A DNA stretch of 64,000 bases from Clostridiales bacterium (GTDB lineage Bacteria; Bacillota; Clostridia; Oscillospirales; Oscillospiraceae), in contig JALFRA010000002.1 of the NCBI GenBank assembly GCA_022785125.1, forward strand, positions 1-64,000. Reading direction: 5' to 3'. A program made the translations under genes and the position numbers. The stretch's first letter is position 1; the number at the start of each line of letters is the position of its first letter. The notes under the pieces are model-generated. The model made no database searches. It was given only the letters and a program-made list of their open reading frames with translations, and was not told the DNA's origin. Positions 1 to 64,000 of the stretch are shown in pieces.

Positions 1-28
1 GTTTACCATGCACACTCGCGTTTGTCAA
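1..28 (-). promoter_or_regulatory. Possible outward promoter, cut by window edge
   Basis: On the minus strand TTGACA (23-28) is followed 17 bases later by TAAAC at the window edge, where the last base of the -10 box is missing. It points left, out of the window. Together with the promoter at 128-156 it would form a tandem pair, an arrangement common ahead of strongly expressed genes. The target gene is not visible. Confidence 0.35.
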
Positions 29-127
29 GCACTTTTTTCTGATCCTTTTTCAGAAGGCCGTCCGGGTTCCCCTCGGTTTCTTCCGCTTTTGGTCAGATTT
101 TCATGCCCTCTCGCAAGGCGCTCAGAT

Positions 128-156
128 AGAATACCACTCACGCCCCCTTTTGTCAA
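128..156 (-). promoter_or_regulatory. Outward sigma-A promoter divergent from metA
   Basis: Minus-strand TTGACA (151-156), 17-base spacer, TATTCT (128-133). No minus-strand reading frame starts between it and the window edge, so it drives a gene or RNA to the left of the window. Confidence 0.55.
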
Positions 157-280
157 CACCTTTTTTCACTTTTCTTCATTTTCTTTTTCCTTTCTTCTTT
201 TGTCATTCTCTGGTTGCGGCCGAGTTGGAATTATGCTACTCTATCCTTATTACAAAATTCAATGGAAAGGGGCCATACCC

Positions 281-1213
281 ATGCCCATTAAAATACCCGA
301 TTCACTCCCCGCCACCGCGGTATTGGAGAGCGAGAATATCTTCGTCATGACTGAGCACAGAGCACTGCATCAGGACATCCGTCCTTTGAATGTGGTCATT
401 CTGAATCTGATGCCCACCAAGATCGTGACGGAGACCCAGATTCTTCGCAAGCTGTCCAATACTCCAGTGCAGATCGAAGTAGAACTGCTGCGGACCGCCA
501 GCTACCACTCCCAGCATACTGATGAAGATCATCTGGCTTCCTTTTATACCACCTTTGATCAGATCAGAGAACGCAAGTTTGACGGTATGATCATCACCGG
601 CGCTCCCGTGGAGAACCTGGAGTTCGATCAGGTGGACTACTGGCCCGAGCTGTGTGAGATCATGGAATGGAGCAAGACTCACGTCCACTCTACCCTGCAT
701 ATCTGTTGGGGCGCCCAGGCGGGTCTCTATTTTCATCATGGAATCGAAAAGCGTTCTCTTTCCCAGAAGCTGTTCGGCGTTTTTGAGCACCGGGTCCTCA
801 AGCCCAGTTCTCCTCTGTTCCGGGGATTTGATGATGTGTTTTACGCCCCTCATTCCCGCTATACCGAAGTATGGGAGGAGGACATCCGCCGCACTCACGG
901 TCTGGAACTGATCGCAGTCTCCGCCGAGGCAGGCGTGTATGCCGTCAAAACCGAAGATAGCCGGCAGTTCTTTGTAATGGGGCACCCGGAATACGACCCG
1001 GACACCCTGTCCAAAGAATACTGGCGGGATGTGAACAAAGGGCTGGACATTGCCGTTCCCGCCCACTACTTCCCCGGCGATGATCCCAATAAGGTGCCGG
1101 TGGTACGCTGGCGCAGCGCCGGCCAGCTTCTCTATACCAACTGGCTGAATTATTACGTCTATCAGACCACGCCTTATGATATTACCAAGATACAGGGCGA
1201 AACTGCGGAATAA
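281..1213 (+). CDS. metA: Homoserine O-acetyltransferase
   Basis: This 310-residue cytoplasmic enzyme acylates L-homoserine at the first committed step of methionine synthesis. The start at 281 gives MPIKIP, the usual N-terminus of the MetA family, with GGAAAGGGG about 10 bases upstream; the frame stays open further upstream but that part is low-complexity. The catalytic set is present in canonical numbering: Cys142 in HICWGAQAG, and His235 and Glu237 in GHPEYDP. Residue 111 is Glu (GAPVENLEF), the residue associated with acetyl-CoA rather than succinyl-CoA use in the Bacillus cereus enzyme, so acetyltransferase is the better name. It appears monocistronic, closed by the terminator at 1231. 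No SAM riboswitch was seen in the 280-base pyrimidine-rich leader. Confidence 0.95.
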
Positions 1214-1230
1214 GCGCAGCGCCGCAAACC

Positions 1231-1270
1231 CAGAGAAGTCCTCCTCCACCGGAGGACTTCTCTGCTTTTC
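1231..1270 (+). terminator. Intrinsic terminator of metA
   Basis: Perfect 14-bp stem (1231-1244 with 1251-1264), six-base loop, followed by CTTTTCCC. Confidence 0.85.
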
Positions 1271-1278
1271 CCAAACTG

Positions 1279-1308
1279 TTGACACGCTGAAACGGTTCTG
1301 TATATAAT
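1279..1308 (+). promoter_or_regulatory. Consensus sigma-A promoter of the SLH protein gene
   Basis: TTGACA (1279-1284), 18-base spacer, TATAAT (1303-1308); both hexamers match consensus exactly. Strong constitutive expression is expected, as for surface-layer type proteins. Confidence 0.85.
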
Positions 1309-1399
1309 CAACTCAGCCGCATATCCCGCAAAGAACACCCCGACGAAGGCGGACCGGCCTGTGGACGGTGCCCATTATAAGGAAAGGATTTGATCCCTC

Positions 1400-2413
1400 A
1401 TGAAATTGCCCAGACTTGCCGCCGGAGTTCTCAGTATATCTCTGGCTGTCACCATGGTCTCTACTTCGGCATTTGCCGTTGACCTGAGCTTCAAGGACGT
1501 TCCCTCCAACCACTGGGCTAAGCAGTCCATCACCGCTATGGCTGACAAGGGCATCATGACCGGCGTGGCCGACGGTGTTTTCGCCCCCAGCAACACCCTC
1601 ACCTATGCGGAGTTCTTCACCATGCTTACCCGGCAGTTCTACGCGGACAAGCTGTCTGGTGAGGGTGAGTACTGGTACAGTCAGTTTGTTGCTGCGGCCG
1701 CTGCTGCCGGCATCGACCAGGGCCTCTCTATGAAGTCCGTCACCGATGTTATCACCCGCTACGACATGGCCCAGATCATGTACAACCTCATGTCCAAGAA
1801 GGGCGTCCAAATGCCCTCTCATGTGGACACCTCCAAGATCGCTGACTGGAGCAAGATCCCCCAGGAGTACCAGAAGGCAGTGTCCGTCTGCTACAGCCTC
1901 GGAACTCTGTCCGGCACCGACAGCAAGGGCACCTTCAACGGCACTGGCAACATGGACCGGGCGCAGGCAGCTGTTGTCATGAGCCGCCTGCTCGAGGTGT
2001 GTGAAGGCGCCGCTCCCACTCCCACCCCCTCCGGCTCCAAGCAGATCACCAGCATCACCCAGCTTATTACGAAGGACGGCATGGAGGAATACCCCGGCGG
2101 ATTCCACGCCAATCCTGATCTCGTCTCTCACGGCTCTGCCGGAATGGGCATCGCCTCCAAGGGTTACTCCACCTTCTCCTTCACCTTCAAGGCTGCCGGT
2201 ACCGACACCTGCATCGAATATAGGGTCAAGGATGCAGCTGCTGGATACATCGACCCTGCTGTTCTGAAAGAGACAGTAGTCGTGAAGGCGGGAGAGACTA
2301 AAACCTTTACCTTTGATTGCAGTAACTCGCAGGGCATTGGACTTGCGATCAAGGAGAACGGAACGATTGGAGTGTTCTCCGAAGGCTGGATCACCAACAT
2401 CACCCTCAGCTGA
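1400..2413 (+). CDS. Secreted S-layer-homology (SLH) domain protein
   Basis: 337 residues. Residues 1-27 form a signal peptide (MKLPR, hydrophobic core, cleavage after SAFA). Residues about 28-195 hold SLH-type repeats: FKDVPSNHWAKQSITAMADKGIMTGVADG followed by TYAEFFTMLTR is a good first repeat, and later copies are weaker (RYDMAQIMYNL, MDRAQAAVVMSRLL). A PTPTPSGS linker leads to a C-terminal beta-rich region of about 130 residues that I do not recognise. SLH repeats normally bind pyruvylated cell-wall polymers, so the protein probably sits on the envelope and displays the C-terminal domain. AAGGAAAGG lies 12 bases before the ATG. Single-gene unit with its own promoter and terminator. Confidence 0.85.
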   Translation: MKLPRLAAGVLSISLAVTMVSTSAFAVDLSFKDVPSNHWAKQSITAMADKGIMTGVADGVFAPSNTLTYAEFFTMLTRQFYADKLSGEGEYWYSQFVAAAAAAGIDQGLSMKSVTDVITRYDMAQIMYNLMSKKGVQMPSHVDTSKIADWSKIPQEYQKAVSVCYSLGTLSGTDSKGTFNGTGNMDRAQAAVVMSRLLEVCEGAAPTPTPSGSKQITSITQLITKDGMEEYPGGFHANPDLVSHGSAGMGIASKGYSTFSFTFKAAGTDTCIEYRVKDAAAGYIDPAVLKETVVVKAGETKTFTFDCSNSQGIGLAIKENGTIGVFSEGWITNITLS

Positions 2414-2464
2414 AAGAAAGAGCACTCCCGTGCCAACTGCACAGGAGTGCTCTTTCTTTGTTCC
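2413..2464 (+). terminator. Terminator of the SLH gene
   Basis: A 16-bp inverted repeat (AAAGAAAGAGCACTCC with its complement) starts at the stop codon; the 3' arm itself is T-rich (CTCTTTCTTTGTT). Confidence 0.75.
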
Positions 2465-2511
2465 AAATCAGACATTCCATTTTAAATGCAGGCCGACAAA
2501 CGGCCCCGGTA

Positions 2512-2634
2512 CTACCGACTGCACCATCTTGATATTTGGCGCATCAGCCAGGCTGAGAATATGACGGCAGCGCCGGCAAATACCATAGCAAGCATCGTAA
2601 GCGCTGCAATCAAACAAATGGTGGCTTCCTCCAC
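2512..2634 (-). CDS. Small single-pass membrane peptide (40 aa)
   Basis: A GTG start at 2634 is preceded at eight bases by AAAGGAGG, a near-perfect ribosome site. The 40 codons run MEEATICLIAALTMLAM on to a Trp- and Arg-rich tail (MRQISRWCSR) and a TAG stop. Residues 6-30 are almost wholly hydrophobic, so this is a one-helix membrane peptide with a positive C-terminus, expected inside. A promoter (TTGAAA, 17, TATCAT) lies upstream at 2738-2766. I do not recognise the family. A toxin-like or membrane-partner peptide is possible, but no antisense RNA signal was identified. Confidence 0.6.
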   Translation of the reverse strand: MEEATICLIAALTMLAMVFAGAAVIFSAWLMRQISRWCSR

Positions 2635-2737
2635 TGGTCACACCTCCTTTTTACAAACTCCACCTAATTGCCAGCGGAACGTGCCATCTGGTATTAGAGT
2701 GGGGATTGTTCAAGGGCAACCATTATTCTTGGAAAGG

Positions 2738-2766
2738 ATGATATCACAGTCACAAAGAGTTTTCAA
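2738..2766 (-). promoter_or_regulatory. Promoter of the 40-aa membrane peptide
   Basis: Minus-strand TTGAAA (2761-2766), 17-base spacer, TATCAT (2738-2743). The leader to the GTG is about 100 bases. The rest of 2635-2952 shows no further gene. Confidence 0.6.
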
Positions 2767-2952
2767 GCCTTTTTCAAAGAGGCAGATAATATAGCGTATC
2801 CAATCCCCCTCCTCACAGCCATCCCAACCATATGTGGAACCAACAGAAAGAGGGCACTTTTATGCCTATCGCGTTTCTCCCAACGATGGACAAAGCCCCG
2901 CAAAGTTTTGATATTATTCATTACTAAATTATTATGGCACTATATAGTAGGA

Positions 2953-4398
2953 TCAGCAACCTCCGTCTAAAAGCGCCGTCAAATGCGCATATTGGGTTTT
3001 TCCCGATTCCGCCTTGGGCAGGGCGTCGATGGCACGCACATCAAAGGCCCGTGGCGCAAAGGACAACCGGCTGCACAGAAACTCCCGAATGGGAGTGGAC
3101 AAGTCTTCATTTTTTGCGCAGTAAAAGACGGTAAGCAGATCATCTTTGCCGACGCAGGCCAAGTCTGTATCCGGAAAGCAGGTAAGAAGCATACGCTCCA
3201 CCTCATCCAGATTGACCCGGTTGCCAAAGAGCTTTACAAAGCGCTTTTTGCGCCCGACGATATAATAGTATCCATCCTCATCCCGTTTGGCCATGTCTCC
3301 TGTGCGAAGCACGCCTTTCCACTGGTCACCCAGCGCAAGATCCTCCGGCTGCTGGGCATAGCCCATGGACACGTTGGGTCCGTGATAGATCAACTCACCC
3401 ACCATATGCGGCTGGCTAATTTCCGAGCCATCCTCCTGCAGCAGCTGGAACGTACCGCCGGGCACGGGAATCCCCATACTGCCGCACTTGGCCACGGCCT
3501 GTTCCGCAGGCAGATAGCCCATCCGGGGGGCGGCCTCCGTCTGGCCGTACATTATAAAAAAGCGTCGGTCTGTCCGGATGGCCCAATCCGCAAATTCCAG
3601 ATGGAGGGCTTCAGGCAGCTTGCCTCCGGCCTGGGTCATGGTGCGCAGATGGGGCAGATCCATGTCCATCAATCCCACACGGCGGTACATCTGATAGGTA
3701 TAGGGGACGCCGGCCAGAGATGTGACCCTCTCCCGCGCCACCAAATCCCAGAAGGCACGCTGCAGCAGATTGCTGCGGGTCAGCACCAAAGGAGCGCCCG
3801 CCATCAGGTGGGTATTGATGATGGACATACCATAGGAATAGCTCATGGCCAGGTTGGTGACCGGGCGTTCCTCCTCATTCAGGCCCAGATAGGACACAAT
3901 GGAGCGGGTATTGACATCCAGATTTTTATCAGAAAGCCGGACCAGTTTGGGGCTCCCCGTGCTGCCTGATGTGGTGAGCAGCAGGGCCAGTTCCGGGTGC
4001 AGGACAGGGCCGTTCTCCCCGGGGCGGCGCAGCAGAATGCTGTCCTCCACCTCCACAGCAGGAACAAAGCCTTCCAGCACCTGTCGGGTGGCGTCCGGAA
4101 GATCGTTGGGGACGGAGAGGAAGGCCGGCTGATACAGCTGCACCAGCTGGGTCAGCAAATCAGGAGGAATGGCTTCGTCCAGCAGCAGGGGGACCGCTCC
4201 GCCTTTCATGCAGCCCAGGTAGCTCAGCAGGGCACCCGGACTGTTCCGGCAGAGGACAAATACCAACCGGTGGCCTCCAATGGCGGCCGACAGCCGTTCC
4301 GCAGCTCTGTTCAGGTCCGCCAGGGTGTAGCGGGCGCCGGCCTCTGTAACGGCCAAAAGCCGCTCCGGCTCCCGGGCACAGCGCGCAAACAGTTCCAT
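2953..4398 (-). CDS. AMP-forming acyl/aryl-CoA ligase-like adenylating enzyme
   Basis: 481-residue member of the ANL superfamily (acyl-CoA synthetases and adenylation domains), which activates a carboxylate as acyl-AMP. Visible motifs are the phosphate loop TTSGSTGSPKLVR (142-154), YGQTEAAPRMG (A5), RTGDMAKRDEDGYYYIVGRKKR (A7-A8 hinge) and a final ESGKTQY carrying the A10 lysine. The substrate cannot be read from sequence. AGGAGG lies seven bases before the ATG. It is last in the lux/ACP gene series but is separated from luxC by the hairpin array at 4429-4667, so its expression could be uncoupled from the operon. A role in loading the ACP at 7566 is plausible but unproven. Confidence 0.8.
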   Translation of the reverse strand: MELFARCAREPERLLAVTEAGARYTLADLNRAAERLSAAIGGHRLVFVLCRNSPGALLSYLGCMKGGAVPLLLDEAIPPDLLTQLVQLYQPAFLSVPNDLPDATRQVLEGFVPAVEVEDSILLRRPGENGPVLHPELALLLTTSGSTGSPKLVRLSDKNLDVNTRSIVSYLGLNEEERPVTNLAMSYSYGMSIINTHLMAGAPLVLTRSNLLQRAFWDLVARERVTSLAGVPYTYQMYRRVGLMDMDLPHLRTMTQAGGKLPEALHLEFADWAIRTDRRFFIMYGQTEAAPRMGYLPAEQAVAKCGSMGIPVPGGTFQLLQEDGSEISQPHMVGELIYHGPNVSMGYAQQPEDLALGDQWKGVLRTGDMAKRDEDGYYYIVGRKKRFVKLFGNRVNLDEVERMLLTCFPDTDLACVGKDDLLTVFYCAKNEDLSTPIREFLCSRLSFAPRAFDVRAIDALPKAESGKTQYAHLTALLDGGC

Positions 4399-4428
4399 AA
4401 AAATCCTCCTATCCTATGATAATGCGTA

Positions 4429-4667
4429 CTGAACAAAGCCAAAAGCCTTGAAAGCCAAGGTTTTCAAGGGCATCTGGCTTTGTTCAGGTGCAAGGGTTTT
4501 GGACGAAAATATGCAAATCCCTTGCACCTTTCGCTGGTGCATTGAGGTGCACCAGCGAAAATACGCATTGCAACAATGGCTGAATTCCATACAAACGGCT
4601 TCTTTGAGCCGTTTGTATGGAATTGCGCGGCTACCGCCGCGCGAATAAACCGATTTTCGGTTTATTC
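4429..4667. repeat. Array of six abutting DNA hairpins
   Basis: Six inverted repeats follow each other with almost no spacer: 4429-4487 (12-bp outer arms CTGAACAAAGCC plus an inner GCCTTGAAA stem), 4487-4528 (GGTGCAAGGG arms), 4529-4560 (13-bp arms), 4584-4623 (17-bp arms, 6-base loop), 4625-4642 (GCGCGGC arms) and 4643-4667 (11-bp arms, TTT loop, covering the luxC stop codon). All are different sequences. No long T-run follows any of them, so they are not ordinary terminators, though they could slow RNase or RNA polymerase between luxC and the ligase gene. Confidence 0.85.
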
Positions 4668-5861
4668 AGCAGACATTATGATACGGGAGAGGGAGCCGAT
4701 GACATCCTTGCCATCCCACAGGGTATCCAGCTCCAGAGCCTGTCCAGGAAGTACCACCCGGTAAATCCCTTTGGCCCGGCGTTTCATCAGCCAGGCGGAC
4801 ACCTCCTGGGGCGACACCCCGCCGCACACCAGGGTCTGTACCTTCGGCGTAAGCAGAGGCAGCAATTCTTCCAGGGACTGGATAACGCCCTGATAAAATA
4901 GGCCGAATCCGCCTTTCAGCTGCTCCAGCGGTTGGGGCAGCTGGGCCAGATCCGCCACGCAGAGCAGATTCCCGTCAAAGCGTTCCACACGCTCCACCGT
5001 GCCCAGGGGCAGGTCCATAACCGTCAGGCACAGCCGCTCCAGCTTGCAGGCTGCCTGGAATGGCCCGAAGGCGTAGTTCCGGGCTGCCTCAGCAGCAACC
5101 GCATTCCACCAGCGTTGGACACAATCCGGCGATCCGCCGTCGTTCAGCCACAGAACCAGCTGAGGACTGGAGCAGGCATTCTGATCCATCTGATAGGTAT
5201 CATTATAAAAACGGTGGGCCAGTTCAGCCATCTGCGCGGGCCCCATGGCAGACAGAGCAGCCCGGCTGAACAGCGCAAGGGACCAGCGATCGGGAAAACA
5301 CAGCTCCACCCCATGGGCCGGCATAGGCATGGCCCGCACGGCGGCCACGGTCTCGTCACCGCCCCATACCACCCGGCCGTCGCACCGGGCACAGAAACGG
5401 GCGGTGATCTCCGGATTTCTGTCGTAGCGGATCAAAGCGGTACGCCCCTTGACCGCCAGATGCTCCGGCCTGTCCAGCACAGAATTCAGCACCGCCAGCA
5501 GAGCTTCCTCCTCTCCCGCACGACGGCTGGACAAGCGAACAATATTGGCATTACCGGCCAGCAGCCCCAGCGCCAGGGTGTAGGCAAACATGGCGGGTAC
5601 ATTGCTGGGCGCCAGGTGGAAGATCAGCCCCTGACCCAGCCTGTGCAAGGGAGATACATACCGCTGCGCAAGGCCCTCCAGCCGGCGGCGGCGGCACCAG
5701 AAAGCAAAGCCGGCAGCGGCCTCCCCGCTGCGGGTCTCAGGCTGCCGCAGCAGCTCCTCCGACAGGTGGGACAAAAAGTCCAGTACTCTGGGGTCAAAGG
5801 GCGGCCAGGGCGTATCCTCAGGAGAAGGCACGCCTGCCAGCAAGGTGACATCATCCATCAT
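4662..5861 (-). CDS. luxC: LuxC-like acyl-CoA/acyl-protein reductase
   Basis: 399 residues, in the aldehyde-dehydrogenase-like LuxC family, which reduces an acyl thioester to the aldehyde with NADPH in two-part fatty acid reductases. The nucleophile region DTYQMDQNACSSPQ places Cys230 where LuxC carries its acylated cysteine, and FHLAPSNVPA (81-90) matches the nucleotide-binding loop. The ATG at 5861 overlaps the end of luxE by 11 bases, so the pair is translationally coupled. No luxAB (luciferase) or luxD is present in the window, so light production is not implied; the product is more likely an aldehyde used elsewhere. The stop codon lies inside the sixth hairpin of the array. Confidence 0.85.
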   Translation of the reverse strand: MMDDVTLLAGVPSPEDTPWPPFDPRVLDFLSHLSEELLRQPETRSGEAAAGFAFWCRRRRLEGLAQRYVSPLHRLGQGLIFHLAPSNVPAMFAYTLALGLLAGNANIVRLSSRRAGEEEALLAVLNSVLDRPEHLAVKGRTALIRYDRNPEITARFCARCDGRVVWGGDETVAAVRAMPMPAHGVELCFPDRWSLALFSRAALSAMGPAQMAELAHRFYNDTYQMDQNACSSPQLVLWLNDGGSPDCVQRWWNAVAAEAARNYAFGPFQAACKLERLCLTVMDLPLGTVERVERFDGNLLCVADLAQLPQPLEQLKGGFGLFYQGVIQSLEELLPLLTPKVQTLVCGGVSPQEVSAWLMKRRAKGIYRVVLPGQALELDTLWDGKDVIGSLSRIIMSAE

Positions 5862-6924
5862 AGGTATCGCTGCACCCCCTTACTTCAGCCTTGGGGACCC
5901 GTCCGGTAATGCGGAAGTACTTTCCCAGACGGCCGCAGGGACAGTCGTCCTCCCCCAGAAGGATACCCATATCCTCCGTGAGCAGCGCGTGACCGGGATA
6001 GGAACCGGGCAGCAGGGAAAGCACCTCCAGCACACCCTCCTCTCCGGGCGGACACACCCCATAATCGCCGGGACGCCGCACTATGATATCCGACCAGATG
6101 CTGGCATGGAGGTGTCCCATGGGGCACTCCATGTAGATACACCCGGTCTGTTCCGCCATGCCGTAATAGTCGCACACATTCTGGACGCCGGCAGCGGCCT
6201 TTACCCGGGCCTGGAAGGTATCTCGATCCACCGCCTGATGCAGCAGCTTTTTCCACCCTCCGCCGTGGATCAGGGTGCCCTGAGGAAGGGAGAGCTGGAT
6301 CCCTTTCTGCTCCAGAGCCTGGATGAAGTGCTGCCAGATCATGAAGGTAAACCCAAACAACAGGACCGGACCTTGGCCCCACCGGTTCTGAAAGTCCAGA
6401 ACGGCCTCCACATCCAACTCCATGTCCTTATTCAGGGCATAGACGATTTTGGAACCAAACATGGAAAAGCCCAGCACCCCCGCGCCCCGGGCGGAAAACA
6501 TGGCCCGGTTGCGCAGTACCTCCGGCGAGTCGATGACCAGAAGGGGGATGCGCCGCGGCCCGATGAAGTGAGCCACAATGTGGGACAAAACCTTCTGCTG
6601 CCGGGCGGCGGTTTCTTTATCCAGATCAATGCGGGAGACCCGCTGCCCGGTGGTGCCCGAGGAGGTGATGGTTTTGAAGACTGCCTCCTCCGGAATGCTG
6701 CGCAGGGGCAGCTCTTTGAACACAGATACCGGCAGCATGGGGATCTCCTCCGGGGTATGAAGGGTATGCTGGTCACAGCCCAGAGCGGCAAGCCATTTCT
6801 CATAGGGGGGGCAGTGGGTCCCGTGGAAGGCGGTCAGTTCCCCCAGCCGCCGGGTAAACAGAGCCCGTTTTTCCTCCCGGGGCATACCATAGGCATCCCG
6901 GGCCAACAGTGCTTCAAAATCCAT
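5851..6924 (-). CDS. luxE: LuxE-like acyl-protein synthetase
   Basis: 357 residues from the ATG at 6924, chosen because GAAAGAGGGG precedes it; an in-frame upstream ATG lacks a good site. The LuxE family activates a carboxylate with ATP, forms an acyl-enzyme and hands the acyl group to LuxC. Seen here: KTITSSGTTGQRVSRID (ATP loop), a MYGQTE-like YYGMAEQTGCIY, and a Cys-rich C-terminal segment EDDCPCGRLGKYFRITGR like other phenylacetate-CoA-ligase-type ANL proteins. It starts one base after the stop of the metallo-hydrolase gene and overlaps luxC. Together they form an acid-to-aldehyde reductase; chain length and substrate are unknown. Confidence 0.85.
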   Translation of the reverse strand: MDFEALLARDAYGMPREEKRALFTRRLGELTAFHGTHCPPYEKWLAALGCDQHTLHTPEEIPMLPVSVFKELPLRSIPEEAVFKTITSSGTTGQRVSRIDLDKETAARQQKVLSHIVAHFIGPRRIPLLVIDSPEVLRNRAMFSARGAGVLGFSMFGSKIVYALNKDMELDVEAVLDFQNRWGQGPVLLFGFTFMIWQHFIQALEQKGIQLSLPQGTLIHGGGWKKLLHQAVDRDTFQARVKAAAGVQNVCDYYGMAEQTGCIYMECPMGHLHASIWSDIIVRRPGDYGVCPPGEEGVLEVLSLLPGSYPGHALLTEDMGILLGEDDCPCGRLGKYFRITGRVPKAEVRGCSDTYDG

Positions 6925-6925
6925 A

Positions 6926-7561
6926 CTACCCCTCTTTCCGTTGACGGACATAGGGCTCCCCGTGTCCGGGGCAGATCTCCACCCCCACAGGCAACCCTAT
7001 GAGTATCGGTTTGGTATGCTGTTCATAGGCATCCTCACTGCCGCCGGGCAGACGAAGGATCACCGGTTGCTCCGGAATCAGGTAGTCCCCGGAGAAAAAA
7101 CGCCCCTTGTCCAGCCAGATGCCCATACTGCCGGGCGTGTGGCCGGGCAGCGGAATGCAGCGCAGCTGGTGGCCCTTCCAGTAGATGGTGCAGGGCTGGG
7201 AAACGGTCTCGTCGGCAGGGCGGCAGACAAAGGGCGGATAGCTGATACCCGGCTTCCCCTGGAAGGTGAGATAGACCTCCATCATGCTGGTCATGTTCAG
7301 CCGCGTGCTTTGCAGGCCTGCGCTGCAGGCCTCGGTACATACCACACGTGCCTGGGGCCACCGCTCCCGCATGGCCTCCAGTCCGGCCATGTGGTCACAG
7401 TGCTCATGGGTAAGCAGGATATAGCGGGGCTGCACACCCATCTGCTCCATCTGCCCCACCACTTCGGTTTGGTTGGGGTCGATGACAATGCACTCGGTCC
7501 CCTCCTGCAGCAGATAGCAGTTGCTTTCGGTCAGCGGGTCGCATATCCGGTGACATTGCAT
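6926..7561 (-). CDS. Metallo-beta-lactamase-fold hydrolase
   Basis: 211 residues starting at MQCHRICDPL, immediately after the ACP stop. The metal motif THEHCDHMAG fits HxHxDH, with a further ligand set at PGHTPGSMGIW, FFSGDYL and CPGHGEPY, giving a complete dinuclear glyoxalase-II type site. Members often cleave thioesters. Next to an ACP, a thioesterase acting on acyl-ACP or acyl-CoA is a reasonable inference, but glyoxalase or another hydrolase activity cannot be excluded. Confidence 0.8.
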   Translation of the reverse strand: MQCHRICDPLTESNCYLLQEGTECIVIDPNQTEVVGQMEQMGVQPRYILLTHEHCDHMAGLEAMRERWPQARVVCTEACSAGLQSTRLNMTSMMEVYLTFQGKPGISYPPFVCRPADETVSQPCTIYWKGHQLRCIPLPGHTPGSMGIWLDKGRFFSGDYLIPEQPVILRLPGGSEDAYEQHTKPILIGLPVGVEICPGHGEPYVRQRKEG

Positions 7562-7565
7562 GGCC

Positions 7566-7802
7566 TTACAACTCCACCCCGTACTTGGCCAGGATTTCCT
7601 TTCCTTTTTCATAGGAGGAGAAATCCAGTACGTCCATGGTGCTCAGGCCAATGTCGAAGGTCTCCTCCATGGCGCTCATCAGATCCATATGACCTACCGA
7701 ATCCCACTGCTTGATGCCGCGATAGGTTAATGTGGGAAGGTCTGCCTCCTCAATGGGAAAGCTGGTGAGAAAGAGCTTGTTGTACCGTTCCAGATTTGTC
7801 AT
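7566..7802 (-). CDS. Acyl carrier protein
   Basis: 78 residues, acidic, with QWDSVGHMDLMSAMEETFDI; the serine of DSVGHMDL is the expected 4'-phosphopantetheine attachment site. CAGGAGGAGATCTCT gives a strong ribosome site. It is not the fatty-acid synthase ACP by sequence or context. Set between a CoA-transferase and LuxE/LuxC genes, it probably carries a dedicated acyl intermediate for this cluster. Confidence 0.85.
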   Translation of the reverse strand: MTNLERYNKLFLTSFPIEEADLPTLTYRGIKQWDSVGHMDLMSAMEETFDIGLSTMDVLDFSSYEKGKEILAKYGVEL

Positions 7803-7842
7803 AGAGATCTCCTCCTGTGGAAGTTTTCAAAAAATGGGACAG

Positions 7843-7883
7843 GTCCGGCGCATCCGCTGCCATCAAACAGGGACACGCCGGAC
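7843..7883 (-). promoter_or_regulatory. Hairpin between abfT and the ACP gene
   Basis: GTCCGGCG and CGCCGGAC form a stem on the minus strand, followed after CTGTCCC by ATTTTTTG. It may act as a partial terminator separating the 4-hydroxybutyrate genes from the ACP/lux genes. Confidence 0.45.
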
Positions 7884-7898
7884 AGTCCTCTTGGGGAG

Positions 7899-9194
7899 TT
7901 AGTAGGGAGAGTGGAAACGCTTCTCGTATTCGACCTTCAGTGCATCGCGGAAATCGGGGTGGGCGATCTCGATGAGGTTGCGGGCGCGCTGGCGGAGGGT
8001 CTGACCCTTCAGGGCAGCCACACCGTACTCGGTGACGACATAATCCACATCGTTGCGGCTGGTGGTGACGGCAGCTCCCTCATCCAGCAGGGGGACGATC
8101 TTGGAGATCTTGCCCTTGACGGTGGAGGGCATGGCCATGATGGACACGCCGCCCTTACTGGCGGAGGCGCCGCGGACGAAGTCCACCTGGCCGCCCACGC
8201 CGGAGATCTGCTTGGGACCCACGGTCTCGGAGGCCACCTGGCCCATCAGATCCACCTGCACGCAGGAGTTGATGGAGATCAGGTTGTCATTCTGGGCGAT
8301 GACAAAGGGATTGTTTACATAGTCCACAGGCCGCAGCTCCACGTCGGGATTGTGGTCCACAAAGTCATACAGGCGTCTGGTACCCATCAGGAAGGCCACC
8401 ACAAATTTACCGGGGTTCAGTGTCTTCCTTGCGTTGGTAATGACACCAGCTTCAGCCAGCTCCACCACGCCGTCGGAGAACATCTCAGAATGGATACCCA
8501 GGTCCTTTTTCTCCTTCAGGAAGAGGAGAACGGCATCGGGGATGGCGCCGATGCCCAACTGAAGGGTAGCGCCGTCGGGGATCAGAGAGGCGCAGTTTTC
8601 ACCGATGGCCTTTTCAATATCGCCGATCTTCGGGGGGGCAAGCTCAATAATGGGAGCCTCATGCTCCACGATGCAGTCCAGATCCTCCACGGACACCAGG
8701 CTGTGGGGGCCGGTCCAGGGCATCTGAGGATTGACCTGGGCGATGACCACCTTGGCCTGCTTGACGGCCTCCAGGGTGTAGTCCACCGACACACCCAGGG
8801 AGCACATACCGTTCTCATCCGGCGGGGTCACGGCGACCATGGCAACATCCACCGGCATGGTGGAGCTGAACAGACGGGGGATCTCAAAGAAGAAGCTGGG
8901 GGTAAAGTCCGCCCGGCCCTCTTCCACCGCAGCCCGGGTGGAGCCTCCCACAAAGAAGGCATTGTGGCGGAAGTTCTTGGCGTATTCAGGTTTGCAATAC
9001 TCACCCTTGCCCATGGCCACCATGTGGACGATCTCTACATTCTCATAGGCAGAGGCGTTTGCTACCATAGCATCCAAAAGGTAAGAAGGTTCGCCGCAGG
9101 CATGAGCCACAACCACCCGATCGCCGGAACGGATGTGCTTGACAGCCTCCTCAGCGGACATAAGATGTTCCTGATAATAGGTTTTCCAGTTCAT
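7899..9194 (-). CDS. abfT: 4-hydroxybutyrate CoA-transferase (AbfT/Cat2 type)
   Basis: 431 residues, near full-length similarity to the Clostridium aminobutyricum enzyme as I recall it: GKGEYCKPEYAKNF, KQISGVGGQVDFVRGA and AAVTTSRNDVDYVVTEYG are family signatures. The catalytic glutamate is in HSEMFSDGVVEL. It moves CoA from acetyl- or butyryl-CoA onto 4-hydroxybutyrate in the cytoplasm. The start at 9194 (MNWKTYY) is set by AGGAG eight bases upstream; the ATG 21 bases earlier has no ribosome site. It supplies the substrate of AbfD, encoded 1.2 kb upstream in the same operon. Confidence 0.93.
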   Translation of the reverse strand: MNWKTYYQEHLMSAEEAVKHIRSGDRVVVAHACGEPSYLLDAMVANASAYENVEIVHMVAMGKGEYCKPEYAKNFRHNAFFVGGSTRAAVEEGRADFTPSFFFEIPRLFSSTMPVDVAMVAVTPPDENGMCSLGVSVDYTLEAVKQAKVVIAQVNPQMPWTGPHSLVSVEDLDCIVEHEAPIIELAPPKIGDIEKAIGENCASLIPDGATLQLGIGAIPDAVLLFLKEKKDLGIHSEMFSDGVVELAEAGVITNARKTLNPGKFVVAFLMGTRRLYDFVDHNPDVELRPVDYVNNPFVIAQNDNLISINSCVQVDLMGQVASETVGPKQISGVGGQVDFVRGASASKGGVSIMAMPSTVKGKISKIVPLLDEGAAVTTSRNDVDYVVTEYGVAALKGQTLRQRARNLIEIAHPDFRDALKVEYEKRFHSPY

Positions 9195-9288
9195 ACCATT
9201 CACTCCTGTTCCCATTTCAGAAGGGCTTATAATAGCGGTATTCGAACAGAGGGTCGTTCACTGCATAAGACACGGTATCCCTTCTCTT

Positions 9289-10032
9289 TTACGGATCGCT
9301 TTGAGAAGGCTGCTGCATGGAAAGCTGCAGTTCCGCGTCGGCCACCAGTGTCTCACCCCTGAGGATCTGCCCCCGGCACAGGGCATAGCCCAGCTCTCTC
9401 CGCTCCTCCAGCAAGGAGGCGTGGATATCCAGCTGATCGCCGGGGCGTACCTTGGCCCGGAAGTGGGCCTTGCGTACCCCCATAAAAAGAGGGGTATATC
9501 GGGCATAGCAGGGCAGAGAAAGCAGCAGCAGGTCGGCGGTCTGGGCCATACACTCCAGCAGATAAATACCGGGAAGCACCGGGTCTCCGGGGAAGTGTCC
9601 GGCAAAGCACGGCAGTGCTCTGTCTACGGTGAATTGTGCGGCGGCTTCCACGCCGGGCGCCACACGGGAGGCGCTGTCCACCAGCAGCATGGGCGGCCGG
9701 TGAGGAAGCAGCGCCATGACGCCGTCCCGGCTCAGGGTCTGGACCCGCGGCCCCTCCAGGGCTGCTTTCAGTGCATCCCGGGTAGGCAACAGATCCTCCC
9801 AGCCGCCCATATAGAGCAGCCGTTCGGCGGGAACAGTCAGTCCGTCCACATTTGCGCAGCGGCTGGGACAGCCGCACACCACCAACACCGCTGTATAGGG
9901 CTTTCCCGCCTCGGCGATGACAAAATCACACTTGGGCAGGAGGCCGGACAGCCGCTTCACCACAGCCACACGGTCGTACCGGGAGTTGCATCCGCCGCAG
10001 TAGCGCACCCCGATTTCCATCCGCTCAGGCAT
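9289..10032 (-). CDS. Cys-rich domain fused to FabZ-like hot-dog dehydratase
   Basis: 247 residues. About 1-95 form a small domain with VRYCGGCNSRYDRV and VVCGCPSRCANVDG, two paired-Cys motifs that could hold a metal or an Fe-S cluster; I do not recognise the family. About 96-247 are a hot-dog fold like 3-hydroxyacyl-ACP dehydratase FabZ: LPHRPPMLLVD, then CFAGHFPGDPVLPGIYLLECMAQ with the catalytic His and Glu. It overlaps nifU by 8 bases. The dehydratase half could act on an ACP-bound 3-hydroxyacyl chain, possibly on the ACP at 7566; the fusion suggests a cofactor or partner bound by the Cys domain. Confidence 0.75.
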   Translation of the reverse strand: MPERMEIGVRYCGGCNSRYDRVAVVKRLSGLLPKCDFVIAEAGKPYTAVLVVCGCPSRCANVDGLTVPAERLLYMGGWEDLLPTRDALKAALEGPRVQTLSRDGVMALLPHRPPMLLVDSASRVAPGVEAAAQFTVDRALPCFAGHFPGDPVLPGIYLLECMAQTADLLLLSLPCYARYTPLFMGVRKAHFRAKVRPGDQLDIHASLLEERRELGYALCRGQILRGETLVADAELQLSMQQPSQSDP

Positions 10033-10306
10033 GGTGATTCCTCAGGATGGCCCTGGCCTGTTCCAGCAGATCGGGGCTGACCTCATGGACAAGCACCGCC
10101 CGCTTGATGTCGGGCAGGTGTTCCACAAGGGCAGACTGGATCAGCTCCTCGGTGGTGAGATCGGCAGCCGGGCAACCGGCGCATTGTCCCTTCAATTTGA
10201 ACTGCACAATGCCGTCCTCTACCTCCAGTACCTCCATCTCTCCGCCATGGGCGCGGAGCAAAGGTCTTACATGTTCATCCAGTACCGCTTCGATCTCCGG
10301 ATACAT
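10025..10306 (-). CDS. NifU C-terminal-like Fe-S protein
   Basis: 93 residues matching the NifU C-terminal (Nfu) domain: EIEAVLDEHVRPLLRAHGGEMEV, then GQCAGCPAADLTTEELIQ with the CxxC pair that holds a transient [4Fe-4S] cluster. AGGAGG nine bases before the ATG at 10306 sets the start. Next to AbfD, which needs a [4Fe-4S] cluster and FAD, it is probably a dedicated cluster carrier. Confidence 0.85.
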   Translation of the reverse strand: MYPEIEAVLDEHVRPLLRAHGGEMEVLEVEDGIVQFKLKGQCAGCPAADLTTEELIQSALVEHLPDIKRAVLVHEVSPDLLEQARAILRNHHA

Positions 10307-10346
10307 AGGCAAAAGCCTCCTTTTCTGCTGTTATGGGGAGAAACAA

Positions 10347-10379
10347 GGCACACTGCGAAGGAAGCCTCCGCAGCGTGCC
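10347..10379 (-). terminator. Hairpin downstream of abfD
   Basis: 11-bp arms GGCACACTGCG / CGCAGCGTGCC with one mismatch, followed on the minus strand by TTGTTTCT. Probably an attenuator or RNA-stabilising stem between abfD and nifU. Confidence 0.45.
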
Positions 10380-10417
10380 CGTTCAGCTTCCTTTATCCCG
10401 CCGGAAGGGGCGGAGGA

Positions 10418-11872
10418 TCAGTCCTCCTTGATGTGGGCGATGGCCTTGGCCAGCGCCTTCTTATGGGCCAGGTTGCCTTGACGGGAGATCATGATGCGCT
10501 GCGCCTGGGGAGAACCGGCGCCGTGCATGGACTCAGTACGGTAGCCCACGGCCGCGGTGCCCAGAGACAGGTTTTCAATGAGGCGCAGGATGCGCAGACG
10601 GTTCTCGGTGGAGACCGCGTTGACGCCCCGCAGGTACTTGTCGATGACGGGACCCAGCTTGGGATCACGGAAGTCAGACTCGGAGGGGGCGGTGACCATC
10701 AGGCCGCCAGCGATGTCCTCGGCCAGCCGGACGATCTCATAGGGGAAACGGGTAACGTTCTGCTTACAGACGTTGGCCAGCAACAGGTCGATCATGTAGT
10801 TGCCGCTCTCGGTGGGGTAACCCTCGGCGGAACAGGCGATGCCGCAGCAGTACAGAGTCTCGTTCAGGTGGGTCATCTCAATAAGCTTATCCTTCACGTG
10901 GCTGGCCTTGGCGGCGCCGTTGTAGTCGGCGGCCACAGCGGCGGCGCCGATGAGGACGTCGCCCACGCCCACCTTACAGCCGCCGTAGCTCTGGCGGTGA
11001 TAGCCGGCGAAGCGCTCCACCAGCATACCGGCAAACTCAGTCTCGCCGTTGAGGAAGATGCGGTCGTTGGGGACAAAGACGTGGTCAAAGACGGTGAGGG
11101 CCTCCACGCCGCCGAACTCGGAATTGCCCACGTCCATCTCACTGCCCTCCAGCTTGCGGGTATCGCAGCTCTGGCGGCCGATGATCATGTACAGGCCCTC
11201 GGTGTCCAGGGGCACAGCGAAGGAGATGGCGTAATCTTTGTCATCGGGGCCCATGGAGATGGTGGGCATGACGATGACTTCATGGGAGTTGATGATACCA
11301 GTCTGATGGGCCTTGGCGCCGCACACCACCACGCCGTCGGGACGACGTTCAACCACCCGCAGGAACAGATCGGGATCAGCCTGCTCATGGGGAGCCTTGG
11401 AGCGGTCACCCTTGGTATCGGTCATGGCGCCGTCCACGGTCAGGTCGTTCTCCTGGCAGTAGAGCATGAACTTCTTGAAGTTCTCATGGTAGTGGGTGCC
11501 ATAGCGCTTGTCGATCTCATAGGTGGTGGAGTACTCGGCGTTAAAGGCGTCCATGCCCACGCAGCGCTGGAAGCAGGCGGCGGTCTTCTGACCCAGCAGG
11601 CGCTGCATCTTGACCTTGTTGCGCAGGTCCTCAGTGGAGCGGTGGATGTGGGTGAAGCGGTTGATGCGCTCACCGGTCTCGGGGGAGATGGCGGTCATCA
11701 GGTCCTGATACTCCGGCATCTGGGCCAGGTCGTAAGTCATACGGACGGAATTCAGGGAGGGACGCAGAATAGGATTATCAACAGGATTTTCCACTTTCTT
11801 GCCGAACATATAGATCTGCATAGGGATCTTGCGGATGCTTTCGATATACTGTTCACCAGTCATGAGTGCCAT
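10418..11872 (-). CDS. abfD: 4-hydroxybutyryl-CoA dehydratase
   Basis: 484 residues, close along its length to the Clostridium aminobutyricum enzyme. It converts 4-hydroxybutyryl-CoA to crotonyl-CoA through a radical mechanism using FAD and a [4Fe-4S] cluster. The cluster ligands are present: Cys100 and Cys104 in TAACFQRCVGMDAFN, and the His and Cys of GYHRQSYGGCKVG. MHGAGSPQAQRIMI and KASHVKDKLIEMTHLNETLY are also intact. AAGGAAG precedes the ATG. With AbfT it converts 4-hydroxybutyrate (from GABA or succinate, or taken up) to crotonyl-CoA and so towards butyrate. The 4-hydroxybutyrate dehydrogenase is not in the window. Confidence 0.96.
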   Translation of the reverse strand: MALMTGEQYIESIRKIPMQIYMFGKKVENPVDNPILRPSLNSVRMTYDLAQMPEYQDLMTAISPETGERINRFTHIHRSTEDLRNKVKMQRLLGQKTAACFQRCVGMDAFNAEYSTTYEIDKRYGTHYHENFKKFMLYCQENDLTVDGAMTDTKGDRSKAPHEQADPDLFLRVVERRPDGVVVCGAKAHQTGIINSHEVIVMPTISMGPDDKDYAISFAVPLDTEGLYMIIGRQSCDTRKLEGSEMDVGNSEFGGVEALTVFDHVFVPNDRIFLNGETEFAGMLVERFAGYHRQSYGGCKVGVGDVLIGAAAVAADYNGAAKASHVKDKLIEMTHLNETLYCCGIACSAEGYPTESGNYMIDLLLANVCKQNVTRFPYEIVRLAEDIAGGLMVTAPSESDFRDPKLGPVIDKYLRGVNAVSTENRLRILRLIENLSLGTAAVGYRTESMHGAGSPQAQRIMISRQGNLAHKKALAKAIAHIKED

Positions 11873-11938
11873 AATGATACTTCCTTTCTCTCACTGAAAA
11901 TAAATAATGATGTAATACCGGATGAATGCTCGCCAGTT

Positions 11939-13327
11939 TTACTCAGCGTCCTGAGAAGCGCCTACAGCAGCCTGAGAAACACGCTTCTTGCTCTCAAAGA
12001 GGATGATAAACAGAACGATGCCGACGCCCAGGCCCCAGGCAGCACCCTTAACCGCCAGGACAGCGCCCATAACGCCGCATACACCCCGCTCGATATCGCT
12101 CTTGCACATATTCATGGCCAACTGGGTGCAGATAAAGCCCTGCACCAGCATAGTCAGAGAAAGGGCAATGGGCAGCACGGGCTGCAGCAGAGAGGAGATG
12201 GGCATCAGCGCCACGCAGATAAAGGTACACCAGCGGAAGGTACCAGCGCCGCTGTAGAAGGACTCCATGGCCTTGGGGCCTTCCTTATAGCGCTGGGAAA
12301 CAGCGGCAGTCACGGCAGCCCACAGTGGGCCGCAGGTCTGGGTGTAGGGACAGCAAACGGCCATAGCCACGTTGCGGATACCGCTGATGATGTTGGAGCG
12401 GTTGGCGTCAAAGATCAGCTTTTCATCGGGGCGGGCCACATCGGCGGAATGGAGCAGCTCCTCAGAAGTAACAAAGTCGCCGAAGGCAATGATGTACACC
12501 ACGATGGCCACAGGAATGGCAGCGATCCAAGTAGCGGCACTGGGCCAGCCAATGGCAAAGGGAGAAAGCTGATTCCAGATGTTAGCGAACTCAGGAATCT
12601 TGATGAGAGGCCACCAAGTGATCTCGGGCACCGCGATCTCGCCTACCAGAGGACCGATCACAACGCCGATCAGAATGGCCGGCAGCATGCCGAACTTGCC
12701 GATCATATCGATGGCTTTGTATTTTTTACGCATATTGGCCCAAACAGGGCTGAACAGGCAGAAGTACGCAATGACAATACCTACGGTAATGGAGATGGGA
12801 AAACTGTTGTAGCGGCCGGTGGCGCCGAATTCGCCGATGACCGCGGCAACGCCGCCGCCCATAAGCACGCCGGCCTTTACGGAGTTGGGCACCATATGGA
12901 CCATTTTGCCTCCGATGCCGGTGATGCCGAAGATCAGGAAGATCAGGCCCAGGATCATCTGCATAGCAATCAAGCCCTGCGTACGGCCAGGCCCTATTTC
13001 ATAGCCTTTCAGGAATGCGGTAATGATGGGAATTGCCGGAGTGATCCACCCGGGAACCACAGGATCGCCCAGCAGGATGTGCAGATTATAGAAGAAGCCG
13101 TTAATGATAACCATGGACAACGCCACTTCATAACTGACGCCCAGCACATCGGTCAGTACAGGAATAGCTCCCAGACAGGTGGCGCACATGAAAATGGCCT
13201 GGATCATTTCAGGGAAGGACCATGCATAGTGGATGAAGGGCAGGCGGATTTTGAAGATCCCCGCTTTCCAGCAGGGTTGTTCTTCGCCGTATTTACGATA
13301 ACGGCTGACAAAGTTTTCATTTGCCAT
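11939..13327 (-). CDS. NCS2/SLC23-like membrane permease
   Basis: 462 residues with about 12 predicted membrane helices. DPVVPGWITPAIPIITAFL and a glycine-rich MGGGVAAVIGEFGATG resemble the substrate-binding half-helices of the xanthine/uracil (NCS2) or related benzoate-type permeases, but the match is loose and the substrate is unknown. It is the first gene after the sigma-54 promoter at 13407-13422 and precedes abfD by 66 bases, so uptake of 4-hydroxybutyrate or a related acid is the contextual guess. GAGGGAACGTAA sets the start. Confidence 0.7.
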   Translation of the reverse strand: MANENFVSRYRKYGEEQPCWKAGIFKIRLPFIHYAWSFPEMIQAIFMCATCLGAIPVLTDVLGVSYEVALSMVIINGFFYNLHILLGDPVVPGWITPAIPIITAFLKGYEIGPGRTQGLIAMQMILGLIFLIFGITGIGGKMVHMVPNSVKAGVLMGGGVAAVIGEFGATGRYNSFPISITVGIVIAYFCLFSPVWANMRKKYKAIDMIGKFGMLPAILIGVVIGPLVGEIAVPEITWWPLIKIPEFANIWNQLSPFAIGWPSAATWIAAIPVAIVVYIIAFGDFVTSEELLHSADVARPDEKLIFDANRSNIISGIRNVAMAVCCPYTQTCGPLWAAVTAAVSQRYKEGPKAMESFYSGAGTFRWCTFICVALMPISSLLQPVLPIALSLTMLVQGFICTQLAMNMCKSDIERGVCGVMGAVLAVKGAAWGLGVGIVLFIILFESKKRVSQAAVGASQDAE

Positions 13328-13406
13328 TTACGTTCCCTCTTTCTCCCAACAGGGGCATAGTGTTATTTCCTTGTTTGGTCGACCACGTTGCAACGCTTTC
13401 ATTAAC

Positions 13407-13422
13407 TGCATATATTATGCCA
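13407..13422 (-). promoter_or_regulatory. Sigma-54 (-24/-12) promoter of the permease-abf operon
   Basis: Minus strand TGGCATAATATATGCA has GG and GC separated by exactly 10 bases, the signature of a sigma-54 promoter (consensus TGGCAC-N5-TTGCA). It lies about 80 bases upstream of the permease start, beside the gene of an AAA+ sigma-54 activator. Confidence 0.75.
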
Positions 13423-13424
13423 AG

Positions 13425-13472
13425 TCTAAAAAAATTCCTCAAACTGCTGCGGCTGCAGCAATTTGAGGAATT
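13425..13472 (-). terminator. Terminator of the sigma-54 activator gene
   Basis: 18-bp arms (13433-13450 with 13455-13472, one mismatch), GGCT/AGCC loop, followed on the minus strand by TTTTTTT. Transcription from the activator gene ends directly before the -24 element. Confidence 0.85.
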
Positions 13473-13495
13473 GCTTCAAAAAGTTCAAAGCACGA

Positions 13496-13515
13496 TTGTT
13501 TCATTTTTGAAACAA
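13496..13515. promoter_or_regulatory. Upstream activating palindrome
   Basis: Perfect inverted repeat TTGTTTCATTTTTGAAACAA (8-bp arms, 4-base centre), 74-93 bases upstream of the -24 element. TGTTTC-N-GAAACA palindromes at such a distance are typical binding sites of sigma-54 activators; the neighbouring activator is the natural candidate. Confidence 0.65.
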
Positions 13516-13602
13516 GATTAGATTGTTAAAATTCAGTCAAAGTCGCCAAACCGCAGGCACCGCCCCCACTCCGGCATACGATGCAAAAACGCAACAGCTG
13601 TT

Positions 13603-15033
13603 TTATTTTTGCATCGACGCCAGATACTTCTGTCGCTTGCGCACAAATGTTGCAGCATCCATACCCAGGCTAGCCGCTGCGGCACGCACATTTCCGTATC
13701 GTTCATAGGCCCGGCTCATATATCCATACTCATAGGCGGCAACCAGCCGCTTCAAGCTGACAGGCCCCTCCTGAGCCTGACCCGCAGAATCCTTGGCACG
13801 TCGACAGATCATAGGCAGATCGCTGGAGCAAATCTCATTTTCGGTGCTGAGAATGACTGCCTGCTCCACCACATTCTTAAGTTCCCGCACATTTCCAGGC
13901 CAATGATAGGCATAGAGAATGTCCAGTGCTTTCTCGGAAAAAAACTTTTGATAGCGGTACTTTTTGTTCATGTCACGCAGAAAACACTCCACCAACGGTC
14001 TGATGTCTCCTCTGCGCTCCCGCAGGGGCGGTATCTCAATGGGGACCACATTCAGTCGGTAGTATAGATCCTCCCGAAAAGTCTTGTTTTGCACCATCTC
14101 CAGTAAATTCCGGTTGGTGGCGGCAATAATGCGGGTATCCACCGGGATATCGCGGATACCGCCTACACGGCGAATCTGCATCTCCTGCAGGACGCGCAGC
14201 AGGTGAACCTGCATTTCGAGCGGAAGGTCACCCACCTCATCCAGGAATACGGTACCTTTGTCGGCACTTTCAAAAACGCCCAGTTTCCCCTCCTTGCTGG
14301 CCCCTGTAAAGGCTCCTTTTTCATAGCCAAACAGCTCACTTTCGATCAGCGTGGCAGGGATAGCACCGCAGTTGATGCCAATAAAACTCTGATCTGCACG
14401 GGTGGAATTTTCATAGATATAGCGGGCAAACTGCTCCTTACCCACTCCAGTCTCTCCCAGCAGCAGGATAGTGGTATCCAATGCGGCCACCTTTTTGGCC
14501 CGGCTGAGGACACCCAAGGTTTTGGGGTCAGCTGCAATGATCTGGTGTTCAAATTTCTGATTGCGCTGCAAGAATTCCATTTCACGGCGATGGCGCTGCT
14601 GGCTTTCTGTATACATATTTTGCAGGCGATAGATCTCTGTCATATCACGGACGACGGTGACGATCATTGTGAGCTGCCCCTGGGCATCGAAATGGGGCGA
14701 ACTGGTAATCAGCGCTTTCTTTCCCGTTTTGAAATTTTGCTTTAATGTAACGGATTTGCCTGTCTCCAGCACATCCAGAGAGCCTGAGCGGTTGATCATC
14801 CCGCTGGATACGATCTCACGCATATTTTTACCCAGGACCTCTTTGCGATGAAGCCCGGAAATCTCCTCATAGGCGTCATTGATTAGGATCGTATTTGCAT
14901 TTCCGTCGGTAATATACAGCCCGTCATGTACGCTGTTCAGAATCTCAAAAAGCTGCTGGCTGATCTCTTCTGTGTTGCCCTTCAGCAGCGAGCTGCCTGC
15001 GTTGGGCTGATAAGTGGGTTCAGGAATGGACAT
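13603..15033 (-). CDS. PAS-AAA+-HTH sigma-54 activator
   Basis: 476 residues. A PAS domain (about 28-135) is followed by a short coiled segment and an AAA+ domain with Walker A GETGVGKE (193-200), the sigma-54-contacting loop GAFTGA (240-245) and Walker B TVFLDEVGDL (261-270). The C-terminus ends in a Fis-like helix-turn-helix (GNVRAAAASLGMDAATFVRKR). The ATG at 15033 follows GGAGGG by seven bases. It probably senses a small ligand or redox state through PAS and turns on the permease-abf operon from the palindrome at 13496. GAFTGA is intact, so it should be an active sigma-54 partner. Confidence 0.93.
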   Translation of the reverse strand: MSIPEPTYQPNAGSSLLKGNTEEISQQLFEILNSVHDGLYITDGNANTILINDAYEEISGLHRKEVLGKNMREIVSSGMINRSGSLDVLETGKSVTLKQNFKTGKKALITSSPHFDAQGQLTMIVTVVRDMTEIYRLQNMYTESQQRHRREMEFLQRNQKFEHQIIAADPKTLGVLSRAKKVAALDTTILLLGETGVGKEQFARYIYENSTRADQSFIGINCGAIPATLIESELFGYEKGAFTGASKEGKLGVFESADKGTVFLDEVGDLPLEMQVHLLRVLQEMQIRRVGGIRDIPVDTRIIAATNRNLLEMVQNKTFREDLYYRLNVVPIEIPPLRERRGDIRPLVECFLRDMNKKYRYQKFFSEKALDILYAYHWPGNVRELKNVVEQAVILSTENEICSSDLPMICRRAKDSAGQAQEGPVSLKRLVAAYEYGYMSRAYERYGNVRAAAASLGMDAATFVRKRQKYLASMQK

Positions 15034-15080
15034 CCGTACTCCCTCCATCAAAGAGACTGGTTTGGCATAAGACGGGGACC

Positions 15081-15653
15081 CTACGCGGCAGGGATCTTAC
15101 CTTCCAGGATATAGATGGGTTTATTGCATTTCTGTGTCAAAAAGCCGTCAAAGCGGTCCAGCTCCCGGGGGTCAGAAAATGCCGAGACCGGGATCATATA
15201 TGCGCCTTGCGTAAAGTACAGCAGCCGCCACTGCTTCAATGCGGCCAGATGCGTCACATCAGCATACCGGACGGATGCAGACTCCTCCCCCACAGTGGCA
15301 AGGATATCATCGCGACGAAAGGTAAAGGTGACCGTGGAAGGATATTGTCCTCGGCTCTTCGCAGCCTTGATCGCCTTTCGACAGGTCTTGCGCTGGGCAC
15401 GCATGGCGCCAAGCGGAATCACCGCAAATTGCAACACAGCAAATACAATGCCGCCCACACGCAGGGCTATTGGCCAGGCACTCCAGTTGTAGACGAGCAG
15501 AACCAGGATCAGAAGCCCGATACTAAAGAGTGCGGGATATGCCATGACTTCCATCCGATGTTTCTGAAAGAGCTTCCAGGTCCCCCGGGCCATTGCCTGA
15601 TATGCATTTATATCATATCTGCTCTGTAGTACAAACGTCTCTTGTGCCTCCAT
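15081..15653 (-). CDS. YcxB-like two-helix membrane protein
   Basis: 190 residues with two adjacent membrane helices (about 35-53 and 60-80) followed by a soluble C-terminal half with RRDDILATVGEESASVRYADV and LYFTQGAYMIPVSAF, as in YcxB-family proteins. The function of the family is unknown. It ends 47 bases before the start of the sigma-54 activator and may be transcribed with it. Confidence 0.6.
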   Translation of the reverse strand: MEAQETFVLQSRYDINAYQAMARGTWKLFQKHRMEVMAYPALFSIGLLILVLLVYNWSAWPIALRVGGIVFAVLQFAVIPLGAMRAQRKTCRKAIKAAKSRGQYPSTVTFTFRRDDILATVGEESASVRYADVTHLAALKQWRLLYFTQGAYMIPVSAFSDPRELDRFDGFLTQKCNKPIYILEGKIPAA

Positions 15654-16144
15654 GATACGCTCCTCCTATTTTGATTTGGCAGTCCGGTGCATAACTATTA
15701 TGGATCGATGTGTTGTCAGTTTTAGGTTTAGTGTAGTTTATCATGGAGCCCATAGAGATTCAAGAGATTAGGCTTTACTTTTAGCCAAATCATATTTGCG
15801 GAATAATCTGAAAGTATAAATTTTCATAATTTATATTTATACGTTTGCCCCGCCAATCTGTAAAACGGTACCAAATCCGCTATTTTCCTGTTCTAGTATC
15901 TTTTTCTGCTTTCTTTGAAGCAATACCGCTACTATCATGTAATTTCTGAACCGCCGTTCCTCAATCCGCGCATGGACCACTATCTGGAATTTGAGTCGGA
16001 ATACTAGAAAATGACTCTTTTACACCACTTAAAAGTACGCTGCCGGATATCGGAATCCAATTCCGGATGCCTCAAAGTTCTAAACCCCTTCAGAAATCCG
16101 AGGATCAAAAAAGCAGCTCACTCTGTACCAACAGGCATAAAAAT
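15654..16144. other. Gene-poor region left of the guaA element
   Basis: AT-rich stretch without a convincing gene. A 36-codon open frame on the plus strand ending in DHYLEFESEY-stop (TAG at about 16006) has no start codon and may be the relict 3' end of a gene. Before insertion of the element this sequence lay directly downstream of guaA. Confidence 0.4.
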
Positions 16145-16186
16145 GCCGCAAACTCTTGTACAGCAAGAGTTTGCGGCGCTTTTTTC
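16145..16186. terminator. Bidirectional terminator, probably the original guaA terminator
   Basis: 14-bp arms GCCGCAAACTCTTG / CAAGAGTTTGCGGC with a five-base loop, followed by GCTTTTTTC on the plus strand and ATTTTTATG on the minus strand. It lies immediately beyond the left attachment repeat, where the terminator of guaA would have been before insertion, and now serves the herA operon. Confidence 0.75.
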
Positions 16187-16196
16187 ACTCCCACTC
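16185..16196 (-). repeat. Left attachment repeat (att)
   Basis: Minus strand GAGTGGGAGTGA matches 11 of 12 bases with the end of guaA at 29075-29086 (GAGTGGGAATGA), in the same orientation. Confidence 0.75.
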
Positions 16197-16296
16197 GCTC
16201 CTGTCAGAAGTTTTCTAAACGGATTTGCTTATGGGATTTAGTTCAGGGTATTGGCATTATTTCCATTATTCAGATAGTAGAGGCTATCTGATTTTT

Positions 16297-16315
16297 TGTT
16301 GCCATGGTGTTGCCA
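16297..16315 (+). repeat. Integrase arm-type boxes, left end
   Basis: Two direct copies of TGTTGCCA start at 16297 and 16308, 11 bp apart, about 100 bp inside the left att. The same pair occurs near the right att. Confidence 0.6.
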
Positions 16316-16358
16316 GCATTCGTTCTGATTATATGTCCAAGATGCTTGCTGTTCAAGC

Positions 16359-18131
16359 CTATTCTTTTCTCCAACGCCTAATTACTTCGTCGAACGCAAT
16401 ATCAATCCAGTCTTTATTCCATTCATCATAGACGTTCACATTACTGGAGTTAGGAACTGGATATGGCATATCCATTTTGATAACAGCTGGTAGTGGAACA
16501 GCATCACCGACAGCTAAACATTCTCCCGCTGAAAGTGTAGGGAGTACATCTACTAAAGAAGCATTATTATCTGGCAACAGATTTTTTATGCAATTTTGGT
16601 CATTTACATTTGTTAACTTAAGCACTAAAAAGTTATTGCACTGAGAAAAAATAGTCTCTGATACTTCGGATGGACGTTGACTCACAACCATTAAATTTAG
16701 TCCATACTTGCGCCCTTCCTTTGCTATTCGTTCAATAGAATGCTTGGAAGCTGCATATTCCGCTCCACCATTTTTAGGAATATAATTATGAGCCTCTTCA
16801 CAAACAAGCATAAATGGTATATCGTTAACTAGGCCATCTTGATGTCTAATCTTAGAATAATGAAAAGCAAAGTCAAAAATAATCCGCGAAAGCAAGCTAA
16901 TGACGATACTCAAGACTTCGAATGGGATAGCGCTTAAATCTATAATGGTCACGTTGCATTTATCTATATAACCCAAGAATTGTTTAAGAATTTCTGCAAA
17001 GTCTTGGGTTGTATACTGTTCCCCAGAGTTTCTTTTGGGGGCTGTAATAAACTTCAAACGTTTATCTGAAAGCTTTGTTTCTAATCGCGTTACAAATCTT
17101 TCAAACTCCCCATTGTATGGACCTGGTGATGCCTTAGACTCTTTAGATGTACTGGTAGGTGCAAATTCAATTTCTCTAGTGAGATAGACTGTATCTGGAT
17201 TTTCAATCAATGTTCCATCAATTTCTTTAGGGAGGCGAGGGCTTCCCTCTTTCTTATTGATTACCTCAGCATTTTTATTTTTGATATAACGATATACTTC
17301 TTCGATATCAAAATAAACTGGAGTATCATATGTGATATGCTCCATTTCAGGATTATGCTTTTCTTTGCTCAGAACAACAGCTTTTTTAAACTGGGAAATT
17401 TGATTGTGCGAATTCATTTCGTTGCTTTCAATGAAAAGTGATTCCAATTCCTGTGAATTCATCAACCAATACGGCAAGCACAGCTTTTCAACGTCCAAGC
17501 AATTTAAACTAAAAGCTTCTTGCTCATCCAACGTAAACGCTGATTGATACTCTGAATGAATATCAAAAATAATAACATGTGAATTTTTGAGAGATCCTAC
17601 ATTTTCATTGTGCCCCTGGTTGATCTTCATAATGTTTTGTAACAGTCTTGCAACTGCACAAGATTTTCCGGACCCTGTTGAACCAACCACCGCAATATGC
17701 TTTCCGAAAAAACGATTACCATCCACGAAATATTTTACCGTTTTGTTATTAGAAAGTTGTCCAACATAAAAGGAAAAATTATCATTGCTGCTAAATATAG
17801 CATTAATAATTTCATCCTCAGGTATGTATACAGGTTCTGTTGGAGATGGCAAATTAACTCCACCCTGCCTAAAATGAATACCATCTTCATCTTCCGAATA
17901 GCAACCAATGGGAGAACATGAGAGTGTATAACTAATTGGTTTTGCATCATTTGACTGTACAGCCGAAATATTCTGGATAGCGGCAAGAATTTTAAGATCA
18001 TTGCCATCCTCAATTACCACATATCTAGAGATTCTAATGTTAGGTTTATTGTTTTCGAATACTTCAACATCTTTTAATATCACCTGAATTGTGCCTGGTG
18101 TACTAGCAATAACTTTACCAATCTCAATCAT
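16359..18131 (-). CDS. herA: HerA-like hexameric ATPase/translocase
   Basis: 590 residues of the HerA/FtsK (DUF87) class. An N-terminal beta domain (1-125) is followed by Walker A VVGSTGSGKSCAV (148-160), Walker B FMLVCEEAHNYIP, and the arginine/sensor region REGRKYGLNLMVVSQRPSEVS. HerA ATPases load DNA and work with nucleases. The gene follows the nuclease stop by eight bases, and its ribosome site (GGAGGAG) lies within the nuclease C-terminal codons, so the two are coupled. Pairs of a DUF4297-type nuclease with HerA are a known anti-phage arrangement, so this one probably drives or gates the nuclease encoded upstream. Confidence 0.88.
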   Translation of the reverse strand: MIEIGKVIASTPGTIQVILKDVEVFENNKPNIRISRYVVIEDGNDLKILAAIQNISAVQSNDAKPISYTLSCSPIGCYSEDEDGIHFRQGGVNLPSPTEPVYIPEDEIINAIFSSNDNFSFYVGQLSNNKTVKYFVDGNRFFGKHIAVVGSTGSGKSCAVARLLQNIMKINQGHNENVGSLKNSHVIIFDIHSEYQSAFTLDEQEAFSLNCLDVEKLCLPYWLMNSQELESLFIESNEMNSHNQISQFKKAVVLSKEKHNPEMEHITYDTPVYFDIEEVYRYIKNKNAEVINKKEGSPRLPKEIDGTLIENPDTVYLTREIEFAPTSTSKESKASPGPYNGEFERFVTRLETKLSDKRLKFITAPKRNSGEQYTTQDFAEILKQFLGYIDKCNVTIIDLSAIPFEVLSIVISLLSRIIFDFAFHYSKIRHQDGLVNDIPFMLVCEEAHNYIPKNGGAEYAASKHSIERIAKEGRKYGLNLMVVSQRPSEVSETIFSQCNNFLVLKLTNVNDQNCIKNLLPDNNASLVDVLPTLSAGECLAVGDAVPLPAVIKMDMPYPVPNSSNVNVYDEWNKDWIDIAFDEVIRRWRKE

Positions 18132-18139
18132 ATACTACT

Positions 18140-19429
18140 CTACTCCTCCAATCTCATGGACAGCCATACCAAATATTTAAGCGTCGCTGTGTCCGCAACA
18201 TCAAGATATTCTATAGAATAATTGGAGCTTTCTAAAGAATACCCATTCTCTCCGATAATATATAACTGATTAACACGGCATTTTTCTAATATTTCTGACG
18301 AAATATTTTGAATCTGAGTCATCTTACAAGCAAAATCTGCTGCACAGTATGTATCGCAAATAAAACTATCAGCAATAAATTCGTTGCCAATTAATCCGGT
18401 ATTTACAGATCTCTGATATTTATACAAGCTAATCAATACCGTCTGTAGTAAAGCCGAACTACCATCTCCAAAAATAAAAATAGGTTGTTTTTGCAACTTT
18501 CGCTTTTTGAAATATTTATCTAAATATTGAATGATAAACGGAAAAATTGTTCCTTGATTCTTTTCTAAAAAATCATCAGAGAACACAAAGGCTCTAACAC
18601 TCGAATTCGAGGAAAAGTATGCTTTTAAAAAATCCCGTTTGCTTCTTAGCAATTTAACTCTATCTAGTGCCTCTAAAGTCCATTTTGTAAGCAACACTGA
18701 TTTTTGCGTACTTAAATAGTCCAACAATTCAACCTTTGTAATATTTCGATCATCTTTATTAGGCTTGGCAGATATAGTTGCAACTAAAGAAAATGCATTA
18801 GGATAATATAGAGCTTCTGCAGTATCTACACTTACTAATTCTGCAAAAGATTGAATAATTTTTTCTTGCAGTGCATCAAACTGTTCAGCCGGAATATAAG
18901 TAAAGCATTTCCAAAATTCCAATATATCAGTTCGCAATACGAGTTTATTCCTGTTAATTTTATAGTAAGCTAAAATTTTATCCTTGTCATCTTTGCTCTT
19001 TTGCGGCTTGTTAGCTATTTTCAGTATTTCTGAATCCGCTATAGTATATATTCTATGGAAATATTTAACAAGAATTTCTTTGTCATTTGTAGATTCAAGA
19101 AAATCAGAAAAAGATTTTAAGGATACTGTATCAACATTTTCTTCATAATAGGCGTAAAGAATATACGAAACAGACTTTCCGAGTACAGAACATTCGCAAT
19201 AGTGGCACAACATTTCCAAAATTGGTGCTACTACACTTGAAATTTGATATTTTTTGTCTTCATGATATTTACACTGGATTGTGGTTAGGCTGGTAGGTGA
19301 TTGAATATCAATGTCCTCAATAACACCTTCAAGGGTAACTATTTCATCATCTTTTGATTGCAAAATTTCATAAATAGATTTGTTAAATTGATATAGGTAT
19401 CCTTTAATCGTACTATCTGCTTGCCTCAT
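18140..19429 (-). CDS. DUF4297/Cap4-like DNA nuclease
   Basis: 429 residues, starting at MRQADSTIKG after GGGTGG. The first 60 residues carry the pattern of DUF4297/Cap4-type PD-(D/E)xK nucleases: STIKGYLYQFNKSIYEIL, then Glu34 (VTLEGVIEDIDI), Asp41 and Gln52-Cys-Lys54 (TTIQCKYHE). The other 370 residues are alpha-rich, not recognised, and end with EYLDVADTATLKYLVW; they may contact HerA or sense infection. This AT-rich gene shares an operon with HerA downstream and two methylases upstream. The assignment rests on motif pattern only; a structure prediction would settle it. Confidence 0.65.
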   Translation of the reverse strand: MRQADSTIKGYLYQFNKSIYEILQSKDDEIVTLEGVIEDIDIQSPTSLTTIQCKYHEDKKYQISSVVAPILEMLCHYCECSVLGKSVSYILYAYYEENVDTVSLKSFSDFLESTNDKEILVKYFHRIYTIADSEILKIANKPQKSKDDKDKILAYYKINRNKLVLRTDILEFWKCFTYIPAEQFDALQEKIIQSFAELVSVDTAEALYYPNAFSLVATISAKPNKDDRNITKVELLDYLSTQKSVLLTKWTLEALDRVKLLRSKRDFLKAYFSSNSSVRAFVFSDDFLEKNQGTIFPFIIQYLDKYFKKRKLQKQPIFIFGDGSSALLQTVLISLYKYQRSVNTGLIGNEFIADSFICDTYCAADFACKMTQIQNISSEILEKCRVNQLYIIGENGYSLESSNYSIEYLDVADTATLKYLVWLSMRLEE

Positions 19430-19512
19430 ATTATCACCACCCACCCTATAACGAGATATTTTGATCAGGCATAAGTGTCACATATCTACAATGGTATATT
19501 TTACACAGAGCA

Positions 19513-21138
19513 TTATCCTCGTCCTAATCTTCTCCTCTGCATTTTTTTCCAAATGCCCCTACATCGAGAACAAACATCCTGTTCAATGCCTAACAATTTA
19601 GTAAGGACTTCACGATCCACCAAATCTAGTGCTTTTTCAATGTCATCATCGTTTCGGACGACGTGATCTATTTCTTTCAGAAGTTCGCTTCTAAATACAG
19701 GGTCAATGCATTGGATTTTAGGAATCAAGATATTACCCATTTCTCCCGGAAGGATTTCAAGAACGCCTCCACCGTAACTTCTACCACAGATTTCCGTAAA
19801 TGCAAAAGAAACGCTGTTGTAATATGCAAGAAGGACATTTTCAGGATCTACACCATCCTTGAATTTCATCCTGTGCATAGTATCCGTTGATACTGCACCG
19901 CAACAGTTGAGGACAAATTTGGGATAAAGGTTATTTCGTCGCAGGAAAAAGGCATCTGGAACCCAAACAGAAGGAACGATATACCATCTATCACGAATCG
20001 AGCATTTGTAGCCTACATGTTCACTCCTTGCTTCCCCTGCCATGATATAATCCCTATACCCTTGGGGATAATCTTCGTATGGAGCATCAGGAAATCGGAC
20101 TAAACGGGCCGGTTTACCCGCTGCTTTATTCAAATTCCAATCAGCTTCGGTAAAATAGATTCCATGTGCATGAGAACTCCGTCCGATTAGCGGGAGCGTT
20201 GCTTCTTCTAGACGATAATGATTAGAGACTGCTTCTGTAACAGAAAAATAGCCATTGTTTCCAGTAGTAATACCGACATTTATGAGCCCATATTCAGAAA
20301 ATTTTGCAAAACGATTGTCAGCCCTTAACTTTTGAATTAACTTCATCTCATCGCCGTTGATGAAGTATTTTGTCCATTTTTCCTTGACATGCTGCACTGG
20401 TTGAAAACCGTTTGAGGCCAAATCCAAAGCATCGAATCCGCTCAGGTCATTCATTTCGATAATTCGGATGCCTTTTTCCGCATCTCCTTTTTCGCCTATA
20501 AAGACTACAACCTCTTGTTCAATATCAGGAAAAACGAGCTGTTCAAAGGTGATCAGAGTAATTTTAGCAAGGTGGTTCGCCAAGTAGAGCCGGAGATCTT
20601 CTGCATAGGCAACTTGCAGAATCTCCGCAGGAATCACAAATGCAATTTTGCCTCTTTTCGAAAGCATTTGTACACTCGCTACCATGAATGCAACCCAAGC
20701 ATTGATTAGCTTATTGGATTTCATGCCATGAGAAGTTAGTATCTGGGCCTGACACTCCCTTTGACTTTCTTTTAGGTATTGATAACGAATATAGGGAGGA
20801 TTTCCCAAAATTAAGTCAAAAGTTTTCTTACCCAAAGCCTCCTTGTAGAAGTCGAAGAAATCCTGATTGATCACTTTTACCTTCGGAGTGTCTTTATACC
20901 TATCAGATACTTTTTGAGCTTCTGGTGCTTCAATTTCAACCGCCTCAATTCTGCTGACTTTGTCAAGCAAGCCGGTCTCTTTTAGGCTGTCGAGAAAGAC
21001 ACCATCTCCACAGCTTGGCTCCAATACGGTATCAATATTTTCGGACGCAAAAAGGCGCACCATAGCATTTGCCAGCTTCTGAGGAGTGTAGTACGCTCCT
21101 CTTAATTTCTGTTTTGAACTGTCCTTTTTGAGTCTCAT
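19513..21138 (-). CDS. Eco57I-type N6-adenine DNA methyltransferase
   Basis: 541 residues. The N-terminal class I methyltransferase has YYTPQKLANAMV, motif I TVLEPSCGDGVFL (37-49) for S-adenosylmethionine and motif IV LILGNPPYI (109-117), the catalytic NPPY of N6-adenine methylases. Residues about 270-480 resemble a target-recognition domain of Eco57I/TaqI-like enzymes. A small paired-Cys tail (VCSRCRG) ends the protein. No nuclease motif is visible. It begins 15 bases after the type IIG gene and may modify the second strand of the same target or a different site. Confidence 0.88.
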   Translation of the reverse strand: MRLKKDSSKQKLRGAYYTPQKLANAMVRLFASENIDTVLEPSCGDGVFLDSLKETGLLDKVSRIEAVEIEAPEAQKVSDRYKDTPKVKVINQDFFDFYKEALGKKTFDLILGNPPYIRYQYLKESQRECQAQILTSHGMKSNKLINAWVAFMVASVQMLSKRGKIAFVIPAEILQVAYAEDLRLYLANHLAKITLITFEQLVFPDIEQEVVVFIGEKGDAEKGIRIIEMNDLSGFDALDLASNGFQPVQHVKEKWTKYFINGDEMKLIQKLRADNRFAKFSEYGLINVGITTGNNGYFSVTEAVSNHYRLEEATLPLIGRSSHAHGIYFTEADWNLNKAAGKPARLVRFPDAPYEDYPQGYRDYIMAGEARSEHVGYKCSIRDRWYIVPSVWVPDAFFLRRNNLYPKFVLNCCGAVSTDTMHRMKFKDGVDPENVLLAYYNSVSFAFTEICGRSYGGGVLEILPGEMGNILIPKIQCIDPVFRSELLKEIDHVVRNDDDIEKALDLVDREVLTKLLGIEQDVCSRCRGIWKKMQRRRLGRG

Positions 21139-21153
21139 CTAAACTAACCTCGC

Positions 21154-24150
21154 TTAATATTCAAGACGATAAACTCTCTCAATTAGGCCTTGAATTTTAT
21201 GGATAAGAGCATTTTTCTCATCCTGCAGCACTATGGCAATACGTTTTGCTGGATGATTCATAAGTTCTGCATTTATGCTGTAAATTCTATGACTGGCAGC
21301 AACTACACTGTCATGAATTTCTTTTTGTTTTCTATCGCTAAAATCTAGTTCGACAAACGGTAATGTTGACAGTACAAAAGTACCTCGTGCTGTAAATCCG
21401 TTCTCAAAATCGCTTCCTACAATCTCCAGGATCTTTTCAGTAATTGGATTAGACAGCCATGCTTGGAGATATTCCAGCGCATATGGACTTCCTTCCTTTT
21501 TAGAAACCGCACAGTAGCCTGCAGTTCCACCAGAAGCAATCAGAATATCGTTGGTATCCAGAATATACATCGGCTCTTTACTCAGCACACCTACAATTAA
21601 CTTGGGGGTATTGATAAAGGCAGTCAAAGCTTGTGTTCTTCCATATTGATACCACGTATCGGGAGTAGCATTAGGAACATCCCGAATACCTTGATCAGAC
21701 ACACATTTGGGGACCAAACGATCATAGTAGTCTTCCAAATATGCAAATGTCCCCGGGAAATGAGATTTCATATAGTCAATCGTGAACAGCCGCCCTTGCT
21801 GGTCATAAGGGAAAATAATCTGCTTATCAGTTGCCAAGATGCTATATGAATTTAGGCCTTTTTCCGCCTTCTTTGTGGGCTTAAAATACGGGCGCAAAAT
21901 TTCGCGTTCGATCTTATAATGCTTTCCATTCCGGCAAATTTCAATTGCAGTTTCATCTTCCGCTACAATTTCATCTGAGGAGAACCAATAGATAGGAGTA
22001 GGACGTTCCGCACTTGTTTGAATTCCATTGAAGATTTCAGCGTGTTTTGTGATTGGGACAGCAACCTGATCCAGATGTTGGAGCATTGTTAAAAACGCAA
22101 AATCCGTTGTGAGTCTCCAAGGGAGCTTGTTGAGGATAGAGGAGCTAAATTCTATGGAACTGACTTCCTCTCCGACCCACAGCTTATTGGCAGAATCTAC
22201 ACCAGTGTAACGGAATTTCTCCTGAGGAGACTTACATAAAAGGAGGATGGAGCTATAAATAGTCTTGTCCTCAAACAACTGTGCATCCCCAAAATCATCA
22301 AGGCTTACCAAGTAGTTGCCTTTTGCAATTAAGTTCCGCAGATGTTCTCCTGCACCAACTTTGAAAAATTTATTCGGGACAATATAACAAATGTAGCCTG
22401 TATCCTTTATTTTTCTAATGGCTTGCTCAACAAAAATAAAGTACTTATCAAACTGCTTGTATGATGTCTTATACTTTTTCTTATAGATTTCAACCTCGCT
22501 GCTGGGAAGAAGTGCGTGCATACCTTCGGTATTCACATAAGGAGGATTACCAATTATGGCATCAAAGCATTCTCCATTATTGATTTTTTCCCAGTCAAAC
22601 GGGACAATCTCCAATCGCTGGCTATCTGCTCCAGCAATGCCTATCAACTCTTTTTCGCTGACCAAGGCATTGCCAAAGAAAATATTTGCACTTAGGTCCG
22701 GCAAAATAGGCGAAACAGTTTCAACAGAAGGTTCGGTTTCGTTTTCAATCAGTTTGACCAGGAGAGAGAACTTAGCCACTTCTACAGCATGAATGTCAAT
22801 ATCAATGCCGTAGATGCACGAACACAAAAGTTTCTTCTTCTCGGCCAAAGGTAATTTATAGAGATCAATTCCTATCTCTTCCAAATGGTTCTGTTGGCCA
22901 GCATTCAAATACCATTGCACACAATAGTTTTGAAGATAGGAAAACGCTTCTTCCAGAAATACTCCAGAGCCACACGCGATGTCAGCAATACGCAGCTCTG
23001 ACAATTCTTCCGGTGTTTTATTTTGGCAAACCTTGGCCAATGTTTTCTCAACCATATATTTGACAATTTCCGTGGGAGTTGTGACCACGGAACGATTGAG
23101 GCATTCTTTCTTTTGTTGCAGGCCAATCGTGCCGTTTTCTAGCAGAACTAACTGCTCTGTTAAAAACAGCTCATAAATTTTACCTAGCAGATGAGGTTCA
23201 ATAATGTTAAAGAGGTAGGGACTCTGAGGGTAATATAACCCTTCAATCATATCTGTAATAACATCACAAGAGAGATCAAAAATAATGTCATCGCCCGAAA
23301 ACATCCCGGAGTTGTATCTTTGATCCGCAGCTCTAAACAGTTGTTCCAGGCTTTCCTGCAATTGAGCTCTATCTGTAATGGCTTCTTTCAAATTATGGTA
23401 CAGAGGCAGATTTCTGTCCTCACAAATTCTCAGGAAAACAATCTGGTTGATGAATTCCTGCACAACATCATTTAGAACCTCCAAGGAGGTATATCGTCCA
23501 CCTTTCGCGTATAGCTCATTACTCAGAGCAATACGCCAACTGTTAATCTGAGACAAAAACAGTTCATCGACCTGCTGTGTTTGACCACCGGAAGCAGGGA
23601 AATTAGCGTCTAGATATTGATCAAATACACCGGAATATACTACGGCTTTGGAAATCAAGCTGCAAATTTCATCGAGCTTTTCTACATATTCAGAGTAATG
23701 ATAGAGCCGGTAACGTGCAACTGTACAGCTATCGTTTTCCAGCGGAAAATGGCAAGTATCATATATCGCTAAGAACTCGAAGTTAGTTAGAACGGCTACC
23801 CTATGCTTCGCATTCCAACCATATTTTCTGGTCTGAATAGCAGGAGCATCAACTTTCGTAATGTCAACCGAGGGTTTCTTGGCTTCTACGAAAAATTTTG
23901 CTACCCCTCGGAGCGTCATTGTATAGTCCGGACGATCTGAACGCGATGAATAATTTTCAGCAATAACTTCTCTATATTGAGGCGCAGCCCCATTTTCATT
24001 GGCCACGTCCCATCCTAAAATTTTAAGAAAAGGGTCGATAAACTCGATGCGGCAAGAGTGCTCATTGTATGCCTTTTTAGTGTCTTTATAAAAATCTATA
24101 TTTGCATCAAAATGCTCAACCAGCTTTTGAAGTTCAACCTTATTATTCAT
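21154..24150 (-). CDS. Type IIG restriction-modification enzyme
   Basis: 998 residues in one chain. An N-terminal PD-(D/E)xK nuclease has Asp75 in SDRPDYTM, then Glu89-x-Lys91 in FFVEAKKPSVD. A helical connector (about 150-380) leads to the methylase with motif I RIADIACGSGVFLEEAF (387-403) and NPPYV (535-539). A C-terminal target-recognition region (about 640-950) has YWFSSDEIV and SGGTAGYCAVSK. It cuts and methylates from one polypeptide in the Eco57I manner. The start at 24150 overlaps the stop of the HTH gene by eight bases. In this operon it is followed by a second methylase, the nuclease and HerA. Confidence 0.88.
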   Translation of the reverse strand: MNNKVELQKLVEHFDANIDFYKDTKKAYNEHSCRIEFIDPFLKILGWDVANENGAAPQYREVIAENYSSRSDRPDYTMTLRGVAKFFVEAKKPSVDITKVDAPAIQTRKYGWNAKHRVAVLTNFEFLAIYDTCHFPLENDSCTVARYRLYHYSEYVEKLDEICSLISKAVVYSGVFDQYLDANFPASGGQTQQVDELFLSQINSWRIALSNELYAKGGRYTSLEVLNDVVQEFINQIVFLRICEDRNLPLYHNLKEAITDRAQLQESLEQLFRAADQRYNSGMFSGDDIIFDLSCDVITDMIEGLYYPQSPYLFNIIEPHLLGKIYELFLTEQLVLLENGTIGLQQKKECLNRSVVTTPTEIVKYMVEKTLAKVCQNKTPEELSELRIADIACGSGVFLEEAFSYLQNYCVQWYLNAGQQNHLEEIGIDLYKLPLAEKKKLLCSCIYGIDIDIHAVEVAKFSLLVKLIENETEPSVETVSPILPDLSANIFFGNALVSEKELIGIAGADSQRLEIVPFDWEKINNGECFDAIIGNPPYVNTEGMHALLPSSEVEIYKKKYKTSYKQFDKYFIFVEQAIRKIKDTGYICYIVPNKFFKVGAGEHLRNLIAKGNYLVSLDDFGDAQLFEDKTIYSSILLLCKSPQEKFRYTGVDSANKLWVGEEVSSIEFSSSILNKLPWRLTTDFAFLTMLQHLDQVAVPITKHAEIFNGIQTSAERPTPIYWFSSDEIVAEDETAIEICRNGKHYKIEREILRPYFKPTKKAEKGLNSYSILATDKQIIFPYDQQGRLFTIDYMKSHFPGTFAYLEDYYDRLVPKCVSDQGIRDVPNATPDTWYQYGRTQALTAFINTPKLIVGVLSKEPMYILDTNDILIASGGTAGYCAVSKKEGSPYALEYLQAWLSNPITEKILEIVGSDFENGFTARGTFVLSTLPFVELDFSDRKQKEIHDSVVAASHRIYSINAELMNHPAKRIAIVLQDEKNALIHKIQGLIERVYRLEY

Positions 24151-24328
24151 TATCAAACTCCACCTTTCGCTTCTCGTTGGTGGGCTTTTCTGCATTCTCT
24201 GGGATAATCCAAATGCGGCTTAACCGCGTTGCTCCGGGAATCCGATTTGTCTTACACAGTATTTGAACCTGTCGTGAAGTCACGCCCCATTTTTCAGCCG
24301 CCTCTTGAACCGTAATATAACCGTTCAT
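24143..24328 (-). CDS. Small helix-turn-helix regulator
   Basis: 61 residues with an excisionase/MerR-type helix-turn-helix: YITVQEAAEKWGVTSRQVQILCKTNRIPGA, then a strand RIWIIPENAEKP. It is first in the defence operon, behind a promoter whose spacer holds a perfect palindrome (24378-24391), and overlaps the restriction gene. A control protein that times restriction is the likely role. Confidence 0.8.
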   Translation of the reverse strand: MNGYITVQEAAEKWGVTSRQVQILCKTNRIPGATRLSRIWIIPENAEKPTNEKRKVEFDNE

Positions 24329-24371
24329 TGCTCAACACCTCATTCAGCCCAAGATACAAAAAACCATTTTA

Positions 24372-24400
24372 ATTGTATTCGTTTAAACGAAATCTGTCAA
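24372..24400 (-). promoter_or_regulatory. Promoter and operator of the defence operon
   Basis: Minus strand TTGACA (24395-24400), 17 bases, TACAAT (24372-24377). The 14-bp palindrome TTCGTTTAAACGAA (24378-24391) fills the spacer, so a bound protein would block RNA polymerase. Confidence 0.8.
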
Positions 24401-24522
24401 CCTCGATCGCTACAATTTTACCTATTCTCTCATCCTTTCTACATATTCATCTAAATTGTTTGTGAGGTGTACTACATGACAGTCAAAGGTGAGAAGATAG
24501 TCTAGATGCTTCCTGAAAAAAG

Positions 24523-24566
24523 ACAAAAACGCGAGAAGTATACCTTCAACTGATACTGCTTCTCGC
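24523..24566 (-). terminator. Terminator of the 81-aa gene
   Basis: GCGAGAAG and CTTCTCGC arms with a 20-base loop holding a further ATAC/GTAT pairing, followed on the minus strand by GTTTTTGTC. Confidence 0.75.
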
Positions 24567-24581
24567 AGATTTTCTTTGCCA

Positions 24582-24827
24582 TCAATCTAACGGAGTTTTC
24601 TTTGTTACGGCTTTTAGATATAATTCAGGGTCCCCATTCAAAATCAGTTCGGCATAGGCCAGCGGATCGTTGTAGATTAGCCAGTCCAGCTCCGACCGCT
24701 GGTATATGCTGTTTGCCACCTCGTTCTCTATGGCGGTACAGTCAATAGAGAGCAGCGTCCCATCCTCCAAACGCTGCTCCACGCAGGCGGTGTCCATGTT
24801 AAACTCACAGGATACAATCTTTCTCAT
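24582..24827 (-). CDS. Conserved small protein of clostridial mobile elements
   Basis: 81 residues, acidic, no signal or membrane segment: MRKIVSCEFNMDTACVEQRL, then SELDWLIYNDPLAYAELILNG. I recall similar proteins (probably DUF6061) scattered in integrative elements of gut Clostridia; their function is unknown. A good ribosome site (GGGAGG, eight bases) and its own terminator argue that it is expressed. Confidence 0.65.
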   Translation of the reverse strand: MRKIVSCEFNMDTACVEQRLEDGTLLSIDCTAIENEVANSIYQRSELDWLIYNDPLAYAELILNGDPELYLKAVTKKTPLD

Positions 24828-25236
24828 ACTCGTTGCCTCCCAATGCCTTAATTTCGCTTAGCTTTCCGCAGCGGCACAAGGGCCGTTTCGGTTGTTTTAG
24901 ATACTTGCAAGCAATGCGTGTGGATAGCCACACACAAATCCGGCAAGCAATGCGAGTGTTAATACACACTCACATTTCCTGCCGTCTGCTTGTTGAGGGC
25001 AATGCCCCCAAGCCCCCTTTTGAACACAGAATTTCATTCTGTGGCTGCGCGTTCTCCGAACGCTTCTGAGGGAAATGCCAAAACGCTGTAACCCTCTCTA
25101 ACCGGTACGTCATGAAACGCGACGTACCCTATGGAACAAGTTGTTCCACCCACCCGTATCGTTTCGGGAGCTACCGTAAAACAACGTAGCCCTGGAAATA
25201 TAGGGAGGCAAAATATCACCCCGGTTTTTCCTTTCC
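24828..25236. other. Non-coding region rich in inverted repeats, possible transfer or replication origin
   Basis: No gene. It contains several inverted repeats: GTGTGG..CCACAC (24918-24933), GAGTGT..ACACTC (24953-24971), CACAGAAT..ATTCTGTG (25024-25042), GGTACGTC..GACGTACC (25104-25128) and GGAACAA..TTGTTCC (25133-25147). It lies beside the RepA-like ATPase and RHH genes. Similar stretches near relaxase genes act as origins of transfer, but no relaxase is encoded here. Confidence 0.4.
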
Positions 25237-25309
25237 GCGACGGTTGCGACGGTCGCAACGGTGCTGGGAGTACCACTCAAAACACCGTCGCGACCGTTGC
25301 GAGCGTCGC
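25237..25309. repeat. Inverted array of 9-bp iteron-like units
   Basis: Three units of the type GCGACGGTN/GCAACGGTN (25237-25263) are mirrored by three inverted units (25283-25309) around a 19-base centre; the 27-bp arms differ at four positions. It ends four bases before the stop of the RepA-like ATPase gene. It can be read as an iteron origin or a very strong hairpin. Confidence 0.6.
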
Positions 25310-25312
25310 ACT

Positions 25313-26488
25313 TTACCCGATTACTTCAAACGCAGGTGCTTCCACCACCATGTAAATCAGCCGGATACGCCGCCCTTCGTGTTTGATTTTGTACTCATAT
25401 TTCACCTGATGTTCTTCCAGCAATCGGCTGGCATTCACATTCAGATGCTTGGTAAGCCGGTTTACCGCCATATCAGTCTGAATCACCTGGGCCAGCTCCG
25501 TAGGACTCCCTTCCCATTCACGGTTCTCGGAGGATACGATCTTTGCTACGGCTTCCAGTACCGGGTCTGGAGGCTGCTTCCAAAGCTCATTCTCTGCATG
25601 GTCAAGCCCCCAAACTAGGCTCTCTTGGTCTTTGCTCAGATACAACCGCTGATCCGGCTGGTCTCTGCCTACCACCTCCAAGGTTGCCCTGCTATCTGTC
25701 CGCTTCTCCTTCTGCATCAGTAGTGCACCATCCGCACACCCCAGCAAGCCCGTGGTACCCGAGATCATCTCAAAGCTGTCTCCAGCGGGCTGCTTTCTGG
25801 TGTGGTGGACAATCAGGACACAGACGCCATGTCGGTCAGCAAATTGTTTTAGCTTGCCGATTACCTCATAGTCGCTGGAATAGCTGTAACTATCGCTCAC
25901 CTCCTCCCGGACCTTTTGCAGGGTATCCACGATAATCAGCTTGGTATCAGCGTGTTCCCGGACGAACTTTTCCAGCTGTTCATCCAGGCCGCTGCCGAGC
26001 ATCTTGGCGCTGGTAGCGAAGTGGAGGAAGCTTGTTCCCTCTACACCAAACATGCGGAACATCCGGCGCTGTAAGCGGCTCTCGTCATCTTCCAGAGCAA
26101 GATAAAGGACGGTTCCCTGGTGGACTTTGTAGCCCCACAAATCCTGCCCGGTACTGACATGGTGGGCGATTTGCGCCACCAGGAAGGACTTGCCGATTTT
26201 CGGCGCTCCAGCAAGGATGTACGCTCCTGTATAGAGCAGGTTCTCAATCACCGCGGACTTGCCCTGGAACACATTGTCCATCAGCTCGTCCAGGGTCACA
26301 GTATGCAGGTAAGCCGGGTCGTTCATGCGGCGCATCTTCCGGTAAAGTTCCTCCAAATCTCTTTCCGGGGAATTGCTTTTTTCGTCCGGGTCTGGTATAG
26401 TGGTCTTGGAATTTGTAGAGATTGACTGCCCATCATCTGCGCCAACAGATGAGCCATGGGCGGTCATTTTCTTTTTCTCATCGGTCAT
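25313..26488 (-). CDS. RepA-like RecA-fold ATPase (plasmid replication helicase type)
   Basis: 391 residues. A polar N-terminal tail is followed by a RecA/DnaB-like ATPase: Walker A LAGAPKIGKSFLVAQ, YLALEDDESRLQRRM, Walker B KLIIVDTLQKVRE, then LIVHHTRK and SGTTGLLGCADGALLM. It resembles the hexameric RepA helicases of mobilisable plasmids and of many integrated elements. The C-terminal 100 residues look like a winged-helix segment. The ATG at 26488 follows GGAGG by nine bases and overlaps the RHH gene. It could replicate the excised circle from the adjacent iteron-like repeats. Confidence 0.8.
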   Translation of the reverse strand: MTDEKKKMTAHGSSVGADDGQSISTNSKTTIPDPDEKSNSPERDLEELYRKMRRMNDPAYLHTVTLDELMDNVFQGKSAVIENLLYTGAYILAGAPKIGKSFLVAQIAHHVSTGQDLWGYKVHQGTVLYLALEDDESRLQRRMFRMFGVEGTSFLHFATSAKMLGSGLDEQLEKFVREHADTKLIIVDTLQKVREEVSDSYSYSSDYEVIGKLKQFADRHGVCVLIVHHTRKQPAGDSFEMISGTTGLLGCADGALLMQKEKRTDSRATLEVVGRDQPDQRLYLSKDQESLVWGLDHAENELWKQPPDPVLEAVAKIVSSENREWEGSPTELAQVIQTDMAVNRLTKHLNVNASRLLEEHQVKYEYKIKHEGRRIRLIYMVVEAPAFEVIG

Positions 26489-26813
26489 AGGCAAAGTCCT
26501 CCTGCATCCCGTTCATAATGGTAGCAATCATCTGGATGGTGTCCAGCAAATCATCGTTTACGCCCTGTCCAGCTTCGATCCTGCGCAGCTCGTCCAGCAC
26601 AGCGGCCAGTTGATCCCGCAGCGCCTTGTAGACCCTGGGATTGCCCTGGACCACCACATCTCGGCAAAGCAGCCGCCGGATGATGTAATCCTGTTTAGTC
26701 AAGCCAGTGAGCTTCACCGCCGTCTCGATCTGGGTGTTCTCCTCCGGGGAGACCCGGAAAGCCACGTTCTTGTTCCTCCAACGGTTGTGCTTGTCCAAAT
26801 TCTTTGCTGACAT
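26478..26813 (-). CDS. Ribbon-helix-helix (MobC-like) protein
   Basis: 111 residues. VAFRVSPEENTQIETAVKLTGLTKQDYIIRRLL is a ribbon-helix-helix DNA-binding motif as in MobC/relaxosome accessory proteins; the C-terminal half is helical. Without a relaxase gene in the element it may act as a regulator or help mobilisation by another element. It starts two bases after the integrase stop and overlaps the ATPase gene. Confidence 0.75.
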   Translation of the reverse strand: MSAKNLDKHNRWRNKNVAFRVSPEENTQIETAVKLTGLTKQDYIIRRLLCRDVVVQGNPRVYKALRDQLAAVLDELRRIEAGQGVNDDLLDTIQMIATIMNGMQEDFAYDR

Positions 26814-26815
26814 TT

Positions 26816-27889
26816 TTAATTGCTCCTTTCCATGTTCAATTTATCTGCCATCTCCGCCTGCTTAGACGGAAACAGGTGCGCATAGTTGTAAGTGATGTCG
26901 ATGCTCTCGTGGCCCACCCGGTCTGCGATGGCCGTGGCAGAGAAGCCCATGTCGATTAGGAGTGATACCGCGCTGTGACGAATATCGTGGATTCTGATGC
27001 GCGGCACCCCGGCTTCTTTGGCTCCCCGGTCCATCTCCCGGTGGAGATAACTCTTGGTGACGGTGAACATCCGGTCATCCGGCCCGATCCCGTAGAGCAT
27101 CTTGATGTAATCCTGGATTTCCTCGGCCAGAAATTGCGGCATGGTGATGACTCGATTGCTCTTTTCCGTCTTAGGGGTGGTAATCAGGTCCTCGCCGTTC
27201 AGACGCTGATAGGACTTGTTGATAGACACGGTGCGCTTCTCAAAGTCAAAGTCCGCCGGGGTCAGAGCCAGCAGTTCCCCCTCTCGAATACCGCACCAGT
27301 AAAGCATCTCAAAGGCGTAGAAGGACAGTGGTTTATCCATCATCACCTCGGCAAATTTCAGGTACTGCTCCTTGGTCCAGAACATCATCTCTCGGTTTTT
27401 CTTTTTGCCCATGCTGCCCGCCTTCTTGCAGGGATTCTCCCGGAGGTTGTAGTACCGAACCGCGTGGTTGAAGATGGCACTGAGCTGATTGTGGACCGTT
27501 TTCAGGTACACCGGCGAGTAGGGCTTACCGTTCTCGTCTTTGTGGTTCAGCATCTCGTTCTGCCAAGTGATGATCTGCTGGGCGGTGATGTTGCACATCT
27601 TCAGCCTGCCGAAGTAGGGCAGCAGCTTGGTGCGGATGATATGGTCCTTGGTAGCCCAGGTGTTCTCCTTGAGCCGGGTTTTCATATCCGCCGTGTAGAG
27701 GTCCACGAAACTCTTGAAGGTCATGTCCAGATCAGCGCTGGTCTTGTTGAGCTGTTCGCGCTCCCAGGCCTGTGCCTCCCGCTTGGTCTTGAAGCCCCGC
27801 TTCTGGGTCTGCTTGCGCTCGCCGTTCCAGTCAGTATAGCGGTAGACCGCCCGCCAGGTGTTTGTCTTTTCTTCCTTATAGACTGCCAT
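26816..27889 (-). CDS. int: Tyrosine-type site-specific integrase
   Basis: 357 residues from MAVYKEEKTNTW (AAAGGAGGG seven bases upstream; the open frame before it is non-coding). An N-terminal arm-binding domain with the AP2-like KTNTWRAVYRYTDWNGERKQ, a SAM-like core-binding domain (about 60-160) and the catalytic domain with Arg in CGIREGELL, HDIRHSAVS, GHESIDIT and the nucleophile Tyr in TYNYAHLF. The active site is complete. It is the obvious recombinase for insertion at the guaA 3' end 1.2 kb away. Confidence 0.95.
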   Translation of the reverse strand: MAVYKEEKTNTWRAVYRYTDWNGERKQTQKRGFKTKREAQAWEREQLNKTSADLDMTFKSFVDLYTADMKTRLKENTWATKDHIIRTKLLPYFGRLKMCNITAQQIITWQNEMLNHKDENGKPYSPVYLKTVHNQLSAIFNHAVRYYNLRENPCKKAGSMGKKKNREMMFWTKEQYLKFAEVMMDKPLSFYAFEMLYWCGIREGELLALTPADFDFEKRTVSINKSYQRLNGEDLITTPKTEKSNRVITMPQFLAEEIQDYIKMLYGIGPDDRMFTVTKSYLHREMDRGAKEAGVPRIRIHDIRHSAVSLLIDMGFSATAIADRVGHESIDITYNYAHLFPSKQAEMADKLNMERSN

Positions 27890-27891
27890 GA

Positions 27892-28086
27892 TTAGCCCTC
27901 CTTTCCCGTCTTGCCATAGCAAAACTTCTCCATGAAAAAGTTCCGATTGACCCGCCCGGAGATGGTCAGATAGCCCTTCCCACGGAGTTCTGCGTTGAGC
28001 TTGTGGATCACCTTGTAGGCGTGGGACTTGGAGATGCCCAGCTCCTGGGCCACTTCCTCCACGCGCATAAAGTTTTGTGCCTGCAT
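27892..28086 (-). CDS. xis: Excisionase-like DNA-binding protein
   Basis: 64 residues with a helix-turn-helix MRVEEVAQELGISKSHAYKVIHKLN and a basic tail (GRVNRNFFMEKFCYG), typical of Xis proteins encoded just before Tn916-like integrases. It ends three bases before the integrase start, so the pair is cotranscribed from the promoter at 28252. Confidence 0.85.
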   Translation of the reverse strand: MQAQNFMRVEEVAQELGISKSHAYKVIHKLNAELRGKGYLTISGRVNRNFFMEKFCYGKTGKEG

Positions 28087-28235
28087 TGAAAATACCTTCC
28101 TTTCTTCGTTGATGGCTGCTGCGGATGGATATTGTGTTCCATAAATGCCTCCTCACTTTCGTCCGCCACTTTTTTCCCGGATGTATAACCAGAGATTGCG
28201 GCAGTTCTTTTTTGTTTATTGATTCTAAGCTATTA

Positions 28236-28264
28236 TGCTTAGTCTATCGCTATTATACTAAGCA
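28236..28264. promoter_or_regulatory. Operator pair upstream of xis-int
   Basis: TGCTTAGT (28236-28243) and its inverse ACTAAGCA (28257-28264) flank 13 bases; a third ACTAAGCA lies at 28333-28340 in the promoter of the divergent XRE gene. Probable sites of the XRE regulator. Confidence 0.65.
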
Positions 28265-28280
28265 AAATGGCTTGTGTCAA
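28252..28280 (-). promoter_or_regulatory. Consensus promoter of xis-int-RHH-ATPase
   Basis: Minus strand TTGACA (28275-28280), 17 bases, TATAAT (28252-28257). One operator box overlaps the spacer and -10 element, so repression by the XRE protein is expected. Confidence 0.8.
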
Positions 28281-28324
28281 TTGGAGTACGCAAAATAAAT
28301 TAAATAAAATTGTTTAGGATTCTC

Positions 28325-28353
28325 TTGACTTTACTAAGCATTTCTGCTACGCT
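28325..28353 (+). promoter_or_regulatory. Extended -10 promoter of the element XRE gene
   Basis: TTGACT (28325-28330), 17 bases, TACGCT (28348-28353) with TG one base upstream of the -10. An ACTAAGCA box (28333-28340) sits in the spacer, suggesting autoregulation. Confidence 0.6.
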
Positions 28354-28388
28354 TTTCCTAAGGACAAGCAACGATTGGAGTTGATGAT

Positions 28389-28877
28389 ATGGCGATTGGC
28401 GAACGGATTCACTTTTTCCGTCTCCTGCGGGGGATGACGCAGAAATATCTCGGTATGGCGCTGGGCTTCCCGGAGAAGTCCGCTGATGTGCGCCTGGCGC
28501 AGTATGAAACAGGATCAAGAACCCCAAAGGCAGACCTGACTGCTGCCCTGGCCCAGGTACTGGATGTCTCGCCCCATGCGCTCTCCGTCCCGGACATAGA
28601 CTCCTATGTGGGGCTGATGCACACCCTGTTTACCCTGGAGGACAACTATGGGCTCAAGATCAGCGAGATGGATGGAGAAGTCTGCCTGAAAGTTGATGTG
28701 CGGAAGAACAAGGACGCCGCCCAGCTGCACGAGATGCTCTGTTCCTGGCAGCAGGCCGCTGCCATGCTGGAGGCGGGCGAAATCTCCAAAGAGGATTACG
28801 ACAAGTGGCGCTACCATTACCCTGAATTTGACAAGTCCCAGAACTATGTGAAGGTGCCGCCCCAGGACCTCTTTTGA
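28389..28877 (+). CDS. XRE-family regulator of the element
   Basis: 162 residues. An N-terminal helix-turn-helix (GERIHFFRLLRGMTQKYLGMALGFPEKSADVRLAQYETG) is followed by a helical domain with LEDNYGLKISEMDGEVCLKV that I do not recognise. It is divergent from xis-int with shared ACTAAGCA boxes, so it probably keeps excision off and may respond to a signal through its C-terminal half. Good ribosome site TTGGAG. Confidence 0.85.
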   Translation: MAIGERIHFFRLLRGMTQKYLGMALGFPEKSADVRLAQYETGSRTPKADLTAALAQVLDVSPHALSVPDIDSYVGLMHTLFTLEDNYGLKISEMDGEVCLKVDVRKNKDAAQLHEMLCSWQQAAAMLEAGEISKEDYDKWRYHYPEFDKSQNYVKVPPQDLF

Positions 28878-28930
28878 TCCTCTCACTTGTAGGCCACGGG
28901 AGAGGCCGTTTGTTGCACAAAATAATAATA

Positions 28931-28982
28931 AAAAGAAAAAGAGAGCTAACTGACTAATCAAAATCAGTTAGCTCTCTTTTTA
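28931..28982. terminator. Bidirectional terminator at the right end of the element
   Basis: 13-bp arms GAGAGCTAACTGA / TCAGTTAGCTCTC, TTTTTATG on the plus strand and a T-rich run on the minus strand. It stops the XRE transcript and also guaA transcripts entering the element. Confidence 0.85.
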
Positions 28983-28997
28983 TGAATAATGAAAAAA

Positions 28998-29016
28998 TGT
29001 TGCCAAATCGTTGCCA
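28998..29016 (+). repeat. Integrase arm-type boxes, right end
   Basis: TGTTGCCA at 28998 and CGTTGCCA at 29009, 11 bp apart in direct orientation, 60 bp inside the right att; same arrangement as at 16297-16315. Confidence 0.6.
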
Positions 29017-29074
29017 CAAAGGGCCTTAACCCCTCAAAAACCCAGTCATATCAGGCTTTTCCGGGCTTCTGAAA

Positions 29075-30364
29075 TCATTCCCACTCAATAGTCCCCGTGG
29101 GCTTCGGCGTCAGATCGTAGAGCACCCGGTTAACACCCGGCACCTCATGGGTAATGCGGTGGGTAATGTGCTGCAGAAGCGCAAACGGTACGTCCTCCAC
29201 GGTGGCAGTCATGGCATCCACCGTGTTGACCGCCCGAATAATAACCGGCCATTCATCGGCCCGGTTACCATCCCGGACTCCCACGCTTTTGATGTCGGGA
29301 ATGGCGGTAAAATACTGCCACACCTTGCCCTCCAGGCCGTTCTTGGCAAATTCCTCCCGCAGAATGGCGTCGGACTCCCGGACCGCCTCCAGACGGTCCC
29401 GGGTAATAGCGCCCAGACAGCGTACCCCCAGACCGGGGCCGGGGAAGGGCTGACGGTAGACCATGTTGTCAGGTAAGCCCAGAGCCTTGCCGCAGGCGCG
29501 CACCTCGTCCTTGAAGAGCATCTTCAGCGGCTCCACCAGCTCAAAATCCAGAACCTCCGGCAGGCCGCCCACGTTGTGGTGGCTCTTGACTGCCTTCACC
29601 GTCTTGGTACCTGACTCGATAATGTCAGGATAGATAGTACCCTGGCCCAGGAAGGAGATACGCTCCAGCTTGCGTGCTTCCTCCTCAAAGACCCGGATGA
29701 ACTCACCGCCGATGATCTTACGCTTCTGCTCCGGATCAGCAACACCGGCCAGTTTGTCCAGGAACCGATCCACCGCATCCACATAGATCAGGTTGGCGTC
29801 CATCTCATGGCGGAATACCTGAACCACCTGCTCCGGCTCCCCTTTGCGAAGCAGACCGTGGTTGACGTGGACGCACACCAGCTGCTTGCCGATGGCTTTG
29901 ATCAGCAGGGCCGCCACCACCGAGGAATCCACACCGCCGGACAGTGCCAGCAGAACCTTTTTGTCCCCCACCTGACGGCGAATCAGCTCAATCTGGTCGG
30001 CAATAAAGTTGTCCATATTCCAGTTGGCCTCGGCACCGCACACGCCGAAGATGAAGTTGGACAGGGCCTGCTTCCGGGCCTCATCATCCTCAGGCCAGGG
30101 GGCGTCCCCCTTGTGGTCGACCATCAGAACCGGCAATTCACTGTTATAGATCTCTTTGGAGACATCGATCTCCACACCGTCTACCACACGGTTGGGACCG
30201 CCGTTCAGAATAATACCCTTTACGTTGGGCAGCTCTTGTATCTCCGCCAAAGTAATGTCATGGGGATGAATTTCACTGTAAACGCCCAGCGCCCGAACCT
30301 CTCGGGCAATCTTGGCGTTCTCCTTACTGCCAAGGTCCAGAATCAGAATCATGTCCTGCTTCAT
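29075..30364 (-). CDS. guaA: GMP synthetase with a degenerate glutaminase domain
   Basis: 429 residues, about 80 shorter than usual. The ATP-pyrophosphatase half is complete (PP-loop LALSGGVDSSVVAALL) and the dimerisation domain ends in TGTIEWE. In the N-terminal amidotransferase half, ILNGGPN is kept, but the chain jumps from NSELPVLMVDHKG to ALSNFIFGVCGAEANW: the segment with the catalytic Cys (GICYG), His and Glu (HPEV) is missing. The enzyme should therefore use free ammonia, or a glutaminase subunit encoded elsewhere, to aminate XMP. The last codons are the insertion site of the mobile element. GGAGGTACTGCA precedes the ATG. Confidence 0.9.
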   Translation of the reverse strand: MKQDMILILDLGSKENAKIAREVRALGVYSEIHPHDITLAEIQELPNVKGIILNGGPNRVVDGVEIDVSKEIYNSELPVLMVDHKGDAPWPEDDEARKQALSNFIFGVCGAEANWNMDNFIADQIELIRRQVGDKKVLLALSGGVDSSVVAALLIKAIGKQLVCVHVNHGLLRKGEPEQVVQVFRHEMDANLIYVDAVDRFLDKLAGVADPEQKRKIIGGEFIRVFEEEARKLERISFLGQGTIYPDIIESGTKTVKAVKSHHNVGGLPEVLDFELVEPLKMLFKDEVRACGKALGLPDNMVYRQPFPGPGLGVRCLGAITRDRLEAVRESDAILREEFAKNGLEGKVWQYFTAIPDIKSVGVRDGNRADEWPVIIRAVNTVDAMTATVEDVPFALLQHITHRITHEVPGVNRVLYDLTPKPTGTIEWE

Positions 30365-30412
30365 TGCAGTACCTCCCTGCTCTATGCGCGGCCGGCGGCG
30401 GCGCTTTTTGAC

Positions 30413-30441
30413 ATTATATCACATTCTCTAGCCTATGGAAA
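30413..30441 (-). promoter_or_regulatory. Promoter of guaA
   Basis: Minus strand TTTCCA (30436-30441), 17 bases, TGA then TATAAT (30413-30418); an extended -10 compensates for the weak -35. The leader is about 45 bases, too short for a purine riboswitch. Confidence 0.65.
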
Positions 30442-30445
30442 CCTA

Positions 30446-30904
30446 TCAACGATGCTTGGCCAGTTCTTTCCACACCGCCTGAGCAATGACCTCCTGTCCC
30501 TCCGGAGACCGGAGGACTTCCAGCACCATGGCCTTGAACTGCTCCCTGGCCTGTTTGCTGGAGAAAAGGGCGTCCAGCATGGTGGCTCCGCCGCTGGAAA
30601 CCGGTTCTGCCTTGGGCCGCTTGACCGGCGCGGGACGGTATACCTGCTCCTCCTCAGCCGCGGTCAGACCACCACTCATCCAGTCCTCCTGGCGGGTACG
30701 GTCCCCGCTCTCTCCCCTCAGATAAAAAAGCGACACGCCGAAATAGGCTGCCATCTTCTCCTGTTGATCCTTGGTAGGGGTGGCCCGGCCGGTCTCGTAC
30801 TTTTCAACGGCGTTCTTGGGGAAACCCAGCTCCGCTGCCAAAGCGGGACGGGACAGGCCCTTTTCATTGCGCAGAGCTTCAATCCGCTGTGCCATGGTAA
30901 CCAT
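30446..30904 (-). CDS. XRE-family transcriptional regulator
   Basis: 152 residues from MVTMAQRIEALR (GGAGAG seven bases upstream). N-terminal helix-turn-helix: EKGLSRPALAAELGFPKNAVEKYETGRATPTKDQQEKMAAYFGV. The C-terminal 80 residues are a basic/helical tail (SSKQAREQFKAMVLEVLRSPEGQEVIAQAVWKEL) without a known fold. It lies between guaA and the nucleoside transporter genes and may link their expression, though no operator was identified. Confidence 0.8.
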   Translation of the reverse strand: MVTMAQRIEALRNEKGLSRPALAAELGFPKNAVEKYETGRATPTKDQQEKMAAYFGVSLFYLRGESGDRTRQEDWMSGGLTAAEEEQVYRPAPVKRPKAEPVSSGGATMLDALFSSKQAREQFKAMVLEVLRSPEGQEVIAQAVWKELAKHR

Positions 30905-30930
30905 AGTTCGTCTCTCCTTTTTCATAGATA

Positions 30931-30962
30931 AAACGAAAGGGGCCGCCCGGCCCCTTTCGTTT
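30931..30962. terminator. Terminator of the ABC transporter operon
   Basis: AAACGAAAGGGGCC and its complement with a four-base loop, then TTTTATC on the minus strand. Confidence 0.85.
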
Positions 30963-30971
30963 GTATGTGAT

Positions 30972-32003
30972 TTATCGCTGTCCCTTATCGTAGGGGATAC
31001 CCTCCGCCTTGGGCGCTCTGGACTTCTTGGAAGTGAAGGCCAGTACGACCAAGGTAATCAGGTAGGGCAGCATCCGGTAGAAATGGGGGCTGATACCGAT
31101 AGTCGCCAGCAGGAACACGCCGTCGCCATTGATATCAATGCTGGTATAGGATGCGGCGATGCACTTGAACAAGCCAAACAGCAGCGCCGCACCGGCAATG
31201 TTCAAAGGCTTCCAGTTACCAAAGATCATGACCGCCAGGGCCAGGAAACCAAAGCCTGCCACCTCGCCGGTGGAAGCGCAGTTGGCGGTGGTGAGGGCGT
31301 ATACAAAGCCACCCAGACCGGCCAAGGCACCGGAAATGGTGGTACCGGCATAGCGCATCTTATACACATTGATGCCCAGAGAATCGGCTGCCTGGGGATT
31401 TTCGCCGCAGGAACGCAGACGCAGGCCGAAGCGGGTCTTATAGAGCAGGATGGACAGGATCACAAACAGAATGATACAGATATAGGTAGCCAGGTAGGTC
31501 TTATCGATAAAGGTGGAGCCAAAGAAACCCATCTCTTCCGTGCGTCCATAGCCGAAGAAGCTCTTTTTGATCATGAAGTAGCTGGCCGCGTCGCCTTCCG
31601 CCATCTGCAGCGTGTTCTGGTTGGCCACGATACGGATGAAAAAGAGCACCAGAGCAGGAGCCAGCAGGTTCAGGGCAGTACCGCCGATGGTCTGGTCCGC
31701 CCGCAGATTCACCGAGGCGAAGGAGAGCAGCAGGGAGAAAATGGCGCCCAGCACTGCGGCCACCACCATGGCCAGGATCATGAAGCCCTGGAGAGCCACC
31801 CAATCACCGGCAGCCTTGGCATCTACATAGAAGCCCGCCTGCTGCATCAGCCTCACAAAGAGCACGCCCGCAAAGGCGCCAAAGATCATGATACCTTCGA
31901 GAGCCAGGTTGATGATACCGCTGCGCTCGGCAAACACGCCGGCCAGTGCCACGATCATCAGCGGTACGGCATAGATCAAAGTCTGCTGAATGAGGAATGT
32001 CAT
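30972..32003 (-). CDS. Nucleoside ABC transporter permease (second subunit)
   Basis: 343 residues, 8-9 membrane helices, of the BPD-transport-2 permease family. GVFAERSGIINLALEGIMIFGAF is the signature of the YufQ/RnsD type that pairs with BmpA lipoproteins, and LRSCGENPQAADSLGINVYKMRY is the cytoplasmic loop that contacts the ATPase. It overlaps the other permease by four bases. The transporter most likely imports purine nucleosides, which fits its position beside guaA. Confidence 0.9.
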   Translation of the reverse strand: MTFLIQQTLIYAVPLMIVALAGVFAERSGIINLALEGIMIFGAFAGVLFVRLMQQAGFYVDAKAAGDWVALQGFMILAMVVAAVLGAIFSLLLSFASVNLRADQTIGGTALNLLAPALVLFFIRIVANQNTLQMAEGDAASYFMIKKSFFGYGRTEEMGFFGSTFIDKTYLATYICIILFVILSILLYKTRFGLRLRSCGENPQAADSLGINVYKMRYAGTTISGALAGLGGFVYALTTANCASTGEVAGFGFLALAVMIFGNWKPLNIAGAALLFGLFKCIAASYTSIDINGDGVFLLATIGISPHFYRMLPYLITLVVLAFTSKKSRAPKAEGIPYDKGQR

Positions 32004-33292
32004 GCTTTACCGCCTCCTTCCTCCACAGCTGCATTGCCCGGTGGGGTACTATCCGGCGGCGTATCTGCCGGAAGCGGCTCTGTGGTTGCAGTCACCGTCT
32101 CCATCTTGGCATTCTTACGCTTCTTGCGGCCGCTGATGAGCATCCGGATCACCAGAGAGAAGGCGCTGAGGTAGACGATGATGGCAATGATTACGTCGGT
32201 AATATACTCGTTGTAAGCAGTCAGGTTGGTCAGCTGCAGGCCCACGATGTCCAGCATGGACATGAAGCAGCCGGCAAAGATCACGCCGATGGGATGGCTG
32301 GCCGCCAACAGGGCTACAGGGATACCGTTGAAACCGATGGCAGGCAGCGACTGATAGGCCGAGGTCCAATAGAACTCGGTGTTGCCGGACAGATAATACA
32401 GGGCAGCTGCAGCGCCGGACAGAGCGCCGGCGATGGCCATGGACAGCACAATGTTGCGCTTATCCGCGATGCCCGCATACCGGGCGGCATGGCGGTTGGC
32501 GCCGCAGGCCTTCAGCTGGTAGCCCAGGGTAGTTTTGGACATAAGGATAAAGACCAGAATGGCAATGATAATTGCCACGATGATACCGCCGTTTACCTGA
32601 GAGCCGGGGAAAATCTTATCCAGACCCAGCTTGGCGGTCTGTACGCCGTTGAAGCTGGTCTTATAGATATAGGCGGTTTTGGTATTCTCCACATGATTCT
32701 GCAGGTTCTCAAACAGGCTCCCCTTATCAAACAGCCAGGTCACCAGGTTGGCCGCGATCCAGTTGGTCATGATACAGGCCAACACCTCATTGATGTTGAG
32801 AAATGCCTTGACCAGGCCGGGGATACAGCCCCAGATGGCGCCGGCCAGGCTGCCGCCCACGAAGGCAATGATCCACACCACAGGGGCGGGCACCACGCTG
32901 GTGGGAATAGACAGCGCCAGGATCAGAGTGGCAGCCGTGCCCATCAGGTACTGACCGGGAGCTCCGATGTTGAACAGTCCTGTCTTGAACGCCACCGCCA
33001 CCGAGAGACCGGTGAGGATCAGAGGCGTGGCCCGGAAGAGCATATTGCCCATGTTAATGGAATTGAAGCCAAAGGTAAGCGTACCCGCCGCATTGCGCCC
33101 AGTGCTGAACAGGCCGCCGAATATCAGCTGAACACCCTCTACAGCGCCCTTCAGGCCCAAATTGGAATTGAAGATACCTACGATCAGGATGATTACCGCG
33201 CCTACCGCCAATCCGATCAAAATAGCGATCAGCGAAGCCATTACCGATTTGGTACCCTCTTTTTGCAACAGAGTGGAACCTTTCTCTTTCAC
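32000..33292 (-). CDS. Nucleoside ABC transporter permease (first subunit)
   Basis: 430 residues, about 9 membrane helices and a Pro/Thr-rich cytoplasmic tail (TTEPLPADTPPDSTPPGNAA). The loop QLKACGANRHAARYAGIADKRN contacts the ATPase, as in YufP/RnsC. It overlaps both neighbours by four bases (ATGA junctions). The long polar tail is unusual for the family. Confidence 0.9.
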   Translation of the reverse strand: MKEKGSTLLQKEGTKSVMASLIAILIGLAVGAVIILIVGIFNSNLGLKGAVEGVQLIFGGLFSTGRNAAGTLTFGFNSINMGNMLFRATPLILTGLSVAVAFKTGLFNIGAPGQYLMGTAATLILALSIPTSVVPAPVVWIIAFVGGSLAGAIWGCIPGLVKAFLNINEVLACIMTNWIAANLVTWLFDKGSLFENLQNHVENTKTAYIYKTSFNGVQTAKLGLDKIFPGSQVNGGIIVAIIIAILVFILMSKTTLGYQLKACGANRHAARYAGIADKRNIVLSMAIAGALSGAAAALYYLSGNTEFYWTSAYQSLPAIGFNGIPVALLAASHPIGVIFAGCFMSMLDIVGLQLTNLTAYNEYITDVIIAIIVYLSAFSLVIRMLISGRKKRKNAKMETVTATTEPLPADTPPDSTPPGNAAVEEGGGKA

Positions 33293-34830
33293 GCGCCCTC
33301 CCCCTCCTTTTCAGTCCGCTTGGCGCCGGCCATATAGAGGCCCAGCTCCTGAACGGTGGTGGTCTTCGGGTCAAGCTCGCCCACGATCTCGCCCTCATAC
33401 ATCACCAGGATGCGGTCGCTGAGGCTCATGACCTCATCCAGCTCCAGGGAAACCAGCAGTACGGCCCTGCCCTTATCACGTTCAGCCACCAACTGCTTAT
33501 GGATATACTCAATCGCGCCCACATCCAGGCCGCGGGTAGGCTGCACTGCCACCAGCAGGGGTTTGTCCCGGTCCACTTCCCGGGCAATGATGGCTTTCTG
33601 CTGGTTGCCGCCGGACATGGAACGGGCAATGGTCACCGGGCCCTGGCCGGAACGCACGTCATACTGTTCAATGAGTGCGTCGGCATATTTGCGCACCTCA
33701 CCCTTCTTGATGAAGCCCAGGTTCTGAAATCTAGGCTCCCGGAACCGCTGAAGCACCATGTTCTGCTCCAGGGTAAAGTCCAGCACCAGGCCGTGCTTGT
33801 GCCGGTCCTCGGGGATATGGCTCATATTCTCCCCTCGCTGATGGATGGAACAATGGCTGATCTCCTTGCCGCACAGCTGGATGGAACCGGCACTGCATTT
33901 CTCCAGGCCGGTCAGACCGTAAACCAGTTCGGTCTGGCCATTGCCGTCGATACCCGCGATACACACAATTTCGCCCTTGCGGACCTGGAAGGTCACATCA
34001 TTGACCGCATTGCGTTTATGGCTGTGGGAAGGTACTGTCATCCCCGCCACGGAAAGCACCACATCGCCGGGCGTGGCTGTGGTCTTCTCCACTTGCAGCT
34101 GGACCGGCCGACCCACCATCATGTTGGACAGGGCCTGCTTGTCTGTGTCTTTGGTGTCCACCGTACCCACGTATTTGCCCTTGCGCAGTACGGTGACCCG
34201 GTCTGCCACCGCCATGATCTCATTGAGTTTGTGGGAGATAAAGAGAATGCTCTTCCCTTCCTTGGCAAACTCCTTCATAGTGGCCATCAGCTCGTCGATC
34301 TCCTGAGGGGTGAGCACGGCGGTAGGCTCGTCAAAAATGAGGATTTCATTGTCCCGGTAAAGCATTTTCAGGATCTCCACCCGCTGCTGCATACCGACGG
34401 TAATATCCTCCACCTTGGCGTCCAGATCCACGCTCAGACCATATTTTTTGGAGATCTCCTCCACCTTTTTACGGGCCTCTTTCTTCTGCAGAAATCCCAT
34501 CTTGGTGGTCTCAGCACCCAAAATGATATTATCCAGCACTGTAAATACATCGATCAGCTTAAAGTGCTGGTGCACCATACCGATCCCCAGCGCCGTTGCA
34601 TCGTTGGGGTTATTGATCTTCACTTTCTGCCCGTTCTTGCGGATCTCGCCCGCCTCCGGCTGGTACAGGCCGAAGAGCACACTCATCAAGGTAGATTTTC
34701 CCGCGCCGTTTTCGCCCAGCAGCGCATGGATCTCCCCCCTGCGCAGCTGGAGGGTAATGTCGTCATTGGCAATGATGCCTGGAAACTCCTTGGTAATGTG
34801 GAGCATCTCAATGATGTTCTCAGTCTCCAT
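33289..34830 (-). CDS. Nucleoside ABC transporter ATPase (two ABC domains)
   Basis: 513 residues with two fused ABC domains. The first has Walker A GENGAGKST, signature TVGMQQRVEI and Walker B ILIFDEPTAVL. The second has a degenerate Walker A GIDGNGQTE, signature SMSGGNQQKA and VAVQPTRGLD. This layout is standard for the RnsB/YufO group, with one good site. The start at 34830 (METENII) follows AAGGA; an earlier in-frame ATG falls inside the promoter and is rejected. Confidence 0.92.
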   Translation of the reverse strand: METENIIEMLHITKEFPGIIANDDITLQLRRGEIHALLGENGAGKSTLMSVLFGLYQPEAGEIRKNGQKVKINNPNDATALGIGMVHQHFKLIDVFTVLDNIILGAETTKMGFLQKKEARKKVEEISKKYGLSVDLDAKVEDITVGMQQRVEILKMLYRDNEILIFDEPTAVLTPQEIDELMATMKEFAKEGKSILFISHKLNEIMAVADRVTVLRKGKYVGTVDTKDTDKQALSNMMVGRPVQLQVEKTTATPGDVVLSVAGMTVPSHSHKRNAVNDVTFQVRKGEIVCIAGIDGNGQTELVYGLTGLEKCSAGSIQLCGKEISHCSIHQRGENMSHIPEDRHKHGLVLDFTLEQNMVLQRFREPRFQNLGFIKKGEVRKYADALIEQYDVRSGQGPVTIARSMSGGNQQKAIIAREVDRDKPLLVAVQPTRGLDVGAIEYIHKQLVAERDKGRAVLLVSLELDEVMSLSDRILVMYEGEIVGELDPKTTTVQELGLYMAGAKRTEKEGEGA

Positions 34831-34869
34831 AGTCCTTATCCCGCCCTCCTCCGTAAGTTGGTTGTTTTT

Positions 34870-34898
34870 ATTATACAATATCGGTAGGAGAAACTCAA
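34870..34898 (-). promoter_or_regulatory. Promoter of the transporter ATPase-permease operon
   Basis: Minus strand TTGAGT (34893-34898), 17 bases, TATAAT (34870-34875). Confidence 0.7.
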
Positions 34899-34937
34899 GA
34901 AATTTGTTTTATTGTCCAAATTCCAAGTCTCCCGCTG

Positions 34938-34985
34938 CGAAAAAAAGAAAGGGCGCCCTGCGGAATTCCGCAGGGCGCCCTCCGG
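34938..34985 (-). terminator. Terminator of the BmpA-type lipoprotein gene
   Basis: A perfect 30-base palindrome (34951-34980) centred on GGAATTCC, followed on the minus strand by TTTCTTTTTTT. Confidence 0.9.
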
Positions 34986-34997
34986 ATCGACTGATGA

Positions 34998-36230
34998 TCA
35001 GATGACGTTCAGAGTCAGGTTGCTCCAATCGGTGCTATCCAGCTTCTCGTAGTCAGCGTCCACCACCAGGGAGCCGTCCACCATCTTCTGGTACAGCTCC
35101 TCGTACTCCTCAACGGTGAACTTCTCAAAGCGCCAGGAGCCCTCAGCGGTGGGCAGAGCCACGGCGTCCTCAGTCACGCCCAGAGAGGTAGCCACGCCGC
35201 CGATGTCGCCGAAGGTGCTGTCATAGACGTGACCCACGGCCCACTGCACAGCGTCAGACAGGCCCTTCATAGCGGAAGTGACCACGCAGTCAGACTCGCC
35301 GGACTGGTCCACGTCCACGCCGATGACAAACTTGTCGTTGGCGGAAGCGGCAGCGGCGATAGACTGGAACATGGAGCCGCCGCAGGCAAAGACGATCTCA
35401 GTGCCGTTGGCATACCAGCCGCTGATCATGGTCTGCAGCTCGGTGGAGCCCTGGAAGGTAGAACCGTACTGCCAGGAGTAATTCATCTCCACGTTGATGC
35501 CCATATCCTTGGCGGCGTCATTGGCACCCTGGACATAGCCGTAACCGAACCGGCAGCAGGCAGGGTTGGTGCCGCCGCCGCCGCCGGAGAAGCCCAGCTT
35601 GGTGAAGCCGTCCTTCACAGCGGCATAGCCGGCCAGATAGCCAGCCTGCTGCTCCTGGAAGGCGATAGCAGCCACATTGGTCAGAACGGGGCTGTCGGGG
35701 TTGGCGGGATCCTCAGTCAGAGGATAGCCGTCGATAAACACGAAGGGAACCTCGGGGAAATCAATGGCGGCCTTGCGCAGAGCAGCCTCCTGCAGGAAGC
35801 CGGCGCACACCACCACTTCAGCGCCACCCTCAACGGCGGCCTTCATGGCGTCATAGCGGTCATCGTCGGTAGCCTCGTTGGCGTTGGCGGGCTGATAGTA
35901 CTTGTAGGACAGACCGTTGGCGGCAGCATACAGCTTCACGCCGTCGAAGGTGCCCTGGTTGAAGGACTTATCCTTCAGCTGACCCACGTCGGTAACGAAC
36001 GCAACCTGATACTTGTTGTCCGCAGAGGTCATGGTATCAGGAATGCTGTCGGGATCAGTGGCGGTCTCGCCACCGGGGGTCTCGCTGTTGCCGGGGGTGG
36101 TCTCCACGTTGCCGGGAGTCTCAGTATTGCCGCCGGGGGTCTCGGTGGTACCGCCGCCGCCGCAGGCTGCCAGGCCCGCGATCATTGCAAGAGAGAGCAG
36201 CAGCGCAAGGAGCTTTTTAGACTTCTTCAA
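34998..36230 (-). CDS. bmpA: BmpA-family nucleoside-binding lipoprotein
   Basis: 410 residues. A lipoprotein signal peptide ends in LAAC (Cys22 lipidated), followed by a Gly/Thr/Pro-rich linker of about 45 residues. The Bmp/PnrA periplasmic-binding-like domain has VAFVTDVGQLKDKSFNQGTFDG, VVVCAGFLQEAALRKAAIDFP and VIGVDVDQSGESDCVVTSAMKG. It is the extracellular receptor for the ABC genes that follow. The start codon is TTG at 36230 with GGAAGG nine bases upstream; no ATG is available. The promoter is at 36314-36342 and the strong terminator at 34938 lets the receptor be made in excess of the transporter. Confidence 0.93.
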   Translation of the reverse strand: MKKSKKLLALLLSLAMIAGLAACGGGGTTETPGGNTETPGNVETTPGNSETPGGETATDPDSIPDTMTSADNKYQVAFVTDVGQLKDKSFNQGTFDGVKLYAAANGLSYKYYQPANANEATDDDRYDAMKAAVEGGAEVVVCAGFLQEAALRKAAIDFPEVPFVFIDGYPLTEDPANPDSPVLTNVAAIAFQEQQAGYLAGYAAVKDGFTKLGFSGGGGGTNPACCRFGYGYVQGANDAAKDMGINVEMNYSWQYGSTFQGSTELQTMISGWYANGTEIVFACGGSMFQSIAAAASANDKFVIGVDVDQSGESDCVVTSAMKGLSDAVQWAVGHVYDSTFGDIGGVATSLGVTEDAVALPTAEGSWRFEKFTVEEYEELYQKMVDGSLVVDADYEKLDSTDWSNLTLNVI

Positions 36231-36313
36231 TGTGATCTACCTTCCTTTCATATCACACAAATCGCCCAGGTCGGTCTGCAACGGCGTTGTTTCTCCTCCC
36301 TGAGCTTGGTCCT

Positions 36314-36342
36314 ATTATACTCTGTTCCCGAAAAAAGGGCAA
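36314..36342 (-). promoter_or_regulatory. Promoter of bmpA
   Basis: Minus strand TTGCCC (36337-36342), 17 bases, TATAAT (36314-36319). The 80-base leader shows no obvious riboswitch. Confidence 0.65.
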
Positions 36343-36405
36343 CCTGTAATTTACACAAACCATTCAATTTTTACAAATTGCCATCACCAATTTCCTTCCC
36401 CTTCC

Positions 36406-36452
36406 AGTAAAAACAGCAAAGGAGCGGCCTTTTGCCGCTCCTTTGCCACCAT
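36406..36452 (-). terminator. Terminator of copA
   Basis: GCAAAGGAGCGGC and its complement with a short loop, followed on the minus strand by TGTTTTTAC. Confidence 0.85.
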
Positions 36453-36455
36453 TTG

Positions 36456-36662
36456 TCATTGAATAGAAACCACTTCGTATCCCGCTTCCGTAACAGCGTT
36501 CTTCAATACCTCGTCCGCCACATCCTTACTCAAAGTAACAGTGGCGGTCTTGGCTGCCAGATCCACGGCGGCGGTCACGCCGTCGATGGCATTGAGGGCC
36601 TTCTCCACATGGGCCTGACAGTGGGCGCACATCATTCCGTTGATGGTCATAGTCTTGGTCAT
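36456..36662 (-). CDS. copZ: Nested in-frame CopZ copper chaperone start
   Basis: Within copA an ATG at 36662 is preceded at eight bases by AAAGGAA and opens 68 codons ([16 protein letters not shown]...), the exact size of free-standing CopZ chaperones, which carry Cu+ to CopA through the CxxC pair. It looks like a former separate copZ whose upstream stop codon was lost. Independent translation is an inference from the retained ribosome site. Confidence 0.55.
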
Positions 36663-38975
36663 GGTACTCGTTCCTTTCTGTGTTTCAATTTGCTCCGCCG
36701 GCGACTCGCAATGGAGGGGCCGGAACAGCTTCAGACGCAGGGCGTTGGACACCACGCACACCGAACTCAGGCTCATGGCGGCGGCGCCGAACATGGGGGA
36801 GAGCTGCCAGCCGGTGATAGGGAACCACACCCCGGCGGCCAGCGGGATACCGATGATATTATAGATGAAGGCCCAGAACAGATTCTCCTTGATGTTGCGG
36901 ATCACCTTTTTAGACAGGCGCACCGCGGTGACCGCGTCCAGCAGGTCGCTTTTCATCAGCACCACGTCGGCCGACTCGATGGCCACATCGGTGCCCGCCC
37001 CAATGGCCATGCCCACATCTGCCCGGGCCAGAGCAGGAGCGTCGTTGATGCCGTCGCCGATCATGGCCACCCGCTTTCCCTGGGCCTGAAGCTCGGCTAC
37101 TACCTTCTCCTTGTCCTGGGGCAGCACCTCAGCAATCACCTGCGTCACTCCCAACTCCCGGCCCACCGCCTCGGCGGTGCGCCGGTTGTCGCCGGTGAGC
37201 ATGACCACGTCGATGCCCAGCTCCCGGAAGCCCCGGACGGCGGCGGCGCTGGTTGACTTGGGGCGATCGGCCACCGCCACCACACCCAGCACCTTGCCAT
37301 GTTCGGCAAAGTACAGCGGAGTCTTCCCGTTTTGAGCCAGAGCCTCTCCCCTGTCGCCAAAACCTTGCAGGGAAATGCCCGCCTTCTCCAGCATGGCCCG
37401 GTTGCCCGCCAGCACCGCAGCGCCGTGGAGAGTGCCCCGGACACCCCGGCCGGACAGAGCCTCAAAGTCCTGAATGGGTGCCAGGGGGATATTCCGCTCC
37501 TCCGCCTCAGTCAGAATGGCATCGGCCAGCGGGTGCTCAGAGGGCTTCTCCAGAGAGGCAGCTACGCACAGAAGCTCCTCCTCCGTTACCCCTTCTGCCG
37601 GGATGCAGTCGGTGACCACCGGTTTGCCTTGGGTCAGGGTACCCGTCTTGTCCACCACCACAGTGCGAACCGTGTGAAGGGTCTCCAGCGCCTCGGCGGA
37701 TTTGATGAGGATGCCATTTTCCGCCCCCTTGCCGGTGCCCACCATAATGGCCACCGGAGTGGCCAGGCCCAGGGCGCAGGGGCAGGAGATCACCAGCACC
37801 GCCACTCCAGCGGTGAGCGCCGACTCAATGGACCGGGTGAGTGCGAACCACACCACCGCCGTCACCACGGCGATGCCGATCACCACCGGCACAAAGATCC
37901 CGGCCACCTTATCGGCCAGTTTGGCAATGGGAGCCTTGGAGGCGGAGGCCTCCTCCACCAATTTGATCATCTGGGCCAGGGTGGTGTCCTCCCCCACTCT
38001 GGTGGCCCGAAACACAAAATAACCGGATTTGTTGATGGTAGCGGCGGCTACCTGGTCACCGGGTCCCTTCTCCACCGGCAAAGACTCGCCTGTGAGGGCG
38101 GACTCGTCCACAGAGGAGTTCCCTTCCACCACGATCCCGTCTACCGGGATGCGGCCGCCGGGACGCACCACCACCAGGTCGCCCATCGTCACCTCTTCCA
38201 CCGGGATCTCCTCCTCTGCCCCATTCCGCAGAACCGCGGCAGTTTTAGGGGCCAGATCCATCAGCCGGGTAATGGCCTGACTGGTCTTTCCTTTGGACCG
38301 GGTCTCCAGCCACTTGCCCAGGGTAATGAGCGTGAGGATCATACCGGCGGACTCAAAGTACAGATCCATGGACCACTTGTCCACCCGGGCCTGATCCCCG
38401 TGCCCCAGGCCCCAAGCGATCTGGAACAGGGCGGCCACGCCGTAGATCACGGCAGCGGAGGATCCCAGGGCAATTAGGGAATCCATGTTGGGCGAGCGGT
38501 GCCATAGCGTTTTAAAGCCCACCTTATAGTATTTGTCGTTGATATACATAATGGGCAGGGTGAGCAGGAACTGAATCAAAGCCACCACAAACACGTTGCC
38601 CGGATCGTGGAAAAAGGCGGGCAGAGGCCAGCCCATCATATGCCCCATAGCAATATAGAACAGGGGCACAAGGAAAATGAGGGAGGTCAAAAAGCGCCGC
38701 TTCATACCAGCGGCCTCTTCCTCCATCATATTGACCTGTTTAGGCTGGGCCGTTGCTCCCTTAGCTGCCGGGAGGGAGGCTCCGTAGCCCGCCTCCTCCA
38801 CCGCATGGATGATCTGCCCGGCGTCGGTGGCTCCCTCGTCGTAGTCCACCACCATGGAATTGCCCAGCAGATTCACATTGACCCCGTCCACGCCGGCTAC
38901 CTTGCACACGGCCTTTTCCACATGCGCGGAGCAGGCGGCACAGGTCATACCAGTAACATCAAACTTTTGCTTCAT
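36456..38975 (-). CDS. copA: Copper-exporting P1B ATPase fused to a C-terminal CopZ domain
   Basis: 839 residues. An N-terminal heavy-metal domain with [10 protein letters not shown] is followed by membrane helices, the phosphatase motif, the transport motif [14 protein letters not shown], the phosphorylation site [13 protein letters not shown], and [18 protein letters not shown]. After the last helices, where CopA normally ends ([15 protein letters not shown]), a linker leads to a second complete metal-binding domain, [19 protein letters not shown]. It pumps Cu+ out of the cell. It lies downstream of csoR and of a partial copy of its own 5' end. The C-terminal domain can probably also be made alone (see the nested copZ). 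Confidence 0.93.
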
Positions 38976-38979
38976 ACCT

Positions 38980-39183
38980 TCACCAAGCTTTCAGACCCAA
39001 TCCGCACCGCCCATTCCGCGCCCAATGGCGCGTCCAAGCGGTTTGCGCAGCAAATCCTTGATGCCGGGCGAATTCATTTCGCCCGCGCAGATCAAAATAT
39101 GGGGTCCCCACGGCATAATCCATGCTGTGGGGCTCGGAGCAGGCCGCGCAGGTCATGCCTTGTACGTTAAATTTTTGCCTCAT
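38980..39183 (-). pseudogene. Partial copy of the copA 5' end interrupted by a hairpin cassette
   Basis: [17 protein letters not shown] aligns with the true copA start [17 protein letters not shown], including the TGGTGA before the ATG, and then runs into unrelated hairpin sequence (the repeat at 39003-39132). Homology stops after about 17 codons, though the frame stays open to 38980. It is a duplicated, diverged gene start, not a working chaperone. Confidence 0.7.
39003..39132. repeat. Hairpin cassette, copy A
   Basis: Hairpins CGCGCC/GGCGCG (39017-39032), TTTGC/GCAAA (39042-39054), CGGGCGAA/TTCGCCCG (39065-39085) and CCCCACGGCAT/ATGCTGTGGGG (39106-39132). Minus-strand 39051-39109 matches plus-strand 48708-48766 at about nine bases in ten. 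Confidence 0.75.
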
Positions 39184-39203
39184 GGTCTCACCATATCGTC
39201 TTT

Positions 39204-39467
39204 CTACTTTAAAATCTTGCCCAGCGTGCCGATCAATTCGTCCACCTTCTGGCTCCGCTCCTCCGGCGTTTCCGCCTCCTGGATGCAGTGCTTGAGATGG
39301 GCCGCCAGGATCTCCTTGTTGGTACGGTTCAAAATGGCCTCCGTAGCCATAAGCTGCTGGGAGATATCGATACAATATCGATTCTCTTCCACCATTTTTA
39401 GAATTCCGTCAATCTGTCCCCGGGCGGTACGCAGCAGCCGGAGGACCGTTTTCTGGTCTGCCATCAT
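39204..39467 (-). CDS. csoR: CsoR-type copper-sensing repressor
   Basis: 87 residues, all-helical DUF156 family. The Cu(I) triad is present with exact spacing: Cys32, His57 and Cys61 (x24 then x3), as in CsoR of Mycobacterium tuberculosis (Cys36, His61, Cys65). Arg and Glu of the second shell are also present. The start at MMADQK follows a G-rich ribosome site that overlaps the operator. Cu(I) binding should release the repressor and switch on csoR-copA. Confidence 0.92.
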   Translation of the reverse strand: MMADQKTVLRLLRTARGQIDGILKMVEENRYCIDISQQLMATEAILNRTNKEILAAHLKHCIQEAETPEERSQKVDELIGTLGKILK

Positions 39468-39472
39468 GTCAG

Positions 39473-39518
39473 ACACCCCCCTGGGGTGTAGTATAGCACC
39501 ACCAGTTAGTCGTGTCAA
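39473..39518 (-). promoter_or_regulatory. csoR-copA promoter with CsoR operator
   Basis: Minus strand TTGACA (39513-39518), 17 bases, TATACT (39490-39495). The inverted repeat ACACCCC-CCT-GGGGTGT (39473-39489) directly follows the -10, a G/C tract with dyad symmetry as expected for CsoR. Confidence 0.8.
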
Positions 39519-39565
39519 CCTCCCTCCCGTCGAAAACCCCCGGAAAAATAGTAGGAAAAAAGGGG

Positions 39566-39593
39566 TTGACATATTAGAACATTTGAATATAAT
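39566..39593 (+). promoter_or_regulatory. Promoter of the arsR-trxB-trxA operon
   Basis: TTGACA (39566-39571), 16 bases, TATAAT (39588-39593). ATATT..AATAT dyad symmetry between the boxes is a possible ArsR site. Confidence 0.75.
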
Positions 39594-39624
39594 AATATAT
39601 AGATCAAGACAGGGAGGTGATCCC

Positions 39625-39939
39625 ATGGAAGGTACAGATTCCATCTATCTGGAGAAGGCGGAGCTGCTGAAGGCCCTGTCCCATCCCGTCCGACTGCGGA
39701 TCGTCCGGGGCCTGCTCCACTGCGGCTGCCGCAACGTGGGGTGCATGGAGGCCAACACCGGCCAGTCCCAGTCCTGTATCTCCCAGCACCTGATGCGTCT
39801 GAAGGCCGCCGGTATCGTAAAGGCGGCCCGGTCAGGCAACGAGGTCTATTACGAGGTCTCCGATCCTCAGGCAGCGGCTGTGATCGCCGCTCTGTTCGGA
39901 GAGTGTGAGGAGGAATACCATTGTATGACATCGCAGTGA
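39625..39939 (+). CDS. ArsR-family repressor
   Basis: 104 residues with a winged helix: LLKALSHPVRLRIVRGLL, then TGQSQSCISQHLMRLKAAGIVKAARSGNEVYYEV. Several cysteines (HCGCRNVGCMEA and SCISQH) could sense a metal, sulfane sulfur or redox state. It overlaps trxB by 19 bases and is cotranscribed with it, so it most likely controls the thioredoxin genes. AGGGAGGTGATCCC precedes the ATG. Confidence 0.88.
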   Translation: MEGTDSIYLEKAELLKALSHPVRLRIVRGLLHCGCRNVGCMEANTGQSQSCISQHLMRLKAAGIVKAARSGNEVYYEVSDPQAAAVIAALFGECEEEYHCMTSQ

Positions 39940-40778
39940 TCGGCAGCGGCCCTGCCGGCCTGTCGGCCGCCGTCCAGGCACGGGTACGAAACAAATCGGT
40001 GCTGGTGGTGGGTGGTGACGACCGGGACAATCCCCTCTATAAAACCCCACGCATCGAAAACTACCTGGGCTTTCCCCAGGCCAGCGGCCAGGAACTGCTG
40101 GATCGGTTCCACGCCCATGCGCTTGAAATGGGGGCCGAACGAAAAGAGGGCCGAGTTTTGAATATCATGCCCATGGGCGACACATTCTATCTCAGCATTG
40201 GTTCTGAGATGGCGCAGGCCCGGGCAATCATTCTTGCTACCGGCGTGGTGTGGGCCAACAAATATCCCGGCGAGACAGAACATCTGGGACAGGGCGTCAG
40301 CTATTGCGCCACCTGCGATGGAATGCTCTACCGAAACAAAGAGGTGGTGGTAGTCGGCAAAGCCGCCGACGCGCCTCAGGAGGCCAACTACCTCCAGGAG
40401 CTGGGATGCAAGGTCACCTACGTCAGCGACAAGGCCCCCGACGGTCTGCGGCCCGACATTCCCTTTGTGAAGGCTCCCAAGGTGGAGATCACCGGCAACG
40501 GCAAGGTGGAATCCCTTCGGGCCGGCAGCACCACCATTCCCTGTGGGGGCGTGTTTATCCTCCGGCCCTCGGTGGCCCCCGCCGATCTGCTCCCCGGCCT
40601 GGCGCTGGAGGGCGGATACATCCAGGTGGACCGGAACATGGCTACCAGTGTGCCCGGCGTCTTTGCCGCCGGCGACTGCACCGGCCTCCCCCTCCAGGTA
40701 TCCAAAGCCGTGGGCGAAGGCCTGGTGGCTGGCCTGCGAGCAGCGGAATATATAGACCACATAAGTAATCCAAATTGA
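39921..40778 (+). CDS. trxB: Thioredoxin reductase-like flavoprotein lacking NADPH motifs
   Basis: 285 residues. FAD motif VIGSGPAGLSAAVQA, redox-active CATC (SYCATCDGMLY) and C-terminal FAD motif GVFAAGDCTG are intact. The second nucleotide-binding site is altered: VVVVGKAADAPQEA replaces GGGDSAxEEA, and the HRRxxxR motif that grips NADPH is replaced by VSDKAPDG. This resembles ferredoxin-dependent or otherwise NADPH-independent clostridial thioredoxin reductases. The start codon is TTG at 39921 with GAGGAGG eight bases upstream. It reduces the thioredoxin encoded next. Confidence 0.85.
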   Translation: MYDIAVIGSGPAGLSAAVQARVRNKSVLVVGGDDRDNPLYKTPRIENYLGFPQASGQELLDRFHAHALEMGAERKEGRVLNIMPMGDTFYLSIGSEMAQARAIILATGVVWANKYPGETEHLGQGVSYCATCDGMLYRNKEVVVVGKAADAPQEANYLQELGCKVTYVSDKAPDGLRPDIPFVKAPKVEITGNGKVESLRAGSTTIPCGGVFILRPSVAPADLLPGLALEGGYIQVDRNMATSVPGVFAAGDCTGLPLQVSKAVGEGLVAGLRAAEYIDHISNPN

Positions 40779-40805
40779 TTTCTATACAGAGAAAGGATGT
40801 TATCT

Positions 40806-41120
40806 ATGTCTATCATTCATCTGACCAACGAGGCTTTTGACAAGACCGTCTCCAACGGTATCACCATGGTGGATTTCTGGGCTTCCTGGTGCGGCCCCTG
40901 CAAGATGCTCTCCCCTGTGATGGAGGACCTGGCCAATCAGTACGAAGGTAAGGCACTGGTGGGCAAGGTCAATGTGGATGACGAGCCAGACCTGGCCATG
41001 CGTTTCGGCGTCATGAGCATCCCCACCGTCATTTTCCTGAAGGACGGCAAGGAGTTCGACCGCAAGGTAGGTGCCATGCCTCCCCAGGCCTACGCCGCCG
41101 TACTGGATGCCAATCTGTAA
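40806..41120 (+). CDS. trxA: Thioredoxin
   Basis: 104 residues with the active site FWASWCGPCKML and cis-Pro SIPTVIFLKDG. A canonical cytoplasmic thioredoxin, expected substrate of the reductase encoded 27 bases upstream. AAAGG precedes the ATG at 40806 by nine bases; an in-frame ATG at 40797 lies too close to it. Confidence 0.95.
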   Translation: MSIIHLTNEAFDKTVSNGITMVDFWASWCGPCKMLSPVMEDLANQYEGKALVGKVNVDDEPDLAMRFGVMSIPTVIFLKDGKEFDRKVGAMPPQAYAAVLDANL

Positions 41121-41125
41121 TCAGG

Positions 41126-41162
41126 AAAAATGCCTGCCGCAGTGACGCGGCAGGCATTTTTT
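41126..41162. terminator. Terminator of the arsR-trx operon
   Basis: ATGCCTGCCGC and its complement, then T6 on the plus strand. The gene at 41161 ends against it from the other side. Confidence 0.9.
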
Positions 41163-42087
41163 ATTCATCCCCTTCTTCCATCAGATGGGAGACCAGGGCG
41201 CAGATCACACCGGCGATGGGATAGACGATCCACCCCCAGCGCCAGCCCCAGCTGTCGCCGTAGTCCCCCTCCATAGCCATAGAGCCAAAGCCCACGATCA
41301 TATAGATTACTGTGGCGGTGATCATAATGGCCCCGCACACCTTGCCCACCTTCTTCCGGCGGGCCACCGCCTCCGGGCTTGGATCGTGCTCCTTATTCCA
41401 GTTCTCAATGTTATACTTACTCCTGCGCAGCCCGGCCCACACCAGCACCGCCACACCCAGGGCTATGATAGCCAGAAAGACCGCTGCCAGTTTGGCCTCC
41501 GCCCGCTCGCCCATCAGCTCTGCGCTGTCTCCCAGCAGGACAAGCCACACCACCGCCAGAAAAAAGCCCACGATGGGCAGGGCGATCAGGAAGGGATAGC
41601 GATTCAAAAACCGTTCCCGCTGCTCTTGGGTATAGAAGTCCTGGAGCACCGGGTGTTCTTTCTCAAAGCGGTCGTAGCGCATACCGGCAATCACCAGAAT
41701 AGCTACCGCCACCCCGATTCCCGAGATGAGGGCCGCCGCCATCCAATTCTCCGGCAGACCGGTGCTGCCGTAAAGCGCCAGACTACCCCCCACCGACAGG
41801 ATGATCAGCCCCACCCCTATGGCAATCCAGTTGGAGAACCAGTTCATAAAGCGGTCGTACCCGGCGGCATCGGTGTGGTAATGCTCCCGCACATCGCCTC
41901 GCAGCAGGGTGTCCAGGTCGGTATGGAACAGCTCGCACAGCACCATCAGTTTTTCCATTTCCGGAAAGCTGGTATCCGACTCCCACTTGCTTACCGACTG
42001 GCGGGACACCTGAAGGGCCTCAGCCAGCCCCTCCTGGGTCATCCCGGCCCTGTCCCTCAGAAATTGTAAATTCATTCCAAAACTCAT
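41161..42087 (-). CDS. XRE-type HTH protein with membrane domain
   Basis: 308 residues. Helix-turn-helix 1-60 (LRDRAGMTQEGLAEALQVSRQSVSKWES), a short linker, then five to six membrane helices between about 85 and 300. Such membrane-anchored regulators are common in Firmicutes; most have no known signal. No target gene is apparent nearby. Confidence 0.82.
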   Translation of the reverse strand: MSFGMNLQFLRDRAGMTQEGLAEALQVSRQSVSKWESDTSFPEMEKLMVLCELFHTDLDTLLRGDVREHYHTDAAGYDRFMNWFSNWIAIGVGLIILSVGGSLALYGSTGLPENWMAAALISGIGVAVAILVIAGMRYDRFEKEHPVLQDFYTQEQRERFLNRYPFLIALPIVGFFLAVVWLVLLGDSAELMGERAEAKLAAVFLAIIALGVAVLVWAGLRRSKYNIENWNKEHDPSPEAVARRKKVGKVCGAIMITATVIYMIVGFGSMAMEGDYGDSWGWRWGWIVYPIAGVICALVSHLMEEGDE

Positions 42088-42118
42088 AGTCTCTGCCTCC
42101 TCTCAAGGTGGCTACAAC

Positions 42119-42172
42119 ATATCAAAACCCAAGCGCAACTGAAACCAATTTGCAGTTGCGTTTGGGTTTTTT
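42119..42172. terminator. Bidirectional terminator
   Basis: AAACCCAA..CGCAACTG pairs with CAGTTGCG..TTGGGTTT (one mismatch per arm); T6 follows on the plus strand and TTTTGAT on the minus strand. It ends the AlbA_2 gene. Confidence 0.75.
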
Positions 42173-42218
42173 CATGTAAACTTCCGGTTGCACCGGGCTT
42201 TTTGCTCTCAAAAAGTAC

Positions 42219-42674
42219 TCAGTGGGACCGGCCGCCCAGCATGGCGTTCAACTCCGCCTGGGTACAGTGATAATCCCCATCCCCGCTGCGGCGGTAGGAG
42301 CCCCGACGTAAGTTTCCTTCGATATAGACCGGCCGCTGGTCCTGCTCCGCCATAGGCACGGTGATGGCCACAATGTCCCCGCCGTCCACATGGAGGATCT
42401 GGATATCCTCCTCCCGGAGGATATTGAGGCTGACCACTGCCGGATCGTCCAGACCGGCGATCAGCTCCTCCACCATGCCCTGGGGGTCCAGCAGGCCCTG
42501 TACCCGCAGGCTGTGGTCGGGCAGCTCTTCCACCCCCAGCAGGATTACCCCGCCGTAGCTGTTGGCAAAGGCGGAATAGGTCTCCCAAATGCTGTGGGGC
42601 AGACCGCCGGTGGCCAGCTTGGCCTCCAGGCGGTTATTTTCCCGATAACGGCTGATCTGTGTGAAGTCGAACAT
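42219..42674 (-). CDS. Short AlbA_2 (Schlafen-like) domain protein
   Basis: 151 residues. ENNRLEAKLATGGLPHSIWETYSAFANSYGGVILLGVEE is the AlbA_2 core, proposed to bind nucleic acid or nucleotide. Most relatives carry a further C-terminal ATPase-like and winged-helix part of 250 or more residues; this one stops after RRGSYRRSGDGDYHCTQAELNAML. It has its own promoter and terminator, so it is a complete short form rather than an obvious truncation. Function unknown. Confidence 0.75.
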   Translation of the reverse strand: MFDFTQISRYRENNRLEAKLATGGLPHSIWETYSAFANSYGGVILLGVEELPDHSLRVQGLLDPQGMVEELIAGLDDPAVVSLNILREEDIQILHVDGGDIVAITVPMAEQDQRPVYIEGNLRRGSYRRSGDGDYHCTQAELNAMLGGRSH

Positions 42675-42704
42675 AGCGCCGTCCTCCCCTTTCGTAGTGC
42701 CTTC

Positions 42705-42733
42705 ATTATACCGGGAAGGATGGCTGTTGACAA
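42705..42733 (-). promoter_or_regulatory. Promoter of the AlbA_2 gene
   Basis: Minus strand TTGTCA (42728-42733), 17 bases, TATAAT (42705-42710). Confidence 0.75.
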
Positions 42734-42734
42734 G

Positions 42735-42764
42735 GAAAAAGGGACCTATCCACTGACAGGTCCC
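42735..42764 (-). terminator. Terminator of the sirtuin gene
   Basis: GGGACCT / AGGTCCC arms with a ten-base loop, TTTTTCC following on the minus strand. Confidence 0.8.
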
Positions 42765-42772
42765 CCGCTAGG

Positions 42773-43498
42773 TTATACGGTAACAGCGCCCAAAATCTCG
42801 CCGATGGGTCCGGCGATCACTAGATCGGCCTCCTGGTCGTAGGGAGTGGGGCTCTTGTTGATGAGGGTCAGCTTATTGCCCCGGTAGTAGCGGATCAGGC
42901 CCGCCGCCGGATACACCGCCAGGGAGGTGCCGCCGATGATGAGCATATCCGCCCGGGAGATGGCCAGCACGGCAGCCTCGATGGTCTCCTGATCCAGAGC
43001 CTCCTCGTAGAGCACCACGTCTGGCTTGATCATCCCACCGCACACCGGACAGTGGGGCACGCCTTTCTGCTCTATCATAAAGTCCAGGTCGTAAAACTGA
43101 CGGCACTTCATGCAGTAGTTGCGGTGAACCGAGCCGTGGAGTTCATAGACGCTGACGCTGCCCGCGGCCTGGTGAAGCCCGTCGATGTTCTGGGTCACCA
43201 CCGCCTTCAGCTTACCCGCCCGCTCCAGCTCCGCCAGCTTCAAATGGGCAGCGTTGGGCTTGGCATCCGGGAAGAGCATCTTGTTATGATAGAACCGGTA
43301 AAACTCCTCCGGATTCTTCTGGAAAAAGGTATGGCTGAGAATGGTCTCCGGGGGATACTGGTACTGCTGGTTGTACAGTCCGTCCACACTGCGGAAATCA
43401 GGGATGCCGCTCTCGGTAGACACACCCGCCCCGCCGAAAAAGACGATATTCTCACTCTCGTCGATCCGCTTTTGGAGCTGTTTCTGTTGATCCTCCAT
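42773..43498 (-). CDS. NAD-dependent protein deacylase (sirtuin)
   Basis: 241 residues from MEDQQKQ (AAAGGAGG upstream). GAGVSTESGIPDFRS binds NAD, TQNIDGLHQAAG and ELHGSVHRNYC hold the catalytic Asn, Asp and His, and YCMKC with CPVCGG is the zinc site. It removes acyl groups from lysines using NAD. Monocistronic, between the AlbA_2 gene and the feo genes. Confidence 0.93.
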   Translation of the reverse strand: MEDQQKQLQKRIDESENIVFFGGAGVSTESGIPDFRSVDGLYNQQYQYPPETILSHTFFQKNPEEFYRFYHNKMLFPDAKPNAAHLKLAELERAGKLKAVVTQNIDGLHQAAGSVSVYELHGSVHRNYCMKCRQFYDLDFMIEQKGVPHCPVCGGMIKPDVVLYEEALDQETIEAAVLAISRADMLIIGGTSLAVYPAAGLIRYYRGNKLTLINKSPTPYDQEADLVIAGPIGEILGAVTV

Positions 43499-43516
43499 GA
43501 GAGAACCTCCTTTAAA

Positions 43517-43545
43517 CGGGCCGATGTAGGCATCGGCCCCTACGA
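43517..43545. repeat. GGGCCGATG hairpin
   Basis: Perfect 9-bp arms GGGCCGATG / CATCGGCCC around TAGG, between the sirtuin start and the Cys-rich gene; it overlaps the stop of the latter. I recall this hairpin type as frequent between genes in Oscillospiraceae. Confidence 0.6.
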
Positions 43546-43701
43546 TTTCCGGTGGCGGCAGTAGGTGTGAGGGCAGCTGGAGCAGCCGCCGCAGTCGCAT
43601 CCCCGCTTGCCCTTCAGATTCTGATGGAAGCGATAGATCAGGTAGACCGCCGCCCAGACAATGAGGACGGCCACCCCGGCGTAGATCAGATATTTCAGCA
43701 T
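43540..43701 (-). CDS. FeoB-associated Cys-rich membrane peptide
   Basis: 53 residues: one membrane helix (MLKYLIYAGVAVLIVWAAVY) and a Cys-rich tail (KRGCDCGGCSSCPHTYC). It starts five bases after the feoB stop with GAGGTAATGCT as ribosome site. The family accompanies FeoB and probably helps ferrous iron passage or binding on the cytoplasmic side. Confidence 0.9.
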   Translation of the reverse strand: MLKYLIYAGVAVLIVWAAVYLIYRFHQNLKGKRGCDCGGCSSCPHTYCRHRKS

Positions 43702-43705
43702 AGCA

Positions 43706-46153
43706 TTACCTCAAAAACAGGGAGCCGATCTGGTAGACCAGGAAGGAGCCCAGCCAGGCCGCCCCCAGCTGCCAGCAGATGGAGGCCAGGGTCCACTTGG
43801 CCGAGTTCATCTCCTTGCGAATGGTGGACACCGCCGCCACGCAGGGCACATAGAGCAGCACGAATACCAGGAAGGAGTAGGCCGCCAGGGGGCTCTGGAA
43901 AGTGCCTCCCAGGGCGGCGGCAATGGCGGTGCCGCTGGCGGTGATAGAGAAACCATAGAACATACTCATGGAGGACACTACCATCTCCTTGGCAATGAGG
44001 CCGGAGAGGAGCGCCACCGCCGCCTGCCAGGTACCAAAGCCCAGCGGCACAAAGAGAGGGGCCAGGAAGGAGCCGATGACGCCCAGGATGGAATACTCCT
44101 CGTTGGACACCATGCCGAAGGCGCCGCCCTCAAAGCCGAAGGTCCGGAGAAACCACAGCAACACGCTCATAGCCAGGATCAGGGTACCCGCCTTGATGAG
44201 GAAGCCCTTCACCTTCTCCCACACATGGAGGGCGATATTTTTCAGGGTGGGCAAACGGTAGGGAGGCAGCTCCAGCACAAAGGCGGCGGGCTCTCCCTTG
44301 AACACCAGCTTCTTCAGCAGGATGCCGGAAAGAATGGCAAAAATCAGGCCCAGCAGGTAAAGGGAGAACACCACCAGTCCGCCGTACTTGGGGAAGAAGG
44401 CGGCGGTGAGCAGGCCGTACACCGGCAGCCGGGCGGAGCAGGACATGAAGGGCACCAGCATGATGGTCATGCGGCGATCCTTCTCATTCTCCATGGTGCG
44501 GGCGCCCATGACGGCGGGAACCGTGCAGCCAAAGCCCATCAGCATGGGGATAAAGGCCTTGCCGCTGAGGCCAAAGCGCCGCAGCAGCCGGTCCATGATG
44601 AAGGCGGCCCGGGCCATATAGCCCGAGTCCTCCAGAAAGGACAGGAAGAGAAACAAAATGGCGATCTGGGGCAGGAAGGTAAGCACGCCGCCCACACCGG
44701 CAATGACGCCGTCCACCAGCAGGGCCTCCACCCAGGGGGCGGTACCGGCGGCAGCCAGCCCCCCACGCACCCAGTCGGCAAAATAGCCGCCGATGAGGGT
44801 TTCCACCCCGTCAGCCAGTATCTGACCAGGGCCAAAGGTGAGGGCAAACATGGCCAGCATCATCAATAGAAAGGTAGGTATGGCCAAAAATTTGTGGGTA
44901 ACAATGGCGTCGATCCGGTCGGACAGAGTGGGGGTGCCAAGGGGGCGGCCCCGCCGCACGCAGCTGTCCACTACCTTCTGGATAAATTGATACCGGGCAT
45001 CGGCAATCAGGGTCTCCCGGTCGCCCAGCTCATAGGCGTTCTCATATTCCTGACAGACCCGCTCCAGAGCAGCCTTCTCCACCCCGCTCAGCCCCAGGGC
45101 CTCCTCTACCAGGGAATCTCCCTCAATCAGTTTGATGGAGGCCCAGTGGGCGGGGATACGGGCGGCATAGGCCTTGTCGTGGATCAGTTCGCCCATCTTG
45201 TGGTGGATCTGGTGGGTGAAGTCGTCATACAGGTCGTCGGGCTCTACGGTGACCCCAACGTGCATCTGCTGATGGGCCACTTCCAACAGCTTCTGGATAT
45301 TCTTCCCCGACCGGGCGGTAATGGGGATCACCGGCACACCCAGTTCCTTGGACAGCCGGTCCACGTCAATTTTGTCCCCGTGCCTCTCTACCTCGTCCAT
45401 AAAGTTCAGGGCAATGACCATAGGCCGCTCCAGCTCCAGCAGCTGGGCCGTCAGATAGAGATTGCGCTCAATATTGGTGGCGTCAATGATGTCGATGATA
45501 GCATCGGGCCGCTCCCCCACGATAAAATCCCGGGCCACGATCTCCTCCATGGAGTAGGGGGACAGGGAGTAAATGCCGGGCAGATCCACCACGGTGACGG
45601 ATTTCCCGTCCACCTCCGCTTTGCCCTCCTTCTTCTCCACCGTCACGCCGGGCCAGTTGCCTACATACTGGTTGGAACCGGTAAGGGCGTTAAAAAGAGT
45701 GGTCTTGCCGCAGTTGGGGTTACCCACCAGGGCCAGCTTCATTTCCCGGGTATCATGGCTGGCATAGTCCGGCACGCCGCCGTGGGCCGCAGCCTCATGG
45801 GCGTGGTCGGCATCCATCCGGCGGATGGTCTCCTCATCGGGCAGATGCTGCACCATGCCCATACGTTTTTTCCTGGCCTGAGCCTTCTGCTCCCCCTCCT
45901 CGCCGGTGGCGATGAGGATCTGGGCGGCGTCCGACTTCCGCAGGGACAGCTCATAGCCCCGCAGATTAAGTTCCACCGGGTCGCCGAAGGGGGCCACCTT
46001 CCGCACCATGACCTGGGTGCCGGGGGTCAGGCCCATATCCACCAGGCGGCGCTTCACCGGCCCCCGGTCATTGCCTACCTGGAGAATGATGCCCTTTTCC
46101 CCGGGCTGGACTTCCTCCAGGGTCTTATGTGTCTGTGTCTCTTGTAGTTTCAT
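43706..46153 (-). CDS. feoB: FeoA-FeoB fusion, ferrous iron transporter
   Basis: 815 residues. The N-terminal FeoA (SH3-like) domain (about 8-80: LEEVQPGEKGIILQVG, RRLVDMGLTPGTQVMV) is fused to FeoB. G protein motifs are GNPNCGKTTL (G1), TVVDLPGIYSLSPYS (G3) and LNFMDE for NxxD (G4). The membrane part has two Gate segments and the conserved Cys in SCSARLPVYG. The start at 46153 (MKLQET) is used because an upstream in-frame ATG overlaps the -10 box. Imports Fe2+. The partner peptide is encoded directly downstream. Confidence 0.95.
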   Translation of the reverse strand: MKLQETQTHKTLEEVQPGEKGIILQVGNDRGPVKRRLVDMGLTPGTQVMVRKVAPFGDPVELNLRGYELSLRKSDAAQILIATGEEGEQKAQARKKRMGMVQHLPDEETIRRMDADHAHEAAAHGGVPDYASHDTREMKLALVGNPNCGKTTLFNALTGSNQYVGNWPGVTVEKKEGKAEVDGKSVTVVDLPGIYSLSPYSMEEIVARDFIVGERPDAIIDIIDATNIERNLYLTAQLLELERPMVIALNFMDEVERHGDKIDVDRLSKELGVPVIPITARSGKNIQKLLEVAHQQMHVGVTVEPDDLYDDFTHQIHHKMGELIHDKAYAARIPAHWASIKLIEGDSLVEEALGLSGVEKAALERVCQEYENAYELGDRETLIADARYQFIQKVVDSCVRRGRPLGTPTLSDRIDAIVTHKFLAIPTFLLMMLAMFALTFGPGQILADGVETLIGGYFADWVRGGLAAAGTAPWVEALLVDGVIAGVGGVLTFLPQIAILFLFLSFLEDSGYMARAAFIMDRLLRRFGLSGKAFIPMLMGFGCTVPAVMGARTMENEKDRRMTIMLVPFMSCSARLPVYGLLTAAFFPKYGGLVVFSLYLLGLIFAILSGILLKKLVFKGEPAAFVLELPPYRLPTLKNIALHVWEKVKGFLIKAGTLILAMSVLLWFLRTFGFEGGAFGMVSNEEYSILGVIGSFLAPLFVPLGFGTWQAAVALLSGLIAKEMVVSSMSMFYGFSITASGTAIAAALGGTFQSPLAAYSFLVFVLLYVPCVAAVSTIRKEMNSAKWTLASICWQLGAAWLGSFLVYQIGSLFLR

Positions 46154-46165
46154 CTTATCCCATCC

Positions 46166-46190
46166 GCAGTCCTCAGAGTTAACCCAATCT
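46166..46190 (-). promoter_or_regulatory. Possible DtxR-family iron box upstream of feoB
   Basis: Minus strand TTAGATTGGGTTAACTCTGA carries a GGGTTAACTC dyad like DtxR/IdeR-type sites, placed just after the transcription start. Confidence 0.4.
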
Positions 46191-46202
46191 AATTCCGTGC
46201 TC

Positions 46203-46232
46203 ATTATACTACGCTGGCAGCGGCAGACGCAA
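46203..46232 (-). promoter_or_regulatory. Promoter of feoB
   Basis: Minus strand TTGCGT (46227-46232), 18 bases, TATAAT (46203-46208). Confidence 0.6.
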
Positions 46233-46296
46233 GAGACTTCCCCCGCCATTTTTACCAAAATCCCACCGGTTTTGGGGCCATCAGAGAAAACATCCA

Positions 46297-46333
46297 ACAA
46301 AAAAGGAGCGCCGCGGAATCTCCGCAGCGCTCC
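46297..46333 (-). terminator. Terminator of the zinc-ribbon gene
   Basis: GGAGCGCTGCGGA / TCCGCGGCGCTCC arms (one mismatch), TTTTTTG following on the minus strand. Confidence 0.85.
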
Positions 46334-46349
46334 CGATATGCAGGGGAAC

Positions 46350-46817
46350 TTACTCCTCGTGGTCGTGGTCCTCACAGCCGCAGCCACAGCCGCAGCCGTC
46401 TTCATCCTCATCCCCGCAGCAGCAGTCGTCAGACAGGTCCAGAGCGAACTTCTGCTTGCAGTTGGGGCACTGGATCACGCCCTCGTCCAGAACGGACTCG
46501 TCGATGACCAGGGTCTCGCCGCAGTTGGGGCACTCAGTCTCGAAGAAATCGTCGTCGCCACAGCAGCAATCGTCGTCATCCTCATCGTCCTCATCCTCAA
46601 AGACGGCCTTCTCCACATCGGCCAGGTCGTCGGAGATGGCGTCGATCTCCTCGCCCAGAGCCTCAGTGTTCTCCTCCAGGTCCTCGATGGACATCCCGAT
46701 CTCCTCCAGGATGCCGATCATCACGGAGATGAGCTTGCCCTCCTTGGACTTCTCGGTGTCGATATTCAGGCCCTCAGCCAGGCCCTTCAGGTACGCGACC
46801 TTCTCAGAAATCGTCAT
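46350..46817 (-). CDS. CD1247-type zinc-ribbon acidic protein
   Basis: 155 residues from MTISEKVAYLKG (AAAGGAGACG upstream). The N-terminal 70 residues are a helical segment typical of the clostridial CD1247 family (LKGLAEGLNIDTEKSKEGKL). A very acidic stretch is followed by a CPNCGE...CPNCKQ zinc ribbon and a Cys/Asp/His-rich tail (CGCGCGCEDHDHEE) able to bind more metal. Function unknown; it is cotranscribed with efp, which ends upstream of it. Confidence 0.8.
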   Translation of the reverse strand: MTISEKVAYLKGLAEGLNIDTEKSKEGKLISVMIGILEEIGMSIEDLEENTEALGEEIDAISDDLADVEKAVFEDEDDEDDDDCCCGDDDFFETECPNCGETLVIDESVLDEGVIQCPNCKQKFALDLSDDCCCGDEDEDGCGCGCGCEDHDHEE

Positions 46818-46871
46818 AATGCGTCTCCTTTTCTTCATCAGTCAGCCACGAAAGGCCTAAAAATTGTCCGA

Positions 46872-47441
46872 TTAACCCTTGCAGCGCTCCAGGTACTCGC
46901 CGGTACGGGTGTCGATCTTGATCTTGTCGCCGGGGTTGATGAACAGGGGCACCTTGATCTCAGCACCGGTCTCCAGAGTGGCGGGCTTGGTCACGTTGGT
47001 GGCGGTGTCGCCCTTGAAGCCAGGATCGGTCTCGCTGACCTCCAGCTCCACGAAGGTGGGGGGCTCCACGGCGAATATCTTGCCCTTGTAGGAGTTGATC
47101 TTGCACACCATGTTCTCCTTCACAAAGCGGAAGTTATCGCCCAGCAGCTCGGAGCCGATGGGCACCAGGTCGTAGGTCTCGGGATCCATGAAGTAGTACA
47201 GATCGCCGTCGTTGTAGCTGTACTCCATGTCCTTGCGCTCCACATAGGCCTGCTCAAACTTGGCGGTGGGGTTGAAAGAGGTCTCGGTCACGCCGCCGGT
47301 GATGACGTTCTTCATCTTGGTGCGGACAAAAGCGGCGCCCTTACCGGGCTTGACGTGCTGGAACTCGACGACCTGCATGACCTGGCCGTCCATCTCAAAG
47401 GTCACGCCGTTGCGAAAATCACTGGCAGAAATCGTAGGCAT
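46872..47441 (-). CDS. efp: Elongation factor P
   Basis: 189 residues, three beta-barrel domains. The domain I loop [17 protein letters not shown] carries the conserved basic residue that reaches the peptidyl-transferase centre; [29 protein letters not shown] is domain II/III. It relieves ribosome stalling at polyproline. A promoter (TTGCAA, 17, TAAAAT) lies at 47486-47514. Confidence 0.96.
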
Positions 47442-47485
47442 TGAAATTCATCCTCCAACAGGTTTTTTAAATCATCAGCTCAATC

Positions 47486-47514
47486 ATTTTACCTTATTAT
47501 TCCCGTCATTGCAA
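47486..47514 (-). promoter_or_regulatory. Promoter of efp
   Basis: Minus strand TTGCAA (47509-47514), 17 bases, TAAAAT (47486-47491), in the gap after the peptidase gene. Confidence 0.6.
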
Positions 47515-47520
47515 GGCTTT

Positions 47521-48582
47521 TTACAGAATAATCAGCTCTTTGGGCGATTTGGTGAGGTTCACAGTGCCCTCCTCGGTATAGATGAGCACATCTTCGATAC
47601 GCACGCCGAACTTGCCGGGCAGGTAGATGCCGGGCTCAGCGGAAACCGCGGCGCCCACGGGCATGGGGGTCTCGTCCCGGCCGTTGGCATTGGGGGACTC
47701 ATGGATCTCGATGCCTACGCTGTGGCCGAAGCCATGACCAAAGTATGCCCCGTAACCGGCGTCCTCAATCACCTTGGCGGCGGCATTGTGGATCTCCTTG
47801 CCGGGCACGCCCGCCTTGGCGGCGGCAATACCGGCCAGCTGGGCCTTAAGCACGGTGTCGTACACCTTGCGCATCTCCTCGGTGGGCTCGCCCAGGGCGA
47901 TGGTGCGGGTCATGTCGGAGCAGTAGCCGCCGTACTTGCAGCCGAAGTCCATGGTGAGGAACTCGCCCTTCTGCACCTTCTTCTCGCTGGGGATGCCGTG
48001 GGGCAGGGAGCCGTTGGGGCCGGACACCACAATGGGGTCGAAGCTCATCTTCTCAGCGCCCCGGCACAGCATCTCGTACTGAAGGCGGGCGGCGATCTCC
48101 TGCTCGGTCATGCCGGGCTGGATGAACTTCAGGATGGCGTCAAAGGCCTGGTCGGTGATCTCCTGGGCCTTCTGCATCAGGGCGACCTCTTCCTCATCCT
48201 TGGCCGCCCGCAGGGTGTTCACCAGACCCTGGGCAGGCACCAGCTCGCAGGGCAGCTTGGAATACTGGTTGTAGGAGGCCACAGTCACATAGCCGTCCTC
48301 AAAGCCCATCTTCTGAATGCCCAGCTCCTGCACAGCCTGCTCGGCCAGCACCATGAAGTTCTTGTTCCGGTCGGTCATGGTGATGTGGGCGCCGGTCACC
48401 AGGTTACCGGCGGCCTCAATGTACCGGGAGTCGGTGAAATAGCGGCTCTCGTTCCTGGTCACAATGACCATGCCCTCGCCATGGAATCCGATGGCATAAT
48501 ACTCGCCGGGATCGCTGGTGATGAGCATGGCGTCCAGCTTGTATTCGTCCAGCTTGGCCGCGATTTGATTGAGATGATTCAT
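47521..48582 (-). CDS. pepP: Xaa-Pro aminopeptidase (M24 family)
   Basis: 353 residues. A creatinase-like N-terminal domain (1-120) is followed by the pita-bread domain with the metal ligands MDFGCKYGGYCSDMTRT (two Asp), HGFGHSVGIEIHESP (His), SAEPGIY (Glu) and VRIEDVLIY (Glu). It removes N-terminal residues ahead of proline. Its position next to efp is a common clostridial arrangement. It starts just beyond the nfo-associated hairpin cassette. Confidence 0.94.
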   Translation of the reverse strand: MNHLNQIAAKLDEYKLDAMLITSDPGEYYAIGFHGEGMVIVTRNESRYFTDSRYIEAAGNLVTGAHITMTDRNKNFMVLAEQAVQELGIQKMGFEDGYVTVASYNQYSKLPCELVPAQGLVNTLRAAKDEEEVALMQKAQEITDQAFDAILKFIQPGMTEQEIAARLQYEMLCRGAEKMSFDPIVVSGPNGSLPHGIPSEKKVQKGEFLTMDFGCKYGGYCSDMTRTIALGEPTEEMRKVYDTVLKAQLAGIAAAKAGVPGKEIHNAAAKVIEDAGYGAYFGHGFGHSVGIEIHESPNANGRDETPMPVGAAVSAEPGIYLPGKFGVRIEDVLIYTEEGTVNLTKSPKELIIL

Positions 48583-48616
48583 GATAAAGACTTCCTTTCT
48601 ATCTCGCGCCTCAGCT

Positions 48617-48824
48617 GCCCTAAAGGGCGCTTTGGTACAGCTTTTTCATGGTTAGTGCGTCCTCCGCCTGGGTACCCGCACTTTGCCCCAGCGGACCACG
48701 GTCCGCCGGGGACCCCATATTTTTTATCTGCTCGGGCGAACTGAATTCGCCCGGCATCAAGGTTTTGGGCCGAAAGCCCAAAACGCTTGGCACGGCGCAA
48801 ACGCGCCGCCCCGCTCTGCGGGGC
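48617..48824. repeat. Hairpin cassette, copy B, between nfo and its duplicated 3' end
   Basis: Six hairpins: GCCCT/AGGGC (48617-48628), GCGGACC/GGTCCGC (48691-48706), CGGGCGAA/TTCGCCCG (48733-48753), GTTTTGGGC/GCCCAAAAC (48762-48784), GGCGC/GCGCC (48794-48807) and GCCCCGC/GCGGGGC (48808-48824). 48708-48766 matches the inverse of 39051-39109. Confidence 0.8.
48620..48682 (-). pseudogene. Diverged copy of the nfo 3' end
   Basis: Twenty codons SAGTQAEDALTMKKLYQSAL plus TAG repeat the last codons of nfo (SAGTQAEDALTMKKLYQGSLT). Over the first 17 codons the six base differences are all silent. It is a gene-end relict, separated from nfo by the hairpin cassette. Confidence 0.8.
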
Positions 48825-48846
48825 CCCTGCGAAAGTGCGCCAAAGT

Positions 48847-49695
48847 TCAGGTCAGACTGCCTTGGTACAGCTTCTTCATAGTCAGCGCATCCTCGGCCTG
48901 GGTACCCGCACTTTCGCAGATAAAAGTAGGGCTCCAGCCCCGGCGGGCCACCTCAGCCATCAGAGGCTCTGGGTCGGGCCCGAACTCCTCCTGATCAAAG
49001 GTCAGGTGCATCTTTTCTCCCCCGTTGGGGGTGAACTGGATCTTGGAAAAATGGCTGTGGAAGCGGGAGGCCCGTTCCTCTCCCAGCACCTCCTGGATGC
49101 GGTCCAGCATTTTCACGCAGGCCTCATGGCCCTCCAACTCTCCCAGAGTACGGGCGTACAGGTGCCCGAAGTCCACGCAGGGGGTAAGCCGCTCATCCAG
49201 AGTACACAGCTCCAGCACCTCGTCCAGATCCCCCAGCTGGTTGATCTTGCCCATGGTCTCGGGGCAGAGGGTGATATGTCCAAACCCAGCGGCGTCGCAG
49301 GCAGTCACCACTTCTTTCAGGGATTTCAGGGCGATGTCCTGGGCCTCCCGCCGGGTACGCTTCATCAGGGCGCCCGAATGAATGACTACCCGGGTGGCCC
49401 CCATCCAGTCCGCCGCCTGGCAGGCGGCGGTAATATAGCCAATGGTCTTTTGCAGACTGTCCGGGTCGGGGTTGGCCAGATTAATGAAGTAGGGAGCGTG
49501 GAGGGACAGGGCAATGCCCGCCTCCCTGGCCGCATCCCCCACCTTTCTGGCAGTGGGTTCCCCTACGTTGACGCCCTTGCCGCACTGGTACTCGTAGCAG
49601 TCCAGCCCCAGCCCCGCCAGCCAGCGGGGGGCGTCCACCGAGGATTTATAGGGAAAGGACTCGGCATTGCCTGCCGGTCCGAAGATAGCGCTCAT
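48847..49695 (-). CDS. nfo: Endonuclease IV-like AP endonuclease
   Basis: 282 residues, TIM barrel of the AP endonuclease 2/Nfo family. Metal ligands are visible in SLHAPYFINLANP, VVIHSGALMK, TLCPETMGK, CVDFGHLYA, FHSHFSKIQ and FICESAG. It cleaves abasic sites in base excision repair. The ATG at 49695 overlaps the yqeG stop by four bases. Its 3' end is next to a silent-site-diverged copy of itself beyond hairpin cassette B. Confidence 0.9.
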   Translation of the reverse strand: MSAIFGPAGNAESFPYKSSVDAPRWLAGLGLDCYEYQCGKGVNVGEPTARKVGDAAREAGIALSLHAPYFINLANPDPDSLQKTIGYITAACQAADWMGATRVVIHSGALMKRTRREAQDIALKSLKEVVTACDAAGFGHITLCPETMGKINQLGDLDEVLELCTLDERLTPCVDFGHLYARTLGELEGHEACVKMLDRIQEVLGEERASRFHSHFSKIQFTPNGGEKMHLTFDQEEFGPDPEPLMAEVARRGWSPTFICESAGTQAEDALTMKKLYQGSLT

Positions 49696-50192
49696 CGTTT
49701 CTTTGTTCTCCTTTTTGTCAGGGCTCGAAAGGGCCACTCGGCGGCGTATCGCAGGTAACGCCCCGGATTGCCCGCCAGCCGGATAGGCTCCACCAGCAGC
49801 GTAGTCACGCCAGCCCGGCTGCCGCCCAAAATATCGGTAAAGATTTGATCCCCCACAATGGCGGTCTGTTCCGGGGTGCAGCCCATCTGCTCCATGGCCT
49901 TATAAAAGGAGCCCGGCTTGGGCTTTCCGGCGTGGCCGATGTAGGGAACACCCAGGGCCTTGCAGAACCGCTCGGGCCGCTGGGGATGCCGGTTATTGGA
50001 CAGCACAAACAGGGTGATTCCCTGATTCTGGAGTTCCGCCGTCCAGTCCCGCACTTTCTGGGTGGGTTCCGGCACCCCATAGGGAACCAATGTATTGTCC
50101 AGATCGGCCAGCAGCAGGCGGATGCCCTGTCCGGCCAGTGCGGCGGGATCGATGTCGTAAATGGTCTTTCCTGACCAGTGGGCCGTCAGCAT
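49692..50192 (-). CDS. yqeG: YqeG-family HAD phosphatase
   Basis: 166 residues. HAD motif I LLLADLDNTLVPYG, motif II LFVLSNN, the lysine of HAGKPKPGSFYKAM and motif IV VGDQIFTDILGG are all present. YqeG enzymes are HAD-IIIA phosphatases linked to ribosome biogenesis or phosphatidylglycerophosphate in different lineages; the substrate here is unproven. GAGGTGAAACC precedes the ATG. Coupled to nfo. Confidence 0.92.
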   Translation of the reverse strand: MLTAHWSGKTIYDIDPAALAGQGIRLLLADLDNTLVPYGVPEPTQKVRDWTAELQNQGITLFVLSNNRHPQRPERFCKALGVPYIGHAGKPKPGSFYKAMEQMGCTPEQTAIVGDQIFTDILGGSRAGVTTLLVEPIRLAGNPGRYLRYAAEWPFRALTKRRTKKR

Positions 50193-50284
50193 GGTTTCAC
50201 CTCGTCTATTTGCAGTCTGGTCAGCATAGGATGGTACAGGCTATCGAAAAGAACCTCCAGAGCAAAGGATTCGGAGGGAAAGAT

Positions 50285-50402
50285 AGTGTGAAAGAAAACC
50301 GTCAGGGTTGTCTTTCGCGTTCGATCAAACACGTTTTGAAACTTGGCTCAAGTTTCAAAACGTGCTTCAGCTTGTCGGAAAGGCCTTTTCGACAAGCTGA
50401 TT
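50285..50402. repeat. Hairpin array between yqeG and the next gene
   Basis: Three consecutive hairpins: GAAAGAAAACC..GGTTGTCTTTC (about 50290-50313), CACGTTTTGAAACTTG with its perfect complement (16-bp arms, 3-base loop, about 50328-50362), and the 32-base near-palindrome CAGCTTGTCG..CGACAAGCTG (about 50368-50400). Same architecture as the arrays at 4429 and 48617 but different sequences. Confidence 0.75.
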
Positions 50403-50441
50403 ATACACGCTTCTTACAACTTGGACAAGGGGGTAGCTGAT

Positions 50442-51221
50442 ATGCAGCTGAATTCCACATTGATTCTCACCGCACCTCCCGCCCACAGCCGGGCGGCTCT
50501 GCGGTTTGGCCTTCCCGTGGCCCATGCGGCCTATCGGGTGGGAGGCGGACCCCATCTCTTCCGGGCCAATATGCCCATATCCGTCCGGGGCGGCCTGATG
50601 GCCCTGGACTGCGTGGGCTTTGACGGCCGGGGTGAGGCTGGGCCCTTCTGCCAGGAGGTCCTGCGGGAGTGCTCCGCCCGAGGGTATGACGGCATTTTAT
50701 GCGACTTTGAGGGCCGTCCCATGCCTCTGTTGGCGGAGATCGTCCGCACCCTGGCCGGTCTCACCCAAAAGCGGGGCTGGCCCCTCTATGTGACCGAGGC
50801 CTACGGCGGTTATGCTGACAGCGCCAAAGTGCTCATCTCCTCCGCCCTGTCCGGCGGCTCTCTGGCCCAGCGTCTGGCGGAGGCGGCGCAGCGGTACGGT
50901 CAGGATCGGGTGGTCCTGGCCATAGAGCGGGTGGCAGAGGACTTTTATCTCCCCTCCCCTTCCGGTCAGGGGCAGCCTCTCAGCCAGGAGGAGCTGCGCC
51001 GGCTGATGGATGAACGCAGTCCCTCCATCTTTTTCTCTACCGAGCTGTGCGCCCACTACTTTACTTATATGTCTCGGGAGAACGGCGCTCATTTCGTTCT
51101 CTTCGACGACGCCGGGTCCATCCGCAAAAAATTACAGGTGGCCCGGGGACTGGGCATCCGGCAGGCGCTGCTGTCCTATCCACAAATTGAAGATCTGCTG
51201 GAGGATATTCTGGCAGGATAG
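50442..51221 (+). CDS. TIM-barrel-like protein, possibly GH18-related
   Basis: 259 residues, no signal peptide. GYDGILCDFEGRP resembles the acid motif of family 18 glycoside hydrolases and spore peptidoglycan hydrolase-like proteins, and repeats of RVVLAIERV and HFVLFDDAGSI suggest barrel strands. The catalytic DxDxE is only partial, so the activity is doubtful. The ATG follows AGGGGG by eight bases, just after the hairpin array. Not confidently assigned. Confidence 0.6.
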   Translation: MQLNSTLILTAPPAHSRAALRFGLPVAHAAYRVGGGPHLFRANMPISVRGGLMALDCVGFDGRGEAGPFCQEVLRECSARGYDGILCDFEGRPMPLLAEIVRTLAGLTQKRGWPLYVTEAYGGYADSAKVLISSALSGGSLAQRLAEAAQRYGQDRVVLAIERVAEDFYLPSPSGQGQPLSQEELRRLMDERSPSIFFSTELCAHYFTYMSRENGAHFVLFDDAGSIRKKLQVARGLGIRQALLSYPQIEDLLEDILAG

Positions 51222-51230
51222 GCAAAGATA

Positions 51231-51267
51231 CAACAGGACCCCGCGCCATAGGCGCGGGGTCCTGTAA
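51231..51267. terminator. Shared hairpin between convergent genes
   Basis: CAGGACCCCGCGCC and its complement around ATA; no long T-run on either side. It separates the plus-strand gene from rpsU. Confidence 0.65.
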
Positions 51268-51276
51268 TCTGTAGCA

Positions 51277-51459
51277 TTAGTAATACTTCTTGCGGTTTTT
51301 GCGGGCGGCCTCAGACTTCTTGCGCCGCTTAACGCTCGGGCTCTCGTAGTGCTCACGCTTGCGAACCTCGGCCAGAACGCCAGACTTGGCACAGCTGCGC
51401 TTGAAACGCTTCAGCGCATTCTCCAAGGACTCGCCGTCCTTCACATGGACTTCCGACAT
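51277..51459 (-). CDS. rpsU: Ribosomal protein S21
   Basis: 60 residues, [21 protein letters not shown], then a very basic tail [23 protein letters not shown] sets the start at 51459. Own promoter at 51534-51562. Confidence 0.95.
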
Positions 51460-51533
51460 TGACTTCCCCTCCCTCCGAAGCGGCGGGGTTCCACCGCCAA
51501 AGGGCCACACATAGATATGGCTTTAACAGAATC

Positions 51534-51562
51534 ATTGTATGCTATATCCAATGAAATGTCAA
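51534..51562 (-). promoter_or_regulatory. Promoter of rpsU
   Basis: Minus strand TTGACA (51557-51562), 17 bases, TACAAT (51534-51539), directly after leuS. Confidence 0.8.
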
Positions 51563-51572
51563 GAGTAGATTT

Positions 51573-53993
<2,421 letters not shown>

Positions 53994-54051
53994 TGACTGC
54001 ACTTCCTCGTATCATATCCTGGCGGCCTCTGCCGCCTCCATAATCCAGCAT

Positions 54052-54080
54052 ATTATACTAGAAATACAACATCAATGCAA
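54052..54080 (-). promoter_or_regulatory. Promoter of leuS
   Basis: Minus strand TTGCAT (54075-54080), 17 bases, TATAAT (54052-54057). Confidence 0.7.
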
Positions 54081-54123
54081 GAAAAACCATCAGGCCCCGC
54101 CGTAAAATACGGCAGGGCCTGGG
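54080..54123 (-). terminator. Terminator of the first sigma/anti-sigma operon
   Basis: CAGGCCCTGCCGTA / TACGGCGGGGCCTG arms (one mismatch), then ATGGTTTTTC on the minus strand. Confidence 0.8.
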
Positions 54124-54140
54124 TCTGCTCCTGTATGACA

Positions 54141-55478
54141 TCACTGGGCATCCAACCGGATGACCGCCTTCTGTCTCTCCAGCAGTTTATACTGCGGAAC
54201 AAAAAACCAGATCTGGGCCACCTTGTCCACATCCCGGTCGTAGGATTCCGCGCTGGGGGTGGAAATGACGGTGATGGTACCGTCGCTCCGGTTCTTGATC
54301 TTGTCCACCCACACGTCCTCAAAGAGATCCTGACCCTCGGCATCCTGAAAATACACCCCGTTCAGCAGGCGGGCATACCAGGCGTTTACCGCCCCCACCG
54401 GCTGCATCTTCACGATGATTTGTCCATCCACCGCTTCATAGCTGGCCGGAGCATACCCTCCGTCGGGATTTCCTGAGTCCGCAGAGGGCAAGTCTTCCAA
54501 CTCCACCACCTGTCTGGGTGAAACTCCGCCCACGGATGTGGTTGGGATGATCTCCAGCTGCTTCAGTCCCCTCACATCCCCGTACAGCTCATAGACGCTG
54601 TCCACATAACTCTCCGGGTCCCAGTAATGGTTGACAACCACCTGGTCATAGGGGATATAGGCTCCGGTATCTCCATCCCGCAGAACAAAGTCATACCAAT
54701 CCTTTTCACTGGAATCCTCCGCCGCCCAACGCAGTCTGAGCAGAGTACCCAAAGGAGACCGCTTCAGGGAGACCGCCTCCACTTGTACCGGCTCTCCCCC
54801 AATTCTGGCGGAAAGGACGGCATCCAGCTCAAACTGCTCTCCCTGGATGGGGTTGACAGAAAAAGCCAGCGTGTTTTCCCACAACAACGGAGCAAGTTCA
54901 CCCGGCTCTGCGGCTCCATATCGCGCCAGCTTCAGCTCCACCTGCTCCCCCTCTTCCAGGGGCGTGCGCAGGAGGACGCGCCAGGCTCCGTACAGCGTGT
55001 GGCCGTCGGCCAGGTATTCCTGGTTTTCAAAGCTGTTGCCATAGCCCTCCATGGAAATATCCTCCCCGCCGGAACACAGGGTCATCCTGGGGGCGTACTG
55101 CCATGTCTCGTCCTGAACGTACAAACAGTAAAAGACGGTGCAGAACGTCCCGTCAGTCGCCACACGATCCACCGTAAACACATCGCCGTTTTCTGCCGTC
55201 ACTGATACGCCCACTGGCTGGGCGCAGGTCTCATACACCTCATTCATACCCAGCATGGCATACTCATTTTGCTCCTTCAGGAACTCAAAGGCCCCCATGT
55301 AATAGGCCGCCGCCGTAATCCCCAGCAAACCGCACATCACCGCCGCCGCCACAAGCACCCGGAACGTATGTCTAGGGGTTTTTACCGGTTCTGATGTCAT
55401 GGCCTCCGTCAGCCGGGTCTGAAAGTCCTGATCCGGCTCCACCTGGTCCATCCAGGTCTGATAATCCTGCTTCAGCAT
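54141..55478 (-). CDS. Membrane anti-sigma-like protein with extracellular domain
   Basis: 445 residues. A cytoplasmic N-terminus of about 40 residues (MLKQDYQTWMDQVEPDQDFQTRLTEAM) is followed by one membrane helix (FRVLVAAAVMCGLLGITAAAYYM) and an extracellular beta-rich part of about 370 residues with no recognised domain (DUF4179-like in layout). The ATG overlaps the sigma gene by seven bases. By position and topology it should hold the ECF sigma factor at the membrane until an envelope signal arrives. Confidence 0.75.
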   Translation of the reverse strand: MLKQDYQTWMDQVEPDQDFQTRLTEAMTSEPVKTPRHTFRVLVAAAVMCGLLGITAAAYYMGAFEFLKEQNEYAMLGMNEVYETCAQPVGVSVTAENGDVFTVDRVATDGTFCTVFYCLYVQDETWQYAPRMTLCSGGEDISMEGYGNSFENQEYLADGHTLYGAWRVLLRTPLEEGEQVELKLARYGAAEPGELAPLLWENTLAFSVNPIQGEQFELDAVLSARIGGEPVQVEAVSLKRSPLGTLLRLRWAAEDSSEKDWYDFVLRDGDTGAYIPYDQVVVNHYWDPESYVDSVYELYGDVRGLKQLEIIPTTSVGGVSPRQVVELEDLPSADSGNPDGGYAPASYEAVDGQIIVKMQPVGAVNAWYARLLNGVYFQDAEGQDLFEDVWVDKIKNRSDGTITVISTPSAESYDRDVDKVAQIWFFVPQYKLLERQKAVIRLDAQ

Positions 55479-55954
55479 GGCGTTTCCTCCTCCTGTAGGT
55501 CCTCCCGCAGCATGGCCCGCGCCCGGCTCAGGCGGGTACGGATGGTCCCCTCCCGCTTGCCCAGCACCTTGGCGATCTCTGCGGTACTCAGCTCCTCGTA
55601 GTAATAGAGATGGACCACCACCCGGTAGTCCTCCGGCAGCGTCAGAATGGCGGCCTCCATGCCCTGCTCCTCCGGCGGCTCCGGCGCGGCCATCTGTCCC
55701 GCCTCCTCCAGGGGCACCGCACGCCTGCGCCAGGGGGAGCGATGCAGATCCCCCGCGCAGTTGGCGGCTACCCGCAGCAGCCAGGCCTTGCAATGCTCCC
55801 CATTCCGAAAAGCAGGGGCCGCCCGCACCAGCCGCAGAAAGGTCTCCTGGGTGATATCCTCCGCATCCTCCCGACTGCCCGTCCGGGCATAGGCCAGCCG
55901 GTATACCGCCGGGCTGTACTGCTCCACCAGCCGGGCGGCTTCCTCCCGATCCAT
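55472..55954 (-). CDS. ECF sigma-70 factor
   Basis: 160 residues from MDREEAARLVEQ (AAAGGAG upstream). Region 2 is YRLAYARTGSREDAEDITQETFLRLVR. Region 4 is LTLPEDYRVVVHLYYYEELSTAEIAKVLGKREGTIRTRLSRARAML. It is followed by its membrane partner. A candidate autoregulated promoter TGTAAC-N17-CGTGTA lies about 50 bases upstream and is shared with the second sigma locus at 58.6 kb. Confidence 0.9.
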   Translation of the reverse strand: MDREEAARLVEQYSPAVYRLAYARTGSREDAEDITQETFLRLVRAAPAFRNGEHCKAWLLRVAANCAGDLHRSPWRRRAVPLEEAGQMAAPEPPEEQGMEAAILTLPEDYRVVVHLYYYEELSTAEIAKVLGKREGTIRTRLSRARAMLREDLQEEETPC

Positions 55955-55984
55955 AGCCCACTCTCCTTTCTCCGTTTCTATGGG

Positions 55985-56013
55985 ATACACGTTTTTGCTC
56001 CGCAAAATGTTAC
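55985..56013 (-). promoter_or_regulatory. Candidate ECF promoter of the first sigma operon
   Basis: Minus strand TTGTAAC, 17 bases, CGTGTA. The same motif and spacing occur upstream of the second sigma gene. Position approximate to a few bases. Confidence 0.5.
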
Positions 56014-56045
56014 AAGCCCCGGCGCTATATTGAAAAACGATAAAA

Positions 56046-56079
56046 ACACATTTACAAGCAATGTGTTCCGTGGTACAGT
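56046..56079 (+). promoter_or_regulatory. Promoter and operator of the DUF2975-HTH pair
   Basis: TTTACA (56051-56056), 17 bases, TACAGT (56074-56079). The inverted repeat ACACATT..AATGTGT (56046-56066) covers the -35 and may bind the small HTH protein. Confidence 0.6.
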
Positions 56080-56100
56080 GATGCCAAAGGAGGGATCGCT

Positions 56101-56688
56101 ATGGAGCGAACCGGAGTTCAGAAACTGGCCCGTGTACTGAAAATACTGGTTACCATCACCTTTGTGTGTAACCTGCTGGTTCTGCCGCTGGTGCCCATTC
56201 TGTCCGCTGCATCCAGCTGTGGTTTTCCCTTGCCGGAGCTGCTCCATGGTATGGGGACTGGGGGCGCCTCCTCAGGTCCGACATATGCCCCCGGCACTAT
56301 GCTCTATCTGGTGCTGGTATCCGGCTGGGGCGATCTTTCCGCCTACACCCTGGTGCTTGCCCTCTTTCTTCTCTTCTGCGGCGCCTGTACAGCAGCCATC
56401 CTGTGGCAGGGTCGTAAGGTTCTGAGCACCATCCTCAGGGGTACCCCCTTCTGCGTGGAAAACGCCGTCTGCCTTCAGCGGTCCGCTCTGCTCTGCTTCC
56501 TGATTTCCGGGGCCGCCCTGGTGCGTGTGATCTGGAGGATATGCTATGCCCAATCCATTACCCCTCTGCTCAGCTACAATATGCTCTTTGTTCCGCTCTT
56601 CTTTCTGGCCGGGCTGCTCTGTCTGGTCATATCCGCCCTCTTCCGCCAGGCGGCGGAAATGAAGGCGGAAAATGACCTGACCATCTGA
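56101..56688 (+). CDS. DUF2975 membrane protein
   Basis: 195 residues with four membrane helices and the layout of DUF2975 (YoaS-like) proteins; GTPFCVENAVCLQRSALLCF is the conserved cytoplasmic loop. It precedes a YozG-like regulator by 12 bases, the usual partner. Function unknown. AAAGGAGGG precedes the ATG. Confidence 0.82.
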   Translation: MERTGVQKLARVLKILVTITFVCNLLVLPLVPILSAASSCGFPLPELLHGMGTGGASSGPTYAPGTMLYLVLVSGWGDLSAYTLVLALFLLFCGACTAAILWQGRKVLSTILRGTPFCVENAVCLQRSALLCFLISGAALVRVIWRICYAQSITPLLSYNMLFVPLFFLAGLLCLVISALFRQAAEMKAENDLTI

Positions 56689-56700
56689 GGAGGTGTTCCC

Positions 56701-56913
56701 ATGCCCATCGTTGTGAATCTGGACGTGATGATGGCCAAGCGGAAAATGAGCCTCAACGAGCTGTCCGCCAAGGTGGACGTCACCCTGGCCAACCTGTCCA
56801 TTCTGAAAAACAACCACGCCCGAGCGGTGCGTTTCACCACCCTGGAGGCCATCTGCAAGGCCCTGGACTGCCAGCCCGGGGATATTCTGGAATATGTGCC
56901 GGAGGAGGAGTGA
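56701..56913 (+). CDS. YozG-like small HTH regulator
   Basis: 70 residues: MPIVVNLDVMMAKRKMSLNELSAKVDVTLANLSILKN, an XRE/Cro helix-turn-helix that fills the whole protein. Partner of the DUF2975 gene; GAGGAGG gives the ribosome site. Probable autorepressor. Confidence 0.88.
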   Translation: MPIVVNLDVMMAKRKMSLNELSAKVDVTLANLSILKNNHARAVRFTTLEAICKALDCQPGDILEYVPEEE

Positions 56914-56928
56914 GCATCCACATCTGTT

Positions 56929-57129
56929 TTGCAGCCAGTTTCTTGTTTCTGTCTCTGCCGGTGTCCTGCGACGGCGGGCTGGTTGGCGGTGGAGGTGATC
57001 CGACGCTGTCTGCTCGACCGTCAGGCCAACGGCGAGGTCAGTCTGTTTGACCACCCCTCCCAGAACTACACCTTCGCCTACTACGACGCGGAGATAAATA
57101 CCCTCCGATACCTGGAATTTGACACATAA
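56929..57129 (+). pseudogene. Possible relict coding segment
   Basis: An open frame whose last 40 codons (CLLDRQANGEVSLFDHPSQ and on to RYLEFDT) look protein-like, without an ATG or ribosome site. It may be the 3' remnant of a gene following the HTH. A hairpin (57131-57170, 18-bp arms) closes it. Confidence 0.3.
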
Positions 57130-57130
57130 A

Positions 57131-57170
57131 GAAGCCGGGGACCCGCTGCTAACAGCGGGTCCCCGGCTTC
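57131..57170. terminator. Strong hairpin between convergent genes
   Basis: 18-bp perfect arms starting GAAGCCGGGGACCCGCTG around CTAA; T-poor flanks. It serves the 57175 gene from the minus side. Confidence 0.65.
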
Positions 57171-57174
57171 TTGC

Positions 57175-58101
57175 TCACGCAGGCTCACACAGGACCGCCA
57201 GCCCCATGTGGTCCGCTACTTCCTGAATCTCCTCCAAGGTCAGCCCTGCACCGTGCATGGTCCAAACCATATGACCGGAAAACAGTTCTGCCCAGAACTG
57301 CCGCTGTCCACTCTCGGTGGTCACCATGGTGATAGCCACCGTGACGCCATCCTGAGTCGTATAGTTTTCACCCTCGCCCAGGAAATACCGGTCCTCCACC
57401 TGCTTGGCCTGAGAAAACCAACTGTATGACAAGGTGAAGGATGCCCCATCCTCCCTCTGGTAGCCGCCGATGAAGGACTGGTAGACCAAATCGTCCCGCT
57501 CCAGGTCGGTCTCGCTCTGATACAGGCAGGTGCCAGGGATGGCCTCATAGTGCTCCTCCAACCAGCTCACATCCCAGCCGGGCGTGGTCCACAGCCCATT
57601 GAGATTGGAGAGTTTCTCCGACTGGTAGAGTTCCGCCCGGCACGCAGTCTCCCCCTTTTGAAATCCAAAGGCCCGCATGGCGGTCCAGCCGTCTGTTTCC
57701 CCACCCTGCCGTTCCTCCAGCAGGGTACCGCCGGCATAGTTATTCCAGTTCTGCTCGTTTTCCTTCACCAGTTGCGCAGGGTCAAAGTCTCCCCCCAGGC
57801 AGGTGGTATAGTATCCTCCCCCGTCCTCTTCAGCTTGCTGCAGCAATTCCTGCTCATCGTCAAAAAAGTGGACCCTGCTCTGAGAGATGGCGATCCCCAC
57901 CGCTCCCGCGGCGGTCACCAAAGCGCAAACTACCGCTGCGGCCAGCGCCGTGCGCCCCACACGCCGGACGGATTTTCTTCCTACCTTCTTTGCCAGCTTT
58001 TCCTGCTCCACTTGTTGCACAACCTCCTTCAACTGAATCTGCGTGGGTCCCATTTGCTCCAGTTCCATCCGGAACGCCTGTTCAAAATTGGGTTCAAACA
58101 T
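57175..58101 (-). CDS. Second membrane anti-sigma-like protein
   Basis: 308 residues from MFEPNFEQAF (GGAGGAAGGGAAC upstream). A cytoplasmic N-terminus (about 50 residues, KLAKKVGRKSVRRVGR before the helix), one membrane helix (TALAAAVVCALVTAAGAVGIAI) and an extracellular domain with EGENYTTQDGVTVAITMV and FWAELFSGHMVWTMHGAGLT, resembling the DUF4367 tail seen in other anti-sigma proteins. It overlaps the sigma gene by eight bases. Confidence 0.75.
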   Translation of the reverse strand: MFEPNFEQAFRMELEQMGPTQIQLKEVVQQVEQEKLAKKVGRKSVRRVGRTALAAAVVCALVTAAGAVGIAISQSRVHFFDDEQELLQQAEEDGGGYYTTCLGGDFDPAQLVKENEQNWNNYAGGTLLEERQGGETDGWTAMRAFGFQKGETACRAELYQSEKLSNLNGLWTTPGWDVSWLEEHYEAIPGTCLYQSETDLERDDLVYQSFIGGYQREDGASFTLSYSWFSQAKQVEDRYFLGEGENYTTQDGVTVAITMVTTESGQRQFWAELFSGHMVWTMHGAGLTLEEIQEVADHMGLAVLCEPA

Positions 58102-58567
58102 GTTCCCTTCCTCCTTCCAGCTCCAGACGCAGCATACCTCTGGCACGGAACAGCCGCGTTTTGATGACGCTCTCGCTTTTACCCAGAATCTCCCCGATCT
58201 CCGCCACGGTCAATCCCTCGTAGTAGTAGAGATGGACCGGCAGCCGGTACTTTTTTGGCAGGGACAGCACCGCCTCCAGCACGCCCCCCTCCTCCGGCTG
58301 AGCCGGGGCGGTCAGGGTCTCACTGAGGGGCTAGGCGTGCCGCCAGGGGGAGCGGAACACATCGTTGACGCAGTTGGCCGCCACACGCAGTAGCCAGGCT
58401 TTGCAGTGGGTCTCGTTTTCAAAGTCCGGCCCGCCCCGTATCAGCCGCAGGAAGGTCTCCTGCATCACATCCTGGGCGTCGGCATGGCTCCCCGTGCGTA
58501 CATAGGCCAGCCGGTAAATGGACGGCCCGTAGGTATGTACGATGCGTTCCAGTTCCTCGTTGTCCAC
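58094..58567 (-). pseudogene. ECF sigma factor split by an in-frame amber codon
   Basis: Region 2 (MDNEELERIVHTYGPSIYRL on to FRSPWRHA) ends at TAG (58331-58333). The same frame then continues PLSETLTAPAQPEEGG into a complete region 4 (LSLPKKYRLPVHLYYYEGLTVAEIGEILGKSESVIKTRL). The intact paralogue at 55472 has Val where the stop lies. A GTG at 58282 with GGAGGAGGGGGG in front could start region 4 separately. It is either a pseudogene or a two-piece sigma factor. Confidence 0.8.
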
Positions 58568-58589
58568 GGCGTTTCCTCCTTTCCGTTCG

Positions 58590-58630
58590 TTCTGCCCTAT
58601 ATACGGACGGGCCGCCTTTCAGGTTACAAA
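58590..58630 (-). promoter_or_regulatory. Candidate ECF promoter of the split sigma gene
   Basis: Minus strand TTGTAAC, 17 bases, CGTATA, ahead of the sigma start; same motif and spacing as at 55985-56013. Confidence 0.5.
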
Positions 58631-58674
58631 TCGCACAAAAAAATTTGGGACCTGCCTCAGGCAGGTCCCGCTGT

Positions 58675-59211
58675 TCAATCGTAGGTATGGTTGCAGATCT
58701 CCCGGATCTTGGCCTGGAGGGTCTTTAGATCCACAAAGCTTTCAGGCCGCTTGGAGGGGTCCCGCAGCAGAGCGGAAGGGTGGAACATGGCCATCATCCA
58801 CACTCCGGCCTTCTCCATCCACTGTCCGTGCTCCCGGGTGATCTTGAAGTCGTCCTTCATCAGCCGAATGGCGGCGATGCGCCCCAGGCAGACAATGATC
58901 TTGGGCCGGATCAGGGCCACCTGATTGCGCAGGTAACCGATGCAGGCCTCCTGCTCAATGTTCAATGGGTCCCGGTTTCCCGGCGGACGGCACTTGACCA
59001 TGTTGCCGATAAACACCTTGTCCCGGCGCAGATCGATCATCTCCAGCATATCGTCCAGCAGCTGGCCCGCCCGGCCCACAAAGGGCCGTCCGGTCAGGTC
59101 CTCCTGTTCGCCGGGACCCTCGCCGATGAACATGACCTCCGCGTCCCGGGCGCCCTCGCCAAAGACCACGTTGTGCCGGGTATCAGCCAGAGAGCACTTG
59201 CGGCAATCCAT
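58675..59211 (-). CDS. Family 4 uracil-DNA glycosylase
   Basis: 178 residues from MDCRKCS. Motif [23 protein letters not shown], the Fe-S cysteines ([23 protein letters not shown]) and [14 protein letters not shown] identify a [4Fe-4S] uracil-DNA glycosylase. The frame is open for at least ten more codons upstream (NWDELYAEC, as in relatives), but no ATG, GTG or TTG with a ribosome site exists there, so the true start is unresolved. It removes uracil from DNA. Confidence 0.92.
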
Positions 59212-59332
59212 ACATTCAGCGTAGAGCTCATCCCAGTTCTTCGTGTCCTCCGCCCCCTTTCTTCGAGGATTTTCCCCATTGTAACATAGGGCCGCCCTCC
59301 TTGCCTAGGGCAGATTTTGTCAAAATTCACAG

Positions 59333-59361
59333 TTGCTTTTCCACGCAAAAGCGCATATACT
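59333..59361 (+). promoter_or_regulatory. Promoter of the T-box-aspS-gatCAB operon
   Basis: TTGCTT (59333-59338), 17 bases, TATACT (59356-59361). Confidence 0.65.
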
Positions 59362-59367
59362 ACGCCC

Positions 59368-59634
59368 ATAAAGGCTGCGACAAAGACCGCCGCCCGTGAG
59401 AGCCGACAGAGAATCCGGGTCACCGACTGAGAGCCCGGTCCGGCAGGATGGGATGGCGCAACACATTTGAGCCGGCGTTTCGAGTCCCGTTGGGAGGTAG
59501 GGCCGCCCGTCTCACCCGCGTTAAGGGTTCCGAGTGGCGTCCGTTGCACACGACGGCGCAATTTTGGGTGGTACCGCGGAGTTGATTCCGTCCCGAAGTC
59601 GTATTGTACGACTTCGGGACTTTTTTTATTTTTT
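59368..59634 (+). promoter_or_regulatory. T-box riboswitch, probably Asn-specific
   Basis: A structured leader ends in the T-box sequence TGGGTGGTACCGCG (59565-59578), which pairs with the acceptor end of uncharged tRNA, followed by a terminator with 14-bp arms (59590-59603 with 59607-59620) and a T-run. In the 3' side of stem I, GGCGCAACACA offers AAC (59460-59462) as specifier, which fits the downstream tRNA-dependent Asn pathway; the specifier call is an inference. Uncharged tRNA should allow read-through into aspS-gatCAB. Confidence 0.9.
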
Positions 59635-59659
59635 TCAAATAAGAAAGGTTGTGAACGGT

Positions 59660-60957
59660 ATGGTATTCCTGGCAAAACAAATCGATAAAGCGGTGGAGGG
59701 CCGGAATAACCAGCCCGTCACCCTCCACGGCGCGGTCCACGCCCTGCGGGACATGGGCGGCATCACCTTCGTCACCCTGCGTACCCGCACCGGCCTGGTC
59801 CAGTGTGTCTGCACCCAAAAGGACGCCCTGGATGGGGCCACCGAGGAGTGCGCCGTTACCGCCGCCGGTATGTGGCGCATTGAACCCCGTGCTCCCGGCG
59901 GGAAAGAGCTGACCGACGCCACCCTCACCGTCCTGTCCCGCCCCGCCGCCCCTCTGCCTGTGCCCCTGTCCAAGAAGAAGCTGGACCTGAATCTGGACAC
60001 CGAGCTGGGCCTGCGGCCGGTGGTGTTGAGAGCCCCCAACGAGCGGGCAGTGTTCCGCATCCAGGCCGCTATCGGCAGAGCCTTCCGGGACTACCTCCAG
60101 AGGGAAGGTTTTACCGAGATCCACACCCCCAAGATCGTCCACGCCGGAGCTGAGGGCGGGTCCAACATCTTCCGGCTGGATTACTTCGGCAAAAAGGCTT
60201 TCCTGGCCCAGTCTCCCCAGTTCTACAAGCAAACTATGGTGGGAGCCTTCGAGCGGGTGTACGAGGTAGCTCCCGTGTTCCGAGCGGAGAAACACGCCAC
60301 CCAGCGGCACCTGAACGAGTACACCTCCCTGGACTTCGAGATGGGCTATATCCAGTCCTTCACCGAAATCATGGAGATGGAACAGGGCTTTCTCCAGCAC
60401 CTGATGGAACTGCTGAAGCAGGAATATTCCACCGAGCTGGCCCTGCTGGATGTGGAGCTGCCCGACGTTTCCAAAATCCCCGCCGTCCGCTTTGACGAGA
60501 TCAAGCGGCTGGCGGCGGAGAAGTACGGCTACCAGATCCGGGACCCCTTCGATCTGGAGCCGGAGGAGGAACACGCCATCGGCAAGTACGCCAAGGAGGA
60601 GTGGGGCAGCGACTTCGTGTTCATTACCCATTATCCCAGTAAAAAACGGCCCTTCTACGCCATGGACGATCCCGCCGATCCCCGCTTCACCCTTTCCTTT
60701 GACCTGCTGTTCCGGGGCCTGGAGGTGACCACCGGTGGCCAGCGCATCCACGACTATGCCGCCCAGGTGGCCAAGATGGAGGCGCGGGACATGGAAACGG
60801 CGGAGTTTGAAAGCTATCTCATGATCCACAAGCACGGGATGCCCCCCACGGTGGGCTGGGCATCGGCCTGGAGCGGCTGACCATGCAGCTGTGCGGTTTG
60901 GACAACGTCCGCCGGGCCTGCCTGTTCCCCAGAGACCGCACCCGGCTTGAGCCTTAA
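59660..60957 (+). CDS. aspS: Aspartyl-tRNA synthetase, archaeal type, with a frameshift near the 3' end
   Basis: An N-terminal OB fold ([20 protein letters not shown]) is followed by class II catalytic motifs: [57 protein letters not shown]. This is the short archaeal type without the bacterial GAD insert. The frame breaks at the C6 run 60842-60847: with one more C the sequence continues as [19 protein letters not shown] on to [11 protein letters not shown] and a TAA at 60955, the expected motif 3 and C-terminus. As written, the frame stops at 60880 and motif 3 is lost. Sequencing error or true mutation cannot be told apart here. Beside gatCAB it is probably the nondiscriminating form making Asp-tRNA(Asn). 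Confidence 0.88.
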
Positions 60958-60969
60958 GGAGGATTGAAC

Positions 60970-61257
60970 ATGAAAATCACCGAAGATATGGTCGACTATA
61001 TCTCCCAGCTCTCCCGGCTCCAGCTGCCGGCGAAGGAGAAAACCGCCATGACGGCGGAGCTGGAGCGCATCGTGGCCTATATGGATGTGCTCAATACTCT
61101 GGATACCACCGATGTGGAGCCCCTGAGCCACATTTTCCCCCTGAAAAACGTGCTGCGCGCCGACGAGGTGGTCCCGTCCTATGACCGGGAGACCCTGCTG
61201 GCCGGGTCTCCCGCCGGGGACGGCGAGACCTTCCTGGTCCCCAAAGCGGTAGAGTGA
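60970..61257 (+). CDS. gatC: Asp/Glu-tRNA amidotransferase subunit C
   Basis: 95 residues, MKITEDMVDYISQLSRLQL, with PLSHIFPLKNVLRADEV near the centre as in GatC, the clamp that stabilises GatA. AAGGAGG lies seven bases before the ATG at 60970, 12 bases after the aspS end. Confidence 0.95.
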   Translation: MKITEDMVDYISQLSRLQLPAKEKTAMTAELERIVAYMDVLNTLDTTDVEPLSHIFPLKNVLRADEVVPSYDRETLLAGSPAGDGETFLVPKAVE

Positions 61258-61267
61258 GGTGGCACAC

Positions 61268-62710
61268 ATGGAACTGTATGAACTGACTGCTCTGGAGCTG
61301 GCTCAAAAGCTCCGCACCGGTGAGGTAAGACAGCAGGAGGCGGTGGAGGCCGCCCTCTCCCGCATCCACGCCGCCCAGCCGGGCAACAACGCCTTCGTCA
61401 CGTTGGACGGCCCCGCCTTCCCGGCAGCCGACCTGTCCGCCTCCCCCCTGGCTGGTATACCCATGGCCTACAAGGACAACATCTGCACCAAAGGGGTGCC
61501 CACCACCTGTGCTTCCAAGATTCTGGAGGGTTTCGTCCCCTGCTACGACGCCACCGTGGTGGAGCGGCTCTCTGCCGCCGGGGCGGTGTCCATGGGCAAG
61601 CTGAACATGGATGAGTTCGCTATGGGCTCCACCTCCGAGACCTCCCACTATGGCCCGGTAAAAAACCCCTGGGATCTGACCCGGGCGGCTGGCGGCTCCT
61701 CCGGCGGCGCTGCCGCTGCCGTGGCGGCCGGCGAGGTGTGGTACGCCATCGGCTCGGACACCGGCGGGTCCATCCGCCAGCCCGCCGCCTATTGCGGCGT
61801 CACCGGCATGAAGCCCACCTATGGCACTGTGTCCCGGTACGGCCTCATCGCCTACGCCTCCTCCCTGGACCAGATGGGCCCCATCGCCAAGTCCGCCGCC
61901 GACTGTGCGGCGGTGCTGGACCTCATTCAGGGCAAGGACCCCCGGGACGGTACCAGCCTGGACGCCCCCGCCGGTGGGCTGCTCTCCTCCCTCACCGGCA
62001 ATCTAAACGGTAAAAAGATTGGCCTGCCGGTGGACTGCTTCGGCGAGGGGCTGGACCCAGAGGTGCGTACCGCCGTACTGGCCGCCGCCGAGGTGCTCAA
62101 GGCCCGTGGGGCCAAGGTGGAGGAGTTCGCCCTGCCGGTGATGGAGTATGTGATACCCACCTACTATATCATCGCCGCCGCCGAGGCCTCCTCCAACCTG
62201 TCCCGGTTCGACGGCGTAAAATACGGCTGGCGGGCCGAGGACTATCAGGATCTCGCCGATCTCTACTGCAAGACCCGCACCCAGGGCTTTGGCTCCGAGG
62301 TAAAGCGGCGCATCCTGCTGGGCACCTTCGTGCTGTCCTCTGGTTACTACGATGCCTACTACAAAAAGGCCCTCCAGGTAAAGGCCCTCATCAAAAAGGC
62401 CTTTGACCAGGCTTTTTCCAAGTACGATCTGCTCCTCACCCCTGTGGCTCCCACCACCGCCCCCAAGCTGGGGGAGAGCCTCATCGATCCGCTGAAGATG
62501 TACCTCAGCGACAGTTACACTGTGTCGGTGAACCTGGCGGGCCTGCCCGCCCTGTCCATGCCCTGCGGCTTTGACAGCAAGGGTATGCCCATCGGCGCCC
62601 AGCTCATCGGTCCCGCCCTGGGCGACGGCGGGGTGCTCAACGCCGCCCATGCCTTCCAGCTGGACACCAACTGGCACAAGAAAAGCCCCAAAGGAGGTGA
62701 CGCCCAATGA
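61268..62710 (+). CDS. gatA: Asp/Glu-tRNA amidotransferase subunit A
   Basis: 480 residues, amidase-signature family. The catalytic Lys is in AYKDNICTKG, the cis-Ser in AAGGSSGGAAAAVAAGE and the nucleophilic Ser in GSDTGGSIRQPA. It hydrolyses glutamine and channels ammonia to GatB. The ATG at 61268 follows GAGGTG by six bases; a GTG at 61259 overlaps that site. The stop overlaps the gatB start (ATGA). Confidence 0.96.
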   Translation: MELYELTALELAQKLRTGEVRQQEAVEAALSRIHAAQPGNNAFVTLDGPAFPAADLSASPLAGIPMAYKDNICTKGVPTTCASKILEGFVPCYDATVVERLSAAGAVSMGKLNMDEFAMGSTSETSHYGPVKNPWDLTRAAGGSSGGAAAAVAAGEVWYAIGSDTGGSIRQPAAYCGVTGMKPTYGTVSRYGLIAYASSLDQMGPIAKSAADCAAVLDLIQGKDPRDGTSLDAPAGGLLSSLTGNLNGKKIGLPVDCFGEGLDPEVRTAVLAAAEVLKARGAKVEEFALPVMEYVIPTYYIIAAAEASSNLSRFDGVKYGWRAEDYQDLADLYCKTRTQGFGSEVKRRILLGTFVLSSGYYDAYYKKALQVKALIKKAFDQAFSKYDLLLTPVAPTTAPKLGESLIDPLKMYLSDSYTVSVNLAGLPALSMPCGFDSKGMPIGAQLIGPALGDGGVLNAAHAFQLDTNWHKKSPKGGDAQ

Positions 62711-64000
62711 CCTGGGAAACCGTGATCGGTCTGGAGACCCATGTGGAGCTGGCCACCAGGACCAAGATCTTCTGCCCCTGCACCACCCAATTCGGCGGCG
62801 CGCCCAACACCCACTGCTGCCCGGTATGTACCGGGATGCCGGGCGCCCTGCCGGTACTCAACGAAAAGGTACTGGAGTTTGCGGTGAAAGCCGGTCTGGC
62901 TCTGAACTGCGAGATCAGCCGTTTCAGCCGCTTTGACCGGAAGAACTACTTCTACCCCGACCTGCCCAAGGCCTATCAGATCTCCCAGCTCTACCTGCCC
63001 ATCTGTCACGACGGTGCGGTGGACATTGGCGGCGGCAAGACCATCCGCATCCACGAGCTGCACATGGAGGAGGACGCGGGCAAGCTGCTCCACGACCCCT
63101 GGCTGGACCAGACCCGGGCGGATTACAACCGCTGCGGCGTGCCCTTGATCGAGGTCGTCACCGAGCCCGACTTTCGCTCGGCGGAGGAGGTCATTTCCTA
63201 CCTGGAAAAGCTGCGCTCCACCCTGCAATACCTGGGTGTGTCCGACTGCAAGATGCAGGAGGGCTCCCTGCGGTGCGACGTGAACCTGTCGGTGCGTCCC
63301 GCCGGGTCCGCAGAGTTGGGCACCCGCACCGAGATGAAGAACCTGAACTCTTTCAAGGCCATTGCCCGGGCCATTGCCTACGAAGCCCGGCGACAGATTG
63401 AGCTCATTGAGGAGGGCAAACGGGTGATCCAGGAGACCCGCCGCTGGGATGAGAACAAGGACGCCACCTACGCCATGCGCTCCAAGGAGAACGCCCAGGA
63501 TTACCGCTACTTTCCCGATCCGGACATCCCGCCCCTGGAGCTGTCGGAGGAGTATATCGAAGGGCTGCGGGCCACCCAGCCCGAGCTGGCGGAGGCCAAG
63601 CGGGCGCGGTATCAGCATGACTGGGGTCTGCCTGTTTACGACACGGAGATGATCACCAGCCAGAAAGCCCTGGCCGACTTTTTCGAGGAAGTGGTGGCTC
63701 TGGGGGCCGATCCCAAGCAGGCCGCCAACTGGATCATGGGCCAGGTGCTGGGCCAGCTGTCCGCCCACGGCCTGGAGGCCCAGGACATGAAGCTGACGCC
63801 TCCCACCATGGCCAGGCTCATCGCCCTGGTCCAGAAGGGCAAACTTAACCGCAACACCGCCGTTAAGGTCTTTGAGGCCATCTTTGCTGAGGATGGAGAC
63901 GTGGATGCTTATATTCAGGAACACGGTCTGGCCCAGGTATCCGACGCCGGACTGGTGACCGCCGTGGTGGAGCAGGTACTCTCCGACAACCAGAAATCGG
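62707..64000 (+). CDS. gatB: Asp/Glu-tRNA amidotransferase subunit B (partial)
   Basis: The first 431 codons are in the window; about 45 more are expected. GLETHVELATRTKIFCPCTT and HCCPVCTGMPGALPVLN carry the zinc cysteines; YPDLPKAYQISQ, GVPLIEVVTEPDFRS and EMKNLNSFKAI line the kinase/transamidase site. The C-terminal YqeY-like tail has begun. It amidates Asp-tRNA(Asn) and/or Glu-tRNA(Gln). AAAGGAGGTGACGCCC is the ribosome site inside gatA. Confidence 0.96.
   Translation, partial: MTWETVIGLETHVELATRTKIFCPCTTQFGGAPNTHCCPVCTGMPGALPVLNEKVLEFAVKAGLALNCEISRFSRFDRKNYFYPDLPKAYQISQLYLPICHDGAVDIGGGKTIRIHELHMEEDAGKLLHDPWLDQTRADYNRCGVPLIEVVTEPDFRSAEEVISYLEKLRSTLQYLGVSDCKMQEGSLRCDVNLSVRPAGSAELGTRTEMKNLNSFKAIARAIAYEARRQIELIEEGKRVIQETRRWDENKDATYAMRSKENAQDYRYFPDPDIPPLELSEEYIEGLRATQPELAEAKRARYQHDWGLPVYDTEMITSQKALADFFEEVVALGADPKQAANWIMGQVLGQLSAHGLEAQDMKLTPPTMARLIALVQKGKLNRNTAVKVFEAIFAEDGDVDAYIQEHGLAQVSDAGLVTAVVEQVLSDNQKS

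Follow-up and report, generated by a model that had tools for sequence, protein, structure and literature searches.

The operon at positions 16,359 to 24,400 of the 64,000-nucleotide stretch of Clostridiales DNA from a gut bacterium analysed here (the window; contig JALFRA010000002.1) raises the question of why a restriction-modification (R-M) system and a nuclease-ATPase pair should stand together in one gene cluster. An ORF check of the window gave five co-oriented ORFs on the minus strand, in the order HTH, IIG, M, Nuc, HerA. The features of the operon, in the direction of transcription, are:

24372..24400, minus strand: sigma-70-like promoter, TTGACA-17-TACAAT, matching the consensus at 11 of 12 positions
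24378..24391, no strand: perfect 14-bp palindrome TTCGTTTAAACGAA in the -35/-10 spacer, candidate operator of the HTH protein
24143..24328, minus strand: 61-aa HTH_17-type DNA-binding protein, HTH (Pfam HTH_17 7.6e-06; 26.5 bits, just under the cut-off of 27)
21154..24150, minus strand: type IIG R-M enzyme, IIG (PADLOC PDLC03604 2.3e-258; Pfam Eco57I 2.5e-35; HSDR_N 2.9e-07)
19513..21138, minus strand: separate M.Eco57I-type adenine methyltransferase, M (Pfam M_Eco57I_C 6.6e-34; PADLOC PDLC03267 7.7e-178)
18140..19429, minus strand: DUF4297 (Cap4-like PD-(D/E)xK) nuclease, Nuc, first gene of the slot discussed below (PADLOC DUF4297 2.8e-39; PDB 9c1m_A 1.5e-68 by profile)
16359..18131, minus strand: HerA hexameric ATPase, second slot gene (PDB 9c1m_M 1.3e-229; PADLOC HerA PDLC02188 9.1e-169)

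The HTH and IIG genes overlap, and the gaps that follow are 15 bp (IIG-M), 83 bp (M-Nuc) and 8 bp (Nuc-HerA); by homology, the operon would be read as a single transcript. Its GC content is 0.32-0.44 across 16,001-25,000, compared with 0.48-0.61 to the left (10-16 kb) and 0.48-0.59 at 25-35 kb. The original prediction had proposed these gene identities, the common direction with tight spacing, the lower GC content, one leading promoter and the pairing of DUF4297 with HerA. Family searches confirmed the identities and the pairing, spacing and composition agreed, and the promoter was found as the promoter-like site listed above. Both of its modules are of known kinds: the first is an R-M system of Eco57I type, the second a DUF4297-HerA pair.

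The assignment of the first module relies on a IIG enzyme with an HSDR_N nuclease part, an N6-MTase part (NPPY at residue 550 in the 1013-aa reading) and a C-terminal specificity region, the latter placed by position (the Methylase_S match there is sub-threshold, 0.099), together with the separate M.Eco57I-type methylase, which has its NPPY at residue 113. Since Met16 of IIG is invariant in eight aligned IIG proteins, the window included, we prefer the start at 24150 (998 aa), which overlaps the HTH stop, and the listed start at 24195 is probably too early. By homology, the IIG enzyme would cut target sites lacking methylation, and IIG and M would both methylate host sites in a sequence-specific manner, forming a first layer of defence. 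A single recognition sequence for both enzymes is a trait of Eco57I-type systems that the two window enzymes may share; the window system departs from the type in that a small HTH control gene opens the operon and an effector slot closes it. Membership in BREX was rejected, as IIG scored 57 bits against a cut-off of 500 for BREX-1 PglX, and no other BREX model was among the matches listed for the genes scanned. BREX, in the accessible part of PMC12839542, does resemble the window operon in that an epigenetic defence has variable back-up effectors encoded in its operon; the core differs here in being a two-protein Eco57I-type system with a IIG far under the PglX cut-offs. We also rejected membership in MADS (methylation-associated defence), which is defined by its mad gene set: HTH matches mad1 only at 0.0022, the matches of M to mad2 (1.9e-20) and of HerA to mad8 (1.4e-21) are far below the best families of these two proteins, and mad3-mad7 were absent from the matches listed (for the two methylases, the best 25 of 65 and the best 25 of 60).

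The second module has HerA directly 3' of the nuclease gene. Nuc (429 aa, ATG at 19429) carries the predicted catalytic residues D39, Q52 and K54, which by manual count align to D40, Q53 and K55 of the solved relative, the residues replaced in its published active-site mutant D40A/Q53A/K55A (PMC11291478, as far as the source was accessible). E34, D41 and K54 are also invariant in eight aligned sequences, and the alignment to solved DUF4297 chains supports the PD-(D/E)xK fold predicted originally. In HerA, the Walker A motif GSTGSGKS starts at residue 150, and the GSTGSGKS and EEAH regions are conserved. Both proteins align to solved members over nearly their full length, and both fall short of the equivalog cut-offs of NCBIfam (Nuc 160 of 300 bits, HerA 611 of 850 bits), so we regard the pair as a divergent relative of DUF4297-HerA. 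With the characterised system (An et al. 2024, PMC11291478; PDB 9c1m, 8ziq, 8xav) it shares, so far as the accessible text allows comparison, both homologues, the gene order and the catalytic and Walker residues; it differs in those scores and in being the 3' part of an HTH/R-M operon. The known traits of DUF4297-HerA are an assembly of ~1 MDa, DNA degradation and abortive infection, traits that the window pair may share. The accessible part of PMC11291478 describes the relative as acting in an abortive mode and as toxic and active on assembly. By homology, the window complex, once unleashed, would form a second layer, degrading DNA indiscriminately and sacrificing the infected cell.

The original prediction left it to a neighbourhood search whether this adjacency is unique. 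It is not: two other loci, L005 and L007, have the complete five-gene order, and two more show M-Nuc-HerA, namely L003 and the window's near-identical counterpart L002, on contigs that both end inside M; the arrangement is therefore above chance. An obligate five-gene unit was rejected, because L004 has no R-M genes and tblastn gave no DUF4297 match in the IIG loci L037-L044. Full-length DUF4297 relatives are rare: one among 391 genomes of the class (protein query), 2 of 394 in the order (with two further weak partial matches), 1 of 150 in the window's own family, 1 of 398 in the phylum (with three genomes holding partial matches) and 1 of 87 in the family of genome G534. The window's own genome was the sole match or one of the matches in every draw except the last. 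A 17-residue match (L011) and a 138-residue fragment (L010) were not taken as relatives, and L002 and L012/L019 (same genome as L004) were not counted apart. The DUF4297 profile had no match in viral contigs, nor had the DUF4297 protein in phage records or IIG in phage records at 1e-40. A search of two family draws for further M genes gave 1 of 95 and 1 of 88 genomes, both already known.

The operon sits in a 12.9-kb integrative element at a gene that we take to be guaA-like:

16185..16315, no strand: right element end, common to L038 (behind Gabija) and L004 (behind HerA), with the att-like GAGTGGGAGTGA at 16185-16196
24582..28156, minus strand: mobility-side genes for DUF6061, an AAA_25 ATPase, a NikA-like mobilisation protein, an xis-like HTH protein and a tyrosine integrase
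29075..29086, no strand: att-like core GAGTGGGAATGA of the left element end, lying at the 3' terminus of the guaA-like gene

Three cargo states were found within this element family. L038 matches the window from HTH to a point at most 185 bp short of the M end, matches it a second time over 131 bp at the right end (85%), and has Gabija in place of DUF4297-HerA. The sister element L004, whose integrase, NikA, AAA and DUF6061 proteins are 88-98% identical to those of the window, matches over HTH and over Nuc-HerA; it is an HTH-DUF4297-HerA locus without R-M or methylase.

Ten near relatives of the R-M module were collected without using the effector as query. In nine of them the methylase is followed on the same strand, after 10-188 bp, by a defence gene or a fragment of one: Shedu, Gabija (twice), AAA_13 ATPases (twice), GmrSD/HEPN/SIR2-HerA, a SIR2 fragment, an Stk2-like kinase and a PHP-ATPase. 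The gene at the downstream position was defence-related in 9 of 10 loci, the upstream gene in 1 of 9 (Fisher p 0.001; p 0.02 when two marginal matches raise the upstream count to 3 of 9), in a sample of few loci that are related to one another. The three related phage contigs L055, L056 and L058 have common flanks and the R-M genes with unrelated slot proteins. In L054, Lamassu genes precede IIG and no effector lies 3' of M. In L076 (M 46% identical), M precedes IIG, with no annotated defence gene between them or directly after; scoring it as a miss gives 9 of 11. Among six distant colinear IIG-M loci (33-40%), three had a slot gene or fragment (L042, L043, L072) and three had none (L074, L079, and L080, which has a Gabija-like pair upstream). 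By annotation, a same-strand defence gene directly followed the R-M pair in none of the six plasmid records read, out of 32 with a IIG homologue. Besides L076, the count of ten excludes L003, L005 and L007 (found via the effector), the distant L042, L043, L072, L074 and L077-L081, the IIG loci without a visible M (L036, L059, L060, L062-L065), three loci with M only (L066, L073 and L070, the last on a contig that begins at M), where the PADLOC scan did not extend to the genes 3' of M, and the dropped duplicate viral loci L057, L061, L067, L068, L069, L071 and L075. One L070 gene has a Pfam RdRP match.

The 5' end of the operon is conserved. The promoter-like match just 5' of HTH is the best in 16-25 kb, although matches of this kind, taken together, exceed those in shuffled sequence only somewhat (36 observed; 24.4 in shuffles, sd 5.2). 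Homology of the upstream DNA begins at this promoter, at 24393-24403, for L005, L007, L037 and L038. The palindrome is identical in L004, L005 and L007 and has a single change in each of L037 and L038; in these five loci the HTH protein is 80-90% identical. The pattern TTCGYTTAARCGAATAYAAT occurs once in the window's own genome and had no match in the viral contigs searched. Promoter and palindrome together stand 5' of the HTH gene in six loci, which between them carry four types of cargo. The HTH protein is a probable autoregulator, which would repress the promoter of its own gene by way of the spacer palindrome.

We consider it likely that the genes at the 3' end of the operon occupy an exchangeable effector slot and that the architecture is a layered defence in a two-layer anti-phage operon; at this position the R-M lineage carries Shedu, Gabija, SIR2-HerA, AAA_13 ATPases, a kinase or a PHP-ATPase in its other members. 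Direct coupling of the R-M and Nuc-HerA layers is a hypothesis, and three readings of how the layers relate are compatible with the slot architecture as its sub-cases. In the first, the two modules have a promoter in common merely because insertion 3' of M is tolerated, without any cooperation. Defence genes cluster in mobile DNA anyway, and each module is also found without the other, so that slot diversity could be such stacking; the marked bias to a downstream, co-directional, short-gap position and the replacement between fixed flanks argue instead for shared expression, though not yet for cooperation. We give this reading serious weight while leaning somewhat against it.

It is rather unlikely, in our estimate, that DNA ends produced by the R-M system license the slot effector. 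Cleavage by IIG where methylation is lacking would leave double-strand ends in phage DNA, the slot systems would sense DNA ends or breaks or load on them, the DUF4297-HerA ring would load there too, and methylation would protect the host indirectly. A dependence on DNA ends is described for Gabija, Shedu, Lamassu and Ppl in the accessible part of PMC12904381, and activation by breaks for the anticodon nuclease RloC in that of PMC3874168. However, Ppl is matched only in part (in L056), the PADLOC family matched by the AAA_13 slot proteins is PDC-S06, so that they are at most putative RloC proteins, Lamassu lies 3' of M in no locus but the distant L042, and it is not obvious how the kinase and SIR2 effectors would fit.

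Distinctly doubtful is a guard arrangement, in which the R-M proteins keep the slot effector inactive, or phage anti-restriction that inhibits R-M releases it. The many effectors at one position behind a single R-M lineage suit this idea, as do the precedent of PrrC and the immunity-suicide coupling hypothesis (PMC12707154, PMC3506569, both accessible in part). EcoprrI-PrrC, a type I R-M system with an embedded anticodon nuclease, likewise is an R-M operon with a built-in suicide-type effector; the likeness is one of architecture, the R-M type being another and the slot here holding many unrelated effectors. Because DUF4297-HerA is reported to be toxic and active on assembly, some restraint must exist. 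Against a guard, DUF4297-HerA in L006 follows an R-M system of a different, AlwI-like type, in L004 and L008 it follows no R-M system at all, and one R-M lineage would have to recognise every one of several unrelated effectors. The original proposal that IIG/M methylation directly shields host DNA from the HerA-nuclease complex, prompted by methylases adjoining a nuclease within one operon, is highly improbable and was rejected, since the relative of solved structure attacks genomic DNA of E. coli in vitro and, inside cells, removes the DNA of host and phage alike (accessible part of PMC11291478), L004 and L008 lack a methylase gene immediately 5' of Nuc-HerA, and 13 of 16 plasmid regions read lack an annotated DNA methylase within 6-8 kb, in annotation that is incomplete.

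Returning to the exchangeable slot, both modules were already known, and the new point is an architecture with a swappable effector behind one R-M lineage. Slot effectors need not all be suicidal, since a non-abortive mode is described for the Gabija system of P. aeruginosa (PMC12407980, accessible part). One odd operon thereby becomes a natural series, in which a single restriction lineage carries many anti-phage effectors, sometimes within the same element, and a promoter block is common to several loci. The older idea of a suicide back-up for restriction systems (PMC3506569, as far as accessible) becomes testable by slot swaps behind a fixed R-M core, and the pairing of R-M with the slot offers a concrete candidate trigger for DUF4297-HerA.

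The operon runs from 24328 to 16359 and was resolved by ORF calling of the window into five genes, for which family searches gave the following assignments:

HTH: minus strand; 61-aa HTH_17-type protein, just below the Pfam cut-off
IIG: minus strand; Eco57I-like type IIG enzyme
M: minus strand; separate M.Eco57I-type methylase
Nuc: 5' part of 16359–19429, minus strand; DUF4297 nuclease
HerA: 3' part of 16359–19429, minus strand; HerA ATPase

HTH and IIG overlap, and the following spacings are 15, 83 and 8 bp. The start of IIG appears better placed at 24150, because Met16 is invariant in eight aligned proteins and a start at this position overlaps the HTH stop. The GC content is 0.32–0.44 at 16–25 kb, compared with 0.48–0.61 over the 6 kb on the left and 0.48–0.59 over the 10 kb on the right. 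In the homologous loci L005, L037 and L038, the C-terminal part of IIG is 78–80% identical to the window protein. In L007 (541–3531), this part is 62% identical versus 73–84% in the rest of the protein, possibly reflecting a changed target site.

Comparison with L004, from the Agathobaculum genome G534, delimits the element carrying these genes. The two share an integrase (98% identity over residues 60–446), a NikA-like protein (95%), an AAA ATPase (93%), DUF6061 (88%) and HTH (90%). The short core GAGTGGGA(A/G)TGA lies at the 3' terminus of a guaA-like gene (29075–29086; the gene name is assumed from the N-terminal part of the L004 protein) and recurs at the right end, 16185–16196. Since the core is present at both ends and the L004 match stops at the right one, the element is about 12.9 kb long. 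Just beyond this end, at 16144–16178, lies a stem that looks terminator-like in both directions, with 16 pairs and subsequent T runs when read on the plus strand and with 14 pairs on the minus strand.

Between these flanks, three cargo states were found. The window carries HTH, the restriction-modification genes IIG and M (R-M), and DUF4297-HerA. L038 (genome G709) shares 72% DNA identity with it from HTH up to a point within 185 bp of the M stop; Gabija comes next, and the right end matches again, at 85% over 131 bp. L004 matches at 84% over HTH and then at 77% across Nuc-HerA together with the right end; DNA comparison with the window revealed no R-M in this element. Therefore, R-M and the effector genes each come and go between fixed flanks of one element family. 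Matching genes also lie on either side of R-M and the gene(s) after M (the slot) in L055, L056 and L058, three contigs from viral collections: the two upstream neighbours are 42–67% identical, the downstream best matches 48–83%, and the R-M proteins 50–70%. A blastp comparison of their slot proteins at 1e-5 gave no match.

To survey the slot, IIG was searched in 394 genomes of the order (threshold 1e-30), giving matches in 10: the window's genome, eight with stretches analysed, and G707 with a partial match. Further IIG/M loci came from two scans of viral contigs. Near relatives, with M at least 45% identical and IIG or its fragment before M, were found via IIG or M and not via the effector; after removal of duplicates and the window, ten were retained (IIG is truncated in L044). 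A same-strand defence gene or fragment starts 10–188 bp past M in nine of them.

Slot genes of the near relatives (names are PADLOC annotations, not functional tests)
L037: Shedu, 2e-111
L038, L040: Gabija, two PADLOC subfamilies
L039: AAA_13/PDC-S06, 3.8e-39
L058: AAA_13/PDC-S06, 2e-14, then PDC-S11
L041: GmrSD-like, HEPN, SIR2 and HerA
L044: truncated SIR2, 3.6e-24
L055: Stk2-like kinase, 1e-44
L056: PHP-ATPase with partial Ppl match, 9.9e-18
L054: exception, with Lamassu genes ahead of IIG and an opposite-strand recombinase gene after M

In L041 (1036–6283), a GmrSD_N-like gene, the HEPN gene, SIR2, HerA and a further gene without family assignment form one run after M, and two effector sets may be stacked here. 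As a control, we took the nearest sizeable gene ahead of the operon, skipping its own HTH gene, in nine loci (L044 left out). One of the nine belonged to a defence system (L054); two had marginal matches, to a generic HTH (L041) and to CARF at 9e-4 (L055), and that of L040 sits on the opposite strand. The difference between slot (9/10) and control (1/9) gave a Fisher p of 0.001, or 0.02 with the marginal matches counted (3/9), figures that are a guide only, as the loci are few and related and ORFs were called by a longest-ORF rule. Outside this set, the annotation shows no slot gene in L076, where M is 46% identical and lies ahead of IIG. Six colinear loci are more distant (33–40%): a slot gene or fragment is present in three of them, namely LmuA/LmuC (L042), an AAA fragment (L043) and a split GmrSD-like gene (L072), and none was found in L074, L079 and L080.

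Conversely, we asked what precedes DUF4297-HerA. Full-length Nuc occurs in eight clostridial loci (L002–L009), with upstream DNA readable in seven, as L009 starts 58 bp ahead of Nuc. An Eco57I-type module precedes Nuc in four of the seven (L002, L003, L005 and L007; the L002 and L003 contigs hold M only in part). An AlwI-family endonuclease and a D12-class methylase lie directly 5' of DUF4297-HerA in L006 (2–3213), a second R-M type before the same effector. In L004 the HTH gene alone precedes Nuc; in L008 it is a DUF3990/HTH pair. DUF4297 also matched 19 plasmid records, of which 16 were read (H9–H11, further A. tumefaciens copies, were left out): an ATP-binding, DUF87 or HerA gene comes next in 15 of the 16 regions, transposase genes in L050, and an annotated DNA methylase lies within the stretch in three (L020, L022, L053). 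In eight regions (L020, L023, L024, L025, L046, L047, L048, L052), DUF4297-HerA adjoins a gene annotated as 'DNA repair exonuclease' together with a large partner gene, which is AAA or YhaN-like in six regions and hypothetical in the other two. This presumably SbcCD-like pair is another recurrent DNA-end enzyme partner.

A profile of eight DUF4297 relatives matched the solved chains 9c1m_A (1.5e-68), 8ziq_A (2e-45) and, chiefly in the N-terminal domain, 8xav_G (1.2e-19); HerA matched 9c1m_M (1.3e-229). The inactivating changes given in PMC11291478 (nuclease D40A/Q53A/K55A, HerA K157A) correspond, by our own count on the alignment, to D39, Q52 and K54 of Nuc and to K156 in the Walker A motif GSTGSGKS of HerA. 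Both proteins score under the NCBIfam equivalog cut-offs and therefore represent a divergent member of DUF4297-HerA. According to the same paper, the characterised complex is without phage-DNA specificity and clears cells of host and phage DNA, which argues against the original prediction that methylation by IIG or M may shield host DNA from it; it becomes active upon assembly, and its trigger is unknown there and termed unclear in a later review (PMC12198126). In L003–L009, HerA is 80–92% identical to the window copy, Nuc 65–80% over residues 1–138 and 50–55% over residues 139–429. This C-terminal part is the fastest-changing, as might be expected of a sensor or phage-facing region. In L010 (10001–10414), 138 residues of a DUF4297 nuclease domain (71% identical) remain beside a PDC-S01 gene; no HerA match was found in this locus.

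Upstream of HTH lies a promoter block with the palindrome TTCGTTTAAACGAA between two hexamers. The palindrome, a pattern occurring once in the window's genome, is unchanged in the window, L004, L005 and L007; L037 and L038 each carry a single change in it, and their first hexamer is weaker. Upstream of HTH, homology to the window DNA begins at the promoter (24393–24403) in L005, L007, L037 and L038; for L004 the start is 24456. The pattern is absent from L041 (HTH 55% identical), and an XRE/Cro-type HTH gene stands ahead of IIG instead in L040, L042 and L043. From this we infer an autoregulated control cassette, able to drive R-M and effector, or the effector alone (L004).

R-M loci with built-in suicide genes have been proposed as a principle (PMC3506569), accessory genes coupled to R-M systems noted (PMC12707154) and variable back-up effectors described for BREX (PMC12839542). 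Modular defence hotspots are described for islands of Pseudomonas (PMC12629846). For an exchangeable slot in an Eco57I/IIG operon, the feature that would be new, we recognised no description among the open-licence papers listed, which were surveyed mostly by title. Our boldest reading, which draws on PMC12904381 and PMC3874168 and which we regard as unlikely, is that many slot effectors respond to DNA ends generated by R-M cleavage. Its main rival, a guard relation between R-M and effector by analogy to PrrC, seems to us improbable. As for the two layers themselves, R-M would provide sequence-specific restriction and DUF4297-HerA a cell-sacrificing response, as suggested by homology. Not every other effector in the slot has to sacrifice the cell, since Gabija of P. 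aeruginosa PA14 is called non-abortive in a section heading of a preprint (PMC12407980).
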